Source: Bacteroidales bacterium (lineage in GTDB: Bacteria; Bacteroidota; Bacteroidia; Bacteroidales; P3). Taken from it: DNA of 64,000 nt. This document shows, piece by piece, positions 1 through 64,000 of this stretch (its first letter is position 1; each line of letters begins with the position of its first letter). The stretch lies in assembly GCA_017480185.1 (NCBI GenBank), contig JAFVBC010000019.1, positions 52,717-116,716 of the forward strand, in the 5' to 3' direction. Position numbers and translations under genes: made by a program. The notes below the pieces were generated by a model. The model ran no database searches and had not been told where the DNA came from. It worked only from the letters and a program-made list of their open reading frames with translations.

Positions 1-1346
1 GCATCCAAAAAGTCCTGCTTTTCTATGCGTTTCTTATTCTTTCTTGCCGCACAAAGAGCTGCTTCATTACACACATTGGCTATGTCTGCTCCAGAGAAAC
101 CAGGAGTTTGTTTTGCCAAGAAATCGCGGTCGACATAGCTTTCGCTGGATTTATCGTCGCACAACTTCAAGTTTTTCATGTGTACAGCAAATATGGCCTT
201 ACGTTCTTCGATGTCGGGAAGTTCAACGTAAATCTGTCTATCAAAACGTCCAGCACGCAATAAAGCCTTGTCAAGTACGTCTGCTCTATTGGTAGCTGCA
301 AGCACTATAACGTTGGTACCTGACGAGAAGCCATCCATTTCTGTCAACAACTGATTGAGGGTGTTTTCACGTTCATCGTTGCCACCAGTGATGCCCGCAC
401 GACCTCGCGCACGACCTACTGAATATATTTCATCAATAAATATGATGCAAGGAGATTTTTTCTTTGCCTCCTCAAACAAACCACGCACACGAGAGGCACC
501 AACACCGACAAACATTTCCACAAAGTCGCTACCCGACATTGAGAAGAACGGAACTCCCGCCTCACCAGCTACAGCTTTTGCCAACAGTGTTTTGCCAGTA
601 CCCGGAGGGCCAACAAGCAGCACTCCCTTGGGTATTTTACCGCCCAATTCGGTGTAGTGTTTCGGATTTTTTAGGAAGTCCACTACCTCCATCACCTCTT
701 CTTTTGCGCCTGCCAATCCCGCGACATCCTTAAATGTTACGTTCACTTGCTTTGTAGCATCATATTGTTTGGCGTTGGAGCGCCCCACTCCAAACAGGCC
801 ACCTATGCCTCCACCTCCGCTTTCTCCACCCATTTGTCGGCGACTCCAAGCGCTCATAAGCCAGAAGAAAAGGATGAAAATCAGTAGTGGGCCAAACCAT
901 ACCAGTATTTCACGGAATGTGTTGTTTTCTTCAACTATCTTGTAACTTATGGTTTTGCCGCTGCGATCTTCGACTTTTTTCAGTTCACGGTCAAAGTGAT
1001 CGTACGAGCCGATATTGTAGACATACATACCTGCGGGCGATTTACCAGCAAGTGTCTTCGAATAAAGGTCTTTGTAGGTTACCGTGTCGCGTAACAGGGC
1101 TTCTTTTTTTATGGTAATCTCTGCCCTTTTACCGTTGATAACGGTGATGCGTTCCTGGTCGCCACGTTCGAGTATACCAACCAATTTGTCCCATTCTATA
1201 TCGCGCTGTGTCGCCGACTCACCACCGCCAATCAGAGTGTAAAGCAGAGCCAGGATAATGACTCCATAGGCGATGTATATAAACCGAGGGCGACGTGGAC
1301 CGTTGCCTTTAGCGTTTCTTTGAGGTTGTTTTCTTTGTTCAGCCAT
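1..1346 (-). CDS. ftsH: ATP-dependent zinc metalloprotease FtsH (N-terminal part, cut by window edge)
   Basis: Membrane-anchored AAA+ protease that degrades misfolded and regulatory membrane proteins. The visible part begins [13 protein letters not shown], has a first membrane segment at about residues 22-38, a periplasmic domain, a second membrane segment (about 145-165), a glycine-rich linker, then the AAA module with Walker A GPPGTGKT, Walker B IIFIDEI and the pore loop [11 protein letters not shown]. The second region of homology is partly visible ([20 protein letters not shown]). The HExxH protease domain lies beyond base 1. It follows rsfS on the same strand with an 18-base gap, the usual Bacteroidetes order. 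The start is the ATG at 1344-1346. Confidence 0.97.
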
Positions 1347-1364
1347 ATGATGGTAGTAAAGAGT

Positions 1365-1736
1365 TTACTTGTTTTGCCATACGGACAGTTGTTCACCATC
1401 GCTCCATAGGTCGTCGAGGCGATAGAAAGAACGTTTGTCTTTCAAAAATATGTGTACAACTACATCAAAATAATCCATCAGTATCCACTCGGCATTGGCA
1501 TAGCCCTCTACCTTGTGTGGATTTAAGCCTGTGGCCTTTTTCACCGTTTCAAACGCAGCATCGCTCAATGCACTGACGTGAGAAGGGACATTTCCTGTGG
1601 CTATGACAAATATCTCGGCTGGTGCTCCACTTACTTTTCTCAAATCAAGGATGCGCACATCGTCGGCTTTCTTGGTGTCGAGCGTTTGAGCAACAAGACG
1701 CGCCAGGGTTTCAGATGCTTTATCGTCGTTGTTCAT
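1365..1736 (-). CDS. rsfS: Ribosome silencing factor RsfS (Iojap family)
   Basis: Binds ribosomal protein L14 on the large subunit and blocks subunit joining when nutrients run low. At 123 residues it is the normal family size. Typical stretches are DVRILDLRKVSGAPAEIFVI, the VPSHVSALSDA segment and EWILMDYFDVVVHIFLKD near the end. The start codon overlaps the tsaE stop by 4 bases, so tsaE and rsfS are probably translationally coupled, with ftsH next in the same transcript. Confidence 0.95.
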   Translation of the reverse strand: MNNDDKASETLARLVAQTLDTKKADDVRILDLRKVSGAPAEIFVIATGNVPSHVSALSDAAFETVKKATGLNPHKVEGYANAEWILMDYFDVVVHIFLKDKRSFYRLDDLWSDGEQLSVWQNK

Positions 1737-2194
1737 TGTTTGTCGTAAAAAGGTTTCTCTTTGAGTTTAGGTTTTATAACAGAGGCTTCGATGGTGCGTG
1801 TTTGGTCAGTGCCACTTATAACAACCCTCACACAATCGTCGGGCAACAGGGGCTCTATGTTTTCGCTCCACTCGCAGAAGCAGTAGCAACCACTGTAGAA
1901 ATAGTCGTCGCAACCAATATCGCGAGCCTCGTCAAGGTTCTTTATTCTGTAAAAGTCAAAGTGGAATATCGGCTCACCTGTGCCCGAAACATACTCATTC
2001 ACGATTGCAAATGTTGGACTCGTTACCACCGTATCCACCCCCAAGTGCTTGCACAAGGCCTTTGTGAGCGTGGTTTTTCCAGCCCCCATACCACCCCAAA
2101 AAGCAAAGAAACGACTGTTGGGGAATGCCTCAAGAAGCGTGGCAGCAGCCTCGTCAATGTTCGATATGTTGTAGGTAAAGGTCATTCGTAGCAA
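1733..2194 (-). CDS. tsaE: tRNA threonylcarbamoyladenosine biosynthesis ATPase TsaE
   Basis: ATPase partner of TsaB/TsaD in forming N6-threonylcarbamoyl-adenosine at position 37 of ANN-decoding tRNAs. The protein has 153 residues with Walker A GGMGAGKTTLTK at about residues 34-45, a switch-like segment TSPTFAIVNEY and the family motif HFDFYRIKNLDEARDIG. First gene of a tsaE-rsfS-ftsH run on the minus strand. The track-level start MLRM could also be read from the second ATG (MTFTYN), three residues later. Confidence 0.94.
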   Translation of the reverse strand: MLRMTFTYNISNIDEAAATLLEAFPNSRFFAFWGGMGAGKTTLTKALCKHLGVDTVVTSPTFAIVNEYVSGTGEPIFHFDFYRIKNLDEARDIGCDDYFYSGCYCFCEWSENIEPLLPDDCVRVVISGTDQTRTIEASVIKPKLKEKPFYDKQ

Positions 2195-2203
2195 CTATAG
2201 GTG

Positions 2204-2743
2204 TTAACGCAAGCGGTCGGCGGCGCGCACTTTTGCCTCGTCGAGCCGTATGCCACGTTGCGCAAGAAACAGCAATGCCAGCGACACGATGGGCATAAAG
2301 GCGCTGAAATGCCACGAAGTGCTGATATTGGTCATGTCGCGAGTTGCAAGGGCATCGGCATAACCATCGACTGCCCACAAAAACACCAGCAACACGACCA
2401 CCACATTGAGCATGAACACAACAGCTACCATACGCATCTGTATCTTGCGATTGCGAAACAAAAAGATGCAGGCCAAAGAGCCTATGGCACACGCTGCCAC
2501 AAGCACCGTGAGTGGCCACACCTTAAAGCCCGACATTTTCTGACTGTATTGCAGGGTTTCAACACCGTCAAGCAATTGGCGATGCATATCGGGAGCCATG
2601 CGCGACACGAGGTCGAGACGAGTTTCAACATGCTGGCCTGTGTTGGGCATTGAGGCTTCATATTGGGCCAATGGTGCAAAAAAACACACCGACAGACAGC
2701 ACGCTGCCAAAAGTAGCCATAGAGATTGCAGGCGTTGTATCAT
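2204..2743 (-). CDS. DUF4293 family membrane protein
   Basis: Small integral membrane protein of unknown function, 179 residues, of a family found in Bacteroidetes. Four hydrophobic segments are visible, near residues 6-25, 77-96, 106-125 and 143-160, the first preceded by MIQRLQ, the usual beginning of the family. It sits 9 bases upstream of tsaE on the same strand and 28 bases downstream of the DoxX-like gene, so it may be co-transcribed with both. No catalytic motif is visible. Confidence 0.85.
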   Translation of the reverse strand: MIQRLQSLWLLLAACCLSVCFFAPLAQYEASMPNTGQHVETRLDLVSRMAPDMHRQLLDGVETLQYSQKMSGFKVWPLTVLVAACAIGSLACIFLFRNRKIQMRMVAVVFMLNVVVVLLVFLWAVDGYADALATRDMTNISTSWHFSAFMPIVSLALLFLAQRGIRLDEAKVRAADRLR

Positions 2744-2771
2744 CGATTAACAGGTTGTTGTTTATGCTTAT

Positions 2772-3920
2772 TCAAAGTTGGTCTATACTCAATTTCATAG
2801 GCTGCCTACTTTTATCCATCACCGTGGCATCCTTAATATACATAAATCCAGGATTGCCTCGCATGACGGTTTTAATGGCAGTGGCATCGGCAAAGTAGCA
2901 GTCAACAGCGGCAAGTTCGTTGTCTTGCAACCAGGCAAATGCTTCGTCGGTCAATGCCGATGTTAGTATAGCAATTTCCGTGCCATTCTCTTCGGCCAAC
3001 CTCACAGCCCGACGTATAGCCACCGCATCGCGCTTGTCAAGTTTCTCAAGTTTGTGGATGGTAACCACAATGAGACCATCGCGCGCAGGCAACAAGTCGG
3101 CAGCATGATCTTCGCCCGAAGTGTCGAGCATTGAGAAGCCCTCGGCACGAATCTCGTTGGGGTCGACCACACGGCTGCTTTGCCACTCCCACTGTTCTTT
3201 CCAACCAGGTTGCTGCATCAGCTGCATCAGCTGCGAGGCCTCTATTTGCACGGTGTCGCCAGTGGCAGTGTTGGCATACACCAAGTAGGTCCTCACTGGT
3301 GCATTGCTTTCAAGATCCATCATCACATTGCCTTTCTTCCACGGACGGAAGTCGATGACAGGCTCGTGGTTGATGTTATAAAGGCAGAATATCATCATGA
3401 CAACGAGCGATGCCAACAGCACAACACCGTCGCGCTCAAAACGACGTTTGTAGCGCACATTGCGAGTCAAGAATATCCACACCGTGGGAATATCCAGGGC
3501 AATGTTTTTCCAAAAAGTCTGCCAATTTGTCAACTTGACAGCATCGCCAAAGCATCCACAATCGGTTACCTTATTGGTTAGGGCATCAATCAGTGTGGTG
3601 ATGGTAAAGAAGATCATCATCACGACCAAACCCCATGCCGACAGGCGACGATAGGCATTGGTTACGAGCAACATACCCACCAAAAACTCGGCGCAAATAA
3701 GTCCTACCGATAGCACTCCAGCCAGCGGTTGAGCCCATGCAAAGCCCACGCTGCCAATGCTCCAAGCGGTCATATACTCCTCTATCTTAAAGGTGGTGCC
3801 CATGGGGTCAACCCCTTTGACAAACGACGAGAAGAGAAACACCAATCCCACCAGCCAACGGGCTACACAATTGAGGGTGGCGTTGAGCGATGTGTCTTTC
3901 ATGGCACTCATTTTAACCAT
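2772..3920 (-). CDS. BT_3928-type DoxX/MauE-like membrane protein
   Basis: The N-terminal half (about residues 15-175) has five hydrophobic segments of the DoxX/MauE type and the conserved DCGCFGDAVKL loop, whose cysteine pair suggests redox or disulfide chemistry at the membrane. The C-terminal half (about 190-380) is a soluble periplasmic domain without an obvious CXXC. Function is not established. I place the start at ATG 3918-3920 (MVKMSAMKD), which overlaps the stop of the DUF1599 gene by 8 bases; a longer reading from 3950 would overlap that gene further. The DUF1599-DoxX pair next to folP is a usual Bacteroidetes arrangement. Confidence 0.82.
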   Translation of the reverse strand: MVKMSAMKDTSLNATLNCVARWLVGLVFLFSSFVKGVDPMGTTFKIEEYMTAWSIGSVGFAWAQPLAGVLSVGLICAEFLVGMLLVTNAYRRLSAWGLVVMMIFFTITTLIDALTNKVTDCGCFGDAVKLTNWQTFWKNIALDIPTVWIFLTRNVRYKRRFERDGVVLLASLVVMMIFCLYNINHEPVIDFRPWKKGNVMMDLESNAPVRTYLVYANTATGDTVQIEASQLMQLMQQPGWKEQWEWQSSRVVDPNEIRAEGFSMLDTSGEDHAADLLPARDGLIVVTIHKLEKLDKRDAVAIRRAVRLAEENGTEIAILTSALTDEAFAWLQDNELAAVDCYFADATAIKTVMRGNPGFMYIKDATVMDKSRQPMKLSIDQL

Positions 3921-4488
3921 TATTTTGTTCCTCCTCGGCCAGACGCACAAGGCAGAAGAGCGAGTAGTTTACAATATCCATATATCCACCTTCAACGCCC
4001 TCGCTCACCAAAGTAGAGCCACTATTATCCTCTATCTGTTTAATACGCAATATTTTCATCAGAATGAGGTCGAGCATTGACGACACACGCATGCGTCGCC
4101 AAGCCTCGTCGTAGTCGTGGTTTTTGTCGAGCATGAGTGTAAGCGGGCGCTGAAGTGCAGCGTCATAGAGGCGCAAAGCCTCGTCAAGTGGCAGGTAAAT
4201 CGGCGCATCGTCGGTCAACGACAATTGCATCAGTGCCATAACAGCATAGTTCACCATGGCCACAAACTCGCCCCTCACGTCATCGCCCACACGATTTTCG
4301 CCCCCATCTTGCAGGGTGCGTATTCGACAGGCCTTGATATAGATCTGATCGGTGAGCGATGGCAGCCGCAGCACGCGCCACGCCGTGCCATAATCGCGGG
4401 TCTTGTCTTCAAACAGCCGTCGGCACACTGTTGCCTCGCGTTCTATCTCAACGCGAGTGCGATTATCCTTTTGTGCATTTTCATTCAT
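3913..4488 (-). CDS. DUF1599 domain protein
   Basis: About 191 residues containing two related copies of a helical segment: one around KTRDYGTAWRVLRLPSLTDQ and one around KNHDYDEAWRRMRVSSMLDL. This internal duplication is typical of DUF1599 proteins, which have been proposed to act on modified nucleotides but have no proven role. Start choice: ATG at 4486-4488 has GGAGG just 2 bases upstream, which is close for a Shine-Dalgarno; an alternative in-frame ATG lies at 4527. Divergent from folP across a 330-base region that carries a palindromic repeat. Confidence 0.85.
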   Translation of the reverse strand: MNENAQKDNRTRVEIEREATVCRRLFEDKTRDYGTAWRVLRLPSLTDQIYIKACRIRTLQDGGENRVGDDVRGEFVAMVNYAVMALMQLSLTDDAPIYLPLDEALRLYDAALQRPLTLMLDKNHDYDEAWRRMRVSSMLDLILMKILRIKQIEDNSGSTLVSEGVEGGYMDIVNYSLFCLVRLAEEEQNNG

Positions 4489-4610
4489 AACCTCCTTACA
4501 ACGTCCATTGCACACATTTATTGCCACCGCAACAAAGAAAAGTGGCCATTTCCCGTAAAAACACCTCGTATCAGTCTGACATCAAGGATGTTTTACATGC
4601 GCCCCACCCC

Positions 4611-4704
4611 AACATCATCGCCCTATCATCTCCCTATCATCGCCTGATCAACTCCCTATCATCTCCTACAGTTCTTCAGTCAAAGTGGGAGATGATAGGT
4701 CGAT
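4611..4704. repeat. CCTATCATCKCC dispersed inverted repeat, copy A
   Basis: Lies in the divergent DUF1599/folP intergenic region. It contains three CCCTATCAT units in one direction, then a 12-base perfect inverted pair, CCTATCATCTCC at 4655-4666 and GGAGATGATAGG at 4688-4699. The loop carries one unit (GTTCTTCAGT, 4671-4680) of the other palindrome family in this window. The stretch from about 4620 to 4670 aligns with the reverse complement of 63886-63937. The rest of 4528-4820 shows no gene. Confidence 0.75.
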
Positions 4705-4820
4705 GACAAGAAGCAAATGCGAAGAGGATGCCTACCTGCCACAAGGTAAACTTTTGTTTATCCGATGTGCAATATATAACTGTATGGCCGCGTTTCTTAC
4801 GCTAAACAAAGCAATGTGAA

Positions 4821-5675
4821 ATGGAAATGAAATCATTTAGCATAGTGTCGCGCGGAGAGATGCATCGCTTCTGTCGCCCAGTGGTGATGGGGATACTCAA
4901 CGTTACGTCAGACTCGTTCTACGACGGTGGTCGCTACACCAATGAGAAAGCCATGCTCGAACATGCCGAAGAGATGCTTGAGCAAGGTGCCGATGTAATA
5001 GATGTGGGTGTCATGTCGTCGCGCCCAGGGGCCATGATGCTCGATCCCTCTACCGAGGCACAACGTCTATCGGCAGTCGTAGCCACACTGCGCAAACACT
5101 GGCCCCAAGCGTTGCTCTCGGTCGACACCTGTCAGAGCCTGCCTGCCAGAGCTGCCGTTGAGGCTGGTGCCGACATCATCAACGACATCGGAGGTGGCAG
5201 CCTCGACCAGCAAATGTTCAGCACCGTGGCCGAGTTGCAAGTGCCCTACATACTGATGCACATGCGTGGTGTGCCACAAACCATGCAGCAACTGACAAAC
5301 TACGACGACATTGTAGAAGACCTGTCGGTCTACTTCTCGCAACGTCTACACCAGCTGCACCTCATGGGGGTGAAAGACGTGTGGCTCGACCCAGGATTTG
5401 GTTTTGCAAAAACGGTCGACGACAATCATCTTTTGCTTCACAACATCGACCAGTTGTGCAACTTATTCGAACAACCGATGGTGGCCGCACTCAGTCGCAA
5501 AAGTATGATATATAAACGTTTAGACACCACCCCCGACCATGCTCTCTACGGCACTATTGCACTTGACACCGTAGCCCTCATGAAGGGCTGTCGTGTGCTA
5601 CGTGTGCACGATGTCAAACCCGCTGTTGACACGGTGCGTCTGCTCTTCGACAGCCCCAATCCCTCCGTCTCATGA
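4821..5675 (+). CDS. folP: Dihydropteroate synthase
   Basis: Condenses 6-hydroxymethyl-dihydropterin pyrophosphate with p-aminobenzoate; target of sulfonamides. It has 284 residues. Signatures: GILNVTSDSFYDGGRYTN near residues 23-40, ADIINDIGGGSLD, YILMHMRGVPQTM, and the Lys-containing GFGFAKT followed by ALSRKSM. The second signature reads GADVIDVGVMSSRPGA, where most homologues have a GG-x-S version, so loop 2 is slightly unusual. The last codon overlaps the cdaA start (ATGA), the common Bacteroidetes folP-cdaA pairing. Confidence 0.96.
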   Translation: MEMKSFSIVSRGEMHRFCRPVVMGILNVTSDSFYDGGRYTNEKAMLEHAEEMLEQGADVIDVGVMSSRPGAMMLDPSTEAQRLSAVVATLRKHWPQALLSVDTCQSLPARAAVEAGADIINDIGGGSLDQQMFSTVAELQVPYILMHMRGVPQTMQQLTNYDDIVEDLSVYFSQRLHQLHLMGVKDVWLDPGFGFAKTVDDNHLLLHNIDQLCNLFEQPMVAALSRKSMIYKRLDTTPDHALYGTIALDTVALMKGCRVLRVHDVKPAVDTVRLLFDSPNPSVS

Positions 5676-6466
5676 TCCCACTACTCGACGCCTCGCTATT
5701 GCCCATTAGGGTGGTGGATGTGCTCGACGTGCTGATCGTGGCAGTGCTGATATACTACATCTACCGCATGGTGCGTGGCACAAATGCCATGCTCATCTTT
5801 TGGGCACTGATAGTACTGCTGTTGGCGTGGCGTGTGGCGGCACTGCTCGACATGCGTCTGCTGGGGTCGTTGCTCAGCGCAATTACAAGCATAGGCCTTG
5901 TCGCACTGGTGGTTATATTCCAGCCCGAGATACGCAAATTTCTACTGTTTATTGGCACCAAAACACAGATAGACCAGCCATGGCTGCAACGCCTACGGTT
6001 TTGGCACCGACACATGCGGCACACCTCCACTGTGAACTACGAATCATATATCGTGGCCTGCATGCACATGTCGCAAAACAAGACCGGGGCGCTGATTGTG
6101 TTTCGCCGCAGCAATGGTGTCGAGGAGCTGGTAGAAACCGGCGAACGCATTGATGCCACAGTGTCGTCGGCCTTGCTCGAAACCCTGTTTTTCAAAAACT
6201 CACCCCTACACGATGGTGCGGTCATAGTCAACGGCAACACAGTGCTTGCCGCTCGGTGCATCCTGCCCGTTACCTCACGTCTCGACATCGATCCCAATCT
6301 TGGCCTACGCCACCGCTCGGCTATCGGGGTTACCGAACAAATTGATGCCCTGGCCGTTGTGGTGAGCGAGGAGACTGGAGCCATATCCTACGCCATCGGT
6401 GGCGAATTGCATCACGACATATCGCCCGTCGAACTGCGTCAAGTGCTTGAAAAACACCAAGGTTAA
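5672..6466 (+). CDS. cdaA: Diadenylate cyclase CdaA
   Basis: Makes cyclic di-AMP from two ATP at the membrane. 264 residues with three N-terminal hydrophobic segments (about 10-95) followed by a DisA_N catalytic domain. The active-site motifs HDGAVIV and GLRHRSAIG are both present, as expected for an active enzyme. It overlaps folP by 4 bases. No CdaR regulator gene follows; the next gene has its own promoter. Confidence 0.95.
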   Translation: MIPLLDASLLPIRVVDVLDVLIVAVLIYYIYRMVRGTNAMLIFWALIVLLLAWRVAALLDMRLLGSLLSAITSIGLVALVVIFQPEIRKFLLFIGTKTQIDQPWLQRLRFWHRHMRHTSTVNYESYIVACMHMSQNKTGALIVFRRSNGVEELVETGERIDATVSSALLETLFFKNSPLHDGAVIVNGNTVLAARCILPVTSRLDIDPNLGLRHRSAIGVTEQIDALAVVVSEETGAISYAIGGELHHDISPVELRQVLEKHQG

Positions 6467-6509
6467 CCCAACGACCATTTCACCACCCAAACAAGAATTA
6501 TTTTTTCAC

Positions 6510-6517
6510 TACCTTTG
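6510..6517 (+). promoter_or_regulatory. Predicted promoter -7 element for the M16 peptidase gene
   Basis: TACCTTTG matches the Bacteroidetes -7 consensus TAnnTTTG and lies 27 bases before the chosen ATG at 6545, in the gap after cdaA. Confidence 0.7.
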
Positions 6518-6544
6518 CACACAAAACAAAACCGACGAAATATT

Positions 6545-9409
6545 ATGAAGAAACAATTTTCAGCGTTGATGCTTGCACTGGTCATTGCCGTAAGTGCATT
6601 GGCACAAGGTCTGCCTGGTGCAAAACACACCGACAAAAGTTCCGACCTCAAGGCACAGGTGCCGTTAGACAAAAAGGTACGCTATGGCAAACTCGACAAC
6701 GGCTTCACCTACTACATCCGTGTCAACAAAAAGCCCGAAAACCGCATCCAGTTTCGCTTGGTAAGCAATGCAGGCTCCATCCTTGAGCGCGAAGACCAGC
6801 GTGGCTTGGCTCACTTCTGCGAGCACATGGCCTTCAATGGCATCAAGGGCTACCCCCACAACGAGATGATTTCGAAATTGCAGGAACACGGCGTAGCCTT
6901 TGGCTCGCACGTCAACGCCTACACCTCGTTCGACGAAACAGTCTACTTTGTCAACCTCCCCAGCGACGATCCCGAAATGGTCAAAATGGGCATTGAGATT
7001 CTTGACGGTTGGGCTGGCAATATTCTCTTCGACCAAAAAGAAATTGAAAGCGAGCGTGGTGTCATACACGAAGAGTGGCGTGGCCGTCGCGGTGCTTCCG
7101 ATCGTATTTGGCGCAAAATAGCTCCACTTGAACTTAAAGGCTCACTCTATGCCGAGCGCATGCCCATTGGCTTGGAGAGCGTCATCATGAACTTTGAACG
7201 TCAAGCCATAGTCGACTTCTTCAACGACTGGTATCGCCCCGACTTGCAAGCCATCGTCATCGTTGGCGACATCCCCGACATCAATGCCATGGAGAAACAA
7301 GTGAAAGAGGTGTTCGGTGCTCACCGCAAAGTTGTCAACCCCAAAGAACGTAAAATATTCAGCATACCTGGCAACATAGAGCCCATTGTAGCCATCGCCA
7401 CCGATAAGGAGCAAACCCGCACAAGCTTGGAATTTACTTGGAAGCACGAGAAAGCCCCCCAAGGCACCGTTGGCGACTATCGTCAAAGCCTTGTCCGCTC
7501 TCTCATCAACATGATGATTAACGACCGTCTGCGCGACATCTGCGAGAACCCCACTGTACCTATGATGTCGGCCCATGCTGGTTATGGTGGATTTCTTGCT
7601 CGCGACCTTGACCAATTCTACGTTTCAGCATCGCCCAAAGAAGGTCGCATTGAAGAAACGGCAGTGCGACTACTCAACATAATGAAGCAGATAGACGACC
7701 ACGGCTTCTTGCAAACCGAACTTGACCGTCAGAAAGAAGAACTCCTCTCACAGTACACCAAAATGGCAAAAGAGGAGAATAAGACACAAAGCAACAGCCT
7801 GGCCAACGAATACACTCGCCACTTCCTTGAAGGCGAATCGGCTCCAGGAATACGTCAAGAGTGGAAATATGCCAAAGAGTTTGTACCTGGCATAACCCTC
7901 GAAGAATGCAACCAAATGGTAAGCAGTTGGATTACCGATGAGAACATGATTATTGAACTCACCGCACCAGAAAAAGCCGAAGTAAAAATACCTACCGAAC
8001 AGGCATTGCTCGACATAGTTAAAAAGAACAAGAGCGTGGCAACCGAAGCATGGGTAGACAACTTCAAAGAGGAGCCCCTGTTTACAGAAGCGGTTGATGC
8101 CATTACCCCAGAGATTACAAATACCAACCAAGAACTGGACTACACCGAATATACTTGTCCCAACGGCATTCGTTTCATCGTTAAAAAAACCGAGTTGAAA
8201 GCCGACGAGATACAATTTGCCAGTTTCTCATTTGGTGGTACCTCGCTCTATAGCGATGAAGAATACTATCAAGCAGCCAACGCAGCCAGCTTTATTGATG
8301 CTGGTGGCATATCCGATTTCAGTGCCACTCAGTTGGGTAAGAAACTTAAAGGCATGAACCTTAGCATAAGCCCCTACATAAGCGACGAGGTGCAGGGCTT
8401 TAGCGGCAGCTGTTCGCCCAAAGACCTTGAGACCACTCTCCAACTGCTTAACCTCTACTACACTGCTCCGCGCAAGGATGAAGATGCCTACCAACGCAAC
8501 ATCGAGAATACCATCAACCAAATCAAAAACATTCGCGAAAACCCACAGGTGGTCTTCGTAGAAAAATTCGTCAAGACGGCATACCCCAACAGCCGACGCA
8601 CCATAGTTATACCCACCGAGGCACAGGTAAAGGGCTTGTCGCTTGACCGCATGTACGAGATTTATCGTGAGCGTTTTTCTGATGCAAGTGCACAAACTTT
8701 CTTCTTTGTCGGAAATGTAAATGATGAACACATCAAACTCATAGCCAACTACCTCAACCATCTGCCTGTTAATGGCAAACAAAAGGACGAGAAATATATC
8801 AACCGCAACCCGAAGTTTGCCGAGGGCATACAACACGCCGAAGCCGTTAAAGGCATTGAGCGTCAAGGTATGCTTATCGTTTCAGGCCAAACGGTAAGCA
8901 CCGAGCCCATCGATCCTCAAACCCGCATAGCCATTGACGCATTGGGCGAGGCTCTGCAAATCACCGTTACCGAGATTATCCGCGAAAAGAACGGCGATGC
9001 CTACAGCCCGAGCGCAAACTTCGATTACAGTCTCATGCCCGAAAACACCGTCAGCTGGCAGTTCTACATCGGTTGCGACCCCGACAAGATTAAGAAAATT
9101 GAGAAAGACTGCATCAAAATCTTAAAGCAGTACATAAAGAAAGGCCCCGATGAGAAGACCATTGCCAAGGTGAAAAAGCAGATGATTGTAGACCGTGGCA
9201 ACTCGCGTCAGAACAACGGTTTCTGGCTTGGTCAGATACGCAGCAGTTACATGCTCAATGAAGGTCGCGAATTCATCGAACAATACGACGAAATGGTTAA
9301 CTCCATCACCGTAAAGGATCTGAAGGCTTTGGCCAAGAAGTATATCAATCTGAAAAACTATATTGCCGTCTCACTACGTCCTGAAGGTAGTTACGACGAC
9401 AAAGAATAG
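6545..9409 (+). CDS. M16 family zinc metallopeptidase (pitrilysin-like), exported
   Basis: A 954-residue protein with a signal peptide (MKKQFSALMLALVIAVSALAQG) and two M16 halves. The inverted zinc motif HFCEH is at about residues 90-94, and the downstream ligand region is ESERGVIHEEWRGR, so the N-terminal half should be catalytic. The second half (about 520 onward) lacks HxxEH, as usual for the non-catalytic partner half. It is likely to degrade peptides in the periplasm. I start at 6545 because the upstream in-frame ATG (6515) lies inside the predicted promoter and would leave no untranslated leader or signal peptide at the N-terminus. Confidence 0.94.
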   Translation: MKKQFSALMLALVIAVSALAQGLPGAKHTDKSSDLKAQVPLDKKVRYGKLDNGFTYYIRVNKKPENRIQFRLVSNAGSILEREDQRGLAHFCEHMAFNGIKGYPHNEMISKLQEHGVAFGSHVNAYTSFDETVYFVNLPSDDPEMVKMGIEILDGWAGNILFDQKEIESERGVIHEEWRGRRGASDRIWRKIAPLELKGSLYAERMPIGLESVIMNFERQAIVDFFNDWYRPDLQAIVIVGDIPDINAMEKQVKEVFGAHRKVVNPKERKIFSIPGNIEPIVAIATDKEQTRTSLEFTWKHEKAPQGTVGDYRQSLVRSLINMMINDRLRDICENPTVPMMSAHAGYGGFLARDLDQFYVSASPKEGRIEETAVRLLNIMKQIDDHGFLQTELDRQKEELLSQYTKMAKEENKTQSNSLANEYTRHFLEGESAPGIRQEWKYAKEFVPGITLEECNQMVSSWITDENMIIELTAPEKAEVKIPTEQALLDIVKKNKSVATEAWVDNFKEEPLFTEAVDAITPEITNTNQELDYTEYTCPNGIRFIVKKTELKADEIQFASFSFGGTSLYSDEEYYQAANAASFIDAGGISDFSATQLGKKLKGMNLSISPYISDEVQGFSGSCSPKDLETTLQLLNLYYTAPRKDEDAYQRNIENTINQIKNIRENPQVVFVEKFVKTAYPNSRRTIVIPTEAQVKGLSLDRMYEIYRERFSDASAQTFFFVGNVNDEHIKLIANYLNHLPVNGKQKDEKYINRNPKFAEGIQHAEAVKGIERQGMLIVSGQTVSTEPIDPQTRIAIDALGEALQITVTEIIREKNGDAYSPSANFDYSLMPENTVSWQFYIGCDPDKIKKIEKDCIKILKQYIKKGPDEKTIAKVKKQMIVDRGNSRQNNGFWLGQIRSSYMLNEGREFIEQYDEMVNSITVKDLKALAKKYINLKNYIAVSLRPEGSYDDKE

Positions 9410-9428
9410 CAATCTACAATCCCTTTAA

Positions 9429-9473
9429 CAATGGGGACGGACGATAATGCCGTCGGTCCCCATTGTTTTTTTT
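9429..9473 (+). terminator. Rho-independent terminator after the M16 peptidase
   Basis: Arms 9429-9443 and 9451-9465 form a 15-base stem with one mismatch and a 7-base loop, followed by eight Ts (9466-9473). It shows that an apparent upstream ATG of the next gene at 9431 is inside the terminator and not a start. Confidence 0.88.
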
Positions 9474-9487
9474 ATGCGTCGTTCAGC

Positions 9488-10291
9488 ATGCGAAACCCCG
9501 ACACAACAAAACACGACTACGGCCACACGCTTATCATTGCCGGCGCCTTTGGACGTATGGGATGTGCCATCCTGGCCGCCCGTGCTGCCCTGCGCAGTGG
9601 CTGTGGACTGGCAACGGTGCATCTGCCCCGCCAATGCGTTGCGCCAATGCAATCAGCCCTACCCGAAGCCATGGTGAGCATCGACACCCATGGCAACCTT
9701 TTCACCACTACCCCATCCACCCTTGAACGCTACACCTCTGTGGCCATCGGACCTGGAATAGGCACATCGCAGAGCACACAACAGGCTCTGCTTGAAGCCA
9801 TACTTGCCACCCCTTGCCAAACGCCCCTCATCCTCGATGCCGATGCACTGAACATCATGGCCATCAACCCCGAGGTGCTTACTGCCGTGGCCAATCGCCA
9901 AGGGCTGCCAACCATCGTAACACCACATGCTGGCGAATATGCACGCCTGTTTGGCAACACCGATCCAATCGATGCAGCGCAGCGTTACAACCTCATTGTG
10001 GTACAGAAAATGCACCGCACGCGAGTAATTGCGCCATGGGGCGAGATATATGGAAACCACACTGGCAACGCCGCCATGGCCACAGCTGGCAGTGGCGACG
10101 TGCTGACAGGCATTTTGGCAGGATGCCTTGCACAAAGCCACCCCAACGAGCATCAACTATTCAACATAGCCACAAAAGCGGTGGCCATACACGGTCAATG
10201 TGGCGACAAATGCGCCGACATACAGAGCCAATCGTCGGTTATAGCAAGCGATATTATCGAAAAACTAAAAGAGATAACAATCGAAATATAA
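9488..10291 (+). CDS. nnrD: ADP-dependent NAD(P)H-hydrate dehydratase
   Basis: Repairs hydrated NAD(P)H by ADP-dependent dehydration. 267 residues in the ribokinase-like fold. Diagnostic segments: GHTLIIAGAFGRMG near the N-terminus, LILDADALNIM, VTPHAGEYARLFG, and the nucleotide-binding NAAMATAGSGDVLTGILAG. Start is ATG 9488 (MRNPDTTKHDYGH) because the longer reading begins inside the preceding terminator. In many bacteria NnrD is fused behind the epimerase NnrE; here only the dehydratase half is present. Confidence 0.93.
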   Translation: MRNPDTTKHDYGHTLIIAGAFGRMGCAILAARAALRSGCGLATVHLPRQCVAPMQSALPEAMVSIDTHGNLFTTTPSTLERYTSVAIGPGIGTSQSTQQALLEAILATPCQTPLILDADALNIMAINPEVLTAVANRQGLPTIVTPHAGEYARLFGNTDPIDAAQRYNLIVVQKMHRTRVIAPWGEIYGNHTGNAAMATAGSGDVLTGILAGCLAQSHPNEHQLFNIATKAVAIHGQCGDKCADIQSQSSVIASDIIEKLKEITIEI

Positions 10292-10354
10292 ACACATTAG
10301 CATTTTCCGACCAAAATATTTCAAAAAAAATTTGGTCACTTTTTCAAATCGACT

Positions 10355-10362
10355 TAACTTTG
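10355..10362 (+). promoter_or_regulatory. Predicted promoter -7 element for tRNA-Asn
   Basis: TAACTTTG, preceded after 20 bases by TTTG at 10331-10334, fits the Bacteroidetes -33/-7 spacing. It lies 24 bases before the tRNA. Confidence 0.75.
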
Positions 10363-10386
10363 CAACCGATTTCGAGAGAGAAACAA

Positions 10387-10460
10387 TCCTCCTTAGCTCA
10401 GTTGGTTAGAGCACCTGACTGTTAATCAGGGGGTCGAAGGTTCAAGTCCTTCAGGGGGAG
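10387..10460 (+). tRNA. tRNA-Asn (GTT anticodon)
   Basis: A complete cloverleaf can be drawn. The acceptor stem is TCCTCCT (10387-10393) with AGGGGGA (10453-10459), the D stem is GCTC/GAGC, and the anticodon stem CCTGA/TCAGG has GTT at 10421-10423. A TTCAAGTCC T-loop is present and the discriminator is G at 10460. CCA is not encoded. It has its own promoter upstream and a terminator downstream, so it is a single-gene transcript. Confidence 0.96.
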
Positions 10461-10463
10461 CGG

Positions 10464-10496
10464 AAAGAGTGTCAAGCAATTGACACTCTTTTTTTT
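10464..10496 (+). terminator. Rho-independent terminator after tRNA-Asn
   Basis: GAGTGTCAA and TTGACACTC form a 9-base perfect stem around a short loop, followed by eight Ts. Confidence 0.9.
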
Positions 10497-10690
10497 GTAT
10501 CCTGCAGCGAAGAATCGCCGTAGCAATGCACCACATGAGCCAGTTGCAAGGCGCACATCTGCCGACACGAGCGTGCAACACATGCAGCCAAACCGACAAA
10601 AACCTTTACCAACAAAGCAAACTTGCCACCCAAATGCTTTGCCCCATGCAATGGGCACGACAGCATCATATAGGTATCAACTTCGGCCGT

Positions 10691-10757
10691 TATTCAGTTG
10701 TTCTTCAGTTGTTCTTCAGTCATTAACTGAAGAACAACTGAAGAACAGCCCTACTTG
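10691..10757. repeat. GTTCTTCAGTY palindrome, copy 1
   Basis: A 21-base perfect stem (10700-10720 with 10726-10746) around loop CATTA, built of two 11-base units in each arm. An extra degenerate unit precedes the left arm (TTATTCAGTT). It ends in AGCCCTACTTGATAC, similar to the ends of copy 2. It sits between tRNA-Asn and the convergent 773-residue-type gene; the rest of 10497-10760 holds no gene. Confidence 0.9.
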
Positions 10758-10760
10758 ATA

Positions 10761-13052
10761 CTACCATAATGGCTTTTTGCACAGGTTTTGCCACGGTTGT
10801 GTGTGATAGAGTTCGCGCGAGTCGCACACCAATTCGTAGTATTGTGCCGTCATTGTACGGGGATATTTAGCGCGAAGCGTCCAGATTTTACCCAACCGTG
10901 CATAGTAGCGTGCTCGGGCATCGTTGGTGCGCAGTGTGCGAAAGGCCTTATCTCGCAGTTTCTTGCAGGTGGCATTGGCGCGTTGGGCATACCGCGTGTC
11001 TTCCACATCGGTCAGCCCACTGCCGTTCCAACCGCGAGAATAGGATGTAAGCCACCAACAGTTGCCAAAGCTGTTTTCAAGACCGATGGTGTATTCCAGC
11101 ATGGCAAGACCACGGCTGTCGGCATCGGAGCCGTGATGCATGGCATGTTGCAGCGAGTCCATGCGCTGCGCGAAATGCAACTTGTAGCGAGTGCTGTCGT
11201 GGCTGGCGATTGAGAAGTCGACACAGAATGGGTCGAGCCAACAACTCAAATTTGTGAGTCGCTGGTAGGTGTCGGACAGGCGTTGAAAGTGCTTGATGGC
11301 AGCACGGTAGTTGCATTCGCGCAAATGGTGCGTACCAATGATGTCGTGCCAGTATTCGTTGTCGGTGTAGCCGTGGGCGTTGAACCAACGATCATCGTCG
11401 TTAATCGGGTGCAAAACGCGCCGATAGTAGTCTTCGAGAGTACGCGCCGACTGATCGTCGACCACACAAAAGAATGGGCAGCTATAGTCGTGGTGGTTAA
11501 ATCTATCTTCATAAATCATCCACCAAATCTTGCCATCTATATTGGTGGTGTCGTCGAGCGAAGTTAGATTTAGATAATGATAAGTACCTTCAGGGCTTTC
11601 ATAATACCCCCATAAAATTGAATCTGTGCTGGTGCGGAGGTGCTGCACCACTTGGTTGTCGGTCAGCTTTACAATACTGTTATCGGCCATGTTGGCCATT
11701 TGCAGTGCTCGCACACCACGTCCAGCCTCGGCCATTCGCCACGCCAAGCCCGTGCTGTCGGCAAGCACAATGCGGTTCATTGCACAGTAGGCATACATGT
11801 AATTACGCAAATGATAATCAAAAGACCAACGAGCCAACGACAAGTGTGCAATATGATACTTCATATTGTCGGGCAAAGCACGCCATTCACGCTTCATCTC
11901 GCGGTCAAGCCAGCGCATCTCGCCAATGGCATACGACTCAAAACTATCGTTGATGGGCTCTATCTTGGCACGAAGGTAGAAAGTGAGAATGCGTGTAGAT
12001 TTGCGAAGAAAGGTGCTGCCACTACTGTCGGTGTCAGTTTGTAACACTTGCAACGCCTGCTGTGGGCAGCCTTTATAGTCGAGCATGCAAGCAGCGGCAT
12101 AGCGCCACATGGCCTTGTTGCGCACCTGTGGGTTGCGCAATGCCTCGTTTACCACAACGAGCACCGAGTCGGTCTTTTCCATATAATCCTTATCATCCCT
12201 CCATTCAGATGCCTGGTCATAATCAAGTGCCGTCAAGAAACCTTGCAACCTGACGGCAATTTGCTCCGCATTTGGCCGCAACTGGAGCATAAGGCGCAGC
12301 TGTTTATAGACTGGAGCATTGCTGGGGATAAGGTCTTCCCACCTATTGCATCTTACACGGAGTTCATTCAGTTTTCCCAAATCTCCCTTACGTTCATAAC
12401 TCCGCATAAGGTAGTCTTCTGCCTCATCATAGAATATTGTCAGTTTCATTGCACTTTCATACCTCTGCCATAGTCGTATCACGTCATCGTCGTGTTCTGC
12501 CGCCCAAGCACACTTGATGGCAAGAAACTGACGGCGCACAGCATACTTGTCGCGTTTCTTCAACATGCCACGTACTTCCTGCCACAGGTCTTCCATAAGA
12601 CGAGTTTCGTCGGTACCCAGATGGCTATTGTAGTACCACGGTGAGCGTTGCTGGTTACGAATCGACTCATATAGTTTCGACAAGTAAAGCACCTCAATGG
12701 CAGCACTATCGTTGGTGTTCCAAAGATGATTCACAAAGGCATTTTTCTGAAACCACTCCTGCACCTTTGCCCCAGGTTCGCTATCTCGGTAAAGCGCTTC
12801 CCAATCGGCCAGCGTACCACTGTAGATGGCCTCACGTATGGCATATTTGTCTTTACAGCCTGTTTGACGGCTCCAAAGTTTGATATTTTCTTCGATGAAG
12901 TGGTTGCGCGGGTCAGACGATGTTGGAATTTCTGACGGATGAATACGATAGATGCGATAGTCGATGCTACTATAATAAAATGGGCCACAAGCAATTGTCG
13001 AGCCGCAAAACAGCAGCATGCTACCGAGAATAAAACTTTTCAATATCTTCAT
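10761..13052 (-). CDS. Unrecognised large lipoprotein-like protein
   Basis: About 763 residues starting MKILKSFILGSMLLFCGSTI; the signal sequence ends in a lipobox-like STIAC, and the mature protein would begin CGPFYY. The body is largely helical and rich in aromatic and charged residues, with repeats that resemble TPR-like packing (for example RMAEAGRGVRALQMANMAD and the region YRAAIKHFQRLSDTYQRLTN). I know no named family with confidence. The start at 13052 is chosen for the signal sequence; it overlaps the upstream lipoprotein gene by 32 bases, which suggests coupled expression. Confidence 0.75.
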   Translation of the reverse strand: MKILKSFILGSMLLFCGSTIACGPFYYSSIDYRIYRIHPSEIPTSSDPRNHFIEENIKLWSRQTGCKDKYAIREAIYSGTLADWEALYRDSEPGAKVQEWFQKNAFVNHLWNTNDSAAIEVLYLSKLYESIRNQQRSPWYYNSHLGTDETRLMEDLWQEVRGMLKKRDKYAVRRQFLAIKCAWAAEHDDDVIRLWQRYESAMKLTIFYDEAEDYLMRSYERKGDLGKLNELRVRCNRWEDLIPSNAPVYKQLRLMLQLRPNAEQIAVRLQGFLTALDYDQASEWRDDKDYMEKTDSVLVVVNEALRNPQVRNKAMWRYAAACMLDYKGCPQQALQVLQTDTDSSGSTFLRKSTRILTFYLRAKIEPINDSFESYAIGEMRWLDREMKREWRALPDNMKYHIAHLSLARWSFDYHLRNYMYAYCAMNRIVLADSTGLAWRMAEAGRGVRALQMANMADNSIVKLTDNQVVQHLRTSTDSILWGYYESPEGTYHYLNLTSLDDTTNIDGKIWWMIYEDRFNHHDYSCPFFCVVDDQSARTLEDYYRRVLHPINDDDRWFNAHGYTDNEYWHDIIGTHHLRECNYRAAIKHFQRLSDTYQRLTNLSCWLDPFCVDFSIASHDSTRYKLHFAQRMDSLQHAMHHGSDADSRGLAMLEYTIGLENSFGNCWWLTSYSRGWNGSGLTDVEDTRYAQRANATCKKLRDKAFRTLRTNDARARYYARLGKIWTLRAKYPRTMTAQYYELVCDSRELYHTQPWQNLCKKPLW

Positions 13053-14037
13053 AGCTGTAATGTGATAGGTTGAATGAATCAAGATGATAAAGTATTGTGG
13101 TGTGGTCGATATCCAGAGTGGGCAAAGATTGTTGCACTTTCTTTATGTCTTTTGCGTTGCCCCATTCTTCTCTAATCACCACATTGTTACTATCAGCAAG
13201 GGTTATACTCTGTTCAAGGTTTTGCGAATGGACTATTTTACGGAAGTTTCCCTCCCGATCAAATTCGACGCCCCAACCGTACACGGGGTAGGCGACATCG
13301 GTTGAAGGCAGAGAGTCGGAGTGGTATTGTTTGAGGTAGGGCATGACATCGTCAATGTCGAGGATGGAGTTGTTGGTGAGGGGGTCTTGTAAACGACCGG
13401 TGTTGTAGCACATGAGCAGGGTTCGGTCGAATGGTAGGACATCGAGGTCTGGGGTTGCCTGCTCCATTATGCGCAATTGGTGCAGACGCAAAGTGGCGCT
13501 GAGGGTTATACCTTTCAAGTTCAACTGCGTTTTTATGGCTTGTGCAAGTGCGAAGTAGAGTGTTTTTGTGTGGGTAGTCCAGTCGCAGTCGAGCTGCACC
13601 TCGCGCACAGGGAACCCCCAGTGTTCGGTCATCATTTCGTCTATACGCTTCACAATGAGGCGTGCATAAGTGTCTACCAGATGGGCCTTGTCCCGCGCCA
13701 GATTTAGTGTTCGGATGGCATCGACGGTGATATACACCACGGGAACGACGTCGATGTCGGCTGGCAAAGGCTGAAGAAATCGGGTGGTGGCTGTGGGAAC
13801 CATATTCCAATCGGCGTACCCTGCATCAATGCCACGTTCGACATCGAAGAGGCGAATGTACATTTTGTCGACGTGATGGTCGGCCATCCATTGTTTTTCC
13901 CACTGGGTTGGATTGTAGGTGGTTTTCCAATGGTAGATGCCTCGATGGGGTGATGGTGGACGGGTGTTGCTGGAGCCGTTGCATGAGCAAAGCATCACAA
14001 TCATGGCAACACCGACAATAAGGGTGTTTGTTTTCAT
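13021..14037 (-). CDS. Predicted TIM-barrel-like lipoprotein, unknown substrate
   Basis: 338 residues starting MKTNTLIVGVAMIVMLCSCN, with a clear lipobox (MLCSC). The mature protein runs through GIYHWKTTYNP, KMYIRLFDVERG, VPVVYITVDA, VREVQLDCDWT and MCYNTGRL. This alternation of strands and charged loops resembles the glycosidase-like TIM barrels of uncharacterised DUF families. I infer a carbohydrate-related role, but no catalytic pair is certain. It precedes and overlaps the 763-residue gene, and the two probably form one transcript. Confidence 0.75.
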   Translation of the reverse strand: MKTNTLIVGVAMIVMLCSCNGSSNTRPPSPHRGIYHWKTTYNPTQWEKQWMADHHVDKMYIRLFDVERGIDAGYADWNMVPTATTRFLQPLPADIDVVPVVYITVDAIRTLNLARDKAHLVDTYARLIVKRIDEMMTEHWGFPVREVQLDCDWTTHTKTLYFALAQAIKTQLNLKGITLSATLRLHQLRIMEQATPDLDVLPFDRTLLMCYNTGRLQDPLTNNSILDIDDVMPYLKQYHSDSLPSTDVAYPVYGWGVEFDREGNFRKIVHSQNLEQSITLADSNNVVIREEWGNAKDIKKVQQSLPTLDIDHTTILYHLDSFNLSHYSYEDIEKFYSR

Positions 14038-14080
14038 ACTTGCAGTTGGGTCGTTACTTTTTTGCTGCAATAATACGGCT

Positions 14081-14112
14081 AAAAAACAACCCGTCGGAGG
14101 CTTCCGACGGGC
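14081..14112 (-). terminator. Rho-independent terminator after the DUF2233-like gene
   Basis: On the minus strand CCCGTCGGA and TCCGACGGG form the stem, followed by TTGTTTTTT. It lies between the DUF2233-like gene and the lipoprotein pair. Confidence 0.8.
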
Positions 14113-14114
14113 AT

Positions 14115-14170
14115 TGTATGAAATGGGCGAGTTAATGTATGAAATGTGCGTTCGAGGGCAATTTCATACA
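14115..14170. repeat. Three copies of TGTATGAAAT, two direct and one inverted
   Basis: TGTATGAAAT occurs at 14115-14124 and 14136-14145, and its reverse complement ATTTCATACA at 14161-14170. The last two can form a 10-base stem around a 15-base loop. It lies in the 3' region of the DUF2233-like gene. Confidence 0.65.
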
Positions 14171-14197
14171 CTACGAAGCCCTCTGAACAGGTATTTT

Positions 14198-15049
14198 CTA
14201 TTGCTTGCGAAACACTATGTAGTTGATGTATTTTGATTTTTTGAGTGTCGAGGTGCCAATAATCACAAGTTTGCCCTCGCTGTCGCGGCACCAACCCTCG
14301 GCCGTGCCTCCAACCAAGAAGATGGCATCGCTCACGCCAAGGTGTGCCAATGCGGTGCTAAACTCGTTCATCAGCACCCTGTCGGTGCATGCAACGATAC
14401 ACACACGGCCACCCATAGTGCACAATGCACGACGGAACGAGGCATTTTCGGGGTTATTTTCAAGGCTTTTCCCCTCTTTGACCGATGGATATTGACGGAA
14501 GAAGTAGCCCTCCTGCTCGGTGGCTTGTTCGAAAAGTGGAGAGTTTTCAGCCACACCGATTGTGATACGTCCGTCGATGATGGCACAATAGCCTTTCTTC
14601 GATAGCCCCCACGACAGGGGTTGTCCCTCCTGCACGAAGGCCCCTACGATGCGTCCATTGTCGCGTCGCAGGTCGGCAGCCATTGCAGCAAGCACAACGT
14701 TGGTGTCTTGTCGCGACAGATGTCCGACGTGCAATTCGGGTGTGGCATTGTAGGGAGTGAATATGCGCAGATGCAGATTGTCGACCACCGTATCGCAAAC
14801 AACAGTGGCAGCGGGCATAGATGGGTCGGCGTTGTCTATCAACAAGCTGGCCTCGGCGGTTGCGCCGACGGCATCGTCGGGCCGAGCATCGGGCTCGGTG
14901 CTCGGTGATTGGTGTGGCACTACAAGCCAAAGTATAACGATGACAGCAACGGCAACCACAAACAGCGCCCACCACAGGAAACGCTTTTTGCTGCCACGTT
15001 GGCCTCTACCGCCTATGACGCGTATTTCGTTGTCGTTCATTTCGCCCAT
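14198..15049 (-). CDS. Membrane-anchored DUF2233 (phosphodiester glycosidase-like) protein
   Basis: 283 residues with one N-terminal membrane anchor (about residues 24-46), an acidic linker and a C-terminal domain. Segments such as NLHLRIFTPYNATPELHVG, AAMAADLRRDNGRIVGAFVQ, CAIIDGRITIGVAEN and FSTALAHLGVSDAIFLVGG fit phosphodiester glycosidase-like (NAGPA/DUF2233) domains. The relationship is my recognition from memory and not certain. It lies 8 bases after the LytTR gene, so the two are probably one operon. Confidence 0.68.
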   Translation of the reverse strand: MGEMNDNEIRVIGGRGQRGSKKRFLWWALFVVAVAVIVILWLVVPHQSPSTEPDARPDDAVGATAEASLLIDNADPSMPAATVVCDTVVDNLHLRIFTPYNATPELHVGHLSRQDTNVVLAAMAADLRRDNGRIVGAFVQEGQPLSWGLSKKGYCAIIDGRITIGVAENSPLFEQATEQEGYFFRQYPSVKEGKSLENNPENASFRRALCTMGGRVCIVACTDRVLMNEFSTALAHLGVSDAIFLVGGTAEGWCRDSEGKLVIIGTSTLKKSKYINYIVFRKQ

Positions 15050-15057
15050 TTTTACTA

Positions 15058-15417
15058 TTACAAATCATTCTCCAAAAGTTCTTTTAACTGCCGCAAAGCA
15101 TCGCGCGACGCAGTGAGGCAATGGCTGGCAGTGCACCCATCGGCAAGCACCAGTTGCTGCTTGCTGAGGTTGATATAGCTTATGAAATTGCGATTTATAA
15201 TCAGACTTTTACCGATGCGTATAAAATTTTGGCCACTACGCACAAGTTGTTGCTCAATCAAGAACTCGACTCTTCCAAGTTGCATCGTCACCACACGCGA
15301 CTCGCCCCACTTGAACATGAACGAAGAATAGTTGCCATCGGACGAGATGAAAACAATTTCGTCTGCCGCTGCACGCAGCAAGTCGACACTCGTTGATATG
15401 ATTAGATATTCTGACAT
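15058..15417 (-). CDS. Stand-alone LytTR DNA-binding regulator
   Basis: 119 residues that are essentially one LytTR domain: DEIVFISSDGNYSSFMF, RVEFLIEQQL, NFIRIGKSLIINRNFISYI and a final helix. No receiver domain is present, so it is not an ordinary response regulator by itself. It is upstream of the DUF2233-like gene on the same strand and may control it. LytTR proteins usually bind paired direct repeats. Confidence 0.88.
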   Translation of the reverse strand: MSEYLIISTSVDLLRAAADEIVFISSDGNYSSFMFKWGESRVVTMQLGRVEFLIEQQLVRSGQNFIRIGKSLIINRNFISYINLSKQQLVLADGCTASHCLTASRDALRQLKELLENDL

Positions 15418-15533
15418 GTGGTTGTGGTGGTAACGCCGCCACAGACAGATTTATTGTACAGCGCGCGTAGACAGGTTGCATAATTACCCGTTAAACCACT
15501 TTATGCAACGCCACATTGTGGCACCTTAGACGT

Positions 15534-15628
15534 ATCAAGTAGGGCATTTCTTCAGTCGTTCTTCAGTTGTTCTTCAGTCGTTGACTGAAGAACACCTGAA
15601 GAACGACTGAAGAAATGCCCTACTTGAT
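15534..15628. repeat. GTTCTTCAGTY palindrome, copy 2 (95 bases)
   Basis: Arms 15534-15579 and 15583-15628 (46 bases each) are reverse complements except for one position, with a 3-base loop GTT. The core is three GTTCTTCAGTY-type units per arm; the outer part is ATCAAGTAGGGCATTTC. It lies between the divergent LytTR and purH genes, upstream of the purH promoter. Confidence 0.95.
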
Positions 15629-15808
15629 TGCTTTCAACCCACCCCTTATTCCGCCACTGAAACGAGGATTGTTGCAACTTGTATCCAATGCTTTACAACA
15701 TCAAACATTCGCCTCCAAAGCGCAGTACGGATGGGTAGATAGTAACCATTTGCATAGCACAGCAAAACATGTTGAAAAAAAAGACTACAAAAGGCAAAAA
15801 TAAAATTG

Positions 15809-15816
15809 TACATTTG
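15809..15816 (+). promoter_or_regulatory. Predicted promoter -7 element for purH
   Basis: TACATTTG fits TAnnTTTG and would give a leader of about 136 bases before purH. No clear -33 element at the usual distance. Confidence 0.6.
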
Positions 15817-15822
15817 CACAAC

Positions 15823-15958
15823 CCACAGCCCCTGCACAACAAGGCTTTTCGGAACGGGCATCTCTCTGAAAAAGAGAGCCGTTGCGCCACGTAGCCCCCT
15901 GTTTTGCACGGGTGGTAAACCATAGAACCCAATCATTCCTACACACAAACACAACCAC
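15823..15958 (+). promoter_or_regulatory. Structured 5' leader of purH, possible cis-regulatory RNA
   Basis: Between the predicted promoter and the purH ATG there are nested hairpins. CTCTCT (15862-15867) pairs with AGAGAG (15873-15878) around GAAAA and is enclosed by AACGG (15853-15857) with CCGTT (15879-15883). Conserved-looking runs follow (CCACGTAGCCCC, GCACGGGTGG). I do not recognise it as a known riboswitch class. Confidence 0.4.
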
Positions 15959-17488
15959 ATGGAGTTAAAGAAGATAAAATCAGCCCTCGTTTCGGTGTAT
16001 TATAAAGACGGACTGGATGCTATTGTAAAAGAGCTCGATCGTCAAGGCGTTACTATCTATTCAACAGGAGGCACATACAAGTTCATACACGATCTTGGCA
16101 TAGAGCCCATCGCCGTGGAAAACCTCACGGGCTATCCGTCGATACTTGGAGGCCGCGTGAAGACGTTGCACCCCAAAGTGTTTGGTGGCATATTGAGCCG
16201 TCGCGACATGTACTCCGACGGGCAGCAGTTAGCCGAATACGAAATACCCGAAATTGACCTCGTAATCGTAGACCTCTACCCATTTGAGCAAACCGTGGCC
16301 AGCAAAGCCTCGGAGCAAGAGATTATTGAAAAGATTGACATTGGTGGAATATCGCTGATACGTGCAGCAGCCAAGAACTTTAACGACGTGGTGATAGTGC
16401 CTGCCATGAACCACTACGCCGAGTTTTTGGACCTCTATACCGCCCAAGATGGCTGCACCACCCTTGAGCAACGGCATCGGTTTGCAACCTACGCATTCAA
16501 CGTCAGCAGCCACTACGACACAGCCATATTCAACCACTTTAACCGCAGCGAAGGAGTGGAGGTGTTTAAGCAAAGTGCAATTAGTTCGGAGACATTGCGC
16601 TACGGCGAAAATCCCCACCAAAAAGGATGGTTCTATGGAAACCTCGACGACTGCTTTGAAAAACTCAACGGAAAGGAGATAAGCTACAACAACCTGGGCG
16701 ACATCGATGCAGCATGCTCGTTGATTGACGATTTTGTCGGTCAAACCGCCTTTGCCATACTGAAGCACAACAACGCCTGTGGCACAGCCGTGCGCCCCAC
16801 CCTGCTTGAGGCTTGGAAAGATGCCCTGGCAGGCGACCCAGTGAGCGCTTTCGGCGGTGTGCTTATCAGCAACCAACGCATCACCAAAGAGGTGGCCGAA
16901 GAGATGCACAAAATATTCTTCGAGGTGTGCATAGCTCCAGCCTACGACGACGATGCCCTCGAAGTGCTGCGTGGGAAGAAGAACCGCATCATTTTGCGAC
17001 GCAAAGAGTTTGCCATGGCCAACCCCATGTTCCGCTCAACACTAAACGGAGTGCTTGTGCAAGAACGCGACACCGTGGTACCGACAACAGCCGACATGAA
17101 AAACAGCGTCACCTCTACCCCCATCACCGATAGTCAAGCCGCCGACTTGGCATTTGCCACCATACTGGTGAAGCACACCAAGAGCAACGCCATAGTGCTG
17201 GCCAAGAACGGTCAACTGCTGGCATCGGGCACCGGTCAGACATCGCGCGTTGACGCACTGCGCCAAGCCATTGCAAAAGCCCAAAGTTTTGGGTTCGACC
17301 TAAATGGTGCCGTAATGGCAAGCGATGCATTCTTCCCATTCCCCGACTGTGTAGAAATTGCCCACGAGGCAGGCATTGTGGCAGTAGCCCACCCAGGTGG
17401 CTCTATCCACGACCAAGACTCGATAGACTACTGCGAAAAGAACGGTATGGGCATGGCAATAACTGGTAAACGTCATTTCAAACATTAA
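15959..17488 (+). CDS. purH: Bifunctional AICAR transformylase / IMP cyclohydrolase
   Basis: Last two steps of IMP synthesis. 509 residues: an MGS-like IMP cyclohydrolase domain at the N-terminus (YSTGGTYKFIHDLGI, GGRVKTLHPKVFGGIL) and an AICAR formyltransferase domain (RYGENPHQKGWFYG, ILKHNNACGTA, SDAFFPFPD, VAHPGGSIHDQDSIDYC). Length and motifs are normal. It is followed by mreB after 17 bases; purH-mreB adjacency is common in Bacteroidetes. Confidence 0.97.
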   Translation: MELKKIKSALVSVYYKDGLDAIVKELDRQGVTIYSTGGTYKFIHDLGIEPIAVENLTGYPSILGGRVKTLHPKVFGGILSRRDMYSDGQQLAEYEIPEIDLVIVDLYPFEQTVASKASEQEIIEKIDIGGISLIRAAAKNFNDVVIVPAMNHYAEFLDLYTAQDGCTTLEQRHRFATYAFNVSSHYDTAIFNHFNRSEGVEVFKQSAISSETLRYGENPHQKGWFYGNLDDCFEKLNGKEISYNNLGDIDAACSLIDDFVGQTAFAILKHNNACGTAVRPTLLEAWKDALAGDPVSAFGGVLISNQRITKEVAEEMHKIFFEVCIAPAYDDDALEVLRGKKNRIILRRKEFAMANPMFRSTLNGVLVQERDTVVPTTADMKNSVTSTPITDSQAADLAFATILVKHTKSNAIVLAKNGQLLASGTGQTSRVDALRQAIAKAQSFGFDLNGAVMASDAFFPFPDCVEIAHEAGIVAVAHPGGSIHDQDSIDYCEKNGMGMAITGKRHFKH

Positions 17489-17505
17489 GCAGAACCAAAT
17501 CGAAC

Positions 17506-18525
17506 ATGGGACTATTCTCATTTTTCAACAGAGAACTTGCAATGGACTTGGGCACAGCCAACTCCATAGTGATATACAACGACCAGGTGGTGATTGACGA
17601 GCCCTCTATAGTGGCCTACAACCGCTCAACCCAAAAAGTGATAGCCGTTGGGCGGGAAGCACAGCCCATGGAAGGGCGTTCGGCCGAAATTGAGACAGTG
17701 CGTCCGTTGCGTGGCGGTGTGATTGCCCATTTTGAAATGGCACAACACTTGATTCGCGAACTGATAAACATGACCAATATAAACCGCTCGTTTCTGCCAC
17801 CGTCGCTTCGCATGGTGATATGCATACCCAGTGGCATAACCGACGTGGAGCAAAAAGCGGTGCGCGAAACAGCCGAACAAGCCGGTGCAAAAGAGATACG
17901 AATGATACACGAGCCTATGGCAGCCGCTATAGGTGCGGGCATTGACGTGTTGCAACCCGAGGGGCACATGGTGGTCGACATCGGAGGTGGCACTGCCGAA
18001 ATAGCAGTCATCTCGTTGGGAGGCATCGTTTGCAACACCTCTATCAAAGTGGCCGGTGATGAATTTAACGACAATGTGGTCGACTATATGCGCAGACAGC
18101 ACAACATGTATATAGCTGTGCCGACTGCCGAACATGTAAAAATAGCCGTGGGAGCAGCGGTGTCGGAACTGGCCGACCCACCAGAAGACTGCCACACCAC
18201 AGGGCGCGACATACTGACTGGACTGCCCAAAGCTGTGATGGTGAACTACAAAGAAATTGCTCATGCCCTCGACAAATCGGTGGCACGCATCGAACAAGCC
18301 ATCCTTGACACCCTCGCTGTAACACCACCCGAATTGGCATCCGACATTTATAAGAACGGCATCTATTTGGCCGGTGGTGGTGCTTTGTTGCGCGGACTTG
18401 ACCAACGCATTTCCTCGAAGACTAAATTGGAAGTACATATAGCCGAAGACCCATTGCGCGCAGTAGCAAGAGGCACGGGCATTGCCTTGCGCAACTTCAA
18501 TAAGTTTGCATTCTTGATCAGATAG
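17506..18525 (+). CDS. mreB: Rod shape-determining protein MreB
   Basis: Actin-like filament protein that organises the cell-elongation machinery under the inner membrane. 339 residues with phosphate-1 MDLGTANS, phosphate-2 VDIGGGTAEIAVISLGG and the adenosine motif YLAGGGALLRG. N-terminal MGLFSFFNREL fits the membrane-binding helix. Unlike the usual Bacteroidetes order, mreC, mreD, pbp2 and rodA do not follow: a strong terminator comes 31 bases after the stop. Confidence 0.96.
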   Translation: MGLFSFFNRELAMDLGTANSIVIYNDQVVIDEPSIVAYNRSTQKVIAVGREAQPMEGRSAEIETVRPLRGGVIAHFEMAQHLIRELINMTNINRSFLPPSLRMVICIPSGITDVEQKAVRETAEQAGAKEIRMIHEPMAAAIGAGIDVLQPEGHMVVDIGGGTAEIAVISLGGIVCNTSIKVAGDEFNDNVVDYMRRQHNMYIAVPTAEHVKIAVGAAVSELADPPEDCHTTGRDILTGLPKAVMVNYKEIAHALDKSVARIEQAILDTLAVTPPELASDIYKNGIYLAGGGALLRGLDQRISSKTKLEVHIAEDPLRAVARGTGIALRNFNKFAFLIR

Positions 18526-18556
18526 CGAGCCTATAAGCATTTGGCTCACGCAAGTG

Positions 18557-18600
18557 GTGTCCGCAGGATATTTTTTGTTATCCTGCGGACACTTCTTTTA
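18557..18600 (+). terminator. Rho-independent terminator after mreB
   Basis: GTGTCCGCAGGATA (18557-18570) and its perfect reverse complement (18579-18592) form a 14-base stem, followed by TTCTTTTAT. It closes the purH-mreB unit. Confidence 0.9.
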
Positions 18601-18611
18601 TGAAAAAAGGG

Positions 18612-18619
18612 TAATTTTG
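18612..18619 (+). promoter_or_regulatory. Predicted promoter -7 element for the MFS gene at 18721
   Basis: TAATTTTG, directly behind the mreB terminator, about 100 bases before the ATG. Confidence 0.6.
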
Positions 18620-18720
18620 CACCTCGAAAATGCAGCACACCTTGTGTGCAACTGCGTTTTCAAGCCTGGTAGGGCGCATCACTCCACATCATCTTTTACT
18701 TAACCAAACACTCATGATCC

Positions 18721-19866
18721 ATGAAAAAAGTAAGTCATGGCCTTACATGCGCCATTTTATCAATTAGTTTGCTAACAGTGATGGCTGGAGCCGCTGTAGC
18801 ACCAGCTCTCGACACCATAGCAAAACACTTCTCGACACAGGGCTCTATGCTCACACAACTAATCGTGAGTATGCCCGCCCTTTTCATCATTGCAAGCACA
18901 TTGTTATTCCGCCCGTTGTGTAAAGTGATGGGCAGTCGCAGCATAGCCCTTGTGGGTCTTCTGCTATACGTGGTGGCTGGCGTTGGTGCATTCATAGTCA
19001 ACGACATATACGTGCTGCTTATTCTCCGTGCCGCGCTCGGTGTTTCTGTTGGCATGATCATGCCCCTCAGCACAGGATTGCTATCCTACTACTTTCCGCC
19101 CGAGCAGCAAAGCAAACTAATGGGTCTTTCGGCTGCAATGAACCAATTGGGCGGTGTGGTGGCCACCATGCTTGCAGGAGTGCTGGCTACAATCGATTGG
19201 AATTATCCGTTTTTGGTTTATGCCGCAGGCCTCATAGCCGTTGTTCTGGTGGCAATATTCCTGCCCAACGACCATCTTGCAATGCAGAATACGGGCTTTT
19301 CGGCAAAGCAACTCATTAAGTTTCATCCATCAGTAACCGCGATGCTTCTTATCATGGTGCTGTTTTTTGTATACCCCACAAATTTTGCCACCACTGCAAA
19401 CGCAAATGGAGTAGGCACTGTAGCAACAACCATCATAATGGTGGGACTTGATGTAGTGGCTTTTGCTATGGGGCTACTCTTTCCGAAGTTGATGCGCATG
19501 AGCAGCCATGCTGTGAAATACATTCCACCAGTCTTTTTTATGGCTGGATATGCCTGTTTGTGCGCAATGGGAGGCTTGTCAGGTATGATAGTGGGATCGG
19601 CACTTATCGGAGTTGCCAATGGCATAGGGGTGCCCTACGTCAACACAATTGCAAGCATAAAAGGGGGCAAAGACGCCGCCGTAACGGTGATGCCCATGAT
19701 TTCGGCAGCACTGTATCTCGGACAGTTCATCTCGCCTCTTTTGATAAGTCCATTATCACAACTACTTGACATCCAGAATGCTCAATACGCCATAAGCGTG
19801 ACTATAGCCGCTGTGTATTTGCTTCAAGCATTTCTGACACGAAAGCATCATGCACTGCCAAAATAG
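18721..19866 (+). CDS. MFS transporter (drug-efflux type)
   Basis: 381 residues with about 12 hydrophobic segments. The motif-A-like loop after the second segment reads RPLCKVMGSRS. The opening (TVMAGAAVAPALDTIAKHF) resembles the small 12-TM drug:H+ antiporters of Gram-positive and Bacteroidetes species. Substrate unknown. It stands alone between two unrelated transcripts, with its own promoter. Confidence 0.88.
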   Translation: MKKVSHGLTCAILSISLLTVMAGAAVAPALDTIAKHFSTQGSMLTQLIVSMPALFIIASTLLFRPLCKVMGSRSIALVGLLLYVVAGVGAFIVNDIYVLLILRAALGVSVGMIMPLSTGLLSYYFPPEQQSKLMGLSAAMNQLGGVVATMLAGVLATIDWNYPFLVYAAGLIAVVLVAIFLPNDHLAMQNTGFSAKQLIKFHPSVTAMLLIMVLFFVYPTNFATTANANGVGTVATTIIMVGLDVVAFAMGLLFPKLMRMSSHAVKYIPPVFFMAGYACLCAMGGLSGMIVGSALIGVANGIGVPYVNTIASIKGGKDAAVTVMPMISAALYLGQFISPLLISPLSQLLDIQNAQYAISVTIAAVYLLQAFLTRKHHALPK

Positions 19867-19916
19867 CAGTCGGCAATAATTGGCATAAAAGTTGCCATAG
19901 AATGGTGGAAAGAACT

Positions 19917-19924
19917 TATCTTTG
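19917..19924 (+). promoter_or_regulatory. Predicted promoter -7 element for trxA-DUF58
   Basis: TATCTTTG lies 23 bases before the trxA ATG; GTTG at 19891-19894 is a possible -33 element. Confidence 0.65.
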
Positions 19925-19946
19925 CAAAAACGAAAACATAAATAAA

Positions 19947-20261
19947 ATGGCAAACATTGTAACTGAACAAAACTTTGAGAACATAGTGAGCAGTAACCTG
20001 CCCGTAATGATAGACTTTAGCGCCACATGGTGTGGACCATGCAAAGCGTTGGCTCCACGAGTAGAAGAGATTGCTAAAGAATATGAGGGACGCGCCGTGG
20101 TGGCCACCGCCGACGTTGACGAATGTCAAGAATTGGCTGCGAGGTTCCAAATTCGCAGTGTTCCAACAGTCCTCTTCTTCAAAGGAGGTGAGTTGAAAGA
20201 CAAGTCGGTTGGGTTGGTGTCGAAAGACACACTTACCCAAAAGATAGATCAGTTGGCATAG
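19947..20261 (+). CDS. trxA: Thioredoxin
   Basis: 104 residues with the active site WCGPCK, the cis-proline segment RSVPTVLFFKGGE and the classical length. Reduces cytoplasmic disulfides. Start at 19947 (MANIVTEQNF); the longer in-frame reading would begin upstream of the promoter. Its stop is directly followed by the GTG start of the DUF58 gene. Confidence 0.96.
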   Translation: MANIVTEQNFENIVSSNLPVMIDFSATWCGPCKALAPRVEEIAKEYEGRAVVATADVDECQELAARFQIRSVPTVLFFKGGELKDKSVGLVSKDTLTQKIDQLA

Positions 20262-21227
20262 GTGCAGCCGCACAGTAGCGACAACACAACGCATGAGGGC
20301 GTAGGGGGGCAAGTCGGCAGATATTCGTCGCTTGACTTCTATGCCCGTCAGGTTGTAGAAGGATACATTACTGGTCGGCATAGAAGTCCGTTTCACGGAT
20401 TCTCAGTTGAGTTTGCCGACTATAGGCAATATAATACCGGCGAAAGCACTCGCCACATTGATTGGCGACTATACGGACGCACAGATAGGTTGTATGTTAA
20501 GAACTACGAAGAAGAGACAAACCTACGATGCTATGTGTTGATTGACAGTAGTCGCAGCATGTGGTTCCCAGTTGACCAAATGGCCAACTTTACGCGTCCC
20601 AACAAATTGACATTTGCAGCCTGCTCGGCAGCCGTGCTTGTAGAGATGCTTTACCGTCAGCGTGATGCATTTGCATTGACTTTGTTTGATCAAGAGACAA
20701 TATTGCAAACAGAATGCAGGAGCAACGCATTGCACCGCAAATACATAATGGAGCAACTTGACGAATTGCTTATTCAAAAGAGTGTAAAGCAACAGGCACA
20801 ACAAGAAACAAACGTTGCACAAACGTTGCATTCTATGGCCGAGAAAATGCACCGTCGCTCGTTGGTAGTGCTTTTTACGGATGCGCTGACCGATGCCACA
20901 CGATTTGACGACATTCTTGAAGCCTTGCGGCATGTAAGGCACAATCGGCATGAGGTTATTCTGTTTCACACTCTTGACAATAGGCACGAAACGGAATTGC
21001 AGTACGGAGCTCGACCTCACAGGTTCATTGACCTTGAGTCGGGCAAAACAATAAATCTAAACCCAGTAAACGTTGCTAAGTCGTATACAACTGCAATGAA
21101 TGAATGCCGACAACGATTGATAGAACAGGCTATGCAATATCACATTGAATATGTTGGGGTTGACATAGAAAAAGGTATTCACCCCGTTTTACTTCCATTC
21201 TTATTATACCGAAATAAGATACGATAA
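20262..21227 (+). CDS. DUF58 / von Willebrand factor A-like protein
   Basis: 321 residues. DUF58 core: YRQYNTGESTRHIDWRLYGR, KNYEEETNLRCYVLIDSS, then a vWA-like MIDAS region VLIDSSRSMW and LVVLFTDALTD. Such proteins usually work with MoxR ATPases; none is next to it here. The start appears to be GTG at 20262, immediately after the trxA stop, since no in-frame ATG precedes the conserved region. Translational coupling with trxA is likely. Confidence 0.88.
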   Translation: MQPHSSDNTTHEGVGGQVGRYSSLDFYARQVVEGYITGRHRSPFHGFSVEFADYRQYNTGESTRHIDWRLYGRTDRLYVKNYEEETNLRCYVLIDSSRSMWFPVDQMANFTRPNKLTFAACSAAVLVEMLYRQRDAFALTLFDQETILQTECRSNALHRKYIMEQLDELLIQKSVKQQAQQETNVAQTLHSMAEKMHRRSLVVLFTDALTDATRFDDILEALRHVRHNRHEVILFHTLDNRHETELQYGARPHRFIDLESGKTINLNPVNVAKSYTTAMNECRQRLIEQAMQYHIEYVGVDIEKGIHPVLLPFLLYRNKIR

Positions 21228-21334
21228 ATTGCCCCGTGACATAGCAAAAACACTATTTATCGTTAATATTCACCATTTTAAGACTACAAATTACCGAAAT
21301 AGGAAAAAAGATAGGAAAAGACATTTTTTTTTGT

Positions 21335-21342
21335 TATTTTTG
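21335..21342 (+). promoter_or_regulatory. Predicted promoter -7 element for the buk transcript
   Basis: TATTTTTG, 50 bases before the buk ATG, in a T-rich stretch after the DUF58 gene. Confidence 0.6.
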
Positions 21343-21392
21343 CAGAAAGTCAGGCGACGGCTTATAAACAATGAAAAAAACTGAAAAGGAAT

Positions 21393-22484
21393 ATGAGTAA
21401 CAAAAAGTACACGCTGGTAATCAATCCTGGTGCCACATCGACAAAAGCCGCCATTTACGAAGGCGAGAACGAGGTATTTACAGAAAATCTTTCCCACCCA
21501 ATTGAGGAAATACAAAAGTTCAAAGAAGTTGCGGATCAATTCGAATACCGCAAAGGAGCCATACTTGACATGGTGAAGCGTCATAATATTGGCACCGATG
21601 AGATAGCTATAGTCATGGGTCGCGGTGGACTTACTCGCCCATGCGAAAGTGGTTGTTATCGTGTTAACGACCTCATGAAAGAGGAGTGCCATGCTGGTAT
21701 ACAAGGCAAACATGCTTGCAATCTGGGAGCACTTATTAGCGACTCTATAGCACGTGAGATTGGTTTAGAGTGCGCATATATTGCAGACCCAGGCATAGTT
21801 GACGAAAGACCCGAATATGCAAAAATTACTGGGCATCCTGTATTTGACCTTAATCCTCAAAACGAAGGCCCAATTTGGCATTGCTTGAACCAAAAGATGA
21901 CAGCCAAGTTGTATGCACGTGAACTTGGCAAACACTACGAAGACCTAAACCTAATAATAGCCCACATGGGTGGTGGAGTCAGTGTTGGCATTCATAATCA
22001 TGGAAGAGTTGTAGAAGTTAACCGAGCCCTTTGTGGTCTTGGTCCATTCTCGCCCACTCGTTGCGGCAGCATCAATGCCTCAAAACTAATAGAGGTTGCC
22101 TGTAGTGGAAAATACAGCGAGGCACAGTTGAAAAAAATGGTCACTGCGGAAGGTGGATTTGTTGCCTATCTTGGAACCAATGATGCCTATGAAGTGGAAA
22201 AAAGAGCCATTGCTGGCGACGAAAAATGCAAGTTGCTTGTTGATGCATTCTGTTATCAAGTAGCTATGGAAATAAGCCGCCTTGCCGCTGTGGTAAATGG
22301 GAAAGTAGATGCAATCATACTCACAGGAGGAATTGCATACAGCAAGCCCTGGATGGCACAAATCACTGAGAAAGTGGATTGGATTGCCCCAGTAAAGGTT
22401 TACAAAGGAGAAAACGAGATGCTTGCTTTGGCCATCTGCGGTAAAGAAGTTCTCGAAGGCGCTATTGTTAAAGAATATAAATAG
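21393..22484 (+). CDS. buk: Butyrate kinase (or branched-chain fatty acid kinase)
   Basis: Acetokinase-superfamily enzyme that interconverts butyryl phosphate and butyrate with ATP. 363 residues; motifs [39 protein letters not shown] and [10 protein letters not shown]. The partner phosphotransbutyrylase (ptb) is not adjacent. The following genes are on the same strand: FKBP 22 bases later, then aroC. Confidence 0.94.
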
Positions 22485-22506
22485 TTCTTCATCTTACGTT
22501 GGATAT

Positions 22507-23313
22507 ATGAAACGTTTAACACTGACCGTGGCGTTGCTTGCAATATTGATGGTTGAAGCCAACTGTCAAGAAATAAAGGTTAAGAAAGGCAAAGTCACCA
22601 TGACCGAAGCTCAATATAATGACCTTGTAAAGAAAGCTGACGCAACCGTAGGCTTGCAGTCAAGAATAATTGAACTGGAGACCACCATACAAAGGCTTAC
22701 CCCATCAACACCACGCACATTTAATGACAGTGCCTCGTATGCCATAGGAAGAGATGTATATTTCCAATGGCAAAACCAAAAACTTGGCATCAACGGAGTT
22801 TTTGCTGGTCAAGCCATGATTAATTGTGCCACAGGACAAGACAAATGGACAGACAATATGGCTCACCCTCTACTTCAACGTTTTCAAGACAACTTCAGCG
22901 AGAAGCAAAAAGGGGCTATGGCTGACAACATCAAAGCAGGCGAAAAATATCTCGAAGAAATAAGCCAATTCAAATCGGTTAGAAAAACAGGAAGCGGTTT
23001 ATTATATAGGGAAGTAAAAGCAGGAAATGGCAAACGCCCCAAAATCACCGACCGAGTAAAGGTTCACTATACGGGAACCCTCATTGATGGGACAAAATTT
23101 GACAGCAGCGTTGATCGAGGAGAGCCAATATCTTTTAGTCTGAATCAAGTCATTCCAGGATGGACAGAAGGACTTCAACTTATGGACGAGGGCTCAAAAT
23201 ACATGCTTTATATCCCCTACCAACTGGGATATGGCGAACAAGATATGGGAGCGATACCCGCCGGTTCTGCCTTAATTTTTGAGGTAGAGCTTCTGGAAAT
23301 CAACCCCAAATAA
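22507..23313 (+). CDS. FKBP-type peptidyl-prolyl isomerase, exported
   Basis: 268 residues with signal peptide [20 protein letters not shown], an N-terminal helical dimerisation-type region and a C-terminal FKBP domain ([58 protein letters not shown]). Likely an envelope folding factor like Mip/FkpA. The start at 22507 is chosen for the signal peptide; a longer reading would run back into buk. Confidence 0.92.
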
Positions 23314-23314
23314 G

Positions 23315-24229
23315 TTGAACTCTTTTGGCTCCAAATTTCGTTTAACCACCTACGGCGAGTCTCATGGCATCGCCGTAGGTGGTATTATTGATGGATGCCC
23401 ATCGGGTCTACACATTGATTTTAACCAGATAGAATACCACCTCAACAGAAGGAAACAGAATGCGCCACGACAAGAGTCAGACAAAGTAACATTTTTGTCA
23501 GGCATTCTTGATGGCATCACCTTGGGTACACCAATTGCATTTCAAATAGCCAACAACAGCCAACAGTCTAAAGATTATTCTCAATTAGAGCATTGTTTTC
23601 GTCCAGGCCATGCCGATTATACCTATCAGGCCAAGTATGGCATTCGCGACCACCGTGGAGGAGGCAGAGCTTCGGCGAGAGAAACTGTGGTTCGAGTCGT
23701 AGCAGGGAGCATCGCCCGTCAGTTAATACCCGACATTAAAATATCTGCATGGGTAAAAGAAACAAGCAAGCGTCAAATAAATGACAGCTGTGGGGGCATT
23801 GTAAGTTGCCGTATAACAAACATAGCTCCTGGTATCGGCGAGCCTATTTTTGGTCGCTTGAACGCACTACTTGCCCATGCAATGATGACAATTCCATCGG
23901 CGGTTGGGTTTGAAATGGGTATTGGCTTTGAGGCAGCTCAAATGCAAGGATCGGAATATGCTGATAAATGGAGCTGTAATGCAGACGGCACTACTATTAC
24001 CAACAACTGTGGCGGAATACAAGGGGGAATAAGCAACGGAATGCCAATAGAATTTAACGTAGCATTTCATCCAGTTGTCAGCATTCCCCAACCAACAGAT
24101 TTTCTTACAGACGACGGAAAAATCAAGAATTTTATTCTCACAGGTAGACACGACAATAATCACATAGAACGAATACCTGTTATTGTCGAATCTATGGCTG
24201 CCCTCGTAATTGTCGATTTAATATTATGA
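23315..24229 (+). CDS. aroC: Chorismate synthase, compact form
   Basis: Converts EPSP to chorismate with reduced FMN. Signature 1 (YGESHGIAVGGIIDGCPSG) and signature 2 (RDHRGGGRASARETVVR) are intact. The protein is 304 residues where Bacteroidetes homologues are near 350: about 45 residues are missing after IARQLIPDIKISAWV. The C-terminal signature is altered to TGRHDNNHIERIPVIVESMA, whereas most have a DPCVxPRAVPV version. The start appears to be TTG at 23315, one base after the FKBP stop. Activity is probable but not certain. Confidence 0.88.
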   Translation: MNSFGSKFRLTTYGESHGIAVGGIIDGCPSGLHIDFNQIEYHLNRRKQNAPRQESDKVTFLSGILDGITLGTPIAFQIANNSQQSKDYSQLEHCFRPGHADYTYQAKYGIRDHRGGGRASARETVVRVVAGSIARQLIPDIKISAWVKETSKRQINDSCGGIVSCRITNIAPGIGEPIFGRLNALLAHAMMTIPSAVGFEMGIGFEAAQMQGSEYADKWSCNADGTTITNNCGGIQGGISNGMPIEFNVAFHPVVSIPQPTDFLTDDGKIKNFILTGRHDNNHIERIPVIVESMAALVIVDLIL

Positions 24230-25011
24230 AAAAAGCATTCCTATTAACATTATTGTCTATTTTACTTCTTGTTTCCTGCAAAAACAAGTCGTTTACCATT
24301 ACTGGAGACCTCCAAGGAGGAGAAAACAAAGTGGTGTGGATAGAAGAATTATCGCCACAAGGAGCAATATTCATTGACTCTATTCATACCGATTCTATAG
24401 GTCATTTCACTTATAAATACACCTCACCATATCATACCCTATACAATATACACACAAGCGAAAACAACTATATTGTACTACTTCCCAACAACGGAGAAAA
24501 CATCAAAATAAACGGAGATTGGAACAATCTTTCAGCCACATACACGGTATTCGGCTCAGACGAAAGTCAACTACTGTGGCAACTACAAGAGATGTCGAAC
24601 AATGGGAATCGACAACTTTTGCGCCTAATCGACACCATGCAAAAATATGAGGTAGCACGCAGCAAAGGTCAAATCGGAGAGGCTACATACAACGCTAAAA
24701 AAGAGCATTGCGACTCCATATATATTTCTTCCTTTCAAACTCAACAAGACTTCATTACCGATTTTATATCTACAAACAAAGGTTCACTGGCAACCATCAT
24801 AGCACTCTATAAACCATTCAATCAACGAATGATTATAGACCAACGGCAACCTTACAGCATATCCTATTATACACAAGTTCTTGAAGGGCTGGAAGAAACT
24901 ATGCCAGACAATCCGCACACCATTCATTTTGCAAAAACAGTTGAACAACTGCGACTCGCCCATAAGCGCGAGTCGACAATGTCAGACAATATTCAACAAC
25001 AAGGCCAATGA
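24226..25011 (+). CDS. DUF4369 lipoprotein
   Basis: 261 residues; signal MKKAFLLTLLSILLLVSC with lipobox LVSC. The N-terminal beta domain (FTITGDLQGGENKVVWIEEL, GHFTYKYTSPYHTLY, IKINGD) matches the DUF4369 domain found in front of TlpA-like thioredoxins; no thioredoxin domain or CXXC follows here. Outer-membrane or periplasmic role unknown. It overlaps aroC by 4 bases and nfo by 4 bases. Confidence 0.85.
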   Translation: MKKAFLLTLLSILLLVSCKNKSFTITGDLQGGENKVVWIEELSPQGAIFIDSIHTDSIGHFTYKYTSPYHTLYNIHTSENNYIVLLPNNGENIKINGDWNNLSATYTVFGSDESQLLWQLQEMSNNGNRQLLRLIDTMQKYEVARSKGQIGEATYNAKKEHCDSIYISSFQTQQDFITDFISTNKGSLATIIALYKPFNQRMIIDQRQPYSISYYTQVLEGLEETMPDNPHTIHFAKTVEQLRLAHKRESTMSDNIQQQGQ

Positions 25012-25847
25012 GCAAATTTATTGGGGCGCATGTAAGTGCCAGCGGAGGATTATCCAATGCTATTCTTAATGCCAAAGCCATCCACGCCGATGCTTTTGCC
25101 CTATTCACTCGCAATCAACGTAGTTGGACGAGCAAACCTCTTTCCGAAGAAGAGATTACCACATTCAAAACCTTATTAGGAGACAGTGGATTCCAGCCTC
25201 AATATGTTTTGCCACACGACAGCTACCTAATAAACCTCGGTTCTCCAAATGAAGAAACACTGCAAAAAAGCAGAGTTGCATTTCTTGATGAGATGAAACG
25301 CGCAGAACAACTGGGATTAACAATGGTTAATTTTCACCCTGGGAGCCATCTTAACCTGATTAGTGAAGAACAATGCCTTGACCAAATAGCTCAAGAAATA
25401 AACCGCGCACTATCACAAACCAATAATGTTATTGCCGTAATTGAGAATACAGCTGGACAGGGATCCAACCTCGGATGGCAGTTTTCTCACATAAGACGCA
25501 TCATAGACGGAGTAGACGACAAAAGTCGCGTTGGAGTGTGCATTGACACATGTCACACACTTGCCGCAGGATATGACATATCATCACCAATGGGCTATCA
25601 GTTCACTATTGACGAATTTGAGAACACCATAGGATGGCAATTTCTAAAGGCCATACACCTAAATGACAGCAAGAAGGGAGTAGGCTCGCACGTAGACCGC
25701 CATGAGTCTTTGGGCAAAGGTTACCTTGGCACGGCATTTTTCGAACGTTTCATGCACGATTCTCATTTCGACAATATGCCAATCATACTCGAAACACCCG
25801 ACCCAACCCTATGGGCAAGCGAAATTGCTTGGCTTCGCAACCTGTAA
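25008..25847 (+). CDS. nfo: Endonuclease IV (AP endonuclease)
   Basis: Cleaves the backbone 5' of abasic sites in base excision repair. 279 residues with GAHVSASGGL at the start and the zinc-ligand segments VNFHPGSHL, AVIENTAGQGSNLG, VCIDTCHTLAAGYD and HLNDSKKGVGSHVDRHESLG. Normal length. Start ATG overlaps the stop of the DUF4369 gene. Confidence 0.96.
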   Translation: MSKFIGAHVSASGGLSNAILNAKAIHADAFALFTRNQRSWTSKPLSEEEITTFKTLLGDSGFQPQYVLPHDSYLINLGSPNEETLQKSRVAFLDEMKRAEQLGLTMVNFHPGSHLNLISEEQCLDQIAQEINRALSQTNNVIAVIENTAGQGSNLGWQFSHIRRIIDGVDDKSRVGVCIDTCHTLAAGYDISSPMGYQFTIDEFENTIGWQFLKAIHLNDSKKGVGSHVDRHESLGKGYLGTAFFERFMHDSHFDNMPIILETPDPTLWASEIAWLRNL

Positions 25848-25880
25848 GCATAGCATTATCGAGAAACATCTTTTTAAGGC

Positions 25881-26579
25881 ATGACAATACATCCAGACAC
25901 ACTCCCCTTTTTCAAAGAACTGTTGCAGAACAACAATCGTCCATGGTTTAATGAGAATAAGCCCCGCTGGGAGGTTATTAAGCAACAATTTGAAGCCTTT
26001 ACACAGTGTTTGCTCAACGACATGGTAAAACATGATGCAAGTCTGGAAGGACTTACAGCAAAACAATGTGTATACCGAATCTATCGCGACACACGTTTTT
26101 CGCCCGATAAAACACCATACAAAACCCACATCGCATGTTTTCTACCCAGTTGGGGCAAAAAGAATATGGGGATGCCTGGCTATTACTTCCAGTTAGGACT
26201 TGACGAAGCCTATGGTCTTAAAGGCACATGCAACATGGGCGGAGGCATATTCATGCCAGCCTCCGATACATTGGCAGCCATTAGGCAAGAGATATTCTAC
26301 AACACTGACGAATTCCTTAAAATAATAGATGAGCCATCCTATAAACACTACTTTGGAGACACGTTTTTTACTCAAAAAATACTAACACGCGTTCCGAAAG
26401 GTTATCCTTCCGATTGGGAGCACGCACACCTACTAAAATACAAAGACTACTGTACATCATACGAAATGCCAAACAGGATGATAAATAGCGACAACTTGAG
26501 CAAAGAAGTACTGTCGGTTTGGCAAGCCAGTGTTCCATTGAATTTATTCATTCAACGAGCTATGACTGAACTCATGTGA
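25881..26579 (+). CDS. DUF2461 family protein
   Basis: 232 residues of a conserved cytoplasmic family of unknown function. Typical stretches: LPFFKELLQNNNRPWFNENK, YRIYRDTRFSPDKTPYKTHI, AGYYFQL-like PGYYFQLGLDE and MPASDTLAAIRQEI. It is the last gene of the run starting at buk. The 240 bases that follow (26580-26820) contain no gene; a TATATTTG at 26639 may be a promoter. Confidence 0.9.
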   Translation: MTIHPDTLPFFKELLQNNNRPWFNENKPRWEVIKQQFEAFTQCLLNDMVKHDASLEGLTAKQCVYRIYRDTRFSPDKTPYKTHIACFLPSWGKKNMGMPGYYFQLGLDEAYGLKGTCNMGGGIFMPASDTLAAIRQEIFYNTDEFLKIIDEPSYKHYFGDTFFTQKILTRVPKGYPSDWEHAHLLKYKDYCTSYEMPNRMINSDNLSKEVLSVWQASVPLNLFIQRAMTELM

Positions 26580-26638
26580 GTACAAGGGCATACTCATTTA
26601 GATTAAATAAAAATATTACATTCAACATCGCGTAGATT

Positions 26639-26646
26639 TATATTTG
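26639..26646 (+). promoter_or_regulatory. Possible promoter -7 element before the alpha/beta hydrolase
   Basis: TATATTTG in the otherwise empty 241-base gap; it would give a leader of about 170 bases. No clear -33 element. Confidence 0.35.
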
Positions 26647-26820
26647 ATGATGATATATAAGTGAACACACCTGTATTTTATGGGTCATTGCGATCAGAGG
26701 AAGTTGAGTGGGATGTATGTTCTCCTGCTTACCTGAAATACAAGTGCATCGAAAAGTCTGTCCAATGAATTACTGGTGCTCTACTACAACTGTAAGTAAC
26801 AAACAAAGACAATCAGAATC

Positions 26821-27924
26821 ATGAAAAAAAACATATTATTGTGCGTGATGGTGTGCGTTATCGCGTGGATAACTTCATGCAGGGAAGGAAATAAAAATAA
26901 CGAAACGATGAAGCAACAACAGACACTAACTCAAGAGTGGGACAAAGTATTCCAGCTGAGCGAAAAAGTGAACCATAGTAAGGTAACGTTCGAGACACAG
27001 TATGGCCTAAAATTGGCCGCCGACCTTTATACACCAAAAGAGGCTGAAGGAAAGTTGGCCGCCATCGCTGTAAGTGGACCGTTCGGTGCCGTCAAAGAGC
27101 AGAGTAGCGGCCTTTACGCCATGCGGATGGCTGAGCGAGGATTCGTTGCTTTGGCATTTGACCCCTCGTTTACCGGCGAAAGTAGCGGTAATCCACGACG
27201 CACGGCCTCGCCCGATATCAACACTGAAGACTTCATGGCCGCCGTCGACTACCTCTCACGGCTGGATAATGTGGATGCCAGCCGCATCGGCATCATCGGC
27301 ATCTGTGGGTGGGGTGGCATAGCCCTCAACGCTGCCGCTGCCGACACCCGCATCAAAGCCACTGTGGTCAGTACGATGTACGACATGACTCGCATCAGTG
27401 GCAACGGCTACAATGATGCCAACAATAATGAGGTCGACCGCCATGCCACGCGCGAAACCTTGGCCGGGCAGCGTCTTGCCGACCCATTGGCCATGGGTGG
27501 CGGTGTGGTAGACCCCGTGCCAGACGATGCCCCTCAGTTCGTCAAGGACTACCATGCCTACTACAAGACCCCGCGTGGCTACCACATCCGCAGTGGCAAT
27601 AGCAACGACGGTTGGCGCGCCATAGGTACGCAGGCCTACACCAACGCCCGTTTTCTCTACTACATCAACGAAATCCGCTCAGCCGTCCTTGTTATGCACG
27701 GTGCCGAGGCCCACAGTCGCTACTTCGGCGAATCCGCCTACCACTACATGGTAGATGGCCGTGCTGAGGGCTACAACACTATCGGCAAGCCAAATCCTGT
27801 TCCCGAAAACAAAGAACTACTTATCATACCAGGCGCCTCTCACTGCGACCTATACGACGGTGGCGAAGGCAACTATATCCCTTGGGATAAAATGGAGCAG
27901 TTCTTCCGCGAAAATCTTAAATAA
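26821..27924 (+). CDS. Alpha/beta hydrolase lipoprotein with Cys nucleophile elbow
   Basis: 367 residues; signal sequence ends in lipobox ITSC (Cys 20). Alpha/beta hydrolase core: SGPFGAVKEQSSGLYAMRMA, FDPSFTGESSG, the nucleophile elbow GIICGWGG-type segment IGICGWGG, and the histidine loop PGASHCDLYDG. The elbow carries Cys where most hydrolases have Ser. Related proteins in Bacteroidetes are annotated as DLH/YcjY-like hydrolases; the substrate is unknown. First gene of a GC-rich cassette; the flavodoxin follows after 8 bases. Confidence 0.85.
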   Translation: MKKNILLCVMVCVIAWITSCREGNKNNETMKQQQTLTQEWDKVFQLSEKVNHSKVTFETQYGLKLAADLYTPKEAEGKLAAIAVSGPFGAVKEQSSGLYAMRMAERGFVALAFDPSFTGESSGNPRRTASPDINTEDFMAAVDYLSRLDNVDASRIGIIGICGWGGIALNAAAADTRIKATVVSTMYDMTRISGNGYNDANNNEVDRHATRETLAGQRLADPLAMGGGVVDPVPDDAPQFVKDYHAYYKTPRGYHIRSGNSNDGWRAIGTQAYTNARFLYYINEIRSAVLVMHGAEAHSRYFGESAYHYMVDGRAEGYNTIGKPNPVPENKELLIIPGASHCDLYDGGEGNYIPWDKMEQFFRENLK

Positions 27925-27932
27925 TCAACACA

Positions 27933-28460
27933 ATGAAAAACATAGCATCAATTCTCTGCGCCTACATGCTTATGTTCAGTCTGACGGCCTGCGCACAGAA
28001 CAATAACAACAACCAACAGAAAGGAGATAACATGGACAAGACACTTGTGGCCTACTTCTCGGCTACCGGGAACACCAAAGCAGCCGCCGAGCGGCTGGCT
28101 AAAGAAAAAGGAGCCGACCTCTACGAAATCATTCCCGAGCAGCCCTATACCGCCGCCGACCTCAACTGGCGCGATAAGCAGAGCCGTTCCTCCCAAGAGA
28201 TGACGGACAAAAGTTCGCGTCCCGCCGTCAAGGGGCGCTGCGAGAACATCGCCGACTACGATACCGTGTGGATCGGCTTCCCCGTCTGGTGGTACACTGC
28301 CCCCACCATCATCAACACCTTCATCGAGGCTCACGACCTTAATGGCAAGGTACTCTGCGTATTCGCCACCAGCGGAAGCAGCGACGTAGTCGGCTCGGCC
28401 AGCGATCTCCGCAAGGCCTATCCTCAGTACACTTGGGGCGAAAGTCGCCTGATGAACTAA
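27933..28460 (+). CDS. Flavodoxin-like protein, possibly with two start sites
   Basis: 175 residues. The long form has a lipoprotein-type signal ending LTACAQ; an internal ATG at 28032 (MDKTLVAYFSATGNTK) is preceded by AAGGAG and would give a 142-residue cytoplasmic form. FMN phosphate loop SATGNTKAAAERLA, and IGFPVWWYTAPTIINTF is typical of the PF12682-type flavodoxins. The C-terminus stops at GESRLMN, which looks about 15 residues shorter than family members. In line with the upstream hydrolase. Confidence 0.85.
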   Translation: MKNIASILCAYMLMFSLTACAQNNNNNQQKGDNMDKTLVAYFSATGNTKAAAERLAKEKGADLYEIIPEQPYTAADLNWRDKQSRSSQEMTDKSSRPAVKGRCENIADYDTVWIGFPVWWYTAPTIINTFIEAHDLNGKVLCVFATSGSSDVVGSASDLRKAYPQYTWGESRLMN

Positions 28461-28479
28461 TAATACCGAAAGAAATCCA

Positions 28480-28515
28480 TGCGCCGCTCCACACAATAAT
28501 CTGCTGGGCGGCGCA
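28480..28515 (+). terminator. Hairpin after the flavodoxin gene
   Basis: TGCGCCGC (28480-28487) and GCGGCGCA (28508-28515) form an 8-base GC stem around a 20-base loop, followed by TTATTAT. It may be a weak terminator between the flavodoxin and the acetyltransferase. Confidence 0.5.
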
Positions 28516-28528
28516 TTATTATCCTGTT

Positions 28529-29071
28529 ATGAACGAAAATACAGAAAACAAATATGTGGGTAGCGATGCCGTCTATGAGGAGACACTGCGCACACGAAGG
28601 CTGGTGGCGGAGATGAATACCGGCTGGCATGATGAGAGCGATGTGCGCGAGTACCTGCGGAAGATAACCTGCAAGGCGATTGACGACACGGTACGCGTCT
28701 TCCCACCGCTGAACATCAACTATGGTCATGGCGTGGCGCTGGGGCGCGACTGTTTCTTGAACTTCGGCTGCACGCTACTGGCCCTCGGCGGCATCACCAT
28801 CGAGGACGACGTCTTCATCGGACCACATTGCGTGCTGGCTACAGAGTACCATCCCGAAGACCACGCCACGCGCCACTCGCTGCTGACCAAGTCCATTGTT
28901 GTCCGGCGCAACGCCTGGCTGGGCGCGAATGTTACGGTGCTCGCCGGTGTAACCATCGGCGAAAACGCCATCGTCGCCGCTGGCAGCGTGGTAACCAAAG
29001 ATGTGCCGGCAAATACAGTCGTCGCCGGTACACCTGCAAAGATTATCAGAACCATACGAACTGAACAATGA
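28529..29071 (+). CDS. Maltose/galactoside O-acetyltransferase-like hexapeptide protein
   Basis: 180 residues in the left-handed beta-helix acetyltransferase fold. N-terminal Mac-type region (DAVYEETLRTRRLVAEMN), then hexapeptide turns: LNFGCTLLALGG, IEDDVFIGPHC, ATEYHPEDHATRH, ANVTVLAGVTIGENAIVAAG and NTVVAGTPAKII. Probably transfers acetyl from acetyl-CoA to a small sugar or similar acceptor. Start at 28529; the longer reading would run through the hairpin and overlap the flavodoxin gene. Confidence 0.9.
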   Translation: MNENTENKYVGSDAVYEETLRTRRLVAEMNTGWHDESDVREYLRKITCKAIDDTVRVFPPLNINYGHGVALGRDCFLNFGCTLLALGGITIEDDVFIGPHCVLATEYHPEDHATRHSLLTKSIVVRRNAWLGANVTVLAGVTIGENAIVAAGSVVTKDVPANTVVAGTPAKIIRTIRTEQ

Positions 29072-29175
29072 ATGTCGAGGCTATCGCAATTACTGCATTT
29101 CTCCAGGCATGGACGATTGAGGAATAACTCTTCTACATCTACCTGAAATAATACATAACACCAAATCAGTTTTTA

Positions 29176-29209
29176 CAACGGCTGCCGTCCTTATGGACGG
29201 TAGCCGTTG
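29176..29209. terminator. Hairpin between the convergent acetyltransferase and DUF genes
   Basis: Stem of 15 bases (29176-29190 with 29195-29209) with one G-T pair and a 4-base loop TTAT. No long T run on either side, so it may act as an RNA stabiliser as much as a terminator. Confidence 0.5.
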
Positions 29210-29236
29210 TAATCTATGGCCATCAAATCAGTGTTT

Positions 29237-29671
29237 TTACTGATGCACTGCTGGTTTAGTCGGTAAAACCACCTGCCACGATTTCCACGCGAGACATAGG
29301 CCTACGACGATCATCAGAGGCATGACTATGTACTGCGCAGCGTTATCACTGGGCAGTTCCATGTAGGCATGGACAATATTGAAAAGGCCTATGACAGTGG
29401 CCAACACTGTATTTACCCACAACAACCAGCGCTTAGGGCATGTCGGTAACAGGCAAAAGATGCCACACGAAGGCAGCAGCAAACTCAGGGTTGCCATCAT
29501 CAGAAGCATCGACGCTGGTGCCGTACCACTGGCATCTACGGCGATACTCTGATTCCAAAAAAGAGGTAACAAATCCATTATAGAGTGGCAGACAAAACCA
29601 CCTACCGTCATCAGCCACAGAACAATTATCTGTGATCTCTTTCCCATAATTAACAATGATTCATCTTTCAT
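29237..29671 (-). CDS. Small four-segment membrane protein, unknown
   Basis: About 144 residues (MKDESLLIMGKRSQI...) with four hydrophobic segments near residues 12-30, 50-75, 85-105 and 118-136. No motif recognised. I start at 29671 because the predicted promoter on this strand (29697-29704) lies inside the longer reading. It is the only minus-strand gene inside the GC-rich cassette. Confidence 0.65.
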   Translation of the reverse strand: MKDESLLIMGKRSQIIVLWLMTVGGFVCHSIMDLLPLFWNQSIAVDASGTAPASMLLMMATLSLLLPSCGIFCLLPTCPKRWLLWVNTVLATVIGLFNIVHAYMELPSDNAAQYIVMPLMIVVGLCLAWKSWQVVLPTKPAVHQ

Positions 29672-29696
29672 AATTATTACTATTTGTGTTATATAG

Positions 29697-29704
29697 CAAA
29701 GATA
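29697..29704 (-). promoter_or_regulatory. Predicted promoter -7 element for the membrane protein
   Basis: CAAAGATA, i.e. TATCTTTG on the minus strand, 25 bases before the chosen start. Confidence 0.6.
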
Positions 29705-29806
29705 GTATCTATTACACGTGTTAGCAATACCCAATAATAGCGAAATTTGGCCTTAAGAAACAGGAAAAGTGAGCCAAAAAGAAAGGAGACAATCGAAGTG
29801 TGGTTG

Positions 29807-29814
29807 TACTTTTG
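29807..29814 (+). promoter_or_regulatory. Predicted promoter -7 element for the NTF2-like/FMN reductase operon
   Basis: TACTTTTG, 44 bases before the first ATG of the four-gene plus-strand operon. Confidence 0.65.
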
Positions 29815-29858
29815 CTGCCCGAAACGAACAATATTACTAACCATCAAAATATTTTAAG

Positions 29859-30218
29859 ATGAAGCAGATAGAAACAATATCAGGCGTACTCGACGCCATC
29901 GAACTTTACGCAGAGGCAGGACGCAAGGCCAGCCGCACTATCGGACAGCAGGCCTTCAGCGAGGGTGCCACCATGTCGTGGGTGGAAAACGGAAAAATCA
30001 ACACCGTGCCCATCAACACGCTCTTCGACGTGCTGGAGCATACAGGCGAAGAGGAGGTCACCTACACCGTCGAGGACGTTACCGTGGCGGGCAACGTGGC
30101 CTTTGTGCGCATCTCGTCGTGGTTCAGTAAGCTGACCAACTTCAACGATATGTTCACCCTGGCCGAGGAGAACGGCAAATGGAAGATCGTAAGCAAAATA
30201 TATTCCGTAAAGCAATGA
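29859..30218 (+). CDS. NTF2-like (putative lumazine-binding type) protein 1
   Basis: 119 residues of the SnoaL/NTF2-like cone fold, PF12893 type: ELYAEAGRKASRTIGQQAFS, SEGATMSWVENGKI, VTVAGNVAFVRISSWFSKL and ENGKWKIVSKIY at the end. Such small domains bind hydrophobic ligands or act as accessory subunits; no function is proven. It overlaps the next NTF2-like gene by 4 bases (ATGA), so both are probably made in step and may form a heteromer. Confidence 0.82.
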   Translation: MKQIETISGVLDAIELYAEAGRKASRTIGQQAFSEGATMSWVENGKINTVPINTLFDVLEHTGEEEVTYTVEDVTVAGNVAFVRISSWFSKLTNFNDMFTLAEENGKWKIVSKIYSVKQ

Positions 30219-30598
30219 GAGCCAAGATCGAAGAATACGATGCCGTAGTAGAGGCCGCGTCGAAGTTTGCCCGCAGCGTGGCCGAGGGCAACAGCAAGTA
30301 TGCCAAAGAGCTCTTCACCGCCGATGCCTGCCTGTTCGGCTACCTAAACGGCAAGTTGGAGCGCGGCAGTATTGAGCAGTTCTACCACAACGTCGACACC
30401 GTGGGCGCAGGTGACAGTTTTAAGACCCGCATTGATGTGTTAGCGCTGGAAGAGACCCTCGCCGTAGTACGCGTGCTGGAGGAGGGCTGGGGAGGCTCGA
30501 TAGACTTCACCGACGTGCTACTGCTGCTAAAGATCGACGGCGAATGGAAGTGCGTAGCCAAGGCCTACAACCAGAATTCCAACACCGTCAAGCAGTGA
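30215..30598 (+). CDS. NTF2-like (putative lumazine-binding type) protein 2
   Basis: 127 residues starting MRAKIEEYDAVVEAASKFAR. Same fold as its neighbour: FTADACLFGYLNGKLERGSI, ETLAVVRVLEEGWGGSIDFT, LLKIDGEWKCVAKAY. It starts within the stop of the first NTF2-like gene, and its own stop overlaps the GTG start of the reductase. Confidence 0.82.
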   Translation: MRAKIEEYDAVVEAASKFARSVAEGNSKYAKELFTADACLFGYLNGKLERGSIEQFYHNVDTVGAGDSFKTRIDVLALEETLAVVRVLEEGWGGSIDFTDVLLLLKIDGEWKCVAKAYNQNSNTVKQ

Positions 30599-31266
30599 AG
30601 AGAGTCTTTGCCATCAACGGCAGTCCGCGCAAGGACTACAACACCGCACAGTTGCTACGCGCCTTTGTTGACGGGGCCCGCGAGGCAAACGACGATGTGG
30701 AGATCGCGGAGGTCAATCTCTATGACCTCCGATTCACTGGTTGCCGCGAGTGCTATGCCTGCAAGTTGCGCAACGGTAACAGCTACGGCCGCTGTGGATT
30801 CCACGACGACATCACCGACCTCCTCGACCGCGTAGCCCATGCCGATGTGGTGGCCTTCGGGTCGCCCATATACTTCTCCGAAATCACCGCCCAACTGCGC
30901 GGTTTCCTCGAGAGGTTGTGGTATCCCTTCGTACAGTTCAAGCGCGGCGAGAAGCAAGTCATCGCTCCGCAGCCAGTACACACCGCCTTCCTAATACCGA
31001 TGAACCTCACTGAGCAGGCGATGCTCAGCAGCGGCTATGACACGCTCCTTGCCCCTGTGCTGCAATGGACGCAGTACATCTTCGGCCACGAGCCACGGGT
31101 ACAGTACTGCTTCGACACGCTACAGTACCGCGACTACGACCGCTACTGGGCCAACGCGTGGAACGTCGCCGCCAAACGGCTGCGCCACGAACGGCATTTC
31201 CCTACTGACCTTGAGCAGGCTCGACAGTTAGGACGATCATTGGTGGAAGCATCATTGATAGATTGA
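30595..31266 (+). CDS. NADPH-dependent FMN reductase-like flavoprotein 1
   Basis: 223 residues in the flavodoxin-like fold: VFAINGSPRKDYNTAQLLRA binds the FMN phosphate, followed by the Cys-containing FTGCRECYACK and the FGSPIYFSEITAQLRGFLER loop. Start: GTG at 30595, overlapping the preceding TGA by 4 bases; the ATG further upstream (30544) would overlap the previous gene in another frame. Probably reduces flavin or a quinone or nitro compound. Confidence 0.85.
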   Translation: MKRVFAINGSPRKDYNTAQLLRAFVDGAREANDDVEIAEVNLYDLRFTGCRECYACKLRNGNSYGRCGFHDDITDLLDRVAHADVVAFGSPIYFSEITAQLRGFLERLWYPFVQFKRGEKQVIAPQPVHTAFLIPMNLTEQAMLSSGYDTLLAPVLQWTQYIFGHEPRVQYCFDTLQYRDYDRYWANAWNVAAKRLRHERHFPTDLEQARQLGRSLVEASLID

Positions 31267-31280
31267 AATATTGATACAAT

Positions 31281-31841
31281 ATGAAAAAGATAGTGGTACT
31301 AAACGGAAGCCCCCGACTGGAGGGCAACACCGTGCAGATGATACGCGAGTTCCGCCGCGGTGCCGAAGAGGCTGGTGCAGAGGTTGCTGTGTTCGACCTG
31401 AAGCGGATGGACATCAAGACATGCCTCGGATGCTGTCGTGGCGGCAAGAACCCCGACAGCCCCTGCGTTCAGAGGGACGATATGGAGCGCATCTACCCCG
31501 CCTACGAGCAGGCCAACGTGCTGGTGCTGGCCTCGCCGATGTACTACTGGAGCGTGACGGCCATCCTCAAGGCCGCCTTCGATCGCCTCTTCGCCGTAGC
31601 CGAGAAGAACCCCAACCTGCGCAACCCGCGCAAGGACGCCGTGCTACTGATGGCTTCGGAGGGCGACACGGAGGCCAACTTCAAGCCCGTCAGCGACTAC
31701 TACCACGCCCTACTGAGCCACCTGCGATGGAACAACCTGGGCGAGGTGAACTGCGGTGGCGTAATGGACGTCGGTGACATCAGCAACCACCCGAAGCTGG
31801 CGGACTGCTACCGCCTCGGCCTCTCCGTTGGGAAGGAATGA
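31281..31841 (+). CDS. NADPH-dependent FMN reductase-like flavoprotein 2
   Basis: 186 residues. VVLNGSPRLEGNTVQMIREF (FMN loop), iron-sulfur-free Cys loop TCLGCCRGGKNPDSPC, and LASPMYYWSVTAILKAAFDR. It is a paralogue of the gene 14 bases upstream, but shorter. The end of the operon is marked by a strong hairpin. Confidence 0.88.
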   Translation: MKKIVVLNGSPRLEGNTVQMIREFRRGAEEAGAEVAVFDLKRMDIKTCLGCCRGGKNPDSPCVQRDDMERIYPAYEQANVLVLASPMYYWSVTAILKAAFDRLFAVAEKNPNLRNPRKDAVLLMASEGDTEANFKPVSDYYHALLSHLRWNNLGEVNCGGVMDVGDISNHPKLADCYRLGLSVGKE

Positions 31842-31850
31842 ACATTCAGT

Positions 31851-31890
31851 ACACAAATGCTGCCATCCGCAAGGATGGCAGCATTTGTGT
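31851..31890 (+). terminator. Terminator-like perfect hairpin after the FMN reductases
   Basis: An 18-base perfect inverted repeat (31851-31868 with 31873-31890) around loop GCAA, then TAATAATTTG. It marks the right edge of the GC-rich cassette. Confidence 0.8.
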
Positions 31891-31906
31891 TAATAATTTG
31901 ATTGAA

Positions 31907-32308
31907 TCAAAACGGCAAATCGTAGCCTACAGACCTTTCACATACGCAAAGAGTTTGCTCACTCGATTCAGTGCGCGCAATATCTTTGATTTTGCTGCGA
32001 TATTCATTGTAGGTACGGATGTTGTCGATTTCCTTGCGACGTTGTCTGCTTATCTCGGCAAATTCGTTTTCTTTCTCAATTCCAAGGAAACGGCGACCGA
32101 CAAGGTTGGCTGCAATGCCCGTCGTTGAAGAGCCAGAGAACGGATCAAGAATCCATGCTCCCTTGTCGGTCGAGGCGAGAATTATTCTCGTGAGCAGTGA
32201 CAGAGGTTTCTGTGTCGGGTGCTTACCGCACGATTTTTCCCAAGGCGCTATGGCTGGTAACCGCCATACGTCTGTCATCTGTTTATCGTCGTTGAGGTGC
32301 TTCGCCAG
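31907..32308 (-). pseudogene. C-terminal remnant of a DNA methyltransferase (N4/N6 type)
   Basis: About 133 residues in frame, from LAKHLNDDKQMTDVWRLP onward. It contains the late part of PF01555-type enzymes: KHPTQKPLSLLTRIILAST (motif X-like) and the AdoMet-binding motif I region LDPFSGSSTTGIAANLVGRR. The catalytic motif IV (SPPY/DPPY), which comes earlier in this class, is absent. An in-frame TAA stands at 32309-32311. It lies just downstream of a restriction-endonuclease-like gene on the same strand, so it is what remains of the modification partner. Confidence 0.78.
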
Positions 32309-32438
32309 TTATTTGTGTTTGATATGTGATAGACCGTCCTCGATGATATAGTTTGTATTTCCCTCGCTGTAGTCGAGTTTGTCATAAACATATTCTGCGA
32401 GGTCGTCGCCATATTCTTTCAGGACTTCTGGCGGCGTT

Positions 32439-33182
32439 TCATAGAATAAACTCCATTTGTTGTTTCTGTAATTCTTGTTCGTATTGCTTGTCAAGAGACT
32501 CATAACTGAGAAAAGCGACCCGTTTGTTTGCTCGTAGTGTTGTGAACGCCGCGTATTCCATCTTATGCACAAACTCGGAATGTCGTTTATCGTCGGCGAC
32601 GATTACCATCCTCACGTAAAAGTCTTGTAGGTCGTTGAACTTCAGCAATGAATTTTGGATGTCTGTAGAGTGTTCTATTTCGTAGAACGAATGGGGCATG
32701 TGGTTTGCGTTAAACCATATTACGTCAATAGTGGAACTGCGGTCTACGAATTTCGGATAAGAATACTGCGGAATGGATTGCAGAGTTCGTATCTCGCCAA
32801 GTTGTTTGGTGAGGAACCTTTTGTGTTTGTCTTGATTTGGAACGAAAGTGTCAAGGTTGCGCATCTTTCCAATCTCAAGCAGGAGGCCTTGATAGTACGA
32901 ATGGTTAAATGTCTTTACCTCTTCGGTGTCTTTGTTCTTGTCACTTTGCACGACGATTCCGTCCTGTTCCAGTTGTTTGCGGTGCGTTTCGAGTGCATAC
33001 AAGCCTGGCTTTATCTTGTAGATGCCAGCTGTTTGCTGCACAATACGCCGAACGCTTGCAAAGGGAGTTTTGGTCTTCCACACACAATCCTCAATCGCAA
33101 AAACATTTTGGTTTATCTGGTTGAGTGTGGCTATTCCTCCCAACTTATCAATGGTTTCTATTACAGCTTGCGCTTGCGTCAT
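32439..33182 (-). CDS. Restriction-endonuclease-like protein
   Basis: 247 residues. The N-terminus looks like a winged-helix DNA-binding region (AQAVIETIDKLGGIATLNQI, IVQQTAGIYKIKPGLYAL). The C-terminal half holds a PD-(D/E)XK-like core: SSTIDVIWFN followed by SFYEIEHSTDIQNSLLKFND. Its context (methyltransferase remnant downstream, AT-rich composition against a GC-rich left neighbour) suggests a type II restriction enzyme of a decayed system. The family assignment is by pattern, not by a search. The stretch 32312-32438 carries another reading frame (YETPPEVLKEYGDDLAEYV) in frame with the remnant. Confidence 0.62.
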   Translation of the reverse strand: MTQAQAVIETIDKLGGIATLNQINQNVFAIEDCVWKTKTPFASVRRIVQQTAGIYKIKPGLYALETHRKQLEQDGIVVQSDKNKDTEEVKTFNHSYYQGLLLEIGKMRNLDTFVPNQDKHKRFLTKQLGEIRTLQSIPQYSYPKFVDRSSTIDVIWFNANHMPHSFYEIEHSTDIQNSLLKFNDLQDFYVRMVIVADDKRHSEFVHKMEYAAFTTLRANKRVAFLSYESLDKQYEQELQKQQMEFIL

Positions 33183-33208
33183 AGCTATGCGATAAATTTA
33201 TTGATGAA

Positions 33209-33331
33209 TTAGGCCCTGCCGTCATCTACGGAATAGTTCCCTTGCTTGTTGAGGAATGTTGCGAGGTCAACCTTGCCCTCGTATATATGTCCTGTTATGG
33301 TGTTTCCACCACATTTGCCTCCAGCAACCAT
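33209..33331 (-). pseudogene. Short ORF or 3' remnant upstream of the restriction-like gene
   Basis: Forty codons reading MVAGGKCGGNTITGHIYEGK then VDLATFLNKQGNYSVDDGRA, ended by TAA. The composition looks protein-like and it lies 26 bases before the restriction-like gene on the same strand. An in-frame stop precedes it by 10 codons. It may be the end of a gene lost upstream, or a small gene. The rest of 33183-33465 holds nothing recognisable. Confidence 0.4.
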
Positions 33332-33465
33332 ACTTTTTGCAGTTTGTACAAAAAAAACAACTTACGCCTATATCAACGCCATATCCTCAGTTTTATTGCC
33401 ATCGGCTGTAGGTATACCGCATGGGGCTGACACATACTCACATTTCCTTCGTAATTGTTTTTTCG

Positions 33466-33473
33466 TACCTTTG
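33466..33473 (+). promoter_or_regulatory. Predicted promoter -7 element for the AraC regulator
   Basis: TACCTTTG, 22 bases before the chosen ATG at 33496. Confidence 0.7.
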
Positions 33474-33495
33474 CGTCCCGATTTATGAAACGGAT

Positions 33496-34353
33496 ATGAA
33501 ACCTCAGACGAAATTCCCGACCGCATTGGTATCGGGCGACTATACGGCTTCATCGCTCACCCTTGACGGCGGAAGTATTATCGACCAATGTATCGTAACC
33601 GCCGGCGAACGGGGAACTTTCTTCCTTGAGCAGCACCTACTCTACGTGGTGTTGGGCGGTAGCGTGCGTCTCAACCATGGGCAACAGAGCTGGACGGTGG
33701 GCAAGAACGAGATGTTACTGCTGCGCAAATGCCAAAGCGTCGACTACGAGAAGACCAGCGATCCCGCAACGGGCCTTTTTGAGAGCCTTCTGTTCGGTAT
33801 CAGTAGCGAGTTGCTTAAGGATTTTCTCGCCAGCCAGAACATCGGGCCAGTTACCACCACCGAGGAGCAGGGAGCACGGGTGAGCCCGATGAGCGAGCGA
33901 CTGGTGGCCTACTGCCATTCGCTGCAACCCTATTTCGACCAACCCGAGCAAGCCGAACCTGCCCTGCTGCGACTGAAGATGATGGAGCTGTTGTTCGATG
34001 TGATGGACTGCTCGAAAAACACCTTCCGACAGATGCTACAACTGCGTCAGCCCGTGCGGAGCGACTTGCGACGTGTGGTGGAAGAGAATATCACCTCGCC
34101 CATTGGCATTGATGAACTGGCCTACCTCAGTGGCCGCTCGCGCTCCAGTTTTAAGCGCGATTTCCAGGACATCTACGGAATTCCACCCGCTCGCTGGATA
34201 CGTGAACAGCGCCTTGCCCGTGCCCACCAAATGTTACAAGGCTCCTCGCTCTCGGTTTCCGAAGTGGCCTACACCCTCGGCTTCGAAAACCCCACCCATT
34301 TCAGTCGCATCTTCAAACAACGTTTCGGCGTATCGCCATCAAACGTTTCGTAG
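33496..34353 (+). CDS. AraC-family transcriptional regulator
   Basis: 285 residues. The N-terminal part has a cupin-like sensor (EQHLLYVVLGGSVRLNHGQQ). The C-terminal 100 residues form the double HTH: SPIGIDELAYLSGRSRSSFK, then RARAHQML-type linker and SLSVSEVAYTLGFENPTHFS with FKQRFGVSPS. Start at 33496 because the longer reading begins upstream of the promoter. It is the nearest regulator to the redox cassette and may control it, though the decayed restriction locus lies between. Confidence 0.92.
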   Translation: MKPQTKFPTALVSGDYTASSLTLDGGSIIDQCIVTAGERGTFFLEQHLLYVVLGGSVRLNHGQQSWTVGKNEMLLLRKCQSVDYEKTSDPATGLFESLLFGISSELLKDFLASQNIGPVTTTEEQGARVSPMSERLVAYCHSLQPYFDQPEQAEPALLRLKMMELLFDVMDCSKNTFRQMLQLRQPVRSDLRRVVEENITSPIGIDELAYLSGRSRSSFKRDFQDIYGIPPARWIREQRLARAHQMLQGSSLSVSEVAYTLGFENPTHFSRIFKQRFGVSPSNVS

Positions 34354-34389
34354 GGGGCACAATTTTAGATTACTCTTCATCATATTATA

Positions 34390-34421
34390 GGGGTGTGATG
34401 CATTACAATACATCACACCCC
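34390..34421 (+). terminator. Terminator hairpin after the AraC gene
   Basis: GGGGTGTGATG and CATCACACCCC form an 11-base stem around a 10-base loop; no strong T run follows, and the convergent MFS gene ends nearby, so it may serve both. Confidence 0.65.
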
Positions 34422-34491
34422 CATAAATTTCCCAGCTCTTTAATAACCGATAGATACCGTGTGGTGGTATCTATCAGCATTTATCAAAAAA

Positions 34492-36114
34492 CTACTTGAT
34501 ATTGGGTTCCTCTAATCCGAGGTGCTTCTTCTTATCCACAGCCTTAAGGTAAATACCAATAAGCAGAGCAGCGACACCCAGCGCAGCCAACATAACCAAA
34601 GCCCAAGTATAGTTCAACTCATCGGGAGCCACATCTTTGGGGTTGGTCGAAGTCAACACTTTACCAATAAGCAGGGGGAAGAGCCACAGACCGATGTTCT
34701 GAATCCAGAAAATCAATGCGTAGGCCGAGCCAATAATCTTGTCATCAACCAATTTTGGTACCGAAGGCCACAAAGCTGCAGGAACCAACGAGAAACTGGC
34801 ACCAAGTACCAAAATGGTAACATAAGCCACTACCGTTCCTCCAACGGCATTACCCTTGAACATAGGCAGGATAAAAGCAAATGTCAAGTGGCAAAGCACC
34901 AGTAGAATAGAACCTATCATCAACATCGAAGCAGCCTTACCTTTGTGGTCAACATAGTTGCCAAGAATAGGTGTGATAGCCACAGCCAACAGCGGGAACA
35001 CGGCAAATATAGTCTCGGCTGTGCCACGCATATAGCCCATATAGCAGTAGACCACCAATGCCACAACAGCCATACACATAAGGCCATATTTCAACCCCTT
35101 GTTATTCTTTACAAAGTTGCTTGCAAAAGCGCAAACGGCAACGGCAAGCATTATAAGATACTGCACAATGGTAACCGAATCTCCACCCCAAAAAGTCGAC
35201 GGATCAGCCTCGGTCAACGTGAGGTTGCACTGCAACATATTCACAGCATACTTCTGGAACGGGAATATAGCCGAATAGTAAAGCACACAGAGCAGAGCTA
35301 CCAACCAGAAACCCAAACTCGAAAGTATCTTACCAATATCTTTAATCTTGAATGGGTCATCTTTCTCTTCGGCCTCACCAGTCTGACTGTCGAGCTTTTT
35401 ATCCATAAAGAAGTAGGTGATGAACATTATCAAAGCAATGCAGAGCAACACCACACCAAAAGCCACCGAGCGCGACACGTCAATATGGTCGCCCAACTTT
35501 GCAAAATAGGGTGAGAAAATCATACATGTGGCAACACCCAAACGTGCCAACGCCATCTCTGAACCCATGGCCAAGGCTGTCTCACGACCTTTGAACCATT
35601 TCACTATACCACGGCTCACGGTGATACCAGCCATCTCTGTGCCACAACCAAAAATCATGAAACCTAAAGCGGCCATTTTTGCCGAAGCTGGCATACCACG
35701 ATAGAACGGCGAAACGCCCAACTCGTCAAACAAAGGTATGTAGTTCAAATTGTTGTTGAACCATGCCTCAAGCGAACTACCAATAAAGTTGCTACTCACA
35801 GCATACCACTTGATTACACCGCCCACAAGCATCACCACGCCCGAAAGCACAGCCGTAAAGCGCACTCCCATCTTGTCGAGGATAATACCAGCAAAGATGA
35901 GGAAGAAAACAAACACGTTTAGGAATGTCTCGGAGCCTTGCATCGTACCAAATGCGAGGCTATCCCAACCACGCTCCGATTGCATGAGGTCTTTAATTGG
36001 CGACAGGATGTCCATAAAGATGTAGGAACAGAACATGCCCAGTGCCAACAGAAGCAGGGCAATCCATCGCATGGTTGCGCTGTCTCTCAAGGTCTTAACT
36101 GCGTTTTGTGTCAT
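34492..36114 (-). CDS. MFS transporter, 540 residues
   Basis: Starts MTQNAVKTLRDSATMRW and has about 12 hydrophobic segments with a long loop around residues 240-265 (SQTGEAEEKDDPFKIKD). Motif-A-like region FAGIILDKMGVRFTAVLSG. The family is widespread in Bacteroidetes and resembles the MFSD1-like group; substrate unknown. Start at 36114, because the upstream reading passes through the promoter. Confidence 0.88.
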   Translation of the reverse strand: MTQNAVKTLRDSATMRWIALLLLALGMFCSYIFMDILSPIKDLMQSERGWDSLAFGTMQGSETFLNVFVFFLIFAGIILDKMGVRFTAVLSGVVMLVGGVIKWYAVSSNFIGSSLEAWFNNNLNYIPLFDELGVSPFYRGMPASAKMAALGFMIFGCGTEMAGITVSRGIVKWFKGRETALAMGSEMALARLGVATCMIFSPYFAKLGDHIDVSRSVAFGVVLLCIALIMFITYFFMDKKLDSQTGEAEEKDDPFKIKDIGKILSSLGFWLVALLCVLYYSAIFPFQKYAVNMLQCNLTLTEADPSTFWGGDSVTIVQYLIMLAVAVCAFASNFVKNNKGLKYGLMCMAVVALVVYCYMGYMRGTAETIFAVFPLLAVAITPILGNYVDHKGKAASMLMIGSILLVLCHLTFAFILPMFKGNAVGGTVVAYVTILVLGASFSLVPAALWPSVPKLVDDKIIGSAYALIFWIQNIGLWLFPLLIGKVLTSTNPKDVAPDELNYTWALVMLAALGVAALLIGIYLKAVDKKKHLGLEEPNIK

Positions 36115-36162
36115 AAGGAATATAGTGTTTATTTGTTTTTTGCCATACGAGCAATCATGGCG

Positions 36163-36170
36163 CAAAGGTA
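36163..36170 (-). promoter_or_regulatory. Predicted promoter -7 element for the MFS gene
   Basis: CAAAGGTA, i.e. TACCTTTG on the minus strand, 48 bases before the MFS start. Confidence 0.7.
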
Positions 36171-36233
36171 CGAATAAAAAAACACATATCGGCCACCTTT
36201 GTTTACAAACAGTCCCATTCTATAATAGTGTGT

Positions 36234-37090
36234 GTAGCATCTTCCCCTCCACGGGAGGGGAGGTGTTAACACTATTGGTTTCTGCTGTAACGAGGCAATG
36301 TGTAGCATCTTCCCCTCCACGGGAGGGGATTGAGGGGTGGGGCGTTGAGGAAACATACCCCTTTTTCAGACCCACCCCTACCTCAAATTCAGACCCACCA
36401 CCTACCACTCCCAGGAGGGGAGGGGTTTGATATAAGCCTCCATATTAGGGGGAGGTGTTAACACTATTAGTTTCTGCTGTAACGAGGCAATGTGTAGCGT
36501 CTTCCCCTCCACGGGAGGGGATTAAGGGGTGGGGCGTTGAGGGAACACACTCCTTTTTCAGGCACACCCCCTGCCACTATTTCAGACCCACCCCCTACCC
36601 CTCCCAGGAGGGGAGGGGTTTGATATAACCCTCCATATTAGGGGGAGGTGTTAACACTATCAGTTTCTGCGGTAATGTAGCAATGTGCAGCGTCTTCCCC
36701 TCCACGGGAGGGGATTGAGGGGGTGGGGCGTTGAGGAAACATACTCCTTTTTCAGACCCACCCCCTACCCCTCCCAGGAGGGGAGGTGTTTGAGACTGCA
36801 AAAATCTCATCCATTTTTCAGACCCACCACTGCCCCTCCCAGGAGGGGAGGTATTTGATATAACCCTCCATATTAGGGGGGAGGTGTTAACACTATCAGT
36901 TTCTGCTATAACGTGGCAGGGTGTAGCGTCTTCCCCTCCACGGGAGGGGATTGAGGGGTGGGGCGTTGAGGGAACATACTCCTTTTTCAGACCCACCCCT
37001 GCCCCTCCCAGGAGGGGAGGGGTTTGAGACTGCAAAAAATCCACCTCAATTTCAGACCCACCCCTGCCCCTCCCAGGAGGGGGAGGAGAA
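36234..37090. repeat. C/G-rich hairpin tandem array 1 (period about 192 bases)
   Basis: Four to five copies of a composite unit. Each has the hairpin CCCCTCCACGGGAGGGG, then GGGGTGGGGCGTTGAGG, a CCTTTTTCAGACCCACCCC segment, a second hairpin CCCCTCCCAGGAGGGG, a TTTGATATAACCCTCCATATTA stretch and TTAACACTATYAGTTTCTGC. The CTTCCCCTCC landmarks recur at about 36308, 36501, 36693 and 36931. The last full unit has an extra hairpin block. Open reading frames seen across the array are by-products of the repeat. The remaining sequence 37091-37237 shows no gene. Confidence 0.92.
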
Positions 37091-37237
37091 AAAAAACTAC
37101 GAGGAGGGGTGTTGTTTGAATGGCCACTCATACAAGGATTGGAGCGAAAAAAGAAATACAAACCGCAACGTAAGTGGGTACTATCATCGTACTCGCTTAC
37201 ATCACGGTTGGCTCTTGTTCAGACTATAGTCTTAGCC

Positions 37238-37360
37238 TTATTCGGCTTGTTCGGCCATGACTACCGATCCACGGTAGGCTGGGCAGGTGTGATGGGTGCA
37301 ACTGGCGGCTACCAAAGCCATAACAGCAACTGCCACAATCACGATTGCTTTTCTTTTCAT
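37238..37360 (-). CDS. Small lipoprotein, 40 residues
   Basis: Reads MKRKAIVIVAVAVMALVAAS then CTHHTCPAYRGSVVMAEQAE. The first 20 residues are a full lipoprotein signal with lipobox VAASC, leaving a 20-residue mature peptide. The ATG is 7 bases after the ftcD stop, so it is probably translated from the same mRNA. Similar tiny Cys-anchored lipoproteins are common in Bacteroidetes; their role is unknown. Confidence 0.75.
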   Translation of the reverse strand: MKRKAIVIVAVAVMALVAASCTHHTCPAYRGSVVMAEQAE

Positions 37361-37367
37361 AGTGTTA

Positions 37368-39065
37368 TCAGAGTGATATTTTTTCATTAACCGTCTTCAG
37401 TATTTCAGTTTCCAACGCTACAGCTTGACGCTCTATGTCGGCTGCCTCGGCCAGCACCGAGTCGCGGAAAGCAATGTCTTTGAGCGACGAGGCATTGATC
37501 TTGACGTTGAGGTGAGCCCCCATCACGGCACTGCGAGCTGCCAATGCGCCCACGCCACCATCGGTTACGCTGGCTGGATTGCCCCACTCGACCATTGCCT
37601 TGCACACGTCGAAGGCTTTGAGCGAGCTTTTCATGGTGCGCAGTGGCACTTCGGTTGCATAACGTGTGGCCTCCTGTATGGCCGCCGTTCGAGCCACTTT
37701 TTCAGCGTCGCTCTTCTTGGGCATGCCAAAGGCTTGCATTATGCGGTTGAAAGCGACAGTGTCTTCATCCACCAGATGCAACAACTCTTCTTTAAGTGCT
37801 TGCCCTTGTTCGGCCACCTCGGAGAAACGCTCCCATTGGTCGTCGTAGGCTGCTTTACCACCGGTGAGGTTGGCCACCATGGTGCCCAACGAGGCCGCCA
37901 AGGCTCCCATGTAGGCGCTGACGCTACCACCACCAGGGGCTGGACTCTCGCTGGCGGTCTCGTCGCAAAAGCCACGGCAGGTGAGGTCGACCAATTTCTT
38001 TTGCTCGTGGTCTTCTATCAAGTATTCGATTACTTTCTCGTGCGGGTTGAATGGTTTGAGGTCGTCGAGCCCCATGCTCTTAATGGCCACCTTCATCACC
38101 TCTTCTTCGCTCACACCAAGACTGCGACGTTGCTTGCGCAGATAGTGGTGCCCGGCATCGATAAGTACGCTTTTGGGTATCAAACCGACTATTTCGCACC
38201 CCGTTACACGCAGTCCACGCTCGGCTGCACAGCGGCTCACCTCGTCGAAGCACACATGCACAGGCGATGTCTTTATCGACGTGATGTTCATCGACACCTG
38301 TGCAATGCCATAGTCTTCGATGTACCAGCCTATGGCTTTTGTGGCTTTAAGTGTGCCTGGTATCATCACTGTGTTGCCCTGTTCGTCTTTCACTGGCTTT
38401 CCCGTCAGTGTACCGCCCTCGCGCATGGGGCGGCCTTTTTCTCGCACGTCGAAAGCCACGGCGTTGGCACGGCGGGTGCTGGTGGTGTTGAGGTTATAGT
38501 TGATGGCAACAAGAAAATCGCGTGCACCCACTTGCGTGGCACCAGTGTGGGCGACATGTTCATCCCAATGGTTGGGGCCATAGTCGGGACACCACTGGTC
38601 GGTGCCCAGCCGCGAGGCAAGACTCTCATACTCGCCCGTGCGGCAATAGGCCAGATTTCTGCGTTCTGGGCGTTTAGCAGCGTTTTCGTAGCAGAATATC
38701 GGTATCTGCAACTCGTCGCCAATGCGTTGTGCCAAGCGGTGCGCCAACCCGACCACTTCGTCCATCGTGATGCCAGCCACTGGTATAAGTGGGCACACAT
38801 CGGTGGCACCTTGACGGGGATGGGCACCGTGGTGCTGACTCATGTCTATCAACTCGGCAGCACGTTGCACCACACGGAAAGCGGCTTCGAGCACAGGCTC
38901 GGGTTCGCCGACAAAGGTGATGACGGTGCGGTTGGTGGTCTGACCGGGGTCGACATCAAGCAACTTCACCCCCTCAACTTTTTCTATCTCGGCGGTTACC
39001 TGGTTTATAACGTCCATATTGCGCCCTTCGCTGATATTGGGCACACACTCTATCAATTGTTTCAT
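37368..39065 (-). CDS. ftcD: Fused glutamate formimidoyltransferase / formimidoyl-THF cyclodeaminase
   Basis: Histidine degradation: transfers the formimino group of formiminoglutamate to tetrahydrofolate, then deaminates it to methenyl-THF. 565 residues. The transferase half (about 1-300) has ECVPNISEGRNMDVI, HHGAHPRQGATDVCPLIPV and GARDFLVAINYNL. The cyclodeaminase half (about 345-560) has SESPAPGGGSVSAYMGALAA and SVTDGGVGALAARSAV. Both activities in one chain, as in the animal enzyme. Start is ATG 39065; the preceding codon is GTG. No other hut genes are beside it. Confidence 0.95.
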   Translation of the reverse strand: MKQLIECVPNISEGRNMDVINQVTAEIEKVEGVKLLDVDPGQTTNRTVITFVGEPEPVLEAAFRVVQRAAELIDMSQHHGAHPRQGATDVCPLIPVAGITMDEVVGLAHRLAQRIGDELQIPIFCYENAAKRPERRNLAYCRTGEYESLASRLGTDQWCPDYGPNHWDEHVAHTGATQVGARDFLVAINYNLNTTSTRRANAVAFDVREKGRPMREGGTLTGKPVKDEQGNTVMIPGTLKATKAIGWYIEDYGIAQVSMNITSIKTSPVHVCFDEVSRCAAERGLRVTGCEIVGLIPKSVLIDAGHHYLRKQRRSLGVSEEEVMKVAIKSMGLDDLKPFNPHEKVIEYLIEDHEQKKLVDLTCRGFCDETASESPAPGGGSVSAYMGALAASLGTMVANLTGGKAAYDDQWERFSEVAEQGQALKEELLHLVDEDTVAFNRIMQAFGMPKKSDAEKVARTAAIQEATRYATEVPLRTMKSSLKAFDVCKAMVEWGNPASVTDGGVGALAARSAVMGAHLNVKINASSLKDIAFRDSVLAEAADIERQAVALETEILKTVNEKISL

Positions 39066-39093
39066 CACAAGACTGACAATAGTTTAACGACTG

Positions 39094-39101
39094 CAAATAT
39101 A
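39094..39101 (-). promoter_or_regulatory. Predicted promoter -7 element for ftcD
   Basis: CAAATATA, i.e. TATATTTG on the minus strand, about 29 bases before the ftcD ATG. Confidence 0.65.
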
Positions 39102-39161
39102 CAACCTTTTTGCGATGCGCAATAAAAATTACCCCACAGCAAGGAATGAGCATGTAGGTAG

Positions 39162-39252
39162 CAAGTAAGGCCGTTCTTCAGTAGTTCTTCAGTTGTTCTT
39201 CAGTGATTGACTGAAGAACAACTGAAGAACTACTGAAGAACGGCCTTACTTG
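39162..39252. repeat. GTTCTTCAGTY palindrome, copy 3 (91 bases)
   Basis: Perfect 43-base arms, 39162-39204 and 39210-39252, around loop GATTG. Each arm has an outer CAAGTAAGGCC and three GTTCTTCAGTY-type units. It lies between the divergent ftcD and the first T9SS protein gene. Confidence 0.96.
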
Positions 39253-39376
39253 AGCCATAGTTGGTGCCACCTTTTCGCCTCCACGCCGAGGGGTAGTGGT
39301 CTTGTGGAGAACAAGTCTCTATTCGGGAACCGCGCGCCCAGTGCCTACTTTTTATTCCCCTTTATCAAAAAAGATG

Positions 39377-39384
39377 TATCTTTG
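39377..39384 (+). promoter_or_regulatory. Predicted promoter -7 element for the T9SS protein pair
   Basis: TATCTTTG, 17 bases before the ATG at 39401. Confidence 0.7.
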
Positions 39385-39400
39385 CAAGATTGGGTACGTC

Positions 39401-41569
39401 ATGAAAGCCAAAACCACATCATACCTCATCTTGCTGATATTCGCCCTGTTGACCATAGCGGCGAGGGGGCAAAGCATTGTCAAATTGGATATTGACACGG
39501 TGGTGTGCATGGCCGACACGGTACGTATCAGCGTGGGCAAACAGGCGTGGCACAACGTGCAGCTTGCCGACGGTGTGCCGACAAGCGTTGCCGTGGCCAA
39601 ACGGCGCATGATTCCCAATGGCACCGATTGTTTGCCCGATGGGTGTGAACTCAAAACAACTTTTGCCGTAGGCGGATATGACGATGCCGACACGGTGAAT
39701 TCGGCCGAGGTTATAGACTATCTGCGTCTGAAAATCGAACACGGCGAGCAGCGCGACCTTTACATAGCCCTTACTTGTCCTAACGGTCAAACCGTGGATA
39801 TAGACCGCCTGGCGACCCCTGGTGGCACCACCTCGTGCGCACTGTCGTTGCCCGACTCGTCGCACGGATTCGACCTCTCGCTGCCCGTGGCCACATTGCT
39901 GAAACTGGGCAACCCCTCAACCGTTGGCCACGACCTGCCACACTCATCCTGCGACAGCATACTGTTGCCACCGGGCACTGGCTGGAACTATTGCTGGAGC
40001 AACGCCCAAACCCACGGCATTACCTACGCCAACGACGATGCACGGATTTACAGACCGTCGAATGTCGACTTCGACTGGAGCACCGACTCGTCGATAGTGG
40101 CCACACGCACACGATTCTACCGCCCTGCGGGGTCGTTCAACTCGCTGATTGGCTGTCCGCTGAATGGCAATTGGGAACTTACCGTCATAGACGGCAACAA
40201 CAACTACTACGATGGCTACCAGTTTGAAGCCGAGCTGTCGCTTTGGCCGCACTCGGTGGCACATGCCGACGTGATGGGCGAGTGGTCGCAACCAACGTCC
40301 GACACATCGTTTATAATCACCGCTCCTTGGGGCATGCAACACGACACCACCTTGCAATTCACCATGAGGGTTAGAAACTGGTTGGGGGGCTTTGTAGACA
40401 GCACATTCAGCGTTCGGTTTATGATGCCGACCGCATCACAGGCCGACACCTCACTGTGCAGCGGCGACACACTGATGTGGATGGGGCAACCCATCACGAC
40501 CGACACCACGCTGCAACAACGGCTCACCGCAGCCAATGGGTGCGACTCGGTGCACACCCTGCACGTGCACTTCAAATCCACCTACCACCTTGCCGACACC
40601 GTTTACCGCTGTCCGAGGCAGATGCCCACCCCAGCATGGATTGACACCGTGATGACCACCGTCGATGGTTGCGACAGCACACTGCGGCTACAATTCTTGC
40701 TGCTTAAAGACTTTGAACCACTGATACTGCTGAGCACCGACAGCATTAACTGGGACAGCAATGCCACCCTTATAGGCTGCAACCCTATGCACCTATATCT
40801 GCGCGACACCACAAGCCAGCTGATGTCGCGACTGTGGACCATAGCCGACACTGACACCTTCTCGGCAGCCTCGTTCCACTACCGTTTCGACAGTGTGGGC
40901 ACCTACAACATAGGGCTAAAGATAGTGTACGACACCGGTTGCCAAGCCTCGCGCAACATAATGCAAGCTGTGCAAGTGCTTGAAAGTCCAAAAGCCGAGT
41001 TTGACTGGCATCGCGAAATACCAGCCATGTCGAACCCCGAGACGCAATTTGTCAACCTCTCGTCGCCCAACGACATTACCTACCTTTGGAATATACAAAC
41101 CGCTGGTGGCACCGACACCACCAGTGAGAAGCACCCATTCTATCATTGGGGAGAGCCTTCGGACGACATGACAGGCTCCTACTCGGTGCAACTGATTGCC
41201 AATTGGACCCACCTACTATCCGACACGTTGGAACACGTGTGCCACGACACGGCAGAGCACGTGGTAACCATTGTCAACGACTTTCTGCAATTTCCAAACG
41301 TCGTTACCCCCAACGGCGATGGAATAAACGACCGCTGGGAGGTGGTGAACCTTGTAGAGTTTGGGGTATATCCCATGAACGAAGTGTGGATTTATAGCAT
41401 CTGGGGGCAACTGGTATTTCACGCCAAAAACGTTAGTCGTAAAGAAGAATGGTGGGATCCGGAAGCCAACCACGACCCCGATGGCACCTACTACTTCCGC
41501 TTCTTGGCCAAAAGTGAATATGGCATAGTGAAACGCAACGGAAGCATTGAAGTGACTCGCGGCAAATGA
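39401..41569 (+). CDS. T9SS type B sorted surface protein 1
   Basis: 722 residues. Signal peptide MKAKTTSYLILLIFALLTIA. The N-terminal region (about 90-270) contains a proprotein-convertase P-like jelly roll: RDLYIALTCPNGQTVDI, GTGWNYCWSNAQTHGITYA and LIGCPLNGNWELTVIDG. The middle has Cys-rich modules ending in GCDSVHTLHVHF and GCDSTLRLQFLL. The last 90 residues (FPNVVTPNGDGINDRWEVVN, VWIYSIWGQLVF, DPDGTYYFRF) are a gliding motility-associated C-terminal domain, the type B signal for secretion by T9SS. Likely a cell-surface adhesin. Start chosen for the signal peptide and promoter. Confidence 0.9.
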   Translation: MKAKTTSYLILLIFALLTIAARGQSIVKLDIDTVVCMADTVRISVGKQAWHNVQLADGVPTSVAVAKRRMIPNGTDCLPDGCELKTTFAVGGYDDADTVNSAEVIDYLRLKIEHGEQRDLYIALTCPNGQTVDIDRLATPGGTTSCALSLPDSSHGFDLSLPVATLLKLGNPSTVGHDLPHSSCDSILLPPGTGWNYCWSNAQTHGITYANDDARIYRPSNVDFDWSTDSSIVATRTRFYRPAGSFNSLIGCPLNGNWELTVIDGNNNYYDGYQFEAELSLWPHSVAHADVMGEWSQPTSDTSFIITAPWGMQHDTTLQFTMRVRNWLGGFVDSTFSVRFMMPTASQADTSLCSGDTLMWMGQPITTDTTLQQRLTAANGCDSVHTLHVHFKSTYHLADTVYRCPRQMPTPAWIDTVMTTVDGCDSTLRLQFLLLKDFEPLILLSTDSINWDSNATLIGCNPMHLYLRDTTSQLMSRLWTIADTDTFSAASFHYRFDSVGTYNIGLKIVYDTGCQASRNIMQAVQVLESPKAEFDWHREIPAMSNPETQFVNLSSPNDITYLWNIQTAGGTDTTSEKHPFYHWGEPSDDMTGSYSVQLIANWTHLLSDTLEHVCHDTAEHVVTIVNDFLQFPNVVTPNGDGINDRWEVVNLVEFGVYPMNEVWIYSIWGQLVFHAKNVSRKEEWWDPEANHDPDGTYYFRFLAKSEYGIVKRNGSIEVTRGK

Positions 41570-43899
41570 CCCTCACCTCCAACAACATGAGTATAGCAGC
41601 CATTGTTTTGACGTGGCTGCTGTGTTTGATACCGACAAGCACGAGTTGTCAGGAGATTGCAGCAGTGCACATGCCCAAATCTGTGTGTGTCGGCCAACGC
41701 ACCACCATCACGGTGGGTTTTGACAGCAACAGCACCATTGCACTTCGCAAACCCAACGTATCTCATGGTCGTAGCGAGCGCATCTTCCTGCCCGACGGTG
41801 TGGCATGCGGACGTTTGGGATGCTCCTACCGCTCGGCGGTGTCGTTCAACGGTTTCCCCGCAAATGCTACCCTCTCGTCGGTCAACGACATACAATATGT
41901 GCGCATCAATATGGAACACTCCTATGTTGGCGACATATATATCAACCTCACATGTCCCAACGGACAACGAGTAGACATTATGAAATACGGTGGTGGTGGC
42001 GAGTCGAGTTGCAGCGGAGTCATTCCCAGCCGCTCGCGCAACTGGCTCTCGGGCAACAACATGACCACAAACAACTATATGGGCGAGCCCAACGACGACG
42101 AGAATAGTCGGTACAAATGCGACTCGACAGCAGCAGGCAACGAACCGGGAGAAGGATGGAACTACTGCTGGAGCAACAATTCGACAGCAGGATATGTATA
42201 TGCCGCTGGAGATGGCATTATATACCGTGCAGCAAATGCACACAACGGACATGTGGACTCAAGCCACGTCAGTGCCGGACGGCACTTCTACCATCCCGAC
42301 CAGAGTTTTAGAGGCCTCGTAGGATGCCCTTTGAATGGGAAATGGTATATCGAAGTTGTTGACGGCTTTTCACAGGACAACGGCTATATATTTGAGTGGG
42401 AGGTGGCTCTTGATACCAACCTTGCCAATGGCGACTGTCGGATGCAGAGTTGCCAACTGACGGGCAACGGCGTTGAGAGAGTCAACGACTCGACATACAC
42501 AATCACAACTCCACTCAACATCACTCGCGACACCATACTGAAATATCGCCTGAAAATAGAAAGCACCTGTGGGGTAAATATCGACTCTGTCGTATCGTTG
42601 CCAGTTGTTGCCACACACCACCACTCGATAGATACAGCTGCCTGCCAACAACTGCAATTCAGAGACTTAACCTATGTGAACGACACAGCGTATACCGAGT
42701 ATCTGACGGGCATGGCTGGATGCGACAGCCTCGTTCATATATCGATTGATATTCAGCAACCTACATTCTCTACAATCGACACCACTATAAACGATACCCT
42801 TATGCCCACACACCTATGTGGGCAATGGTTCTACCACGACACAGTGGCCACCGTGTTGATTCCGACACAGGGAGTATGCGACAGCGTGGTGAACATCAAC
42901 CTACATCTGTCGTACGACCGCTTGACCCAAATTCAAAAAGACATCTGCCAGAACCAGTTGCCTTACCATTGGAACAGCCACACATTCACAACCGATAGCA
43001 CAGCAACCGATAGTCTGACCACACACAATGGTTACGACAGCATAGTGATTATGACCTTGCATGTGAACCCTACCTACGACACATCGATTACGGCCATAGC
43101 ATGCGACAACGTAGGGTATCGGGTTGGGACACAAACATTGTTCGAAAGTGGCGACCATAAAGTACACCTACTATCGCAAAAGCAGTGCGATAGTTGTGTG
43201 CATTTGACACTAACAGCCTATCCCCACAGCAACCGTCAACAGTACGACACTGTGTGTAAAAACAAGGCGGTGCACTTCGGTAACGAATGGTTACATCATT
43301 CTGGCACATACGTACAACAGTTAAAGAGCATACACGAATGCGATAGCATAGAGACACTGCATCTGACAATATTGGCCGAAAATATGCAGGCTAACATGCA
43401 AGTACGCCCACTTGTTGTAACTCCCGATCAACCAACCATTACCCTAAGGAATTGTAGTAAAAACAATAGTAGTGTACAATGGCTGATAAACGGTAAGGAT
43501 TACGGTGACGATCAACTATCGTTCTCCATGCCAAAAGAACTTGACTCTTTGCCTATCTGCCTTATTGCAACGAGCATTGAGGGGTGTACTGACACGGCAA
43601 TTGCCGTAGTTAACATGGATCACAACCTTGTGTGGTTACCAAATGCTTTTACTCCGAGCAATGAAACTAACAACATTTGGAAAGCCGTTATAACCGACAT
43701 AGTAAGTGCCGAGCTGTGGATATTCGACCGTAACGGGCAACTGATGATGCACGACACCAGCCTTTCTCCCTCATGGGATGGCACACATAACGGGACATCC
43801 TGCCCACAAGGTAGCTACGTTTACACCATAAAGTACACCCCACGCGTGTACCCGACACAAACAAAAGAAATTCACGGAACCATACTTTTGATAAGATAA
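41566..43899 (+). CDS. T9SS type B sorted surface protein 2
   Basis: 777 residues, a paralogue of the protein just upstream and overlapping it by 4 bases (ATGA). Exported (signal around MSIAAIVLTWLLCLIPTSTS). P-like domain: GDIYINLTCPNGQRVDI, GEGWNYCWSNNSTAGYVYA and LVGCPLNGKWYIEVVDG. Then at least five Cys modules with the pattern CDSxxxxxL (GCDSLVHISIDI, VCDSVVNINLHL, QCDSCVHLTLTA, ECDSIETLHLTI). C-terminal sorting domain: WLPNAFTPSNETNNIWKAV, ELWIFDRNGQLMM and CPQGSYVYTI. The pair probably forms one surface assembly. An alternative start lies at 41587. Confidence 0.9.
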   Translation: MTLTSNNMSIAAIVLTWLLCLIPTSTSCQEIAAVHMPKSVCVGQRTTITVGFDSNSTIALRKPNVSHGRSERIFLPDGVACGRLGCSYRSAVSFNGFPANATLSSVNDIQYVRINMEHSYVGDIYINLTCPNGQRVDIMKYGGGGESSCSGVIPSRSRNWLSGNNMTTNNYMGEPNDDENSRYKCDSTAAGNEPGEGWNYCWSNNSTAGYVYAAGDGIIYRAANAHNGHVDSSHVSAGRHFYHPDQSFRGLVGCPLNGKWYIEVVDGFSQDNGYIFEWEVALDTNLANGDCRMQSCQLTGNGVERVNDSTYTITTPLNITRDTILKYRLKIESTCGVNIDSVVSLPVVATHHHSIDTAACQQLQFRDLTYVNDTAYTEYLTGMAGCDSLVHISIDIQQPTFSTIDTTINDTLMPTHLCGQWFYHDTVATVLIPTQGVCDSVVNINLHLSYDRLTQIQKDICQNQLPYHWNSHTFTTDSTATDSLTTHNGYDSIVIMTLHVNPTYDTSITAIACDNVGYRVGTQTLFESGDHKVHLLSQKQCDSCVHLTLTAYPHSNRQQYDTVCKNKAVHFGNEWLHHSGTYVQQLKSIHECDSIETLHLTILAENMQANMQVRPLVVTPDQPTITLRNCSKNNSSVQWLINGKDYGDDQLSFSMPKELDSLPICLIATSIEGCTDTAIAVVNMDHNLVWLPNAFTPSNETNNIWKAVITDIVSAELWIFDRNGQLMMHDTSLSPSWDGTHNGTSCPQGSYVYTIKYTPRVYPTQTKEIHGTILLIR

Positions 43900-43917
43900 T
43901 AAAACCACACAACGAAT

Positions 43918-44715
43918 ATGCAACAGACAATAGACCGAGCATGGGACGACCGCACCCTTATTGACAATGCTACAACACAAGAGGCCATACGCACCGTTAT
44001 AGACATGCTTGATAAGGGAGCCCTGCGCGTGGCCGAACCAATCGGCGACGAATGGCGTGTCAATGAATGGGTAAAAAAGGCTGTACTGCTGTATTTCTCA
44101 ATACAAGACATGCAAACGCTTGAAGCTGGCCCAATGGAATATCGCGATAAACTTCCACTAAAACATGAACATGCACAAAATGCAGTCCGCATTGTTCCAC
44201 CCGCAGTGGCAAGGTACGGAGCCTATTTAGCCCCAGGAGTTATCATGATGCCAAGTTACGTAAACATCGGGGCGTATGTGGATAGCGGTACGATGGTAGA
44301 CACATGGGCTACTGTTGGCAGTTGTGCCCAAGTGGGAAAGAATGTGCATCTTAGTGGAGGTGTCGGAATTGGTGGTGTACTTGAGCCTGTACAGGCCGCC
44401 CCTGTTATAATTGAAGACGACTGTTTCATCGGTAGCCGAAGCATAGTTGTAGAGGGAGCACACATTGGCAGAGAAGCCGTGATAGGAGCAGGGACAACAA
44501 TAACAGCCAGCACAAAGATAATAGATGTAACCCAGACTGAGCCCAAAGAATACAGAGGGTATGTTCCTCCTCGCAGCGTAGTTATCCCCGGCAGCTACAC
44601 TCGACACTATCCGTCAGGCGACTACAACGTGAATTGCGCACTGATAATAGGCCAACGCAAAGACAGTACCAACAAGAAAACAAGTCTCAACGAAGCGCTC
44701 CGTCTGTTCAACTAA
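43918..44715 (+). CDS. dapD: Tetrahydrodipicolinate N-succinyltransferase
   Basis: Lysine and diaminopimelate synthesis through the succinylase branch. 265 residues with an N-terminal helical domain and a hexapeptide-repeat beta-helix: RYGAYLAPGVIMMPSYVNIG, SGTMVDTWATVGSCAQVG, VHLSGGVGIGGVLEPVQAAP, DDCFIGSRSIVVEGAHIG. Full length. 18 bases after the second surface protein. Confidence 0.95.
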   Translation: MQQTIDRAWDDRTLIDNATTQEAIRTVIDMLDKGALRVAEPIGDEWRVNEWVKKAVLLYFSIQDMQTLEAGPMEYRDKLPLKHEHAQNAVRIVPPAVARYGAYLAPGVIMMPSYVNIGAYVDSGTMVDTWATVGSCAQVGKNVHLSGGVGIGGVLEPVQAAPVIIEDDCFIGSRSIVVEGAHIGREAVIGAGTTITASTKIIDVTQTEPKEYRGYVPPRSVVIPGSYTRHYPSGDYNVNCALIIGQRKDSTNKKTSLNEALRLFN

Positions 44716-44728
44716 TGCCCCGACAACA

Positions 44729-45109
44729 ATGATATTTCGTACAAAGGTCATACCTCTCACGCTGTTATCCCTACTGATGTTCGTATCATGTATCAAACAC
44801 GATGAGATTGAATTTGAAGGAACGGTGATTGGAGCACGAACATGCACCGCTTATGGTCCCGACAAAAACGGAGGGTACATGATTCATATCACCAACCCTG
44901 AAAGTATTGGTGGCACGTTATATTCGACCGACGACAGCATTCAGAACGTCGTTGTGCTCTACGAGCCACCACGTCGAATCATGGTAGAAGACCACGTGAA
45001 AGGCAGTTTTTACTTCGACAACGACTATTCAAAGGCCAACTGCGGCGTACACTACACCGACATGCCTCTCCCCGAGGGTATATTCACCAGTGTAAGCGTA
45101 ACAGATTAG
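44729..45109 (+). CDS. Small lipoprotein, unknown
   Basis: 126 residues; signal MIFRTKVIPLTLLSLLMFVS with lipobox FVSC. The mature part is beta-rich (FEGTVIGARTCTAYGP, GGYMIHITNPESIGGTLYS, VVVLYEPPRRIMVEDHVKGS). No family recognised. It follows dapD by 13 bases and precedes the dnaN control region. Confidence 0.78.
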   Translation: MIFRTKVIPLTLLSLLMFVSCIKHDEIEFEGTVIGARTCTAYGPDKNGGYMIHITNPESIGGTLYSTDDSIQNVVVLYEPPRRIMVEDHVKGSFYFDNDYSKANCGVHYTDMPLPEGIFTSVSVTD

Positions 45110-45110
45110 T

Positions 45111-45131
45111 TTATCAACACTTTGTGAATAA
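45111..45131. promoter_or_regulatory. Inverted pair of DnaA-box-like sites upstream of dnaN
   Basis: TTATCAACA at 45111-45119 (one mismatch to TTATNCACA) and, on the opposite strand, TTATTCACA at 45123-45131 (full match), separated by CTT. They lie just upstream of the dnaN promoter. Confidence 0.45.
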
Positions 45132-45160
45132 AATATTGACAATTATAACCAAAGAAGACG

Positions 45161-45168
45161 TAAATTTG
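45161..45168 (+). promoter_or_regulatory. Predicted promoter -7 element for dnaN
   Basis: TAAATTTG, with TTG at 45136-45138 as -33 candidate; 38 bases before the dnaN ATG. Confidence 0.7.
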
Positions 45169-45206
45169 CAGTTGTAAGAATATAAACACAACATTACGAT
45201 AGCGAT

Positions 45207-46352
45207 ATGAAATTCATTGTCAACAGCCAGCAGTTGCTTAAACAACTACAAGCGCTCAGCGGAGTGCTGTCGAGCAACAACACCATGCCCATCATCAACT
45301 GCTTTCATTTTCACCTTGAAGAGGGCAAGCTCACTATCAAAACTACAGATCTTTCTACAACCCTCGTGTCTCGTATCGATGTAGAAACTGGGCAGATGGC
45401 TGCTGCCGAAGAGGTAGCCATTCCATCAAAAATGCTGCTTGACACCATAAAAACATTCGACGATGTGCCATTGACGTTCAACGTTGATGCCACCGACCAC
45501 AACGTAACGCTTTCGTCGGGCGACGGCGAGTATCGCTTGGCGGGCATGGATGCCGACACCTATCCCACAATGCCAACATCCGAGGGTACAAGCGTCGTTG
45601 TCATGAGCAGCAACGCTTTGGTAAACGCCATCAACAAGACCATCTTTGCTGCAAGCAACGACGAGATGCATCAGCAAATGTCGGGCATCTTCTGCGAAAT
45701 GAAGCCCGAGGGGATAACCTTCGTAGCCACCGATGCACACAAACTGGTTCGCTACCGTCGCACCGATGTAACGAGCAACGAAACCACCAGTTTCATACTT
45801 CCCAAAAAGCCCATCAAGATTGTCAAAGACATCTTGTCGATGCAAAAAGACGACAGCGATGTCAGCTTAGAGTACAACAACACCAACATCTTCATCACCT
45901 ACGGCAACTTCTACATGGCCTGTCGCCTCATTGATGCTCGCTATCCCAACTACGAGGCTGCCATTCCGAAAGACAATCCCAACAAACTCATCATCGACCG
46001 TCAGTCGTTCCTCAACACCTTGCGCCGTGTGAGCATCTTTGCCAGCCAAGCCACCCACCAAGTGCGTCTGGCCATCAACGCAGGTTCACTCGAAATAACA
46101 GCCGAAGATCTTGAGTTCTCCAACAACGCTCGCGAGGCATTGCCATGCCAATACGAGGGTGAACCAATGGAGATTGGTTTCAACGCCAAGTTCCTTGTCG
46201 AGATGATAGGCAATCTGGAAAGCGAACAGGTGCTGATAGAACTCTCCCATCCCTCGCGTGCTGGCATCATATTCCCCTACTCCGAACAGGCCGATAGCGA
46301 GAGCAAAGAAGACATACTAATGCTGGTTATGCCAGTGATGCTTGCCAACTGA
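45207..46352 (+). CDS. dnaN: DNA polymerase III beta subunit (sliding clamp)
   Basis: 381 residues. Ring-shaped clamp that tethers the replicative polymerase. Begins MKFIVNSQQLLKQLQALSGV and has the three-domain pattern with KTTDLSTTLVSRI, GEYRLAGMDADTYPTMP, ATDAHKLVRYRR, ARYPNYEAAIP and a C-terminal LMLVMPVMLAN that fits the usual (L)MPM(R/L)L ending. It begins a run dnaN-ftsX-DUF3098-uppP-truB; the stop overlaps the ftsX start by one base. Confidence 0.96.
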   Translation: MKFIVNSQQLLKQLQALSGVLSSNNTMPIINCFHFHLEEGKLTIKTTDLSTTLVSRIDVETGQMAAAEEVAIPSKMLLDTIKTFDDVPLTFNVDATDHNVTLSSGDGEYRLAGMDADTYPTMPTSEGTSVVVMSSNALVNAINKTIFAASNDEMHQQMSGIFCEMKPEGITFVATDAHKLVRYRRTDVTSNETTSFILPKKPIKIVKDILSMQKDDSDVSLEYNNTNIFITYGNFYMACRLIDARYPNYEAAIPKDNPNKLIIDRQSFLNTLRRVSIFASQATHQVRLAINAGSLEITAEDLEFSNNAREALPCQYEGEPMEIGFNAKFLVEMIGNLESEQVLIELSHPSRAGIIFPYSEQADSESKEDILMLVMPVMLAN

Positions 46353-47206
46353 TGCGCAACAAGATAAATCTTTGGGGCACTCACGGCAGCACCATCCTTG
46401 GCATCACACTGGTGCTCTTTATGCTCAACCTGCTGGTGGTAATAGAGTATCACTCTTACCGCTTGACGCATAGCGCCCAAGAAAAAATAACCTACAAGGT
46501 TGATCTTGTGCCCGAAATAGACGACACAGCCGCCCAAGCTTTGAAAGCCGACATTCAACGCATGGACTACGTGAAGCATGTTGACTACATCTCCAAAACA
46601 AAAGCAGCCGAGATTTTCAGTCAGGAGCTTGACGAAGACTTTGTTGACTTCATTGGATACAACCCCCTCACCCCGTCGCTCATGGTCAACTTCTACGCCA
46701 ACCTTATGCCCGACAACTCGGGCGAAGTGCTTGATCGGTTCTGCAAAGAGGTGGGCAACCGCGACGAGGTAACGGGCGTAGTGTACCAAGAAAACGTGGT
46801 TGAAGAGTTGCAAGAAGTATTCTACAAACTATCGTGGTTCTTCATCGTTTTCATAGCCCTACTTCTCATCATAACCATAGTGCTCATCAACAGCCTAATA
46901 CGCATAGCCATCTACAACCAGCGCGAAACCATCCGCACCATGCGTCTTGTGGGTGCCACCCGTCGGTTCATAGCCCGTCCCTTTGTGTGGCGCAGCATTG
47001 CCTATGCCGCCCTCGGTGGATGCATCGCGGCAGTGCTCACATTCATCACCCTTTGGGTGTTTGAAAACGAGTTCTCCCTCAACCTCATCGGAGCAGACCA
47101 TCTTGCGTGGTATGCCGTGATCGATGCAGCTGTGGCACTGGTAGGCATCATCATATCCTATGCATCAACCGCACTAACGGTGAGACGATACATAGCCAAA
47201 CATTAA
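46352..47206 (+). CDS. ftsX: Cell division protein FtsX
   Basis: Permease-like partner of FtsE that activates peptidoglycan hydrolases at the septum. 284 residues with membrane segments near 13-32, 163-188, 214-240 and 252-275, a large periplasmic loop (about 40-155), and the FtsX motif NQRETIRTMRLVGATRRFIA. The order ftsX-DUF3098-uppP-truB is conserved in Bacteroidetes. Confidence 0.94.
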   Translation: MRNKINLWGTHGSTILGITLVLFMLNLLVVIEYHSYRLTHSAQEKITYKVDLVPEIDDTAAQALKADIQRMDYVKHVDYISKTKAAEIFSQELDEDFVDFIGYNPLTPSLMVNFYANLMPDNSGEVLDRFCKEVGNRDEVTGVVYQENVVEELQEVFYKLSWFFIVFIALLLIITIVLINSLIRIAIYNQRETIRTMRLVGATRRFIARPFVWRSIAYAALGGCIAAVLTFITLWVFENEFSLNLIGADHLAWYAVIDAAVALVGIIISYASTALTVRRYIAKH

Positions 47207-47221
47207 ATCCTTTTCAGCAAA

Positions 47222-47479
47222 ATGGAAAAGAAAGAGCAGCAAAAGCCCAAAAACGAGCAATTCACACTCGTGTTTGGCAAAATCAACTACCTGCTAATGG
47301 TGGTTGGCCTTGTAATACTGATATTGGGATACATCATGCTGTCGGGCGGTGGCAGCGACGACCCCAACGTGTTCAACCCCGCCATGTTCGACGCTCGTCG
47401 ACTGGTGCTGGCCCCCATCCTCATCGTGGTGGGCTTTGTGGTTGAGATATTAGCCATAATGTACAAAAAGAAAGACTGA
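47222..47479 (+). CDS. DUF3098 small membrane protein
   Basis: 85 residues with two membrane segments (about 23-41 and 62-80) joined by [20 protein letters not shown], the typical family loop. Unknown function; always found with ftsX and uppP in this phylum, so a link to envelope growth is inferred. Confidence 0.9.
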
Positions 47480-47483
47480 AGCA

Positions 47484-48290
47484 ATGGATTGGCTTCAAGC
47501 CCTCGTGTTGGGCATACTGCAAGGGTTGACCGAATACCTGCCCGTGAGCAGCAGTGGGCATCTTGCCATCGGGGCACATCTTTTCGGACTTTCGGGCGAG
47601 GAAAGCCTCACCTTTACCGTGGCTGTGCATGTAGCCACCGTGTTGAGCACCATCGTGGTGCTATGGCACGAGATTGCATGGTTGCTGACCGACCTTTTCA
47701 AACTAAAGTGGAACGACGGCACTCGCTACACCCTCAACATCATCATTTCGATGATACCGGTGGGCATCGTGGGACTGTTTTTCAAAGACACCATCGAAGA
47801 CATCTTCGGCAGCGGACTGCTTGTGGTAGGCATCTGCCTCCTTATAACCGCTTTGCTTTTGCTCTTTGCCCACCTTGCCAAACCACGCCAACGCAGCAAC
47901 ATATCGCCCATTCATGCCTTCATAATCGGGCTGGCGCAAGCCGTGGCAGTCTTGCCAGGCCTTTCTCGCTCGGGCAGCACCATAGCCACAGGCCTGCTCT
48001 TGGGCAATAAAAAAGAGCAAATGGCGCAGTTCTCATTCCTCATGGTCATACCCCCCATACTGGGTGAGGCACTGCTCGACACAAAAAAAATGGTCAGCAT
48101 GGGCATGAGCGAAGCCATGGCAGGCCTGTCGCCAACAACACTCATCGTGGGTTTCTTGGCAGCATTCATCGTGGGGTGCGTTGCCTGTCGCTGGATGATA
48201 GGAATAGTGAAACGTGGCAAACTGGTGTGGTTCGCCGCCTATTGCGCCGTGGCCGGATTGCTCACCATCGTCCTCCCCTACGTTCTATGA
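47484..48290 (+). CDS. uppP: Undecaprenyl-diphosphate phosphatase
   Basis: Recycles the lipid carrier for cell-wall synthesis and gives bacitracin resistance. 268 residues, multi-pass. Catalytic motifs: [16 protein letters not shown] near the N-terminus and [20 protein letters not shown] in the middle. Overlaps truB by 4 bases. Confidence 0.95.
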
Positions 48291-49138
48291 CACCCGTCGA
48301 AAGGCTCGAAGCGGGAATAGTGTTGCCCGTCGATAAGCCACTGGGGTGGACATCGTTTCAATGTGTCAATAAAATCAAAGCCTCCATTCGCAACTCACTT
48401 GGGCTCAAAAAGTTCAAGATAGGCCATGCTGGCACTCTTGATCCACTGGCCAGCGGACTGCTACTGGTGTGCATCGGCAAAGCAACCAAACAGATAGCCC
48501 AGTTGCAAGACGGCGAAAAGACCTACACCGGCACATTCGTATTGGGTGCCACCACCCCCTGCTTCGACCTCGAACAAGCCATCAACCACCGCTTCCCCTA
48601 CAATCACATCACGCCACAGCTGCTCGACACCTGCCGTCGACAATTCATTGGACTCATCAACCAAGTGCCCCCCATGTTCAGTGCAGTGAAAATCAACGGC
48701 ACACGGGCATACGAATACGCCCGTGTCGACGACCCCACCGTCACCACCACTCCCAAACAAGTACAGGTAAAAAGTTTCGAGATAACACAAATTCGTCCAG
48801 GCACACCAGTTTCCATCCCCCAACAACCCACCGACATCGAGGCACCCCCCACTCACCAACAGCCCCAAAACGTCCCAACATCCGAGAAACGCAAACGCAA
48901 CCCACGCCTATACGACCACCCCGAAGGTAGCGTTCCCCCCGAACTGCCACAGGTCGACTTTGAAATCGTGTGTAGCAAAGGGACCTACATTCGCAGCCTT
49001 GCACGCGACTTTGGCGAAGCCCTTCAGTCGGGTGCCTTTTTAGCATCACTGCGTCGGCAACGCATTGGCGACCACGCGGTCGAACAAGCCATCCAACTCG
49101 ACCAAATAGAAAACTGGTTGCAACAAAACCTCATGTAG
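48287..49138 (+). CDS. truB: tRNA pseudouridine(55) synthase with a proline-rich insert
   Basis: Makes pseudouridine 55 in the T-loop of tRNAs. 283 residues. Catalytic region [19 protein letters not shown] with the essential Asp, [20 protein letters not shown], and [19 protein letters not shown]. Between FEITQI and VDFEIVC there is an unusual insert of about 45 residues rich in Pro, Gln, Thr and basic residues (residues about 172-217). Start ATG 48287 overlaps the uppP stop. The 3' neighbour queA, often next, is absent. Confidence 0.94.
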
Positions 49139-49293
49139 TGTACACCTCATTGCACACCTTAATTCATTCTGGGATTCTTTTTGCATCGCACATCCATCTA
49201 ACAGATTTCAGCCCTCAATTCTTCCACCATCGTGTGGTCGAAAAATAGACAAAACGTAGGGCACAAATACGTATCAACTAAGGCTCAACTTCG

Positions 49294-49359
49294 GCCGTTC
49301 TTCAGTCGTTCTTCAGTTGTTCTTCAGTCAATGACTGAAGAACAACTGAAGAACGGCCT
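49294..49359. repeat. GTTCTTCAGTY palindrome, copy 4
   Basis: Left arm GGCCGTTCTTCAGT plus two further units, right arm with only two units ending GAACGGCC. One 11-base unit of the left arm therefore bulges out when the ends pair. It lies behind truB; 49139-49293 shows no gene. Confidence 0.88.
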
Positions 49360-49395
49360 TACCTGCTGCCTACTTAATACCACTATGCTACCCTT

Positions 49396-49830
49396 TTTAC
49401 CCACCCCCTACCCCTCCCAGGAGGGGAGGTATTTGATGGTAACGGCCTTCCCCTCATCGGGAAGGGACTAAAGGGGTGGGGCTGCATCAACAACCTGGCA
49501 CACTCTCACACTCTGCTTTTCAACCCACCCCCTAACCCCTCCCAGGAGGGGAGGTATTTGATGGTAACGGTCTTCCCCTCCTCGGGAGGGGACTAAGGGG
49601 TGGGGCTGCATCAACAACACTGTACACTCTCACTCTCTGCTTTTCAACCCACCCCTACCCCTCCCAGGAGGGGAAGTATTTGATGGTAACTATCCTCTAC
49701 TTCTTGGGAGGAGATGTATTTGATGGTAACGGTCTTCCCCTCCTCGGGTTGGGAGGTATTTGATGGTAACGGTCTTCCCCTCCTCGGGTTGGGAGGTATT
49801 TGATGGTAACTCCCCTACCCCTCTCCAGGA
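49396..49830. repeat. C/G-rich hairpin tandem array 2
   Basis: Three copies, about 124 bases apart, of a unit with CCCACCCCCTACCCCTCCCA and GGAGGGGAGGTATTTGATGG, then CTTCCCCTCCTCGGGAGGGG and GGGGTGGGGCTGCATCAACA. They are followed by two to three copies of a 41-base unit (GGGAGGTATTTGATGGTAAC, GGTCTTCCCCTCCTCGGGTT). It shares the hairpin core CCCCTCCCAGGAGGGG with array 1, but the spacer sequences differ. Confidence 0.9.
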
Positions 49831-49884
49831 GGGAGGGTATATGAATTTGGTGATAATTCTGCCCAATACGAGAGGAAAAAGATG

Positions 49885-49892
49885 TAACTTTG
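49885..49892 (+). promoter_or_regulatory. Predicted promoter -7 element for the structured RNA
   Basis: TAACTTTG just before a strongly structured region; predicted transcript start near 49897. Confidence 0.7.
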
Positions 49893-49896
49893 CACT

Positions 49897-50097
49897 TGAT
49901 TTCCGATGCATTGGAAATCAACGAAGCGTTATGCCTCGACTCTTGCGGTCGGAAACGTAGGAAATTTCCAGCAGGTCAGCAAGATTTGGTATGACGGTTT
50001 GCGCGTTTCAGCGTGGGCTGTTTTATTACATCTGCTGACAAGGTTTTTCCTACGACCGCCGACTGAAGAAGTGGTATACAGCACCACGCTTCTTTGT
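49897..50097 (+). ncRNA. Candidate structured non-coding RNA (6S-like shape)
   Basis: Begins with hairpin GATTTCC/GGAAATC (49898-49904, 49913-49919). A long closing helix follows: GAAGCGT (49923-49929) with ACGCTTC (50086-50092); TATGCC with GGTATA (50073-50078); GCGGTC (49945-49950) with GACCGC (50054-50059). A one-sided bulge GGAAAC follows, then GTAGGAAA (49957-49964) with TTTCCTAC (50046-50053); then CAGCAG with CTGCTG or GTCAGC with GCTGAC. A long, bulged hairpin with paired ends recalls 6S RNA, but I cannot confirm the family. It could also be the 5' leader of the gene at 50149. Confidence 0.6.
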
Positions 50098-50148
50098 TGC
50101 ACCTACGGTATGGAAACAACCAACACAAACGGAAATAAAACACACTTT

Positions 50149-50829
50149 ATGAAACAGATTCTCGCACTCGGCCTGAGCCTATTGCTTTCGGGTCTTGCCC
50201 TTGCACAAAAGGATGTAACAAAATTTATGGGTATTCCTGTCGACGGCACAAAACAAGCCATGATGCAGAAACTAAAAGCCAAGGGCTTTACCTACAACGC
50301 ATCGTGCGACTGTCTGAAAGGTCAGTTTAACGGACGCGAATCAGAACTGCGCATTGGAACCAACGGCAACAAAGTGTACCGCATCGTGGTAAGTGATGCA
50401 AACAATGTTGATGAAGCGAATATTAAGATAAGATTCAATAATTTGGCACGCCAATTTGAGAAAAATGAAAAGTATGCTCATTTTTATGAAAGTCAAATAA
50501 TTGACGAAGATGTGGATATTTCGTATGAAATGTCTGTTAATAAAAAGCGTTTCCAAGCTGAATATTTTCAAATAATAGATGAAGATACTGCTGATTTTAC
50601 GAGTCGTGTCGTTTTAACGGCCATTGCTGAGGGATACAGAGATATGAACGATGAGGAACTTAAAAAAAATACTCTCAATGCAATATATGCTAATACCCTT
50701 CGTGAGATCATAGCACCACGATATAAACACCGCCAAGTATGGTTCACGATACATGAATCATACGGTAAATACTGGATTTCAATATACTACGACAACGTCC
50801 TTAACCAGGCCAATGGCGAAGATTTGTAG
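50149..50829 (+). CDS. Exported protein, unknown
   Basis: 226 residues with signal peptide MKQILALGLSLLLSGLALAQ. The mature part has alternating strands and charged helices (GIPVDGTKQAMMQKLKAKGF, CDCLKGQFNGRESELRIG, YGKYWISIYYDNVLNQANGE). No family recognised with certainty; similar small exported proteins occur in Bacteroidetes. The start at 50149 is chosen for the signal peptide; the longer frame runs through the structured RNA. Confidence 0.75.
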   Translation: MKQILALGLSLLLSGLALAQKDVTKFMGIPVDGTKQAMMQKLKAKGFTYNASCDCLKGQFNGRESELRIGTNGNKVYRIVVSDANNVDEANIKIRFNNLARQFEKNEKYAHFYESQIIDEDVDISYEMSVNKKRFQAEYFQIIDEDTADFTSRVVLTAIAEGYRDMNDEELKKNTLNAIYANTLREIIAPRYKHRQVWFTIHESYGKYWISIYYDNVLNQANGEDL

Positions 50830-50853
50830 TACTACGCTAAAAGAAAGTTGCCC

Positions 50854-51210
50854 ATGAAACGAATATTTGTTTTTGTATCCATAGCTGCCTTGATAGTCCT
50901 GATTGCAGGCGGCTGTAAACAGAGTCAAATAACTTGGTTTGATGAGCCTGGCGATTGCGTAGAAACAGTTAGCGTCAAAGTATTTCAAGCATATGGCAAC
51001 AACACCGCATTGGCGGAATGTTTAGGTGATCGATTCTATACCTATGGATACCCTATTGTGCTTTTGTTCAACGATGAGGATAAGTTATATTACGACGACC
51101 AAGTAATTGATGCTCGAGAAGGGCAATGCTTTCGGCAAATGGGTATATATAGATACATGACCAAAGGTTACGATATAAAGACAGTGCCTGTGGTGCAACT
51201 GACGGACTGA
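50854..51210 (+). CDS. Small lipoprotein, unknown
   Basis: 118 residues; signal MKRIFVFVSIAALIVLIAGG with a Cys at the lipobox (IAGGC). Mature part contains YGYPIVLLFNDEDKLYYDDQ and two further cysteines. It is 24 bases after the exported protein and may be co-transcribed. Convergent with sdaA. Confidence 0.72.
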   Translation: MKRIFVFVSIAALIVLIAGGCKQSQITWFDEPGDCVETVSVKVFQAYGNNTALAECLGDRFYTYGYPIVLLFNDEDKLYYDDQVIDAREGQCFRQMGIYRYMTKGYDIKTVPVVQLTD

Positions 51211-51225
51211 AGATCCACCGTGGCA

Positions 51226-52431
51226 TCAGTCCTGCAAGGCAAGGCCACCGAGCGACGTTTCGCGATAGAGGCTGGGAAGGTCTTTGCCCGTAAGTTTCAT
51301 GGTGCGCACCACCTTGTCGAAGCTTATGATGTGGCTACCGTCGCTCATCATGGCATAGATGTTGATGTCGAGGGCACGCAAAGCGGCCATAGCGTTGCGC
51401 TCGATGCAGGGCACTTGCACCAGTCCACACAGGGGGTCGCACGTAAGTCCCAAGTTGTGTTCCATGGCCATTTCGGCAGCATATTCTATTTGTTTTGGGC
51501 TGCCACCAAAAATCTGATTGGCTGCCACCGCCGCCATAACGCACGCGCTGCCCACTTCGCCCTGACAGCCCACTTCGGCTCCTGATATTGACGCATTGGT
51601 TTTAATGACATTGGCGAAGAGTCCAGCCGTGGCCATGGCTCGCAATATCTCCTTATCGCTAAAGCCGTGGCTTTTCTTAAGGTGGTATAGCACCGATGGC
51701 AACACCCCCGATGAGCCACAAGTGGGAGCTGTTACTATGCGTCCGCCACACGCGTTCTGCTCGCTCGTTGCCAAAGCATAGGCGGTTACCAGTGCACGAC
51801 TTTGCAACGATGGCTTGAAACTTGATGCACGCACATAGTATTGATGGGCTTTCGACCGCAAATGCAATCCACCACTTATCACGCCGTCGGCTTGCAATCC
51901 CTCCTCTATTGTGGCTTGCATCTGTTGCCACATGCTTTCGAGGTAAGGCCAAAGGGTTTCGTCCTCAAAATGCTCCACATACTCCCAAAAAGAGTAGCCC
52001 TCGCTACCGATATATTCTAAAATCTCGTTCATGGTGTGATGTGGATAGACCTCGCCTTCGGGGCCGATGCCTATGGGTAGAGTGCCTTGCTCGTTGGCAA
52101 GGTAACCACCGCCAATGCTGTATATGGTCCATTGATCGACGACATTGCCGTGCTCGTCGAGAGCCTCAAAAAGCATCCCATTGGGATGAAATGGTTTTAC
52201 GATATCTGGCCGCCAAACGAGTTCGACGCGTTTGGGACTTATGGCACGCTCGATGGCCATGTCGGTGTGGTGGCCATGGCCAGTGGCCGCAAGCGAGCCA
52301 TAGAGCGTAACACGGAAGTGGTCGGCCTCGGGGTGCTTACCAATAAAGGTTTGCGCCGCCAGATGGGGGCCCATGGTGTGGCTACTTGATGGGCCATAGC
52401 CAGCCTTGTAAATCTTCTTTATCGTTTCCAT
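51226..52431 (-). CDS. sdaA: L-serine dehydratase, single-chain iron-sulfur type
   Basis: Deaminates serine to pyruvate using a [4Fe-4S] cluster. 401 residues from METIKKIYK. Beta-type domain first (GPSSSHTMGPHLAAQTFI, TGHGHHTDMA), then alpha-type domain with cluster cysteines APTCGSSGVLPS and CDPLCGLVQVPCIERNAMAA. Start at 52431; an ATG nine codons earlier is possible. It is preceded by the ybjQ gene and its terminator. Confidence 0.94.
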   Translation of the reverse strand: METIKKIYKAGYGPSSSHTMGPHLAAQTFIGKHPEADHFRVTLYGSLAATGHGHHTDMAIERAISPKRVELVWRPDIVKPFHPNGMLFEALDEHGNVVDQWTIYSIGGGYLANEQGTLPIGIGPEGEVYPHHTMNEILEYIGSEGYSFWEYVEHFEDETLWPYLESMWQQMQATIEEGLQADGVISGGLHLRSKAHQYYVRASSFKPSLQSRALVTAYALATSEQNACGGRIVTAPTCGSSGVLPSVLYHLKKSHGFSDKEILRAMATAGLFANVIKTNASISGAEVGCQGEVGSACVMAAVAANQIFGGSPKQIEYAAEMAMEHNLGLTCDPLCGLVQVPCIERNAMAALRALDINIYAMMSDGSHIISFDKVVRTMKLTGKDLPSLYRETSLGGLALQD

Positions 52432-52453
52432 ATCGTACGCATTTATGTGGGGC

Positions 52454-52483
52454 AAAAAAAAGAGGCGGCCATTGCCGCCATTG
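52454..52483 (-). terminator. Rho-independent terminator after ybjQ
   Basis: On the minus strand GGCGGC-AATG-GCCGCC followed by TCTTTTTTTT. Confidence 0.88.
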
Positions 52484-52484
52484 T

Positions 52485-52796
52485 TTATGCAAACTTTACG
52501 GCCGTGCCATAGGCCAGCACCTCTGCCGCCGAGGCCATAATGGCCGATGTGGCGTATCGCACCCCCACCACAGCGTCGGCACCCATTGCCTCGGCTGCAG
52601 CCACCATGCGTTGCATGGCTTGCGAACGCGCTTTCTCCATCATGCTGGTGTAGGAGTGCAACTCGCCACCAACGATGGTCTTAAAACTTGCTCCGATGTC
52701 GTGAAAGGCGTTCTTGGTTTGGATGGTGCTGCCACTTACCACCCCCAGTTGGATGAGGGTCTTGCCTTGAATGGTCTCTGTCGTAACTGTTAGCAT
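52485..52796 (-). CDS. YbjQ/UPF0145 family protein
   Basis: 103 residues of the pentameric YbjQ family, sometimes called heavy-metal-binding domain proteins, function unproven. Typical stretches: LGVVSGSTIQTKNAFHDIGA, SYTSMMEKARSQAMQRMVAA and AMGADAVVGVRYATSAIM. A minus-strand TAATTTTG (52829-52836) 33 bases upstream is a good promoter candidate. Confidence 0.92.
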   Translation of the reverse strand: MLTVTTETIQGKTLIQLGVVSGSTIQTKNAFHDIGASFKTIVGGELHSYTSMMEKARSQAMQRMVAAAEAMGADAVVGVRYATSAIMASAAEVLAYGTAVKFA

Positions 52797-52898
52797 AATG
52801 ACTGGTGTTTGTTAATGATTTATGAACGCAAAATTACACTTTTTTTGCCAAGCATCTGTCCTACACAATAAAAGCATCGGATTGTCGTTTCTGAAAGA

Positions 52899-54311
52899 GT
52901 GAAAAGAAAGTGCATATTACTACTGCTATGCCTGCTTGGGGGTGTTGGTGTGCAAGCTTATGATTTTTGCCTGCCAAATGCCGAAGGAACAATGCTTTAC
53001 TACAGCATCACATCGGCTCGAACGGTAGAAACGACCTACCCCAACAGTAACGGCATACCAGCCGAGGGCTGGCAGGGATATGCACGCCCAACGGGATTGC
53101 TTGCCATTCCTGCCGTGGTGCGCCACAACGGCACCACCTATGCCGTTGCGGCGGTGGGCAACTATTCGTTTATGCGCTGCGACAGCATAACGGCTGTGGT
53201 GCTGCCATCGAGCGTGGCAAGTGTGGGCACGAGTGCTTTCATGGAATGCTCACGATTGTTGCAGTTTGAGGCCTCCGAGGGATTTACACAACTTGGCATA
53301 GGGGCATTGCGCTATTGCAGCTCACTGCATAGCGTCAGTCTTCCGACCACGATAACAGCCTTGCAAGGATCGGCTTTGGCCGATTGCCCATCGCTGAGAG
53401 AGGTCAGATGTCTGTCTGCGACTCCCCCCACGACAGCAACCAGCGTGTTTTCAAATGTGCCACTTGATAGTTGCACCCTCATTGTGGCTTGGGGATGCGA
53501 AACGGCCTACCGCACAGCACAGCCTTGGAGTATGTTTCACTCGATAACATCTACTGCACGGCGCTATAGCATTGCCACCCACACCAACAACGCCAATCGA
53601 GGTACGGTGAACGGAGGAGGTAGCTATGCGGAAGGAAGCACCATAACACTCACAGCACTGCCATTTGACGGCTGTTTCTTTGCCTGCTGGGCCGATGGCG
53701 ACACCACAAATCCTCGCAGACTTATAGCACAAAGCGACACAATATTCACCGCCCTATTCTTCGAATACCCATCGGATAGCAATGGTACACTGCCCCACCC
53801 CTGCGACACACTACGTCGAACCGACACAATCTTTTTGGCCGACACGTTGTGTCCGTCTCTCGTGTCAATAAACGTGTTGTCGGCACAACCCAACCTCGGT
53901 TCTACCGCCGGACAGGCCACGGTGCCTGTGGGTAGCCAACTGACCATTGCAGCCATTGCCTCAACTAATGCCACTTTCTTCCAATGGACCGATGGCTGTA
54001 CGGATAACCCCCGCATTGTTGATGCTACGGCCGACAGTCTGTTTATAGCCCTATTTGAGCCACTCGGAATATCGCAATCACGACCAACCGATGTGCATGT
54101 GAACGTTGTGGGTATGGAGATAGTAGTTGAGACGGTGCCAGGAATGCCACTGGTGCTATATACAAGTGACGGTCGGTGTTTAGCACACGCCATTTCATCA
54201 GCCAACCCAACATCCTTTATAGCTCCAGAACGTGGGGTGTATGTGTTGTGCGTAGGCGACAATACGGCTCGCAAAATAGTCGTTTCGGGCAGAAATCCTG
54301 TGGTGAGATAA
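52899..54311 (+). CDS. BspA-like leucine-rich repeat surface protein
   Basis: 470 residues, apparently from a GTG start; signal MKRKCILLLLCLLGGVGVQA. An N-terminal BspA-type LRR block follows (YAVAAVGNYSFMRCDSITAV, VGTSAFMECSRL, IGALRYCSSLHSVSLP). Then two InlB B-repeat-like modules: GTVNGGGSYAEGSTITLTAL, and AGQATVPVGSQLTIAAIA. The end (residues about 395-466) resembles a T9SS type A sorting domain (GMPLVLYTSDGRCL, ERGVYVLCVGDNTARKIVV). Likely an exported adhesin. Confidence 0.82.
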   Translation: MKRKCILLLLCLLGGVGVQAYDFCLPNAEGTMLYYSITSARTVETTYPNSNGIPAEGWQGYARPTGLLAIPAVVRHNGTTYAVAAVGNYSFMRCDSITAVVLPSSVASVGTSAFMECSRLLQFEASEGFTQLGIGALRYCSSLHSVSLPTTITALQGSALADCPSLREVRCLSATPPTTATSVFSNVPLDSCTLIVAWGCETAYRTAQPWSMFHSITSTARRYSIATHTNNANRGTVNGGGSYAEGSTITLTALPFDGCFFACWADGDTTNPRRLIAQSDTIFTALFFEYPSDSNGTLPHPCDTLRRTDTIFLADTLCPSLVSINVLSAQPNLGSTAGQATVPVGSQLTIAAIASTNATFFQWTDGCTDNPRIVDATADSLFIALFEPLGISQSRPTDVHVNVVGMEIVVETVPGMPLVLYTSDGRCLAHAISSANPTSFIAPERGVYVLCVGDNTARKIVVSGRNPVVR

Positions 54312-54332
54312 AATCCGTTTGAAAGAAAGAAC

Positions 54333-54340
54333 TACCTTTG
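54333..54340 (+). promoter_or_regulatory. Predicted promoter -7 element for the beta-CASP gene
   Basis: TACCTTTG, 23 bases before the ATG at 54363. Confidence 0.7.
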
Positions 54341-54362
54341 CAAACAAAAAAACACAACTAGT

Positions 54363-55763
54363 ATGAAACTGCAATTTATGGGTGCCACACGAGAGGTGAC
54401 AGGTAGCAAGCACTTGATTACCACTCGAAGCGGACTGAAGATACTGCTCGACTGTGGAATGTATCAGGGTAAAGGCCTTGACACCGATGCCATGAACCGC
54501 GATTTGGGATTCGACCCACGAGAGATTGATTACCTTATTTTGAGCCATGCCCATATTGACCACTCTGGGCTGATACCATATATCTACAAGTTGGGGTTCA
54601 ACGGCACAGTGCTTTGCACACCAGCCACACGCGATCTTTGCGCCATAATGCTCGCCGATGCCGGACGCATTCAAGAGCAAGATACGGCTACGTTCAACAA
54701 GAAACGCAAAGCACAAGGGTTAGACCCCGTTGAGCCTATATACAACCACGAAGACGCCCAGGCATGTATGGGGTGTTTTATAAGCGTTCCCTACCACAAG
54801 AAGTTCAACATAGAAGGCGAAGTAACGGTTGAATTCTTCGACGCTGGTCATATACTTGGAAGTAGTTGCATCTTTCTTGAAATAAAAGAAGGCAGACGTA
54901 CAATAAAGTTGGCTTTTACGGGCGATATAGGTCGCTACGATAAGCAAATATTGAAAAACCCAGAACCTTTTCCACAGGCAGATTATCTGATTATGGAGTC
55001 GACCTATGGCGACCGTAAGCACGAAAGTCTAAAGAATGCAGAGCAAGAGTTGCTGATGGCCGTGCTTGACACATGCACCAAAAAGAAAGGGAAACTGATT
55101 ATCCCCAGCTTCGCCATTGGTCGTGCACAAGAAATAATCTACGCCCTTGACCGCCTGGAGCACGCTAAACTTCTGCCAGATATTGATGTCTTTGTAGATA
55201 GCCCACTGAGCGTATCGGCAACAAACATTATGCGACTCCATTCAGAGTGCTTTAACGAAAGCATTGCAGAATATTGCAAAACCGATCCCGATCCCTTTGG
55301 TTTTGACCGTCTGCAATATATCCAAAGTGTTCAAGCATCGAAAGCTCTGAATGTGCGCCACAAGCCGTGCGTGATTATTTCGGCATCGGGCATGATGGAG
55401 GCTGGACGTGTTAAACACCACATAGCCAACCATATTGAGAATCCAGCAACCACAATCCTGTGCGTGGGTTATTGCGAGCCATCGACCTTGGGTGCCCACA
55501 TTATGCGTGGCGATAAGACAGTGAGTATTTTTGGCCAAGCACACACCGTGCGAGCAGAACTGCGTCGTATAGATTCTTTGTCGGGACATGCAGATTATGT
55601 GGAGATGATGCGCTACATAGGATGCCAATCCCCCAAAAAGCTAAAAGGGATATTCCTCGTTCACGGCGAAGAGGAGACTCAGAGAAACTTTGTCTCAACA
55701 CTTCGAGACAATGGCTGGAACAATGTTTCGATACCTGCATTTAGAGAAGAAGTGCAACTATAA
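54363..55763 (+). CDS. Beta-CASP metallo-beta-lactamase fold nuclease
   Basis: 466 residues. Metallo-beta-lactamase core with GATREVTGSKHLI, SHAHIDHSGLIPYI, DAGHILGSSCIFLEI and FTGDIGRYD, then the beta-CASP part (ESTYGDRKHE, IPSFAIGRAQEIIYALDRLE, GMMEAGRVKHHI) and the C-terminal SGHADYVEMMRYI and LVHGEEETQ. Related to YsH1/CPSF-73-type RNA exonuclease/endonucleases; here probably an RNA-processing enzyme. Followed by serS 33 bases later. Confidence 0.92.
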   Translation: MKLQFMGATREVTGSKHLITTRSGLKILLDCGMYQGKGLDTDAMNRDLGFDPREIDYLILSHAHIDHSGLIPYIYKLGFNGTVLCTPATRDLCAIMLADAGRIQEQDTATFNKKRKAQGLDPVEPIYNHEDAQACMGCFISVPYHKKFNIEGEVTVEFFDAGHILGSSCIFLEIKEGRRTIKLAFTGDIGRYDKQILKNPEPFPQADYLIMESTYGDRKHESLKNAEQELLMAVLDTCTKKKGKLIIPSFAIGRAQEIIYALDRLEHAKLLPDIDVFVDSPLSVSATNIMRLHSECFNESIAEYCKTDPDPFGFDRLQYIQSVQASKALNVRHKPCVIISASGMMEAGRVKHHIANHIENPATTILCVGYCEPSTLGAHIMRGDKTVSIFGQAHTVRAELRRIDSLSGHADYVEMMRYIGCQSPKKLKGIFLVHGEEETQRNFVSTLRDNGWNNVSIPAFREEVQL

Positions 55764-55796
55764 TACACAAACAATAATACAACAATTACACACATC

Positions 55797-57068
55797 ATGC
55801 TGCAACTGCAATACATAAAAGAGCATACCACCGAGGTTATCAATCGGTTGAAAATAAAGAATGTGGAAAATGTTGAGGCGCGTATTGACGAGATAATACA
55901 CCTTGATGAGAAACGCAGACAACTGCAAGCCCAAGCAGACAATCTGAAGGCCGAACAGAATAGGATAGCCAAGCAGATTGGACAACTTATGAAAGATGGC
56001 AAAAAAGCCGAAGCTGAAGAAAGCAAACTGCAGACGGCTCGAATGAAGACTGAGGAGAAAGAAGTTGCATCCCAACACGACGAGATAGAGCAACAGTTGA
56101 ATATGTGCCTTATTTCTTTGCCCAACGCTCCACACCCAACCGTACCAATTGGGAAAAGTGATAAGGATAATGTCGTTGTGGCAGAATATGGCGATAAACC
56201 AATATTACCATCCAACGCCCTACCACACTGGGACTTGTGTGCAAAGTACGACATTGTAGATTTTGAATTAGGAAACAAAATCACCGGGGCTGGTTTTCCT
56301 GTGTACAAAGGGAAAGGGGCTCGTTTGCAGAGGGCATTGATAAACTTCTTCCTTGATGAAGCAGCCAAGGCTGGGTATGTTGAAGTGCAACCTCCACTGA
56401 TGGTGAACGAAGCCAGTGGGCTGGGTACTGGTCAATTGCCAGATAAAGAGGGTCAGATGTATGCCATACCTTTGGATGGTTTTTACATGATTCCAACTGC
56501 CGAAGTGCCTATCACTAATATCTACCGTAATTGTGTAGTTGACAGCAGCAAATTCCCAATACGGCATGTTGGATATTCCGAATGTTTTCGTCGTGAAGCT
56601 GGAAGTTATGGAAAGGACGTTCGCGGTCTGAACCGTCTTCATGAGTTCTCGAAAGTTGAAATTGTTGTCATAGAGCATCCAGATAAATCTTACGAGCGTT
56701 TGGAAGAGATGAAAGCACATGTTGGGGGCTTGCTTAATAAACTCGGTCTACCTTATCACATACTCAAACTATGTGGTGGCGACATCAGTTTTACAAGTGC
56801 TATGACGTTCGATTTTGAGGTTTGGAGTGCTGCCCAACAACGCTGGCTTGAAGTGTCATCGGTCTCTAATTTCGAAGCATTCCAAGCCAACCGCATGCAC
56901 TTGCGATACAAAGATGAAAATGGGAAGATGCAACTTGCCCACACATTAAATGGATCGGCCTTGGCACTACCACGTATAGTTGCAGCCTTGCTTGAAAACA
57001 ACCAAACCCCCGATGGAATACTGATGCCTCAGTGTCTGCATCAATATCTTGGATTTGATAAAGTATAA
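55797..57068 (+). CDS. serS: Seryl-tRNA synthetase
   Basis: Class II aminoacyl-tRNA synthetase, 423 residues. The N-terminal coiled-coil arm (about 25-100, KRRQLQAQADNLKAEQNRIA) binds the tRNA variable arm. Catalytic motif 2 FRREAGSYGKDVRGL and motif 3 LNGSALALPRIVAALLEN are intact. ATG at 55797. Followed by a strong terminator. Confidence 0.97.
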   Translation: MLQLQYIKEHTTEVINRLKIKNVENVEARIDEIIHLDEKRRQLQAQADNLKAEQNRIAKQIGQLMKDGKKAEAEESKLQTARMKTEEKEVASQHDEIEQQLNMCLISLPNAPHPTVPIGKSDKDNVVVAEYGDKPILPSNALPHWDLCAKYDIVDFELGNKITGAGFPVYKGKGARLQRALINFFLDEAAKAGYVEVQPPLMVNEASGLGTGQLPDKEGQMYAIPLDGFYMIPTAEVPITNIYRNCVVDSSKFPIRHVGYSECFRREAGSYGKDVRGLNRLHEFSKVEIVVIEHPDKSYERLEEMKAHVGGLLNKLGLPYHILKLCGGDISFTSAMTFDFEVWSAAQQRWLEVSSVSNFEAFQANRMHLRYKDENGKMQLAHTLNGSALALPRIVAALLENNQTPDGILMPQCLHQYLGFDKV

Positions 57069-57091
57069 TTATTGATTGGGTTCAAACATAT

Positions 57092-57121
57092 AAGGGGCAA
57101 CTTCAAATGAAGTTGCCCCTT
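57092..57121. terminator. Terminator hairpin after serS
   Basis: A 13-base perfect stem (AAGGGGCAACTTC with its complement) around loop AAAT. It lies between convergent serS and the beta-barrel gene and could serve both. Confidence 0.82.
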
Positions 57122-57151
57122 AACATTTCTTGATAATAATGGATTGGTTTA

Positions 57152-57877
57152 CTAAAAGTGAAAACCTATGCGAAGAGCTACCGAGCCAACGGTACGTGTT
57201 TCGCGTCCATGCCCAGCTGCTTCATTTGTGCTTAATTGCAAACTTGCAACATTATTGTTGGACAAAGTCTTTGACGTATAATCTATAGGGTGCTTACCTA
57301 AATAGTAATAGTATAGGCCTGCGCTCACGTGTCGGCCAAAGAAACAGCCTGCACCAAGCATCCACGACAGCGAAAAATTCGCCTTGTATGCATAATAATT
57401 ATTGGGGTCATCAGATACCGACTTACCTTCTCTCGTAATCCATAACATATCAGTACCAATAGCGAACTCTCCAAAAGGCACTATATCATCCCATAACTGA
57501 TCGTACTTATAACTTACACCTCCCAGCAACGGAAAGTTAAAATAATTGGGATTTTTCATATCAAGATCAAGGTACTTGTCTCGCCATTCTCCACCTACAA
57601 GGTTGTATAAAAAATCAACCTCGGCAAAAGGTGCAACATAACCTACGCCTATGTCAAACCAATAACTAACTCTATATCCAAGGCCAAAACCCAGCGTAGC
57701 ATCTTTACCCACCTCTTCATACGTCAATGGTACCATGGAGCGACTATCATCGACCGACGAAGCAAATTTACCTGTAGGGAGGGTTCCGTTTATATATATA
57801 GACTGTCTAAATTGAGCACTTACAGTTGTAACGACACCCACAAGAAGCAGGGTCAAAATAGCTTGTCTTTTTTTCAT
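57152..57877 (-). CDS. Outer-membrane beta-barrel protein
   Basis: 241 residues; signal MKKRQAILTLLLVGVVTTVS. Alternating aromatic strands: GLGYRVSYWFDIGVGYVAP, NYFNFPLLGGVSYKYD, MLGAGCFFGRHVSAGLYYYY, and a terminal SVALRIGFHF that fits the last strand of an outer-membrane barrel. Specific function unknown. It follows the acidic conserved gene with a 3-base gap. Confidence 0.8.
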   Translation of the reverse strand: MKKRQAILTLLLVGVVTTVSAQFRQSIYINGTLPTGKFASSVDDSRSMVPLTYEEVGKDATLGFGLGYRVSYWFDIGVGYVAPFAEVDFLYNLVGGEWRDKYLDLDMKNPNYFNFPLLGGVSYKYDQLWDDIVPFGEFAIGTDMLWITREGKSVSDDPNNYYAYKANFSLSWMLGAGCFFGRHVSAGLYYYYLGKHPIDYTSKTLSNNNVASLQLSTNEAAGHGRETRTVGSVALRIGFHF

Positions 57878-57880
57878 CTA

Positions 57881-58513
57881 TTACTTCTTTTTTGCATTTG
57901 TTTTCCTTTTCGAAGTGTTGCTTTTCGTCGTCTCTTTACTATCCTGTTGTTCGTTTCTTGCATCTGTCAACAAGTTAACCTCAATACTCCGAAGGTCATC
58001 GTCGCTTGGCTCAAAGTCGTCGACATCATCGTCAAAGTCATTTCCGTCAAGTAAGAAAGCAGCATCGTCAGATTCTGCAAGTATGTCCTTCTCCGTCATT
58101 TCCGACGATGTGTCTGATTCTCCAATCGTCACATGCGAACCATCGCCAGCCATCAAATCTTCATAGTCGCCGTGTTTCAACACTTTTTCTTGATGAGATG
58201 TAGCATTTTCCTCCTTATCCATAGCCTCACTCAACGGGGCAAACTCTTCATCTCTACTGTTTTCATCATCAAAAAGGGCTTTATCAACGTCTTCTCCAAT
58301 CTGGTCTATCTTTACTTCAAACTTGACCATATACGAAGTATCGTCAGTTTCAAACGGTACAACGAATATCGGTTCTCCATTGGGTTTTACTATCTTTTGT
58401 AAATAGTCACGATAGCCTTCAGGGTAGTTAGCCTTAAAAGCTGCTTTTATGTCCTCTGGTAGATTCTTGTAGCTGACAATCAGGTTCCTTTTGTGTTTTT
58501 TTGTAGTTGACAT
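57881..58513 (-). CDS. Conserved Bacteroidales protein with acidic middle and lysine-rich tail
   Basis: 210 residues. A folded N-terminal part (NLIVSYKNLPEDIKAAFKAN, NGEPIFVVPFETDDTSYMVK) is followed by a very acidic, probably disordered region (FDDDVDDFEPSDDDLRSIEV) and ends in a basic tail KRKTNAKKK. I recognise the N-terminal pattern as conserved in Bacteroidales, without known function. Between the beta-barrel gene and parE. Confidence 0.8.
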   Translation of the reverse strand: MSTTKKHKRNLIVSYKNLPEDIKAAFKANYPEGYRDYLQKIVKPNGEPIFVVPFETDDTSYMVKFEVKIDQIGEDVDKALFDDENSRDEEFAPLSEAMDKEENATSHQEKVLKHGDYEDLMAGDGSHVTIGESDTSSEMTEKDILAESDDAAFLLDGNDFDDDVDDFEPSDDDLRSIEVNLLTDARNEQQDSKETTKSNTSKRKTNAKKK

Positions 58514-58567
58514 AGTGTTAAAAATTTGTGCAATATTAGTAAGAAAAAGAACTCCGACAAAATTTTT

Positions 58568-60472
58568 TTAGGCAACCACTATCGACTCATCATCCTCTAT
58601 TTTTAGGTTCTGCATAATGAATTCGCGACGTTCCATAGTATTCTCTCCCATATAGAAACTCAAAACGTTTTGCGTATTAAAGTCTTTATGCAATATCACA
58701 GGATCAAGTCGCATATCTTTGCCTATAAAATTCTTAAACTCATCAGGGCTAATTTCACCCAATCCCTTAAATCGAGTTATCTCTGCATTTTTTGTCTCTT
58801 TCAAAGCCTTTACCCGTTCCTCATCGGTATAGCAATACTGGGTTTTCTGCTTATTACGCACTCTAAACAGAGGCGTTTGCAGTATGTAGACATGCCCAGT
58901 TTGTATCAATTCGGGGTAAAAACGCAGGAAGAAAGTGAGCAGTAACAGCCGTATGTGCATACCGTCGACATCAGCATCTGTGGCTATTACAACATTGTTG
59001 TACCTCAGATTTTCAATACCATCGTCAATATTCAACGCGTTATGCAGCAAGTTCAATTCTTCATTCTTATATACATCTACTTTGCTTATTGAGTAGGTGT
59101 TCTTGGGTTTACCACGCAGAGAGAACACTGCCTGTGTATCGACATCTCGGCTTTTTGTGATACTACCCGAAGCCGAATCACCCTCGGTGATAAAGATAGT
59201 ACTTTCGAGCCTCCGACTGTGGTTGCTATTATAGTGCACATGGCAATCGCGCAACTTGCGATTGTTCAAACTTGCCTTCTTACCAGCCTCACGTGCTACC
59301 TTTTTTATCCCTGCAATATCCTTACGTTCTTTCTCATTCTGAGCAATTTTTTGCAACATCGCATCTGCAACTTCCGAGTGCATGTGCAAATAGTTGTCAA
59401 GATGACGTTTCAATATGTCAAGCACATAGGTTTTTAGCAACGGGCTGTCGTTTGAGCCATCTACGTTATTCGGGGCTAAATGAGTTGAACCAAGTTTGGT
59501 TTTTGTTTGTGCTTCAAACACTGGTTCTTGTATTCTTACACACAACGTACACACCAACCCTTGTCGAATCACTTCTGGGCTATAATCTTTTTTTATGAAA
59601 TCTTTCACAACACGAGCATACGCTTCGCGGAAAGCACTCTGATGTGTTCCACCCTCTGTGGTGTGTTGACCATTTACAAAACTGTAATAACTATCGTTAG
59701 ACTGCCCGTCCACATGCGTAAATGCCGCCTCAAAATCACCTTCCTTAATATAAATTGGAGTATATAGAGGTGTGTTTTGTAAGTTATTTTCAAGCAAATC
59801 AAGCAAACCGTTCTTCGACACATAACGTTTACCGTTATAGTACATAGTCAGCCCACGGTTTAGGTAACAATAGTTCCACACTCTGTTCTCTACATACTCT
59901 CCTATGAAATGGAAATTGCCAAAGAGTTTACCGTCGGGAATAAACTCTACCAATGTGCCATTCTCACCACCATTCAGTTCTTCAATGCCACTGTCAAACG
60001 TCAATTTACCTTCGCAAAACTCTGCTCGACGGTGCTTCCCATCGCGAAAAGCCTCAACGCAAAAACGGCTCGAAAGGGCGTTGACAGCCTTTGTACCCAC
60101 ACCATTTAAGCCCACCGATTTCTGAAACACCTTGCTGTCGTACTTTGCACCAGTGTTCAGTTTCGACACTGCCTCGACCAGTTTTCCAAGAGGAATACCT
60201 CGCCCGTAGTCGCGTACACTCACTTGCCGTTCGGCAAAATTCACCTGTACATCAATCCTTTTGCCATAGCCCGACGTAAACTCGTCAATGGCATTGTCTA
60301 TCACCTCCTTAATCAACACGTATATACCATCATCGTGCGACGAGCCATCGCCCAGTTTCCCAATATACATACCTGGTCTACGCCTTATGTGCTCCATGTC
60401 TTCAAGGTGCACAATGCTATCCTCTTTATAATCGTCGTAGGCTGTTTCGTTCAACGGCAGTTCGTCTTGCAT
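58568..60472 (-). CDS. parE: DNA topoisomerase IV subunit B
   Basis: 634 residues. GHKL ATPase motifs [22 protein letters not shown] and [13 protein letters not shown], transducer domain, then TOPRIM motifs [19 protein letters not shown] and [14 protein letters not shown]. Without the insert found in some GyrB, this is the ParE type. Decatenates daughter chromosomes with ParC (not in the window). The next gene upstream is DUF748 with an 11-base gap. Confidence 0.94.
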
Positions 60473-60483
60473 ATTAGGTAGAT

Positions 60484-62538
60484 TTATTCGATGTTAATTT
60501 CAGAGTTAATTTCGTAGCCCGTCTTCGACGGCATTTCCTCGGCACCACGCAACACATGCAGCCTATTGGTGTCAGCTCCTTGTTCAATCATGTAGGCCTT
60601 AACCATGTGATTTAGCCGTTCATATCGCATCGCCACCGAATCGTTTTCTGCCAGCGGCATTTGCTGCACAAGACTAATACTCAACAATGTGTCGGATTTA
60701 AGTATCGAAGTTAGCGTGTTGAGGGTGTGATATTGTTCCGACGTGAGCCCATGCTGCGATGGGTCTATAGCCAAGAACTCCAAGTCTTCTCCACCTGCAC
60801 CAATTGCGTTACCTATCGCACGTGCAGGCGACGATGCCACTTTCACAATCAAATTACCCAGCGTTTTCCACACAATCTTCATGTAGCTAAACTCCGGATT
60901 ATCTATATTGCCTTTCACAGGCACATCTATCAAAATCTTTTCGTCCTTATCTTTCAGAATGTATAGAGCCGTTTTAAGTGGCAGCTTTACGGGGGCATCT
61001 ATCTCCTTATTTCTGCTGCCCATCGAGGCTCTATATATGTCAATCTTATTTTCACCACCTATTACACTCTTGTTTATACGATTGCGCGATGTCAGACTGA
61101 ACACACCGTCGGTGATGGGCTGGGCGGTGTAGGCCAATGCCCAAGGCGACAGTTGTGTCATATTCAACCCCTTAACAGTAATAAAAAGATCTTGATGCTG
61201 TTTCCAGTTATCTATATTACCGTTCCATTTCACCATCAAGTGGCCACCTCCAGGCAACGCCGCTTTAATCGAGGCCTTATTGTCGCCATTGAGAGTAATA
61301 TTCTCAGATTTGACATCTATCTTCGTCAGACTGAAATCAAACAGTTCTGGCAACGTATGGTCAATATATTGAACACTACTGTTCACCACGGCCACGTTCC
61401 CCACATGCAGTTGCATCGGTGAACTTTCTTCTTTTCCCACCACCGTGTCGGCAGGCATAGGCTCTTCAACTGCGGCTTCTGTCGGAGCAGATTGCATGGG
61501 GCGCAACAATCGGTCAATATTGCTACCATTATTCCACTGCTCGTAGCGCGCTGCTAATCCGTCAACAGTCAATTGAGAAACGTCATATTGATTGTTTTCT
61601 AAATCAATTTTATCAATGTCAACCAACAACTTTGCAAGTCCAACCACTTGCACATTGCTACTATCTACCAGCGCAAAATCAGACAGTTGCACAGTGCCTT
61701 TTACAACACTCTTACCCACCTCGTCCAGTTTCCCCCGAACAGTAACATTCACATCCAGTTGCCCAGCCATATCTTGCAGCGCTACCACGCCAGTAAGATA
61801 TTCTTTAACGCTCTGCATATTAAAGTCTTGCAAATGGGCATTAACAGCAAAATCATTAGTGGTACTGTTAAAATCGGCACCAACGCTCAACCGTCCCCCT
61901 TGCGACAAAGCCAAATTCAGGCCAGCCTTGCTCCGTTCTGTGCCCCCCAACTCGAAACCTGGCATGTGGAAGTTGAGGTCGGCCACATCCCATTGCTTTG
62001 CCAACGGCACATCGCGGTAAGACAGTCGAGCATGACGCAACCGTATGTCTTTGAAGCGCATCGCCCATGGTTTCGACGCAACCGTATCCTCCTCAACAGT
62101 GGTGTCGGTCGAAGCAAAATGGTCTATTAGGCTTGTAAAATTGAACGTTGAATCGTATTGCAACACATTAACATGTAGTCCACTGAGGTGTATGCGACGA
62201 AGGTCTACGGCATGATTCAACAATTGCATCAGTCGCGCCTTAACATCAAGCGTGTCAAACGACACAAACACTTGCTGCCCATCGTCTTCATAAAGGCGTA
62301 AACCACCAACACGTAGGTGTCCCGTATAGACGTTCACCAACAACTTGTCTACCTCAATCTTGCGTCCCACAAAATCCTCTCCATGACGATTTATCACAGC
62401 CTTACCTACAGGGGCTATTAGCAGTGTTAACAACACCACAAGGCCAACTATACCTACAACCACCCACATCGCCACACGCGCCACGCGTCCAGACACACTC
62501 CGTTTCCTTTTTTCTTTGTTGTTTGTTCGTTCCATCAT
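60484..62538 (-). CDS. DUF748 (AsmA-like) envelope protein
   Basis: 684 residues with one N-terminal membrane segment (about 22-45) and a long periplasmic part of repeating beta segments typical of AsmA-like proteins. [20 protein letters not shown] and [20 protein letters not shown] are near the beginning; [20 protein letters not shown] and [20 protein letters not shown] come later. Such proteins may carry lipids between membranes. Same strand as nadD and parE. Confidence 0.86.
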
Positions 62539-62562
62539 CGTGTTAAGCCGAACGATTATTGT

Positions 62563-63156
62563 TTATAGTCCAATGCTTTGCAGACAACGGTGTTGCTGCA
62601 TGTAGTCTGCCACACAATCGGGTGTCATATACCTTACACTGCTTCCGTTCATGATACGCCGACGAATGTCAGTTGACGATATCTCCATCATTGGCACGTC
62701 TATCATTGTAACCCGCTCGTGCGAGCTCATTTCGCAATGCTCGCTACCCGGACGTGGATACACATATACAGGGCACATTTCAAGCAGATGCTCATACTTA
62801 TACCACCTCGTCAGTCCCTCCAAATTGTCACTCCCCATCACAATGGCAAATTGCCTCTCGGGGTATTGGTCATGCAAAGCCTCAACAGTAGTCACTGTGT
62901 AATTGGGGCGTGGCAAGCGCATCTCAACATCGCACACTCTGAACCGCTCATTATCCGCCGTTGCAAGGCGAACCATTGCCAGTCTATGCTCCTCCGACAT
63001 AAGGTCGACGCTATGTTTGAACGGGCTTTGTGGCGACACTACAAACCACACCTCATCAAACCCCACCTCGTTCATCATCACATTGGCCACAATCAGATGC
63101 CCAATGTGAATGGGGTTAAACGAACCAAAAAACAATGCCGTTTGCTGCCTCTGCAT
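62563..63156 (-). CDS. nadD: Nicotinate-nucleotide adenylyltransferase
   Basis: NAD synthesis: joins NaMN and ATP to deamido-NAD. 197 residues from MQRQQTALFFGSFNP. Nucleotidylyl-transferase motif GSFNPIHIGHLIVAN (HxGH) and the ISSTDIRRR motif at the end. Normal length. Between the secreted 198-residue gene and DUF748 on the same strand. Confidence 0.95.
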   Translation of the reverse strand: MQRQQTALFFGSFNPIHIGHLIVANVMMNEVGFDEVWFVVSPQSPFKHSVDLMSEEHRLAMVRLATADNERFRVCDVEMRLPRPNYTVTTVEALHDQYPERQFAIVMGSDNLEGLTRWYKYEHLLEMCPVYVYPRPGSEHCEMSSHERVTMIDVPMMEISSTDIRRRIMNGSSVRYMTPDCVADYMQQHRCLQSIGL

Positions 63157-63182
63157 AGCGCACACGCCGCACCAACGGCCGT

Positions 63183-63779
63183 TTAATAATACTTGTAGGC
63201 CGTTTCTATTTTGATATGTTTCAACTTCGTACCCCTAAAGGTGTATATCTCGGCCACTTCTCCAGCACCCGACACCACTTTCAGCACCGCAATATCGGCC
63301 GTGTACGACTTGGGGTAGCGCTTAAAGAACACCCCAAACACCTCGTCTTTCGTCATGCCAACATGCATTCCATTGGCCAAAATCACCTCGCTGTCCGACA
63401 CATATCCATGCAAAAGTTCTATCTTCTTCGTCCAAATAGAGTAGAACATGTCTATATAACTGTCGTCAAGCCGCCTCATACGGTTCACAGACACCTCCAT
63501 CGAGTCAAAGTATTTTCTGTAGCCACTCTCGCGATACCAGTGCAACTTATTGCCAGTGATAAACTGCTCTATCGATGTCCACTCGCCAAAGGGATAGATA
63601 ACATACCGCGAAAGCGAGTAGACCGTCATTGTGTCGGTGTAAACCTTTATGTCTTTTATCTGATACTCGGGTTTGCTAAAACTCATCATGCGCATGGCCT
63701 TAGCGCGCGAGGCTACCTGCTGCGTCATCCCTGTCGCTGCCATAAGCAGCATCAACACCAGTGTGAGGGTTCTTTTCAT
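63183..63779 (-). CDS. Secreted protein, unknown
   Basis: 198 residues; signal MKRTLTLVLMLLMAATGMTQ. Mature part is beta-rich with YVIYPFGEWTSIEQFITGNK, HGYVSDSEVILANGMHVGMT, TKDEVFGVFFKRYPKSY. The ANGMHVGMTKDEV pattern recalls bacterial small exported proteins with an SmpA/BamE-like helix-turn, but this is weak. Upstream of nadD by 26 bases. Confidence 0.65.
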   Translation of the reverse strand: MKRTLTLVLMLLMAATGMTQQVASRAKAMRMMSFSKPEYQIKDIKVYTDTMTVYSLSRYVIYPFGEWTSIEQFITGNKLHWYRESGYRKYFDSMEVSVNRMRRLDDSYIDMFYSIWTKKIELLHGYVSDSEVILANGMHVGMTKDEVFGVFFKRYPKSYTADIAVLKVVSGAGEVAEIYTFRGTKLKHIKIETAYKYY

Positions 63780-63868
63780 CAGTTTCTTCTTTTATAATAG
63801 CAATCAACGACGCTCGGATAAAAATATTGCATTCTATCACCATTTTTTTATCATCGTCCGATTTGCGC

Positions 63869-63935
63869 CCTATCATCGCCCGTTTTAGCAGGAGTTGATA
63901 GGGACTTGGTCAGGCGATGATAGGGCGATGATAGG
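63869..63935. repeat. CCTATCATCKCC dispersed inverted repeat, copy B
   Basis: CCTATCATCGCC at 63869-63880 pairs with GGCGATGATAGG at 63913-63924 or 63924-63935. The right half, read in reverse complement, aligns with copy A at 4620-4670. It is the only feature seen in 63780-63984. Confidence 0.75.
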
Positions 63936-63984
63936 ACAATAATATCTGCAGCAAACCGAGTAGGGTAAAGGAAAAGTATAGAGT

Positions 63985-64000
63985 GGGGGGGGGGGGGGGG
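63985..64000. other. Terminal G homopolymer
   Basis: Sixteen Gs to the last base. Most simply a contig end or sequencing artefact. Confidence 0.7.

Follow-up and report, generated by a model that had tools for sequence, protein, structure and literature searches.

REPs are described, in the passages of the literature drawn on here, as sequences of 20-40 bp with one GTAG/CGTC foot that sit mainly in unidirectional and convergent gaps (PMC3733652), and BIME-2 palindromes as gyrase sites (PMC6379681). The latter account, in the part used, gives Escherichia coli gyrase a symmetric motif of 130 bp (-63 to +66) in which GC content varies with a 10.75-bp period on both flanks; it describes gyrase sites as enriched downstream of highly transcribed operons. 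Plasmid R1 parC carries 11-bp repeats, and in ParR-type complexes the DNA winds into a solenoid (PMC9426499, excerpted). PINSR is a 188-bp intergenic repeat of Prevotella intermedia with 177-184 copies (PMC4755523, excerpted), and ~11-bp AT periodicity is usually taken to reflect the helical pitch that DNA has under negative supercoiling, with curvature upstream of promoters (PMC4132750, excerpted). Here, we describe type A, a family of intergenic arrays of 11-bp units in a Bacteroidales genome, mostly located between divergent genes.

The window (the whole stretch of DNA analyzed, 64,000 nucleotides) comes from a genome (G000) of 1.90 Mb in 39 contigs, 97% complete. A sequence-only reading had reported four giant palindromes built of an 11-base unit, and all four are present at the coordinates that it gave (Table 1), with the extra left-hand unit that it had described for copies 1 and 4. 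Its near-perfect arms of 43-46 bases were recovered by inverted-repeat search for copy 2 (46-nt arms, 98% complementary, gap of 3 nt) and copy 3 (43-nt arms, 100% complementary, gap of 5 nt); in copies 1 and 4, inner arms of 22 and 24 nt are perfect and lie within longer arms of 86% and 77%, respectively. The window also contains two long tandem-repeat blocks (36257-37082, periods of 193/235 bp; 49399-49844, periods of 124/40/80 bp), both built on a CCCCTCCCAGGAGGGG-type palindrome and forming a repeat family separate from the 11-bp arrays, and a run of 16 G at 63985-64000, at the contig end, which is likely a sequencing artefact.

Table 1. Arrays of 11-bp units and outward promoter-like boxes in the window
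Feature	Position	Strand	Anatomy and context
Type-A element 1	10674..10761		Core 10691-10757; 3 units left, 2 right; outer ends GTATCAA.../...TTGATAC; 3' of 10291+ and tRNA-Asn (10387-10461+), ahead of 10761-13082-; rare convergent case
Type-A element 2	15514..15648		Core 15534-15628; divergent gap, LytTR-domain gene 15058-15417- / purH 15959+
Type-A element 3	39140..39274		Core 39162-39252; perfect arms of 43 nt; divergent gap, formiminotransferase-cyclodeaminase (FTCD) gene 37368-39068- / right-hand CHU_C (type IX secretion signal) domain gene
Type-A element 4	49271..49380		Core 49294-49359; 3 units left, 2 right; codirectional gap, truB 48176-49138+ / 49906+
Type-B 11-nt-unit array (TATCATCNCCC)	4615..4706		Holds one GTTCTTCAGT; divergent gap 5' of folP (4821+)
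Type-B inverted 11-nt-unit array (CCTATCATCGC)	63849..63944		5' side of 63183-63779-, close to contig end
Outward TAnnTTTG (-7-like) box	15809..15816	+	5' of purH, ~228 bp off element 2 centre
Outward TAnnTTTG (-7-like) box	39094..39101	-	5' of 37368-39068-, ~106 bp off element 3 centre

Searched with up to two mismatches, G000 gave 268 strand matches to GTTCTTCAGTNGTTCTTCAGT (0 for the reversed control) and 86 forward and 85 reverse matches to the palindromic centre pattern (reversed control, 0), which we read as a family of about 86 type-A elements. The genome-wide search with the unit had been proposed as a check on the four copies, and the many further copies that it returned bear out the expectation of a dispersed family. 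At least 21 of the 78 contig ends of G000, among the matches listed, lie within 120 bp of a type-A core, and type-A repeats also break metagenome assemblies.

The anatomy of type A was profiled on 56 elements with at least 160 bp on each side. The full element is ~135 bp long, larger than first reported, and consists of 11-bp units mirrored about a 5-bp centre (consensus CATTG) that is flanked by GTTCTTCAGT units, each plus one variable base. Read outward, the outer 11-mers are GCCTTACTTGA (30 of 112 arms), GCCGAAGTTGA (25/112), and GCCCTACTTGA (21/112), with weaker 11-mers beyond. Conservation, palindromy, and the 11-bp period extend to about ±67 bp, and the mirror arms have no fixed end, conservation declining outward in 11-bp steps. 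Flank self-match was 0.322 at lag 11, 0.244-0.304 at lags 1-10 and 12-21, and 0.285 at lag 22.

Gene neighborhoods were assigned with a codon-based gene caller made for the analysis. The contexts had been called mixed, which is true of the four window copies and not of the genome, where 37 of 53 classified elements are divergent and 16 lie outside divergent gaps (n = 56: divergent, 37; codirectional, 13; convergent, 3; unclassified, 3). Divergent gaps make up 17% or 27% of the intergenic bases of G000 by two estimates, against which the bias has binomial p = 3e-17 or 1e-10, respectively. It recurs in G023 (divergent, 19; codirectional, 6; unclassified, 2; 19/25 divergent, p = 5e-7 against the G000 share of 27%) and in RGIG6226 (divergent, 24; codirectional, 4; unclassified, 4; 24/28 divergent, p = 8e-5 with the 50% share within its own loci rich in elements as the reference). 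Across 426 kb of contiguous contigs, mostly chosen for carrying elements, which should not bias a comparison of gap types, type A occupied 17 of 29 divergent gaps of at least 150 bp versus 9 of 56 others (p = 1e-4; codirectional, 7/43; convergent, 2/13), and any 11-bp array occupied 21 of 29 versus 11 of 56 (codirectional, 9/43; convergent, 2/13).

A gene start faces 89 of 109 type-A sides. Between element and gene, 58 of these 89 sides carry an outward TAnnTTTG, which we take to be the Bacteroides -7 box, and 10 carry an inward one; on gene-end sides the outward box was found in 1 of 20. The boxes are sequence matches and promoter-like, not mapped starts, and over the whole window TAnnTTTG is no commoner than chance (45 seen versus 41 expected). 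Out of 88 5' neighbours listed, 40 were scanned; 34 had a family match and 6 had none, and the matched genes are mostly housekeeping (tRNA modification, replication, cell wall, glycolysis, translation, and recombination). A specific regulon, for which purH, FTCD, and folP had pointed to one-carbon genes, is not borne out by these 40 further neighbours, which are functionally mixed.

The promoter-like boxes are helically phased to the elements. Pooled box-to-centre distances have a period of 11.0 (147 boxes, 140 elements, R = 0.305, p < 5e-5); the first test in G000 gave R = 0.366 (n = 60, p = 0.008 over periods 9.5-13), and G023 gave R = 0.45 (n = 35, p = 0.001). Placed in common coordinates, the boxes of G000 (R = 0.321, p = 0.005, phase 4.76), G023 plus RUG061 (R = 0.313, p = 0.011, phase 4.91), and RGIG6226 (R = 0.273, p = 0.089, phase 5.29) share one phase in three species, significant in two and weak in RGIG6226. 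By themselves, the 8-kb loci of RUG061 showed no significant box phasing (p = 0.295), nor did other 11-bp array families (40 boxes, 28 arrays, R = 0.10, p = 0.66). The control motifs AT..TTTG (R = 0.018, n = 22) and TATA (R = 0.025, n = 175) were unphased, while TTTT, AAAA, and TTTG in the same type-A flanks were also phased, but at another phase. Among nine variant control motifs, one (TA..GTTT, n = 5) reached p = 0.02; the others are weak tests, with 6-26 matches each. Leftover array sequence is an unlikely source of the phasing, because past 110 bp the self-match at lag 11 (0.282) is not raised over that at lags 7-10 and 12-15 (0.262-0.295), although a weak GC phase persists out to 155 bp.

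Type A belongs to a wider class. All window arrays scoring at least 0.56 (lags 5-25) have lag 11, two of them with a different unit, and so do 26 of 30 arrays in 363 kb of G000, of which the stretches besides the window were picked mostly away from known type-A copies. Among sampled relatives in the genus, lag 11 was found in 8 of 13 arrays in G049, 7 of 15 in G001, 8 of 9 in G016 (partly drawn from a G000-like contig), 1 of 5 in G027, 1 of 2 in G060, and 2 of 2 in G072, built of other units, e.g., ACCGTACATGC, GTTCTTCGGTT, and GGGGTTAAGGA. Lag-11 arrays were absent from the single stretch taken from each of nine other families in the order and numbered one in the usable stretches of seven other genera of the family, which also held arrays of other periods. 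One-sided arrays followed no consistent orientation rule. Two further G000 families were counted over 590 kb, B with 17 arrays and C with 5, and family B has no clear divergent bias (codirectional, 9; divergent, 4; convergent, 2; unclassified, 2). An 11-bp palindrome, CTGATNATCAG, lies near one-sided 11-bp arrays in G000 and G001 (L209:16327, L325:8911, L232:12107, and, in G001, L224:16875). Intergenic arrays of period 22, 23, 7, 8, and 10 occur in the stretches sampled from G059 (L330) and from other genera of the family (L331, L332, and L334), possibly a related behaviour at another pitch.

With moderate confidence, we regard type A as a DNA-level architectural or regulatory array placed 5' of promoters and, mostly, midway between divergent ones. 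Each 11-bp unit would span about one helical turn of underwound DNA, and the array, mirrored around its 5-bp centre, would offer the same groove face once per turn. The putative binder is either a protein that recognises the sequence itself, of the iteron-binding or nucleoid kind, or a topoisomerase that wraps DNA. Once bound, the protein may bend or wrap the DNA into a complex with which the promoters on either side would be in helical phase, and such a complex could insulate or tune both flanking genes from a single platform. The family would have been copied round the genome, by a presumed copying route, and species of the genus use different unit sequences. Type A looks more like control DNA than like ordinary jumping palindromes, because it sits mostly between divergent genes and in step with likely start signals. 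A DNA-level platform accounts for the data better than does a hairpin in a transcript or a REP moved by a transposase, and agrees with the structural DNA signal that was one of the options offered by the sequence-only reading. More tentatively, and with doubt outweighing belief, the genus may share an architecture in which homogenised 11-bp iteron arrays, mirrored between divergent promoters and phased to both, are read by a fast-evolving protein, the unit being replaced from species to species while the pitch stays fixed.

Were the phasing functional, a repeated sequence in these genomes would directly encode their helical pitch and the face occupied by promoters, whether ~11-bp periodicity in bacterial DNA has any purpose could be tested at single sites, and a class of interspersed repeat would be added between divergent promoters, where REPs are mostly absent.

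How type A spread bears on a rival that we consider unlikely, namely, a selfish REP- or MITE-like palindrome that survives or inserts best in the negatively supercoiled, untranscribed DNA of divergent promoters. It is favored by about 86 near-identical dispersed copies (at least 70 with the exact core, among the matches listed) and by a patchy distribution; type A occurred in 4 of the 59 genomes searched within the genus (among them G000, and also G016, whose copies are on a G000-like contig), in 3 of 61 genomes of a family sample, all in 1 genus of 12, and in 1 of 119 genomes of an order sample, G000 itself. Locations also turn over between species. An orthologous neighbour is common to G000 (56 elements) and G023 for 3 of 27 G023 elements, against roughly three gene matches estimated by chance, and location is not specially conserved between the two genomes. 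Some kind of spread is still required, because about 86 copies are near identical and their locations in G000 and G023 agree no better than this rough chance estimate. In the sole near-identical stretch (G016:C3 against G000:C13, 99.96% identical over 96 kb; 16 mismatches in 91,399 bases), all five type-A elements are in place in both and there is no empty site, in a pair too close to reveal movement. Three of the 16 mismatches lie within 20 bases of one type-A core (C13:90015-90034), either a local change or an assembly error at the palindrome. The aligned part, G016:C3:1-95825 (L317, L232, L197-L199, L319, L320, L233, and L318), points to misbinning, to a chimera, or to the transfer of a large segment; genes elsewhere in G016 are those of another species (protein identity of 87% for purH and of 64% for folP, the latter on this contig).

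Neither a terminal signature nor a target duplication was identified for type A, and helical phasing to promoters and independent assortment of the outer arms are not expected of selfish insertion or count against it. Nor was the transposase expected of a REP found. Y1_Tnp (PF01797), the family searched, had no match in G000, which is not absolute because the genome is 97% complete, and the control was positive in 5 of 14 named genomes. Elsewhere in the genus it was absent from G008 and G016, present once in G023, and present in G049, G001, G060, and G072 (5/8 genomes), so that it occurs in noncarriers as well as in one carrier, G023, where the nearest element is ~2.5 kb off in an 8-kb stretch around the gene. 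The proposal of a REP or MITE moved by a TnpA-REP-like transposase is consequently not supported, there being no Y1_Tnp in G000 or G008 and a divergent placement that is not REP-like; mobilisation by TnpA-REP was rejected on the first ground, the lack of Y1_Tnp in G000.

Other species carry intergenic, nonpalindromic arrays of other units, some 5' of the same genes, which counts against a selfish palindrome. Type A is upstream of purH and of FTCD in both G000 and G023, each time with different outer units, and folP has type B upstream in G000 and type A in G023 and G008. Lag-11 arrays stood 5' of FTCD orthologues at 10 of 26 loci, with largely different units, of purH at 4 of 28, and of folP at 7 of 28, compared with 3 of 26, 0 of 28, and 0 of 28 on the 3' side; with the threshold unchanged, arrays having other lags numbered 6, 2, and 7, respectively. 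This recurrence need not exceed the divergent-gap preference, because arrays are so common in divergent gaps. What is conserved is the type of site; for individual sites and for units, conservation is not clear.

Records carrying the type-A unit, among the matches listed, are mostly uncultured Bacteroidales MAGs (RUG and RGIG), and the stated sources of unit-bearing contigs, again among the matches listed, are sheep rectum, sheep rumen, and roe deer rumen; from these, we infer a gut habitat for the window bacterium. One contig, perhaps misbinned, of a MAG labelled Burkholderiales begins with six type-A-like units (L069:1-74), and a lone type-A-like match of two units in Streptomyces (L088:5394) is perhaps due to chance. 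Viral contigs gave 0 exact type-A matches.

The dimensions of type A also match those of a strong DNA gyrase site, at which mirrored, 11-bp-phased arms would wrap two GyrA C-terminal domains in a BIME-like genome-organising site. We think this distinctly improbable, even with dyad symmetry to about ±67 bp, a period of 11 bp, and maxima of GC content that fall near 4-5 mod 11. The symmetric footprint of ~130 bp with ~10.75-bp period is found in type A, in a comparison with the published description, in part, only. Against it, E. coli sites are enriched 3' of operons, not between divergent promoters, in the part of PMC6379681 drawn on; gyrase reads bendability, which leaves the identity of the unit over 86 copies unexplained; and neither promoter phasing nor one-sided arrays follow from it.

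Long inverted repeats of very low folding energy (z-scores of -10 to -20 versus shuffles for the four copies as first delimited, folded as DNA), mostly between divergent genes, could instead form a cruciform or supercoil buffer, the palindrome extruding as divergent transcription underwinds the gap. The arms make this very improbable. They are unequal in 40 of 56 elements (left/right units, 3/2 in 24, 2/3 in 15, 3/3 in 12, 2/2 in 4, and 1/3 in 1); in 39 of these the inequality follows from an inner-unit total of five. The suggestion that unit number changes in a paired way was tested on these counts and did not survive. Outer arms match no better within an element (21.3) than between different elements (21.8; permutation, p = 0.945). 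Whole-hairpin pairing is therefore not what is conserved, given that arm lengths differ and outer arms match no better than between elements. The innermost variable bases agree between arms (0.96 versus 0.68 expected, and 0.64 versus 0.43 expected), and hence the inner core keeps some palindrome-specific history. The sampled arrays of G049 (palindromy, 0.49 versus 0.47 in shuffled controls), G001 (0.43/0.45), and G016 (0.47/0.44) are not palindromic beyond controls, while G000 arrays of all families score 0.60/0.47. The palindrome or hairpin as essential feature was rejected on the outer-arm test and on the sampled arrays of these three genomes. An RNA-level terminator, attenuator, or processing hairpin, which would be very stable if transcribed, is scarcely credible for elements that lie upstream of outward promoter-like boxes, are convergent in 3 of 53 cases, have outer arms free of pairing constraint, and gave no Rfam match in the window at the gathering threshold except a tRNA; the earlier view that a pure terminator role is insufficient stands.

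Compared with known systems, the DNA-level array proposed here resembles the RAYT-mobilised REP/BIME/REPIN sequences in being dispersed, intergenic, palindromic, and present in tens to hundreds of copies (PMC6379681 and PMC3733652, as excerpted). It departs from the gap preference of REPs, with 3 of 53 elements convergent, 13 codirectional, and 37 divergent, and from their 20-40-bp stem-loop with a single foot, being ~135 bp long with 11-bp units in both arms; by eye, GTAG in type A falls within repeated outer units rather than forming one foot. The gyrase motif of E. coli is likewise dyad symmetric, about 130 bp long, and near 11 bp in flank period, but is, in the description compared, a degenerate composition signal from cleavage mapping, whereas type A consists of fixed repeated units 5' of promoters. 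The iterons of R1 parC, bound by ParR, are 11-bp direct repeats beside a promoter, and direct 11-bp units occur within each type-A arm; parC, as far as described in the part of PMC9426499 used, is one plasmid locus of direct repeats, whereas type A forms mirrored arrays at dozens of chromosomal sites. Both systems show the same physical idea as the proposed platform, the one in a symmetric motif with 10.75-bp periodic flanks over 130 bp and the other in 11-bp repeats with DNA wound into a solenoid. PINSR is also an intergenic, lineage-restricted repeat of Bacteroidota described as distinct from MITEs, and differs in that no terminal inverted repeats are reported and 11-bp units are not mentioned in the description compared (PMC4755523). 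Genome-wide AT periodicity of ~11 bp in bacterial DNA shares the period of type A but is statistical in nature and lies mostly in coding sequence in the cyanobacteria covered by PMC4132750, as excerpted, whereas type A consists of discrete homogeneous arrays. Among the papers listed from the open-licence PMC literature, we found none with a comparable 11-bp array. We count type A as a variant of the dispersed intergenic repeat, with a real chance of being a kind of its own.
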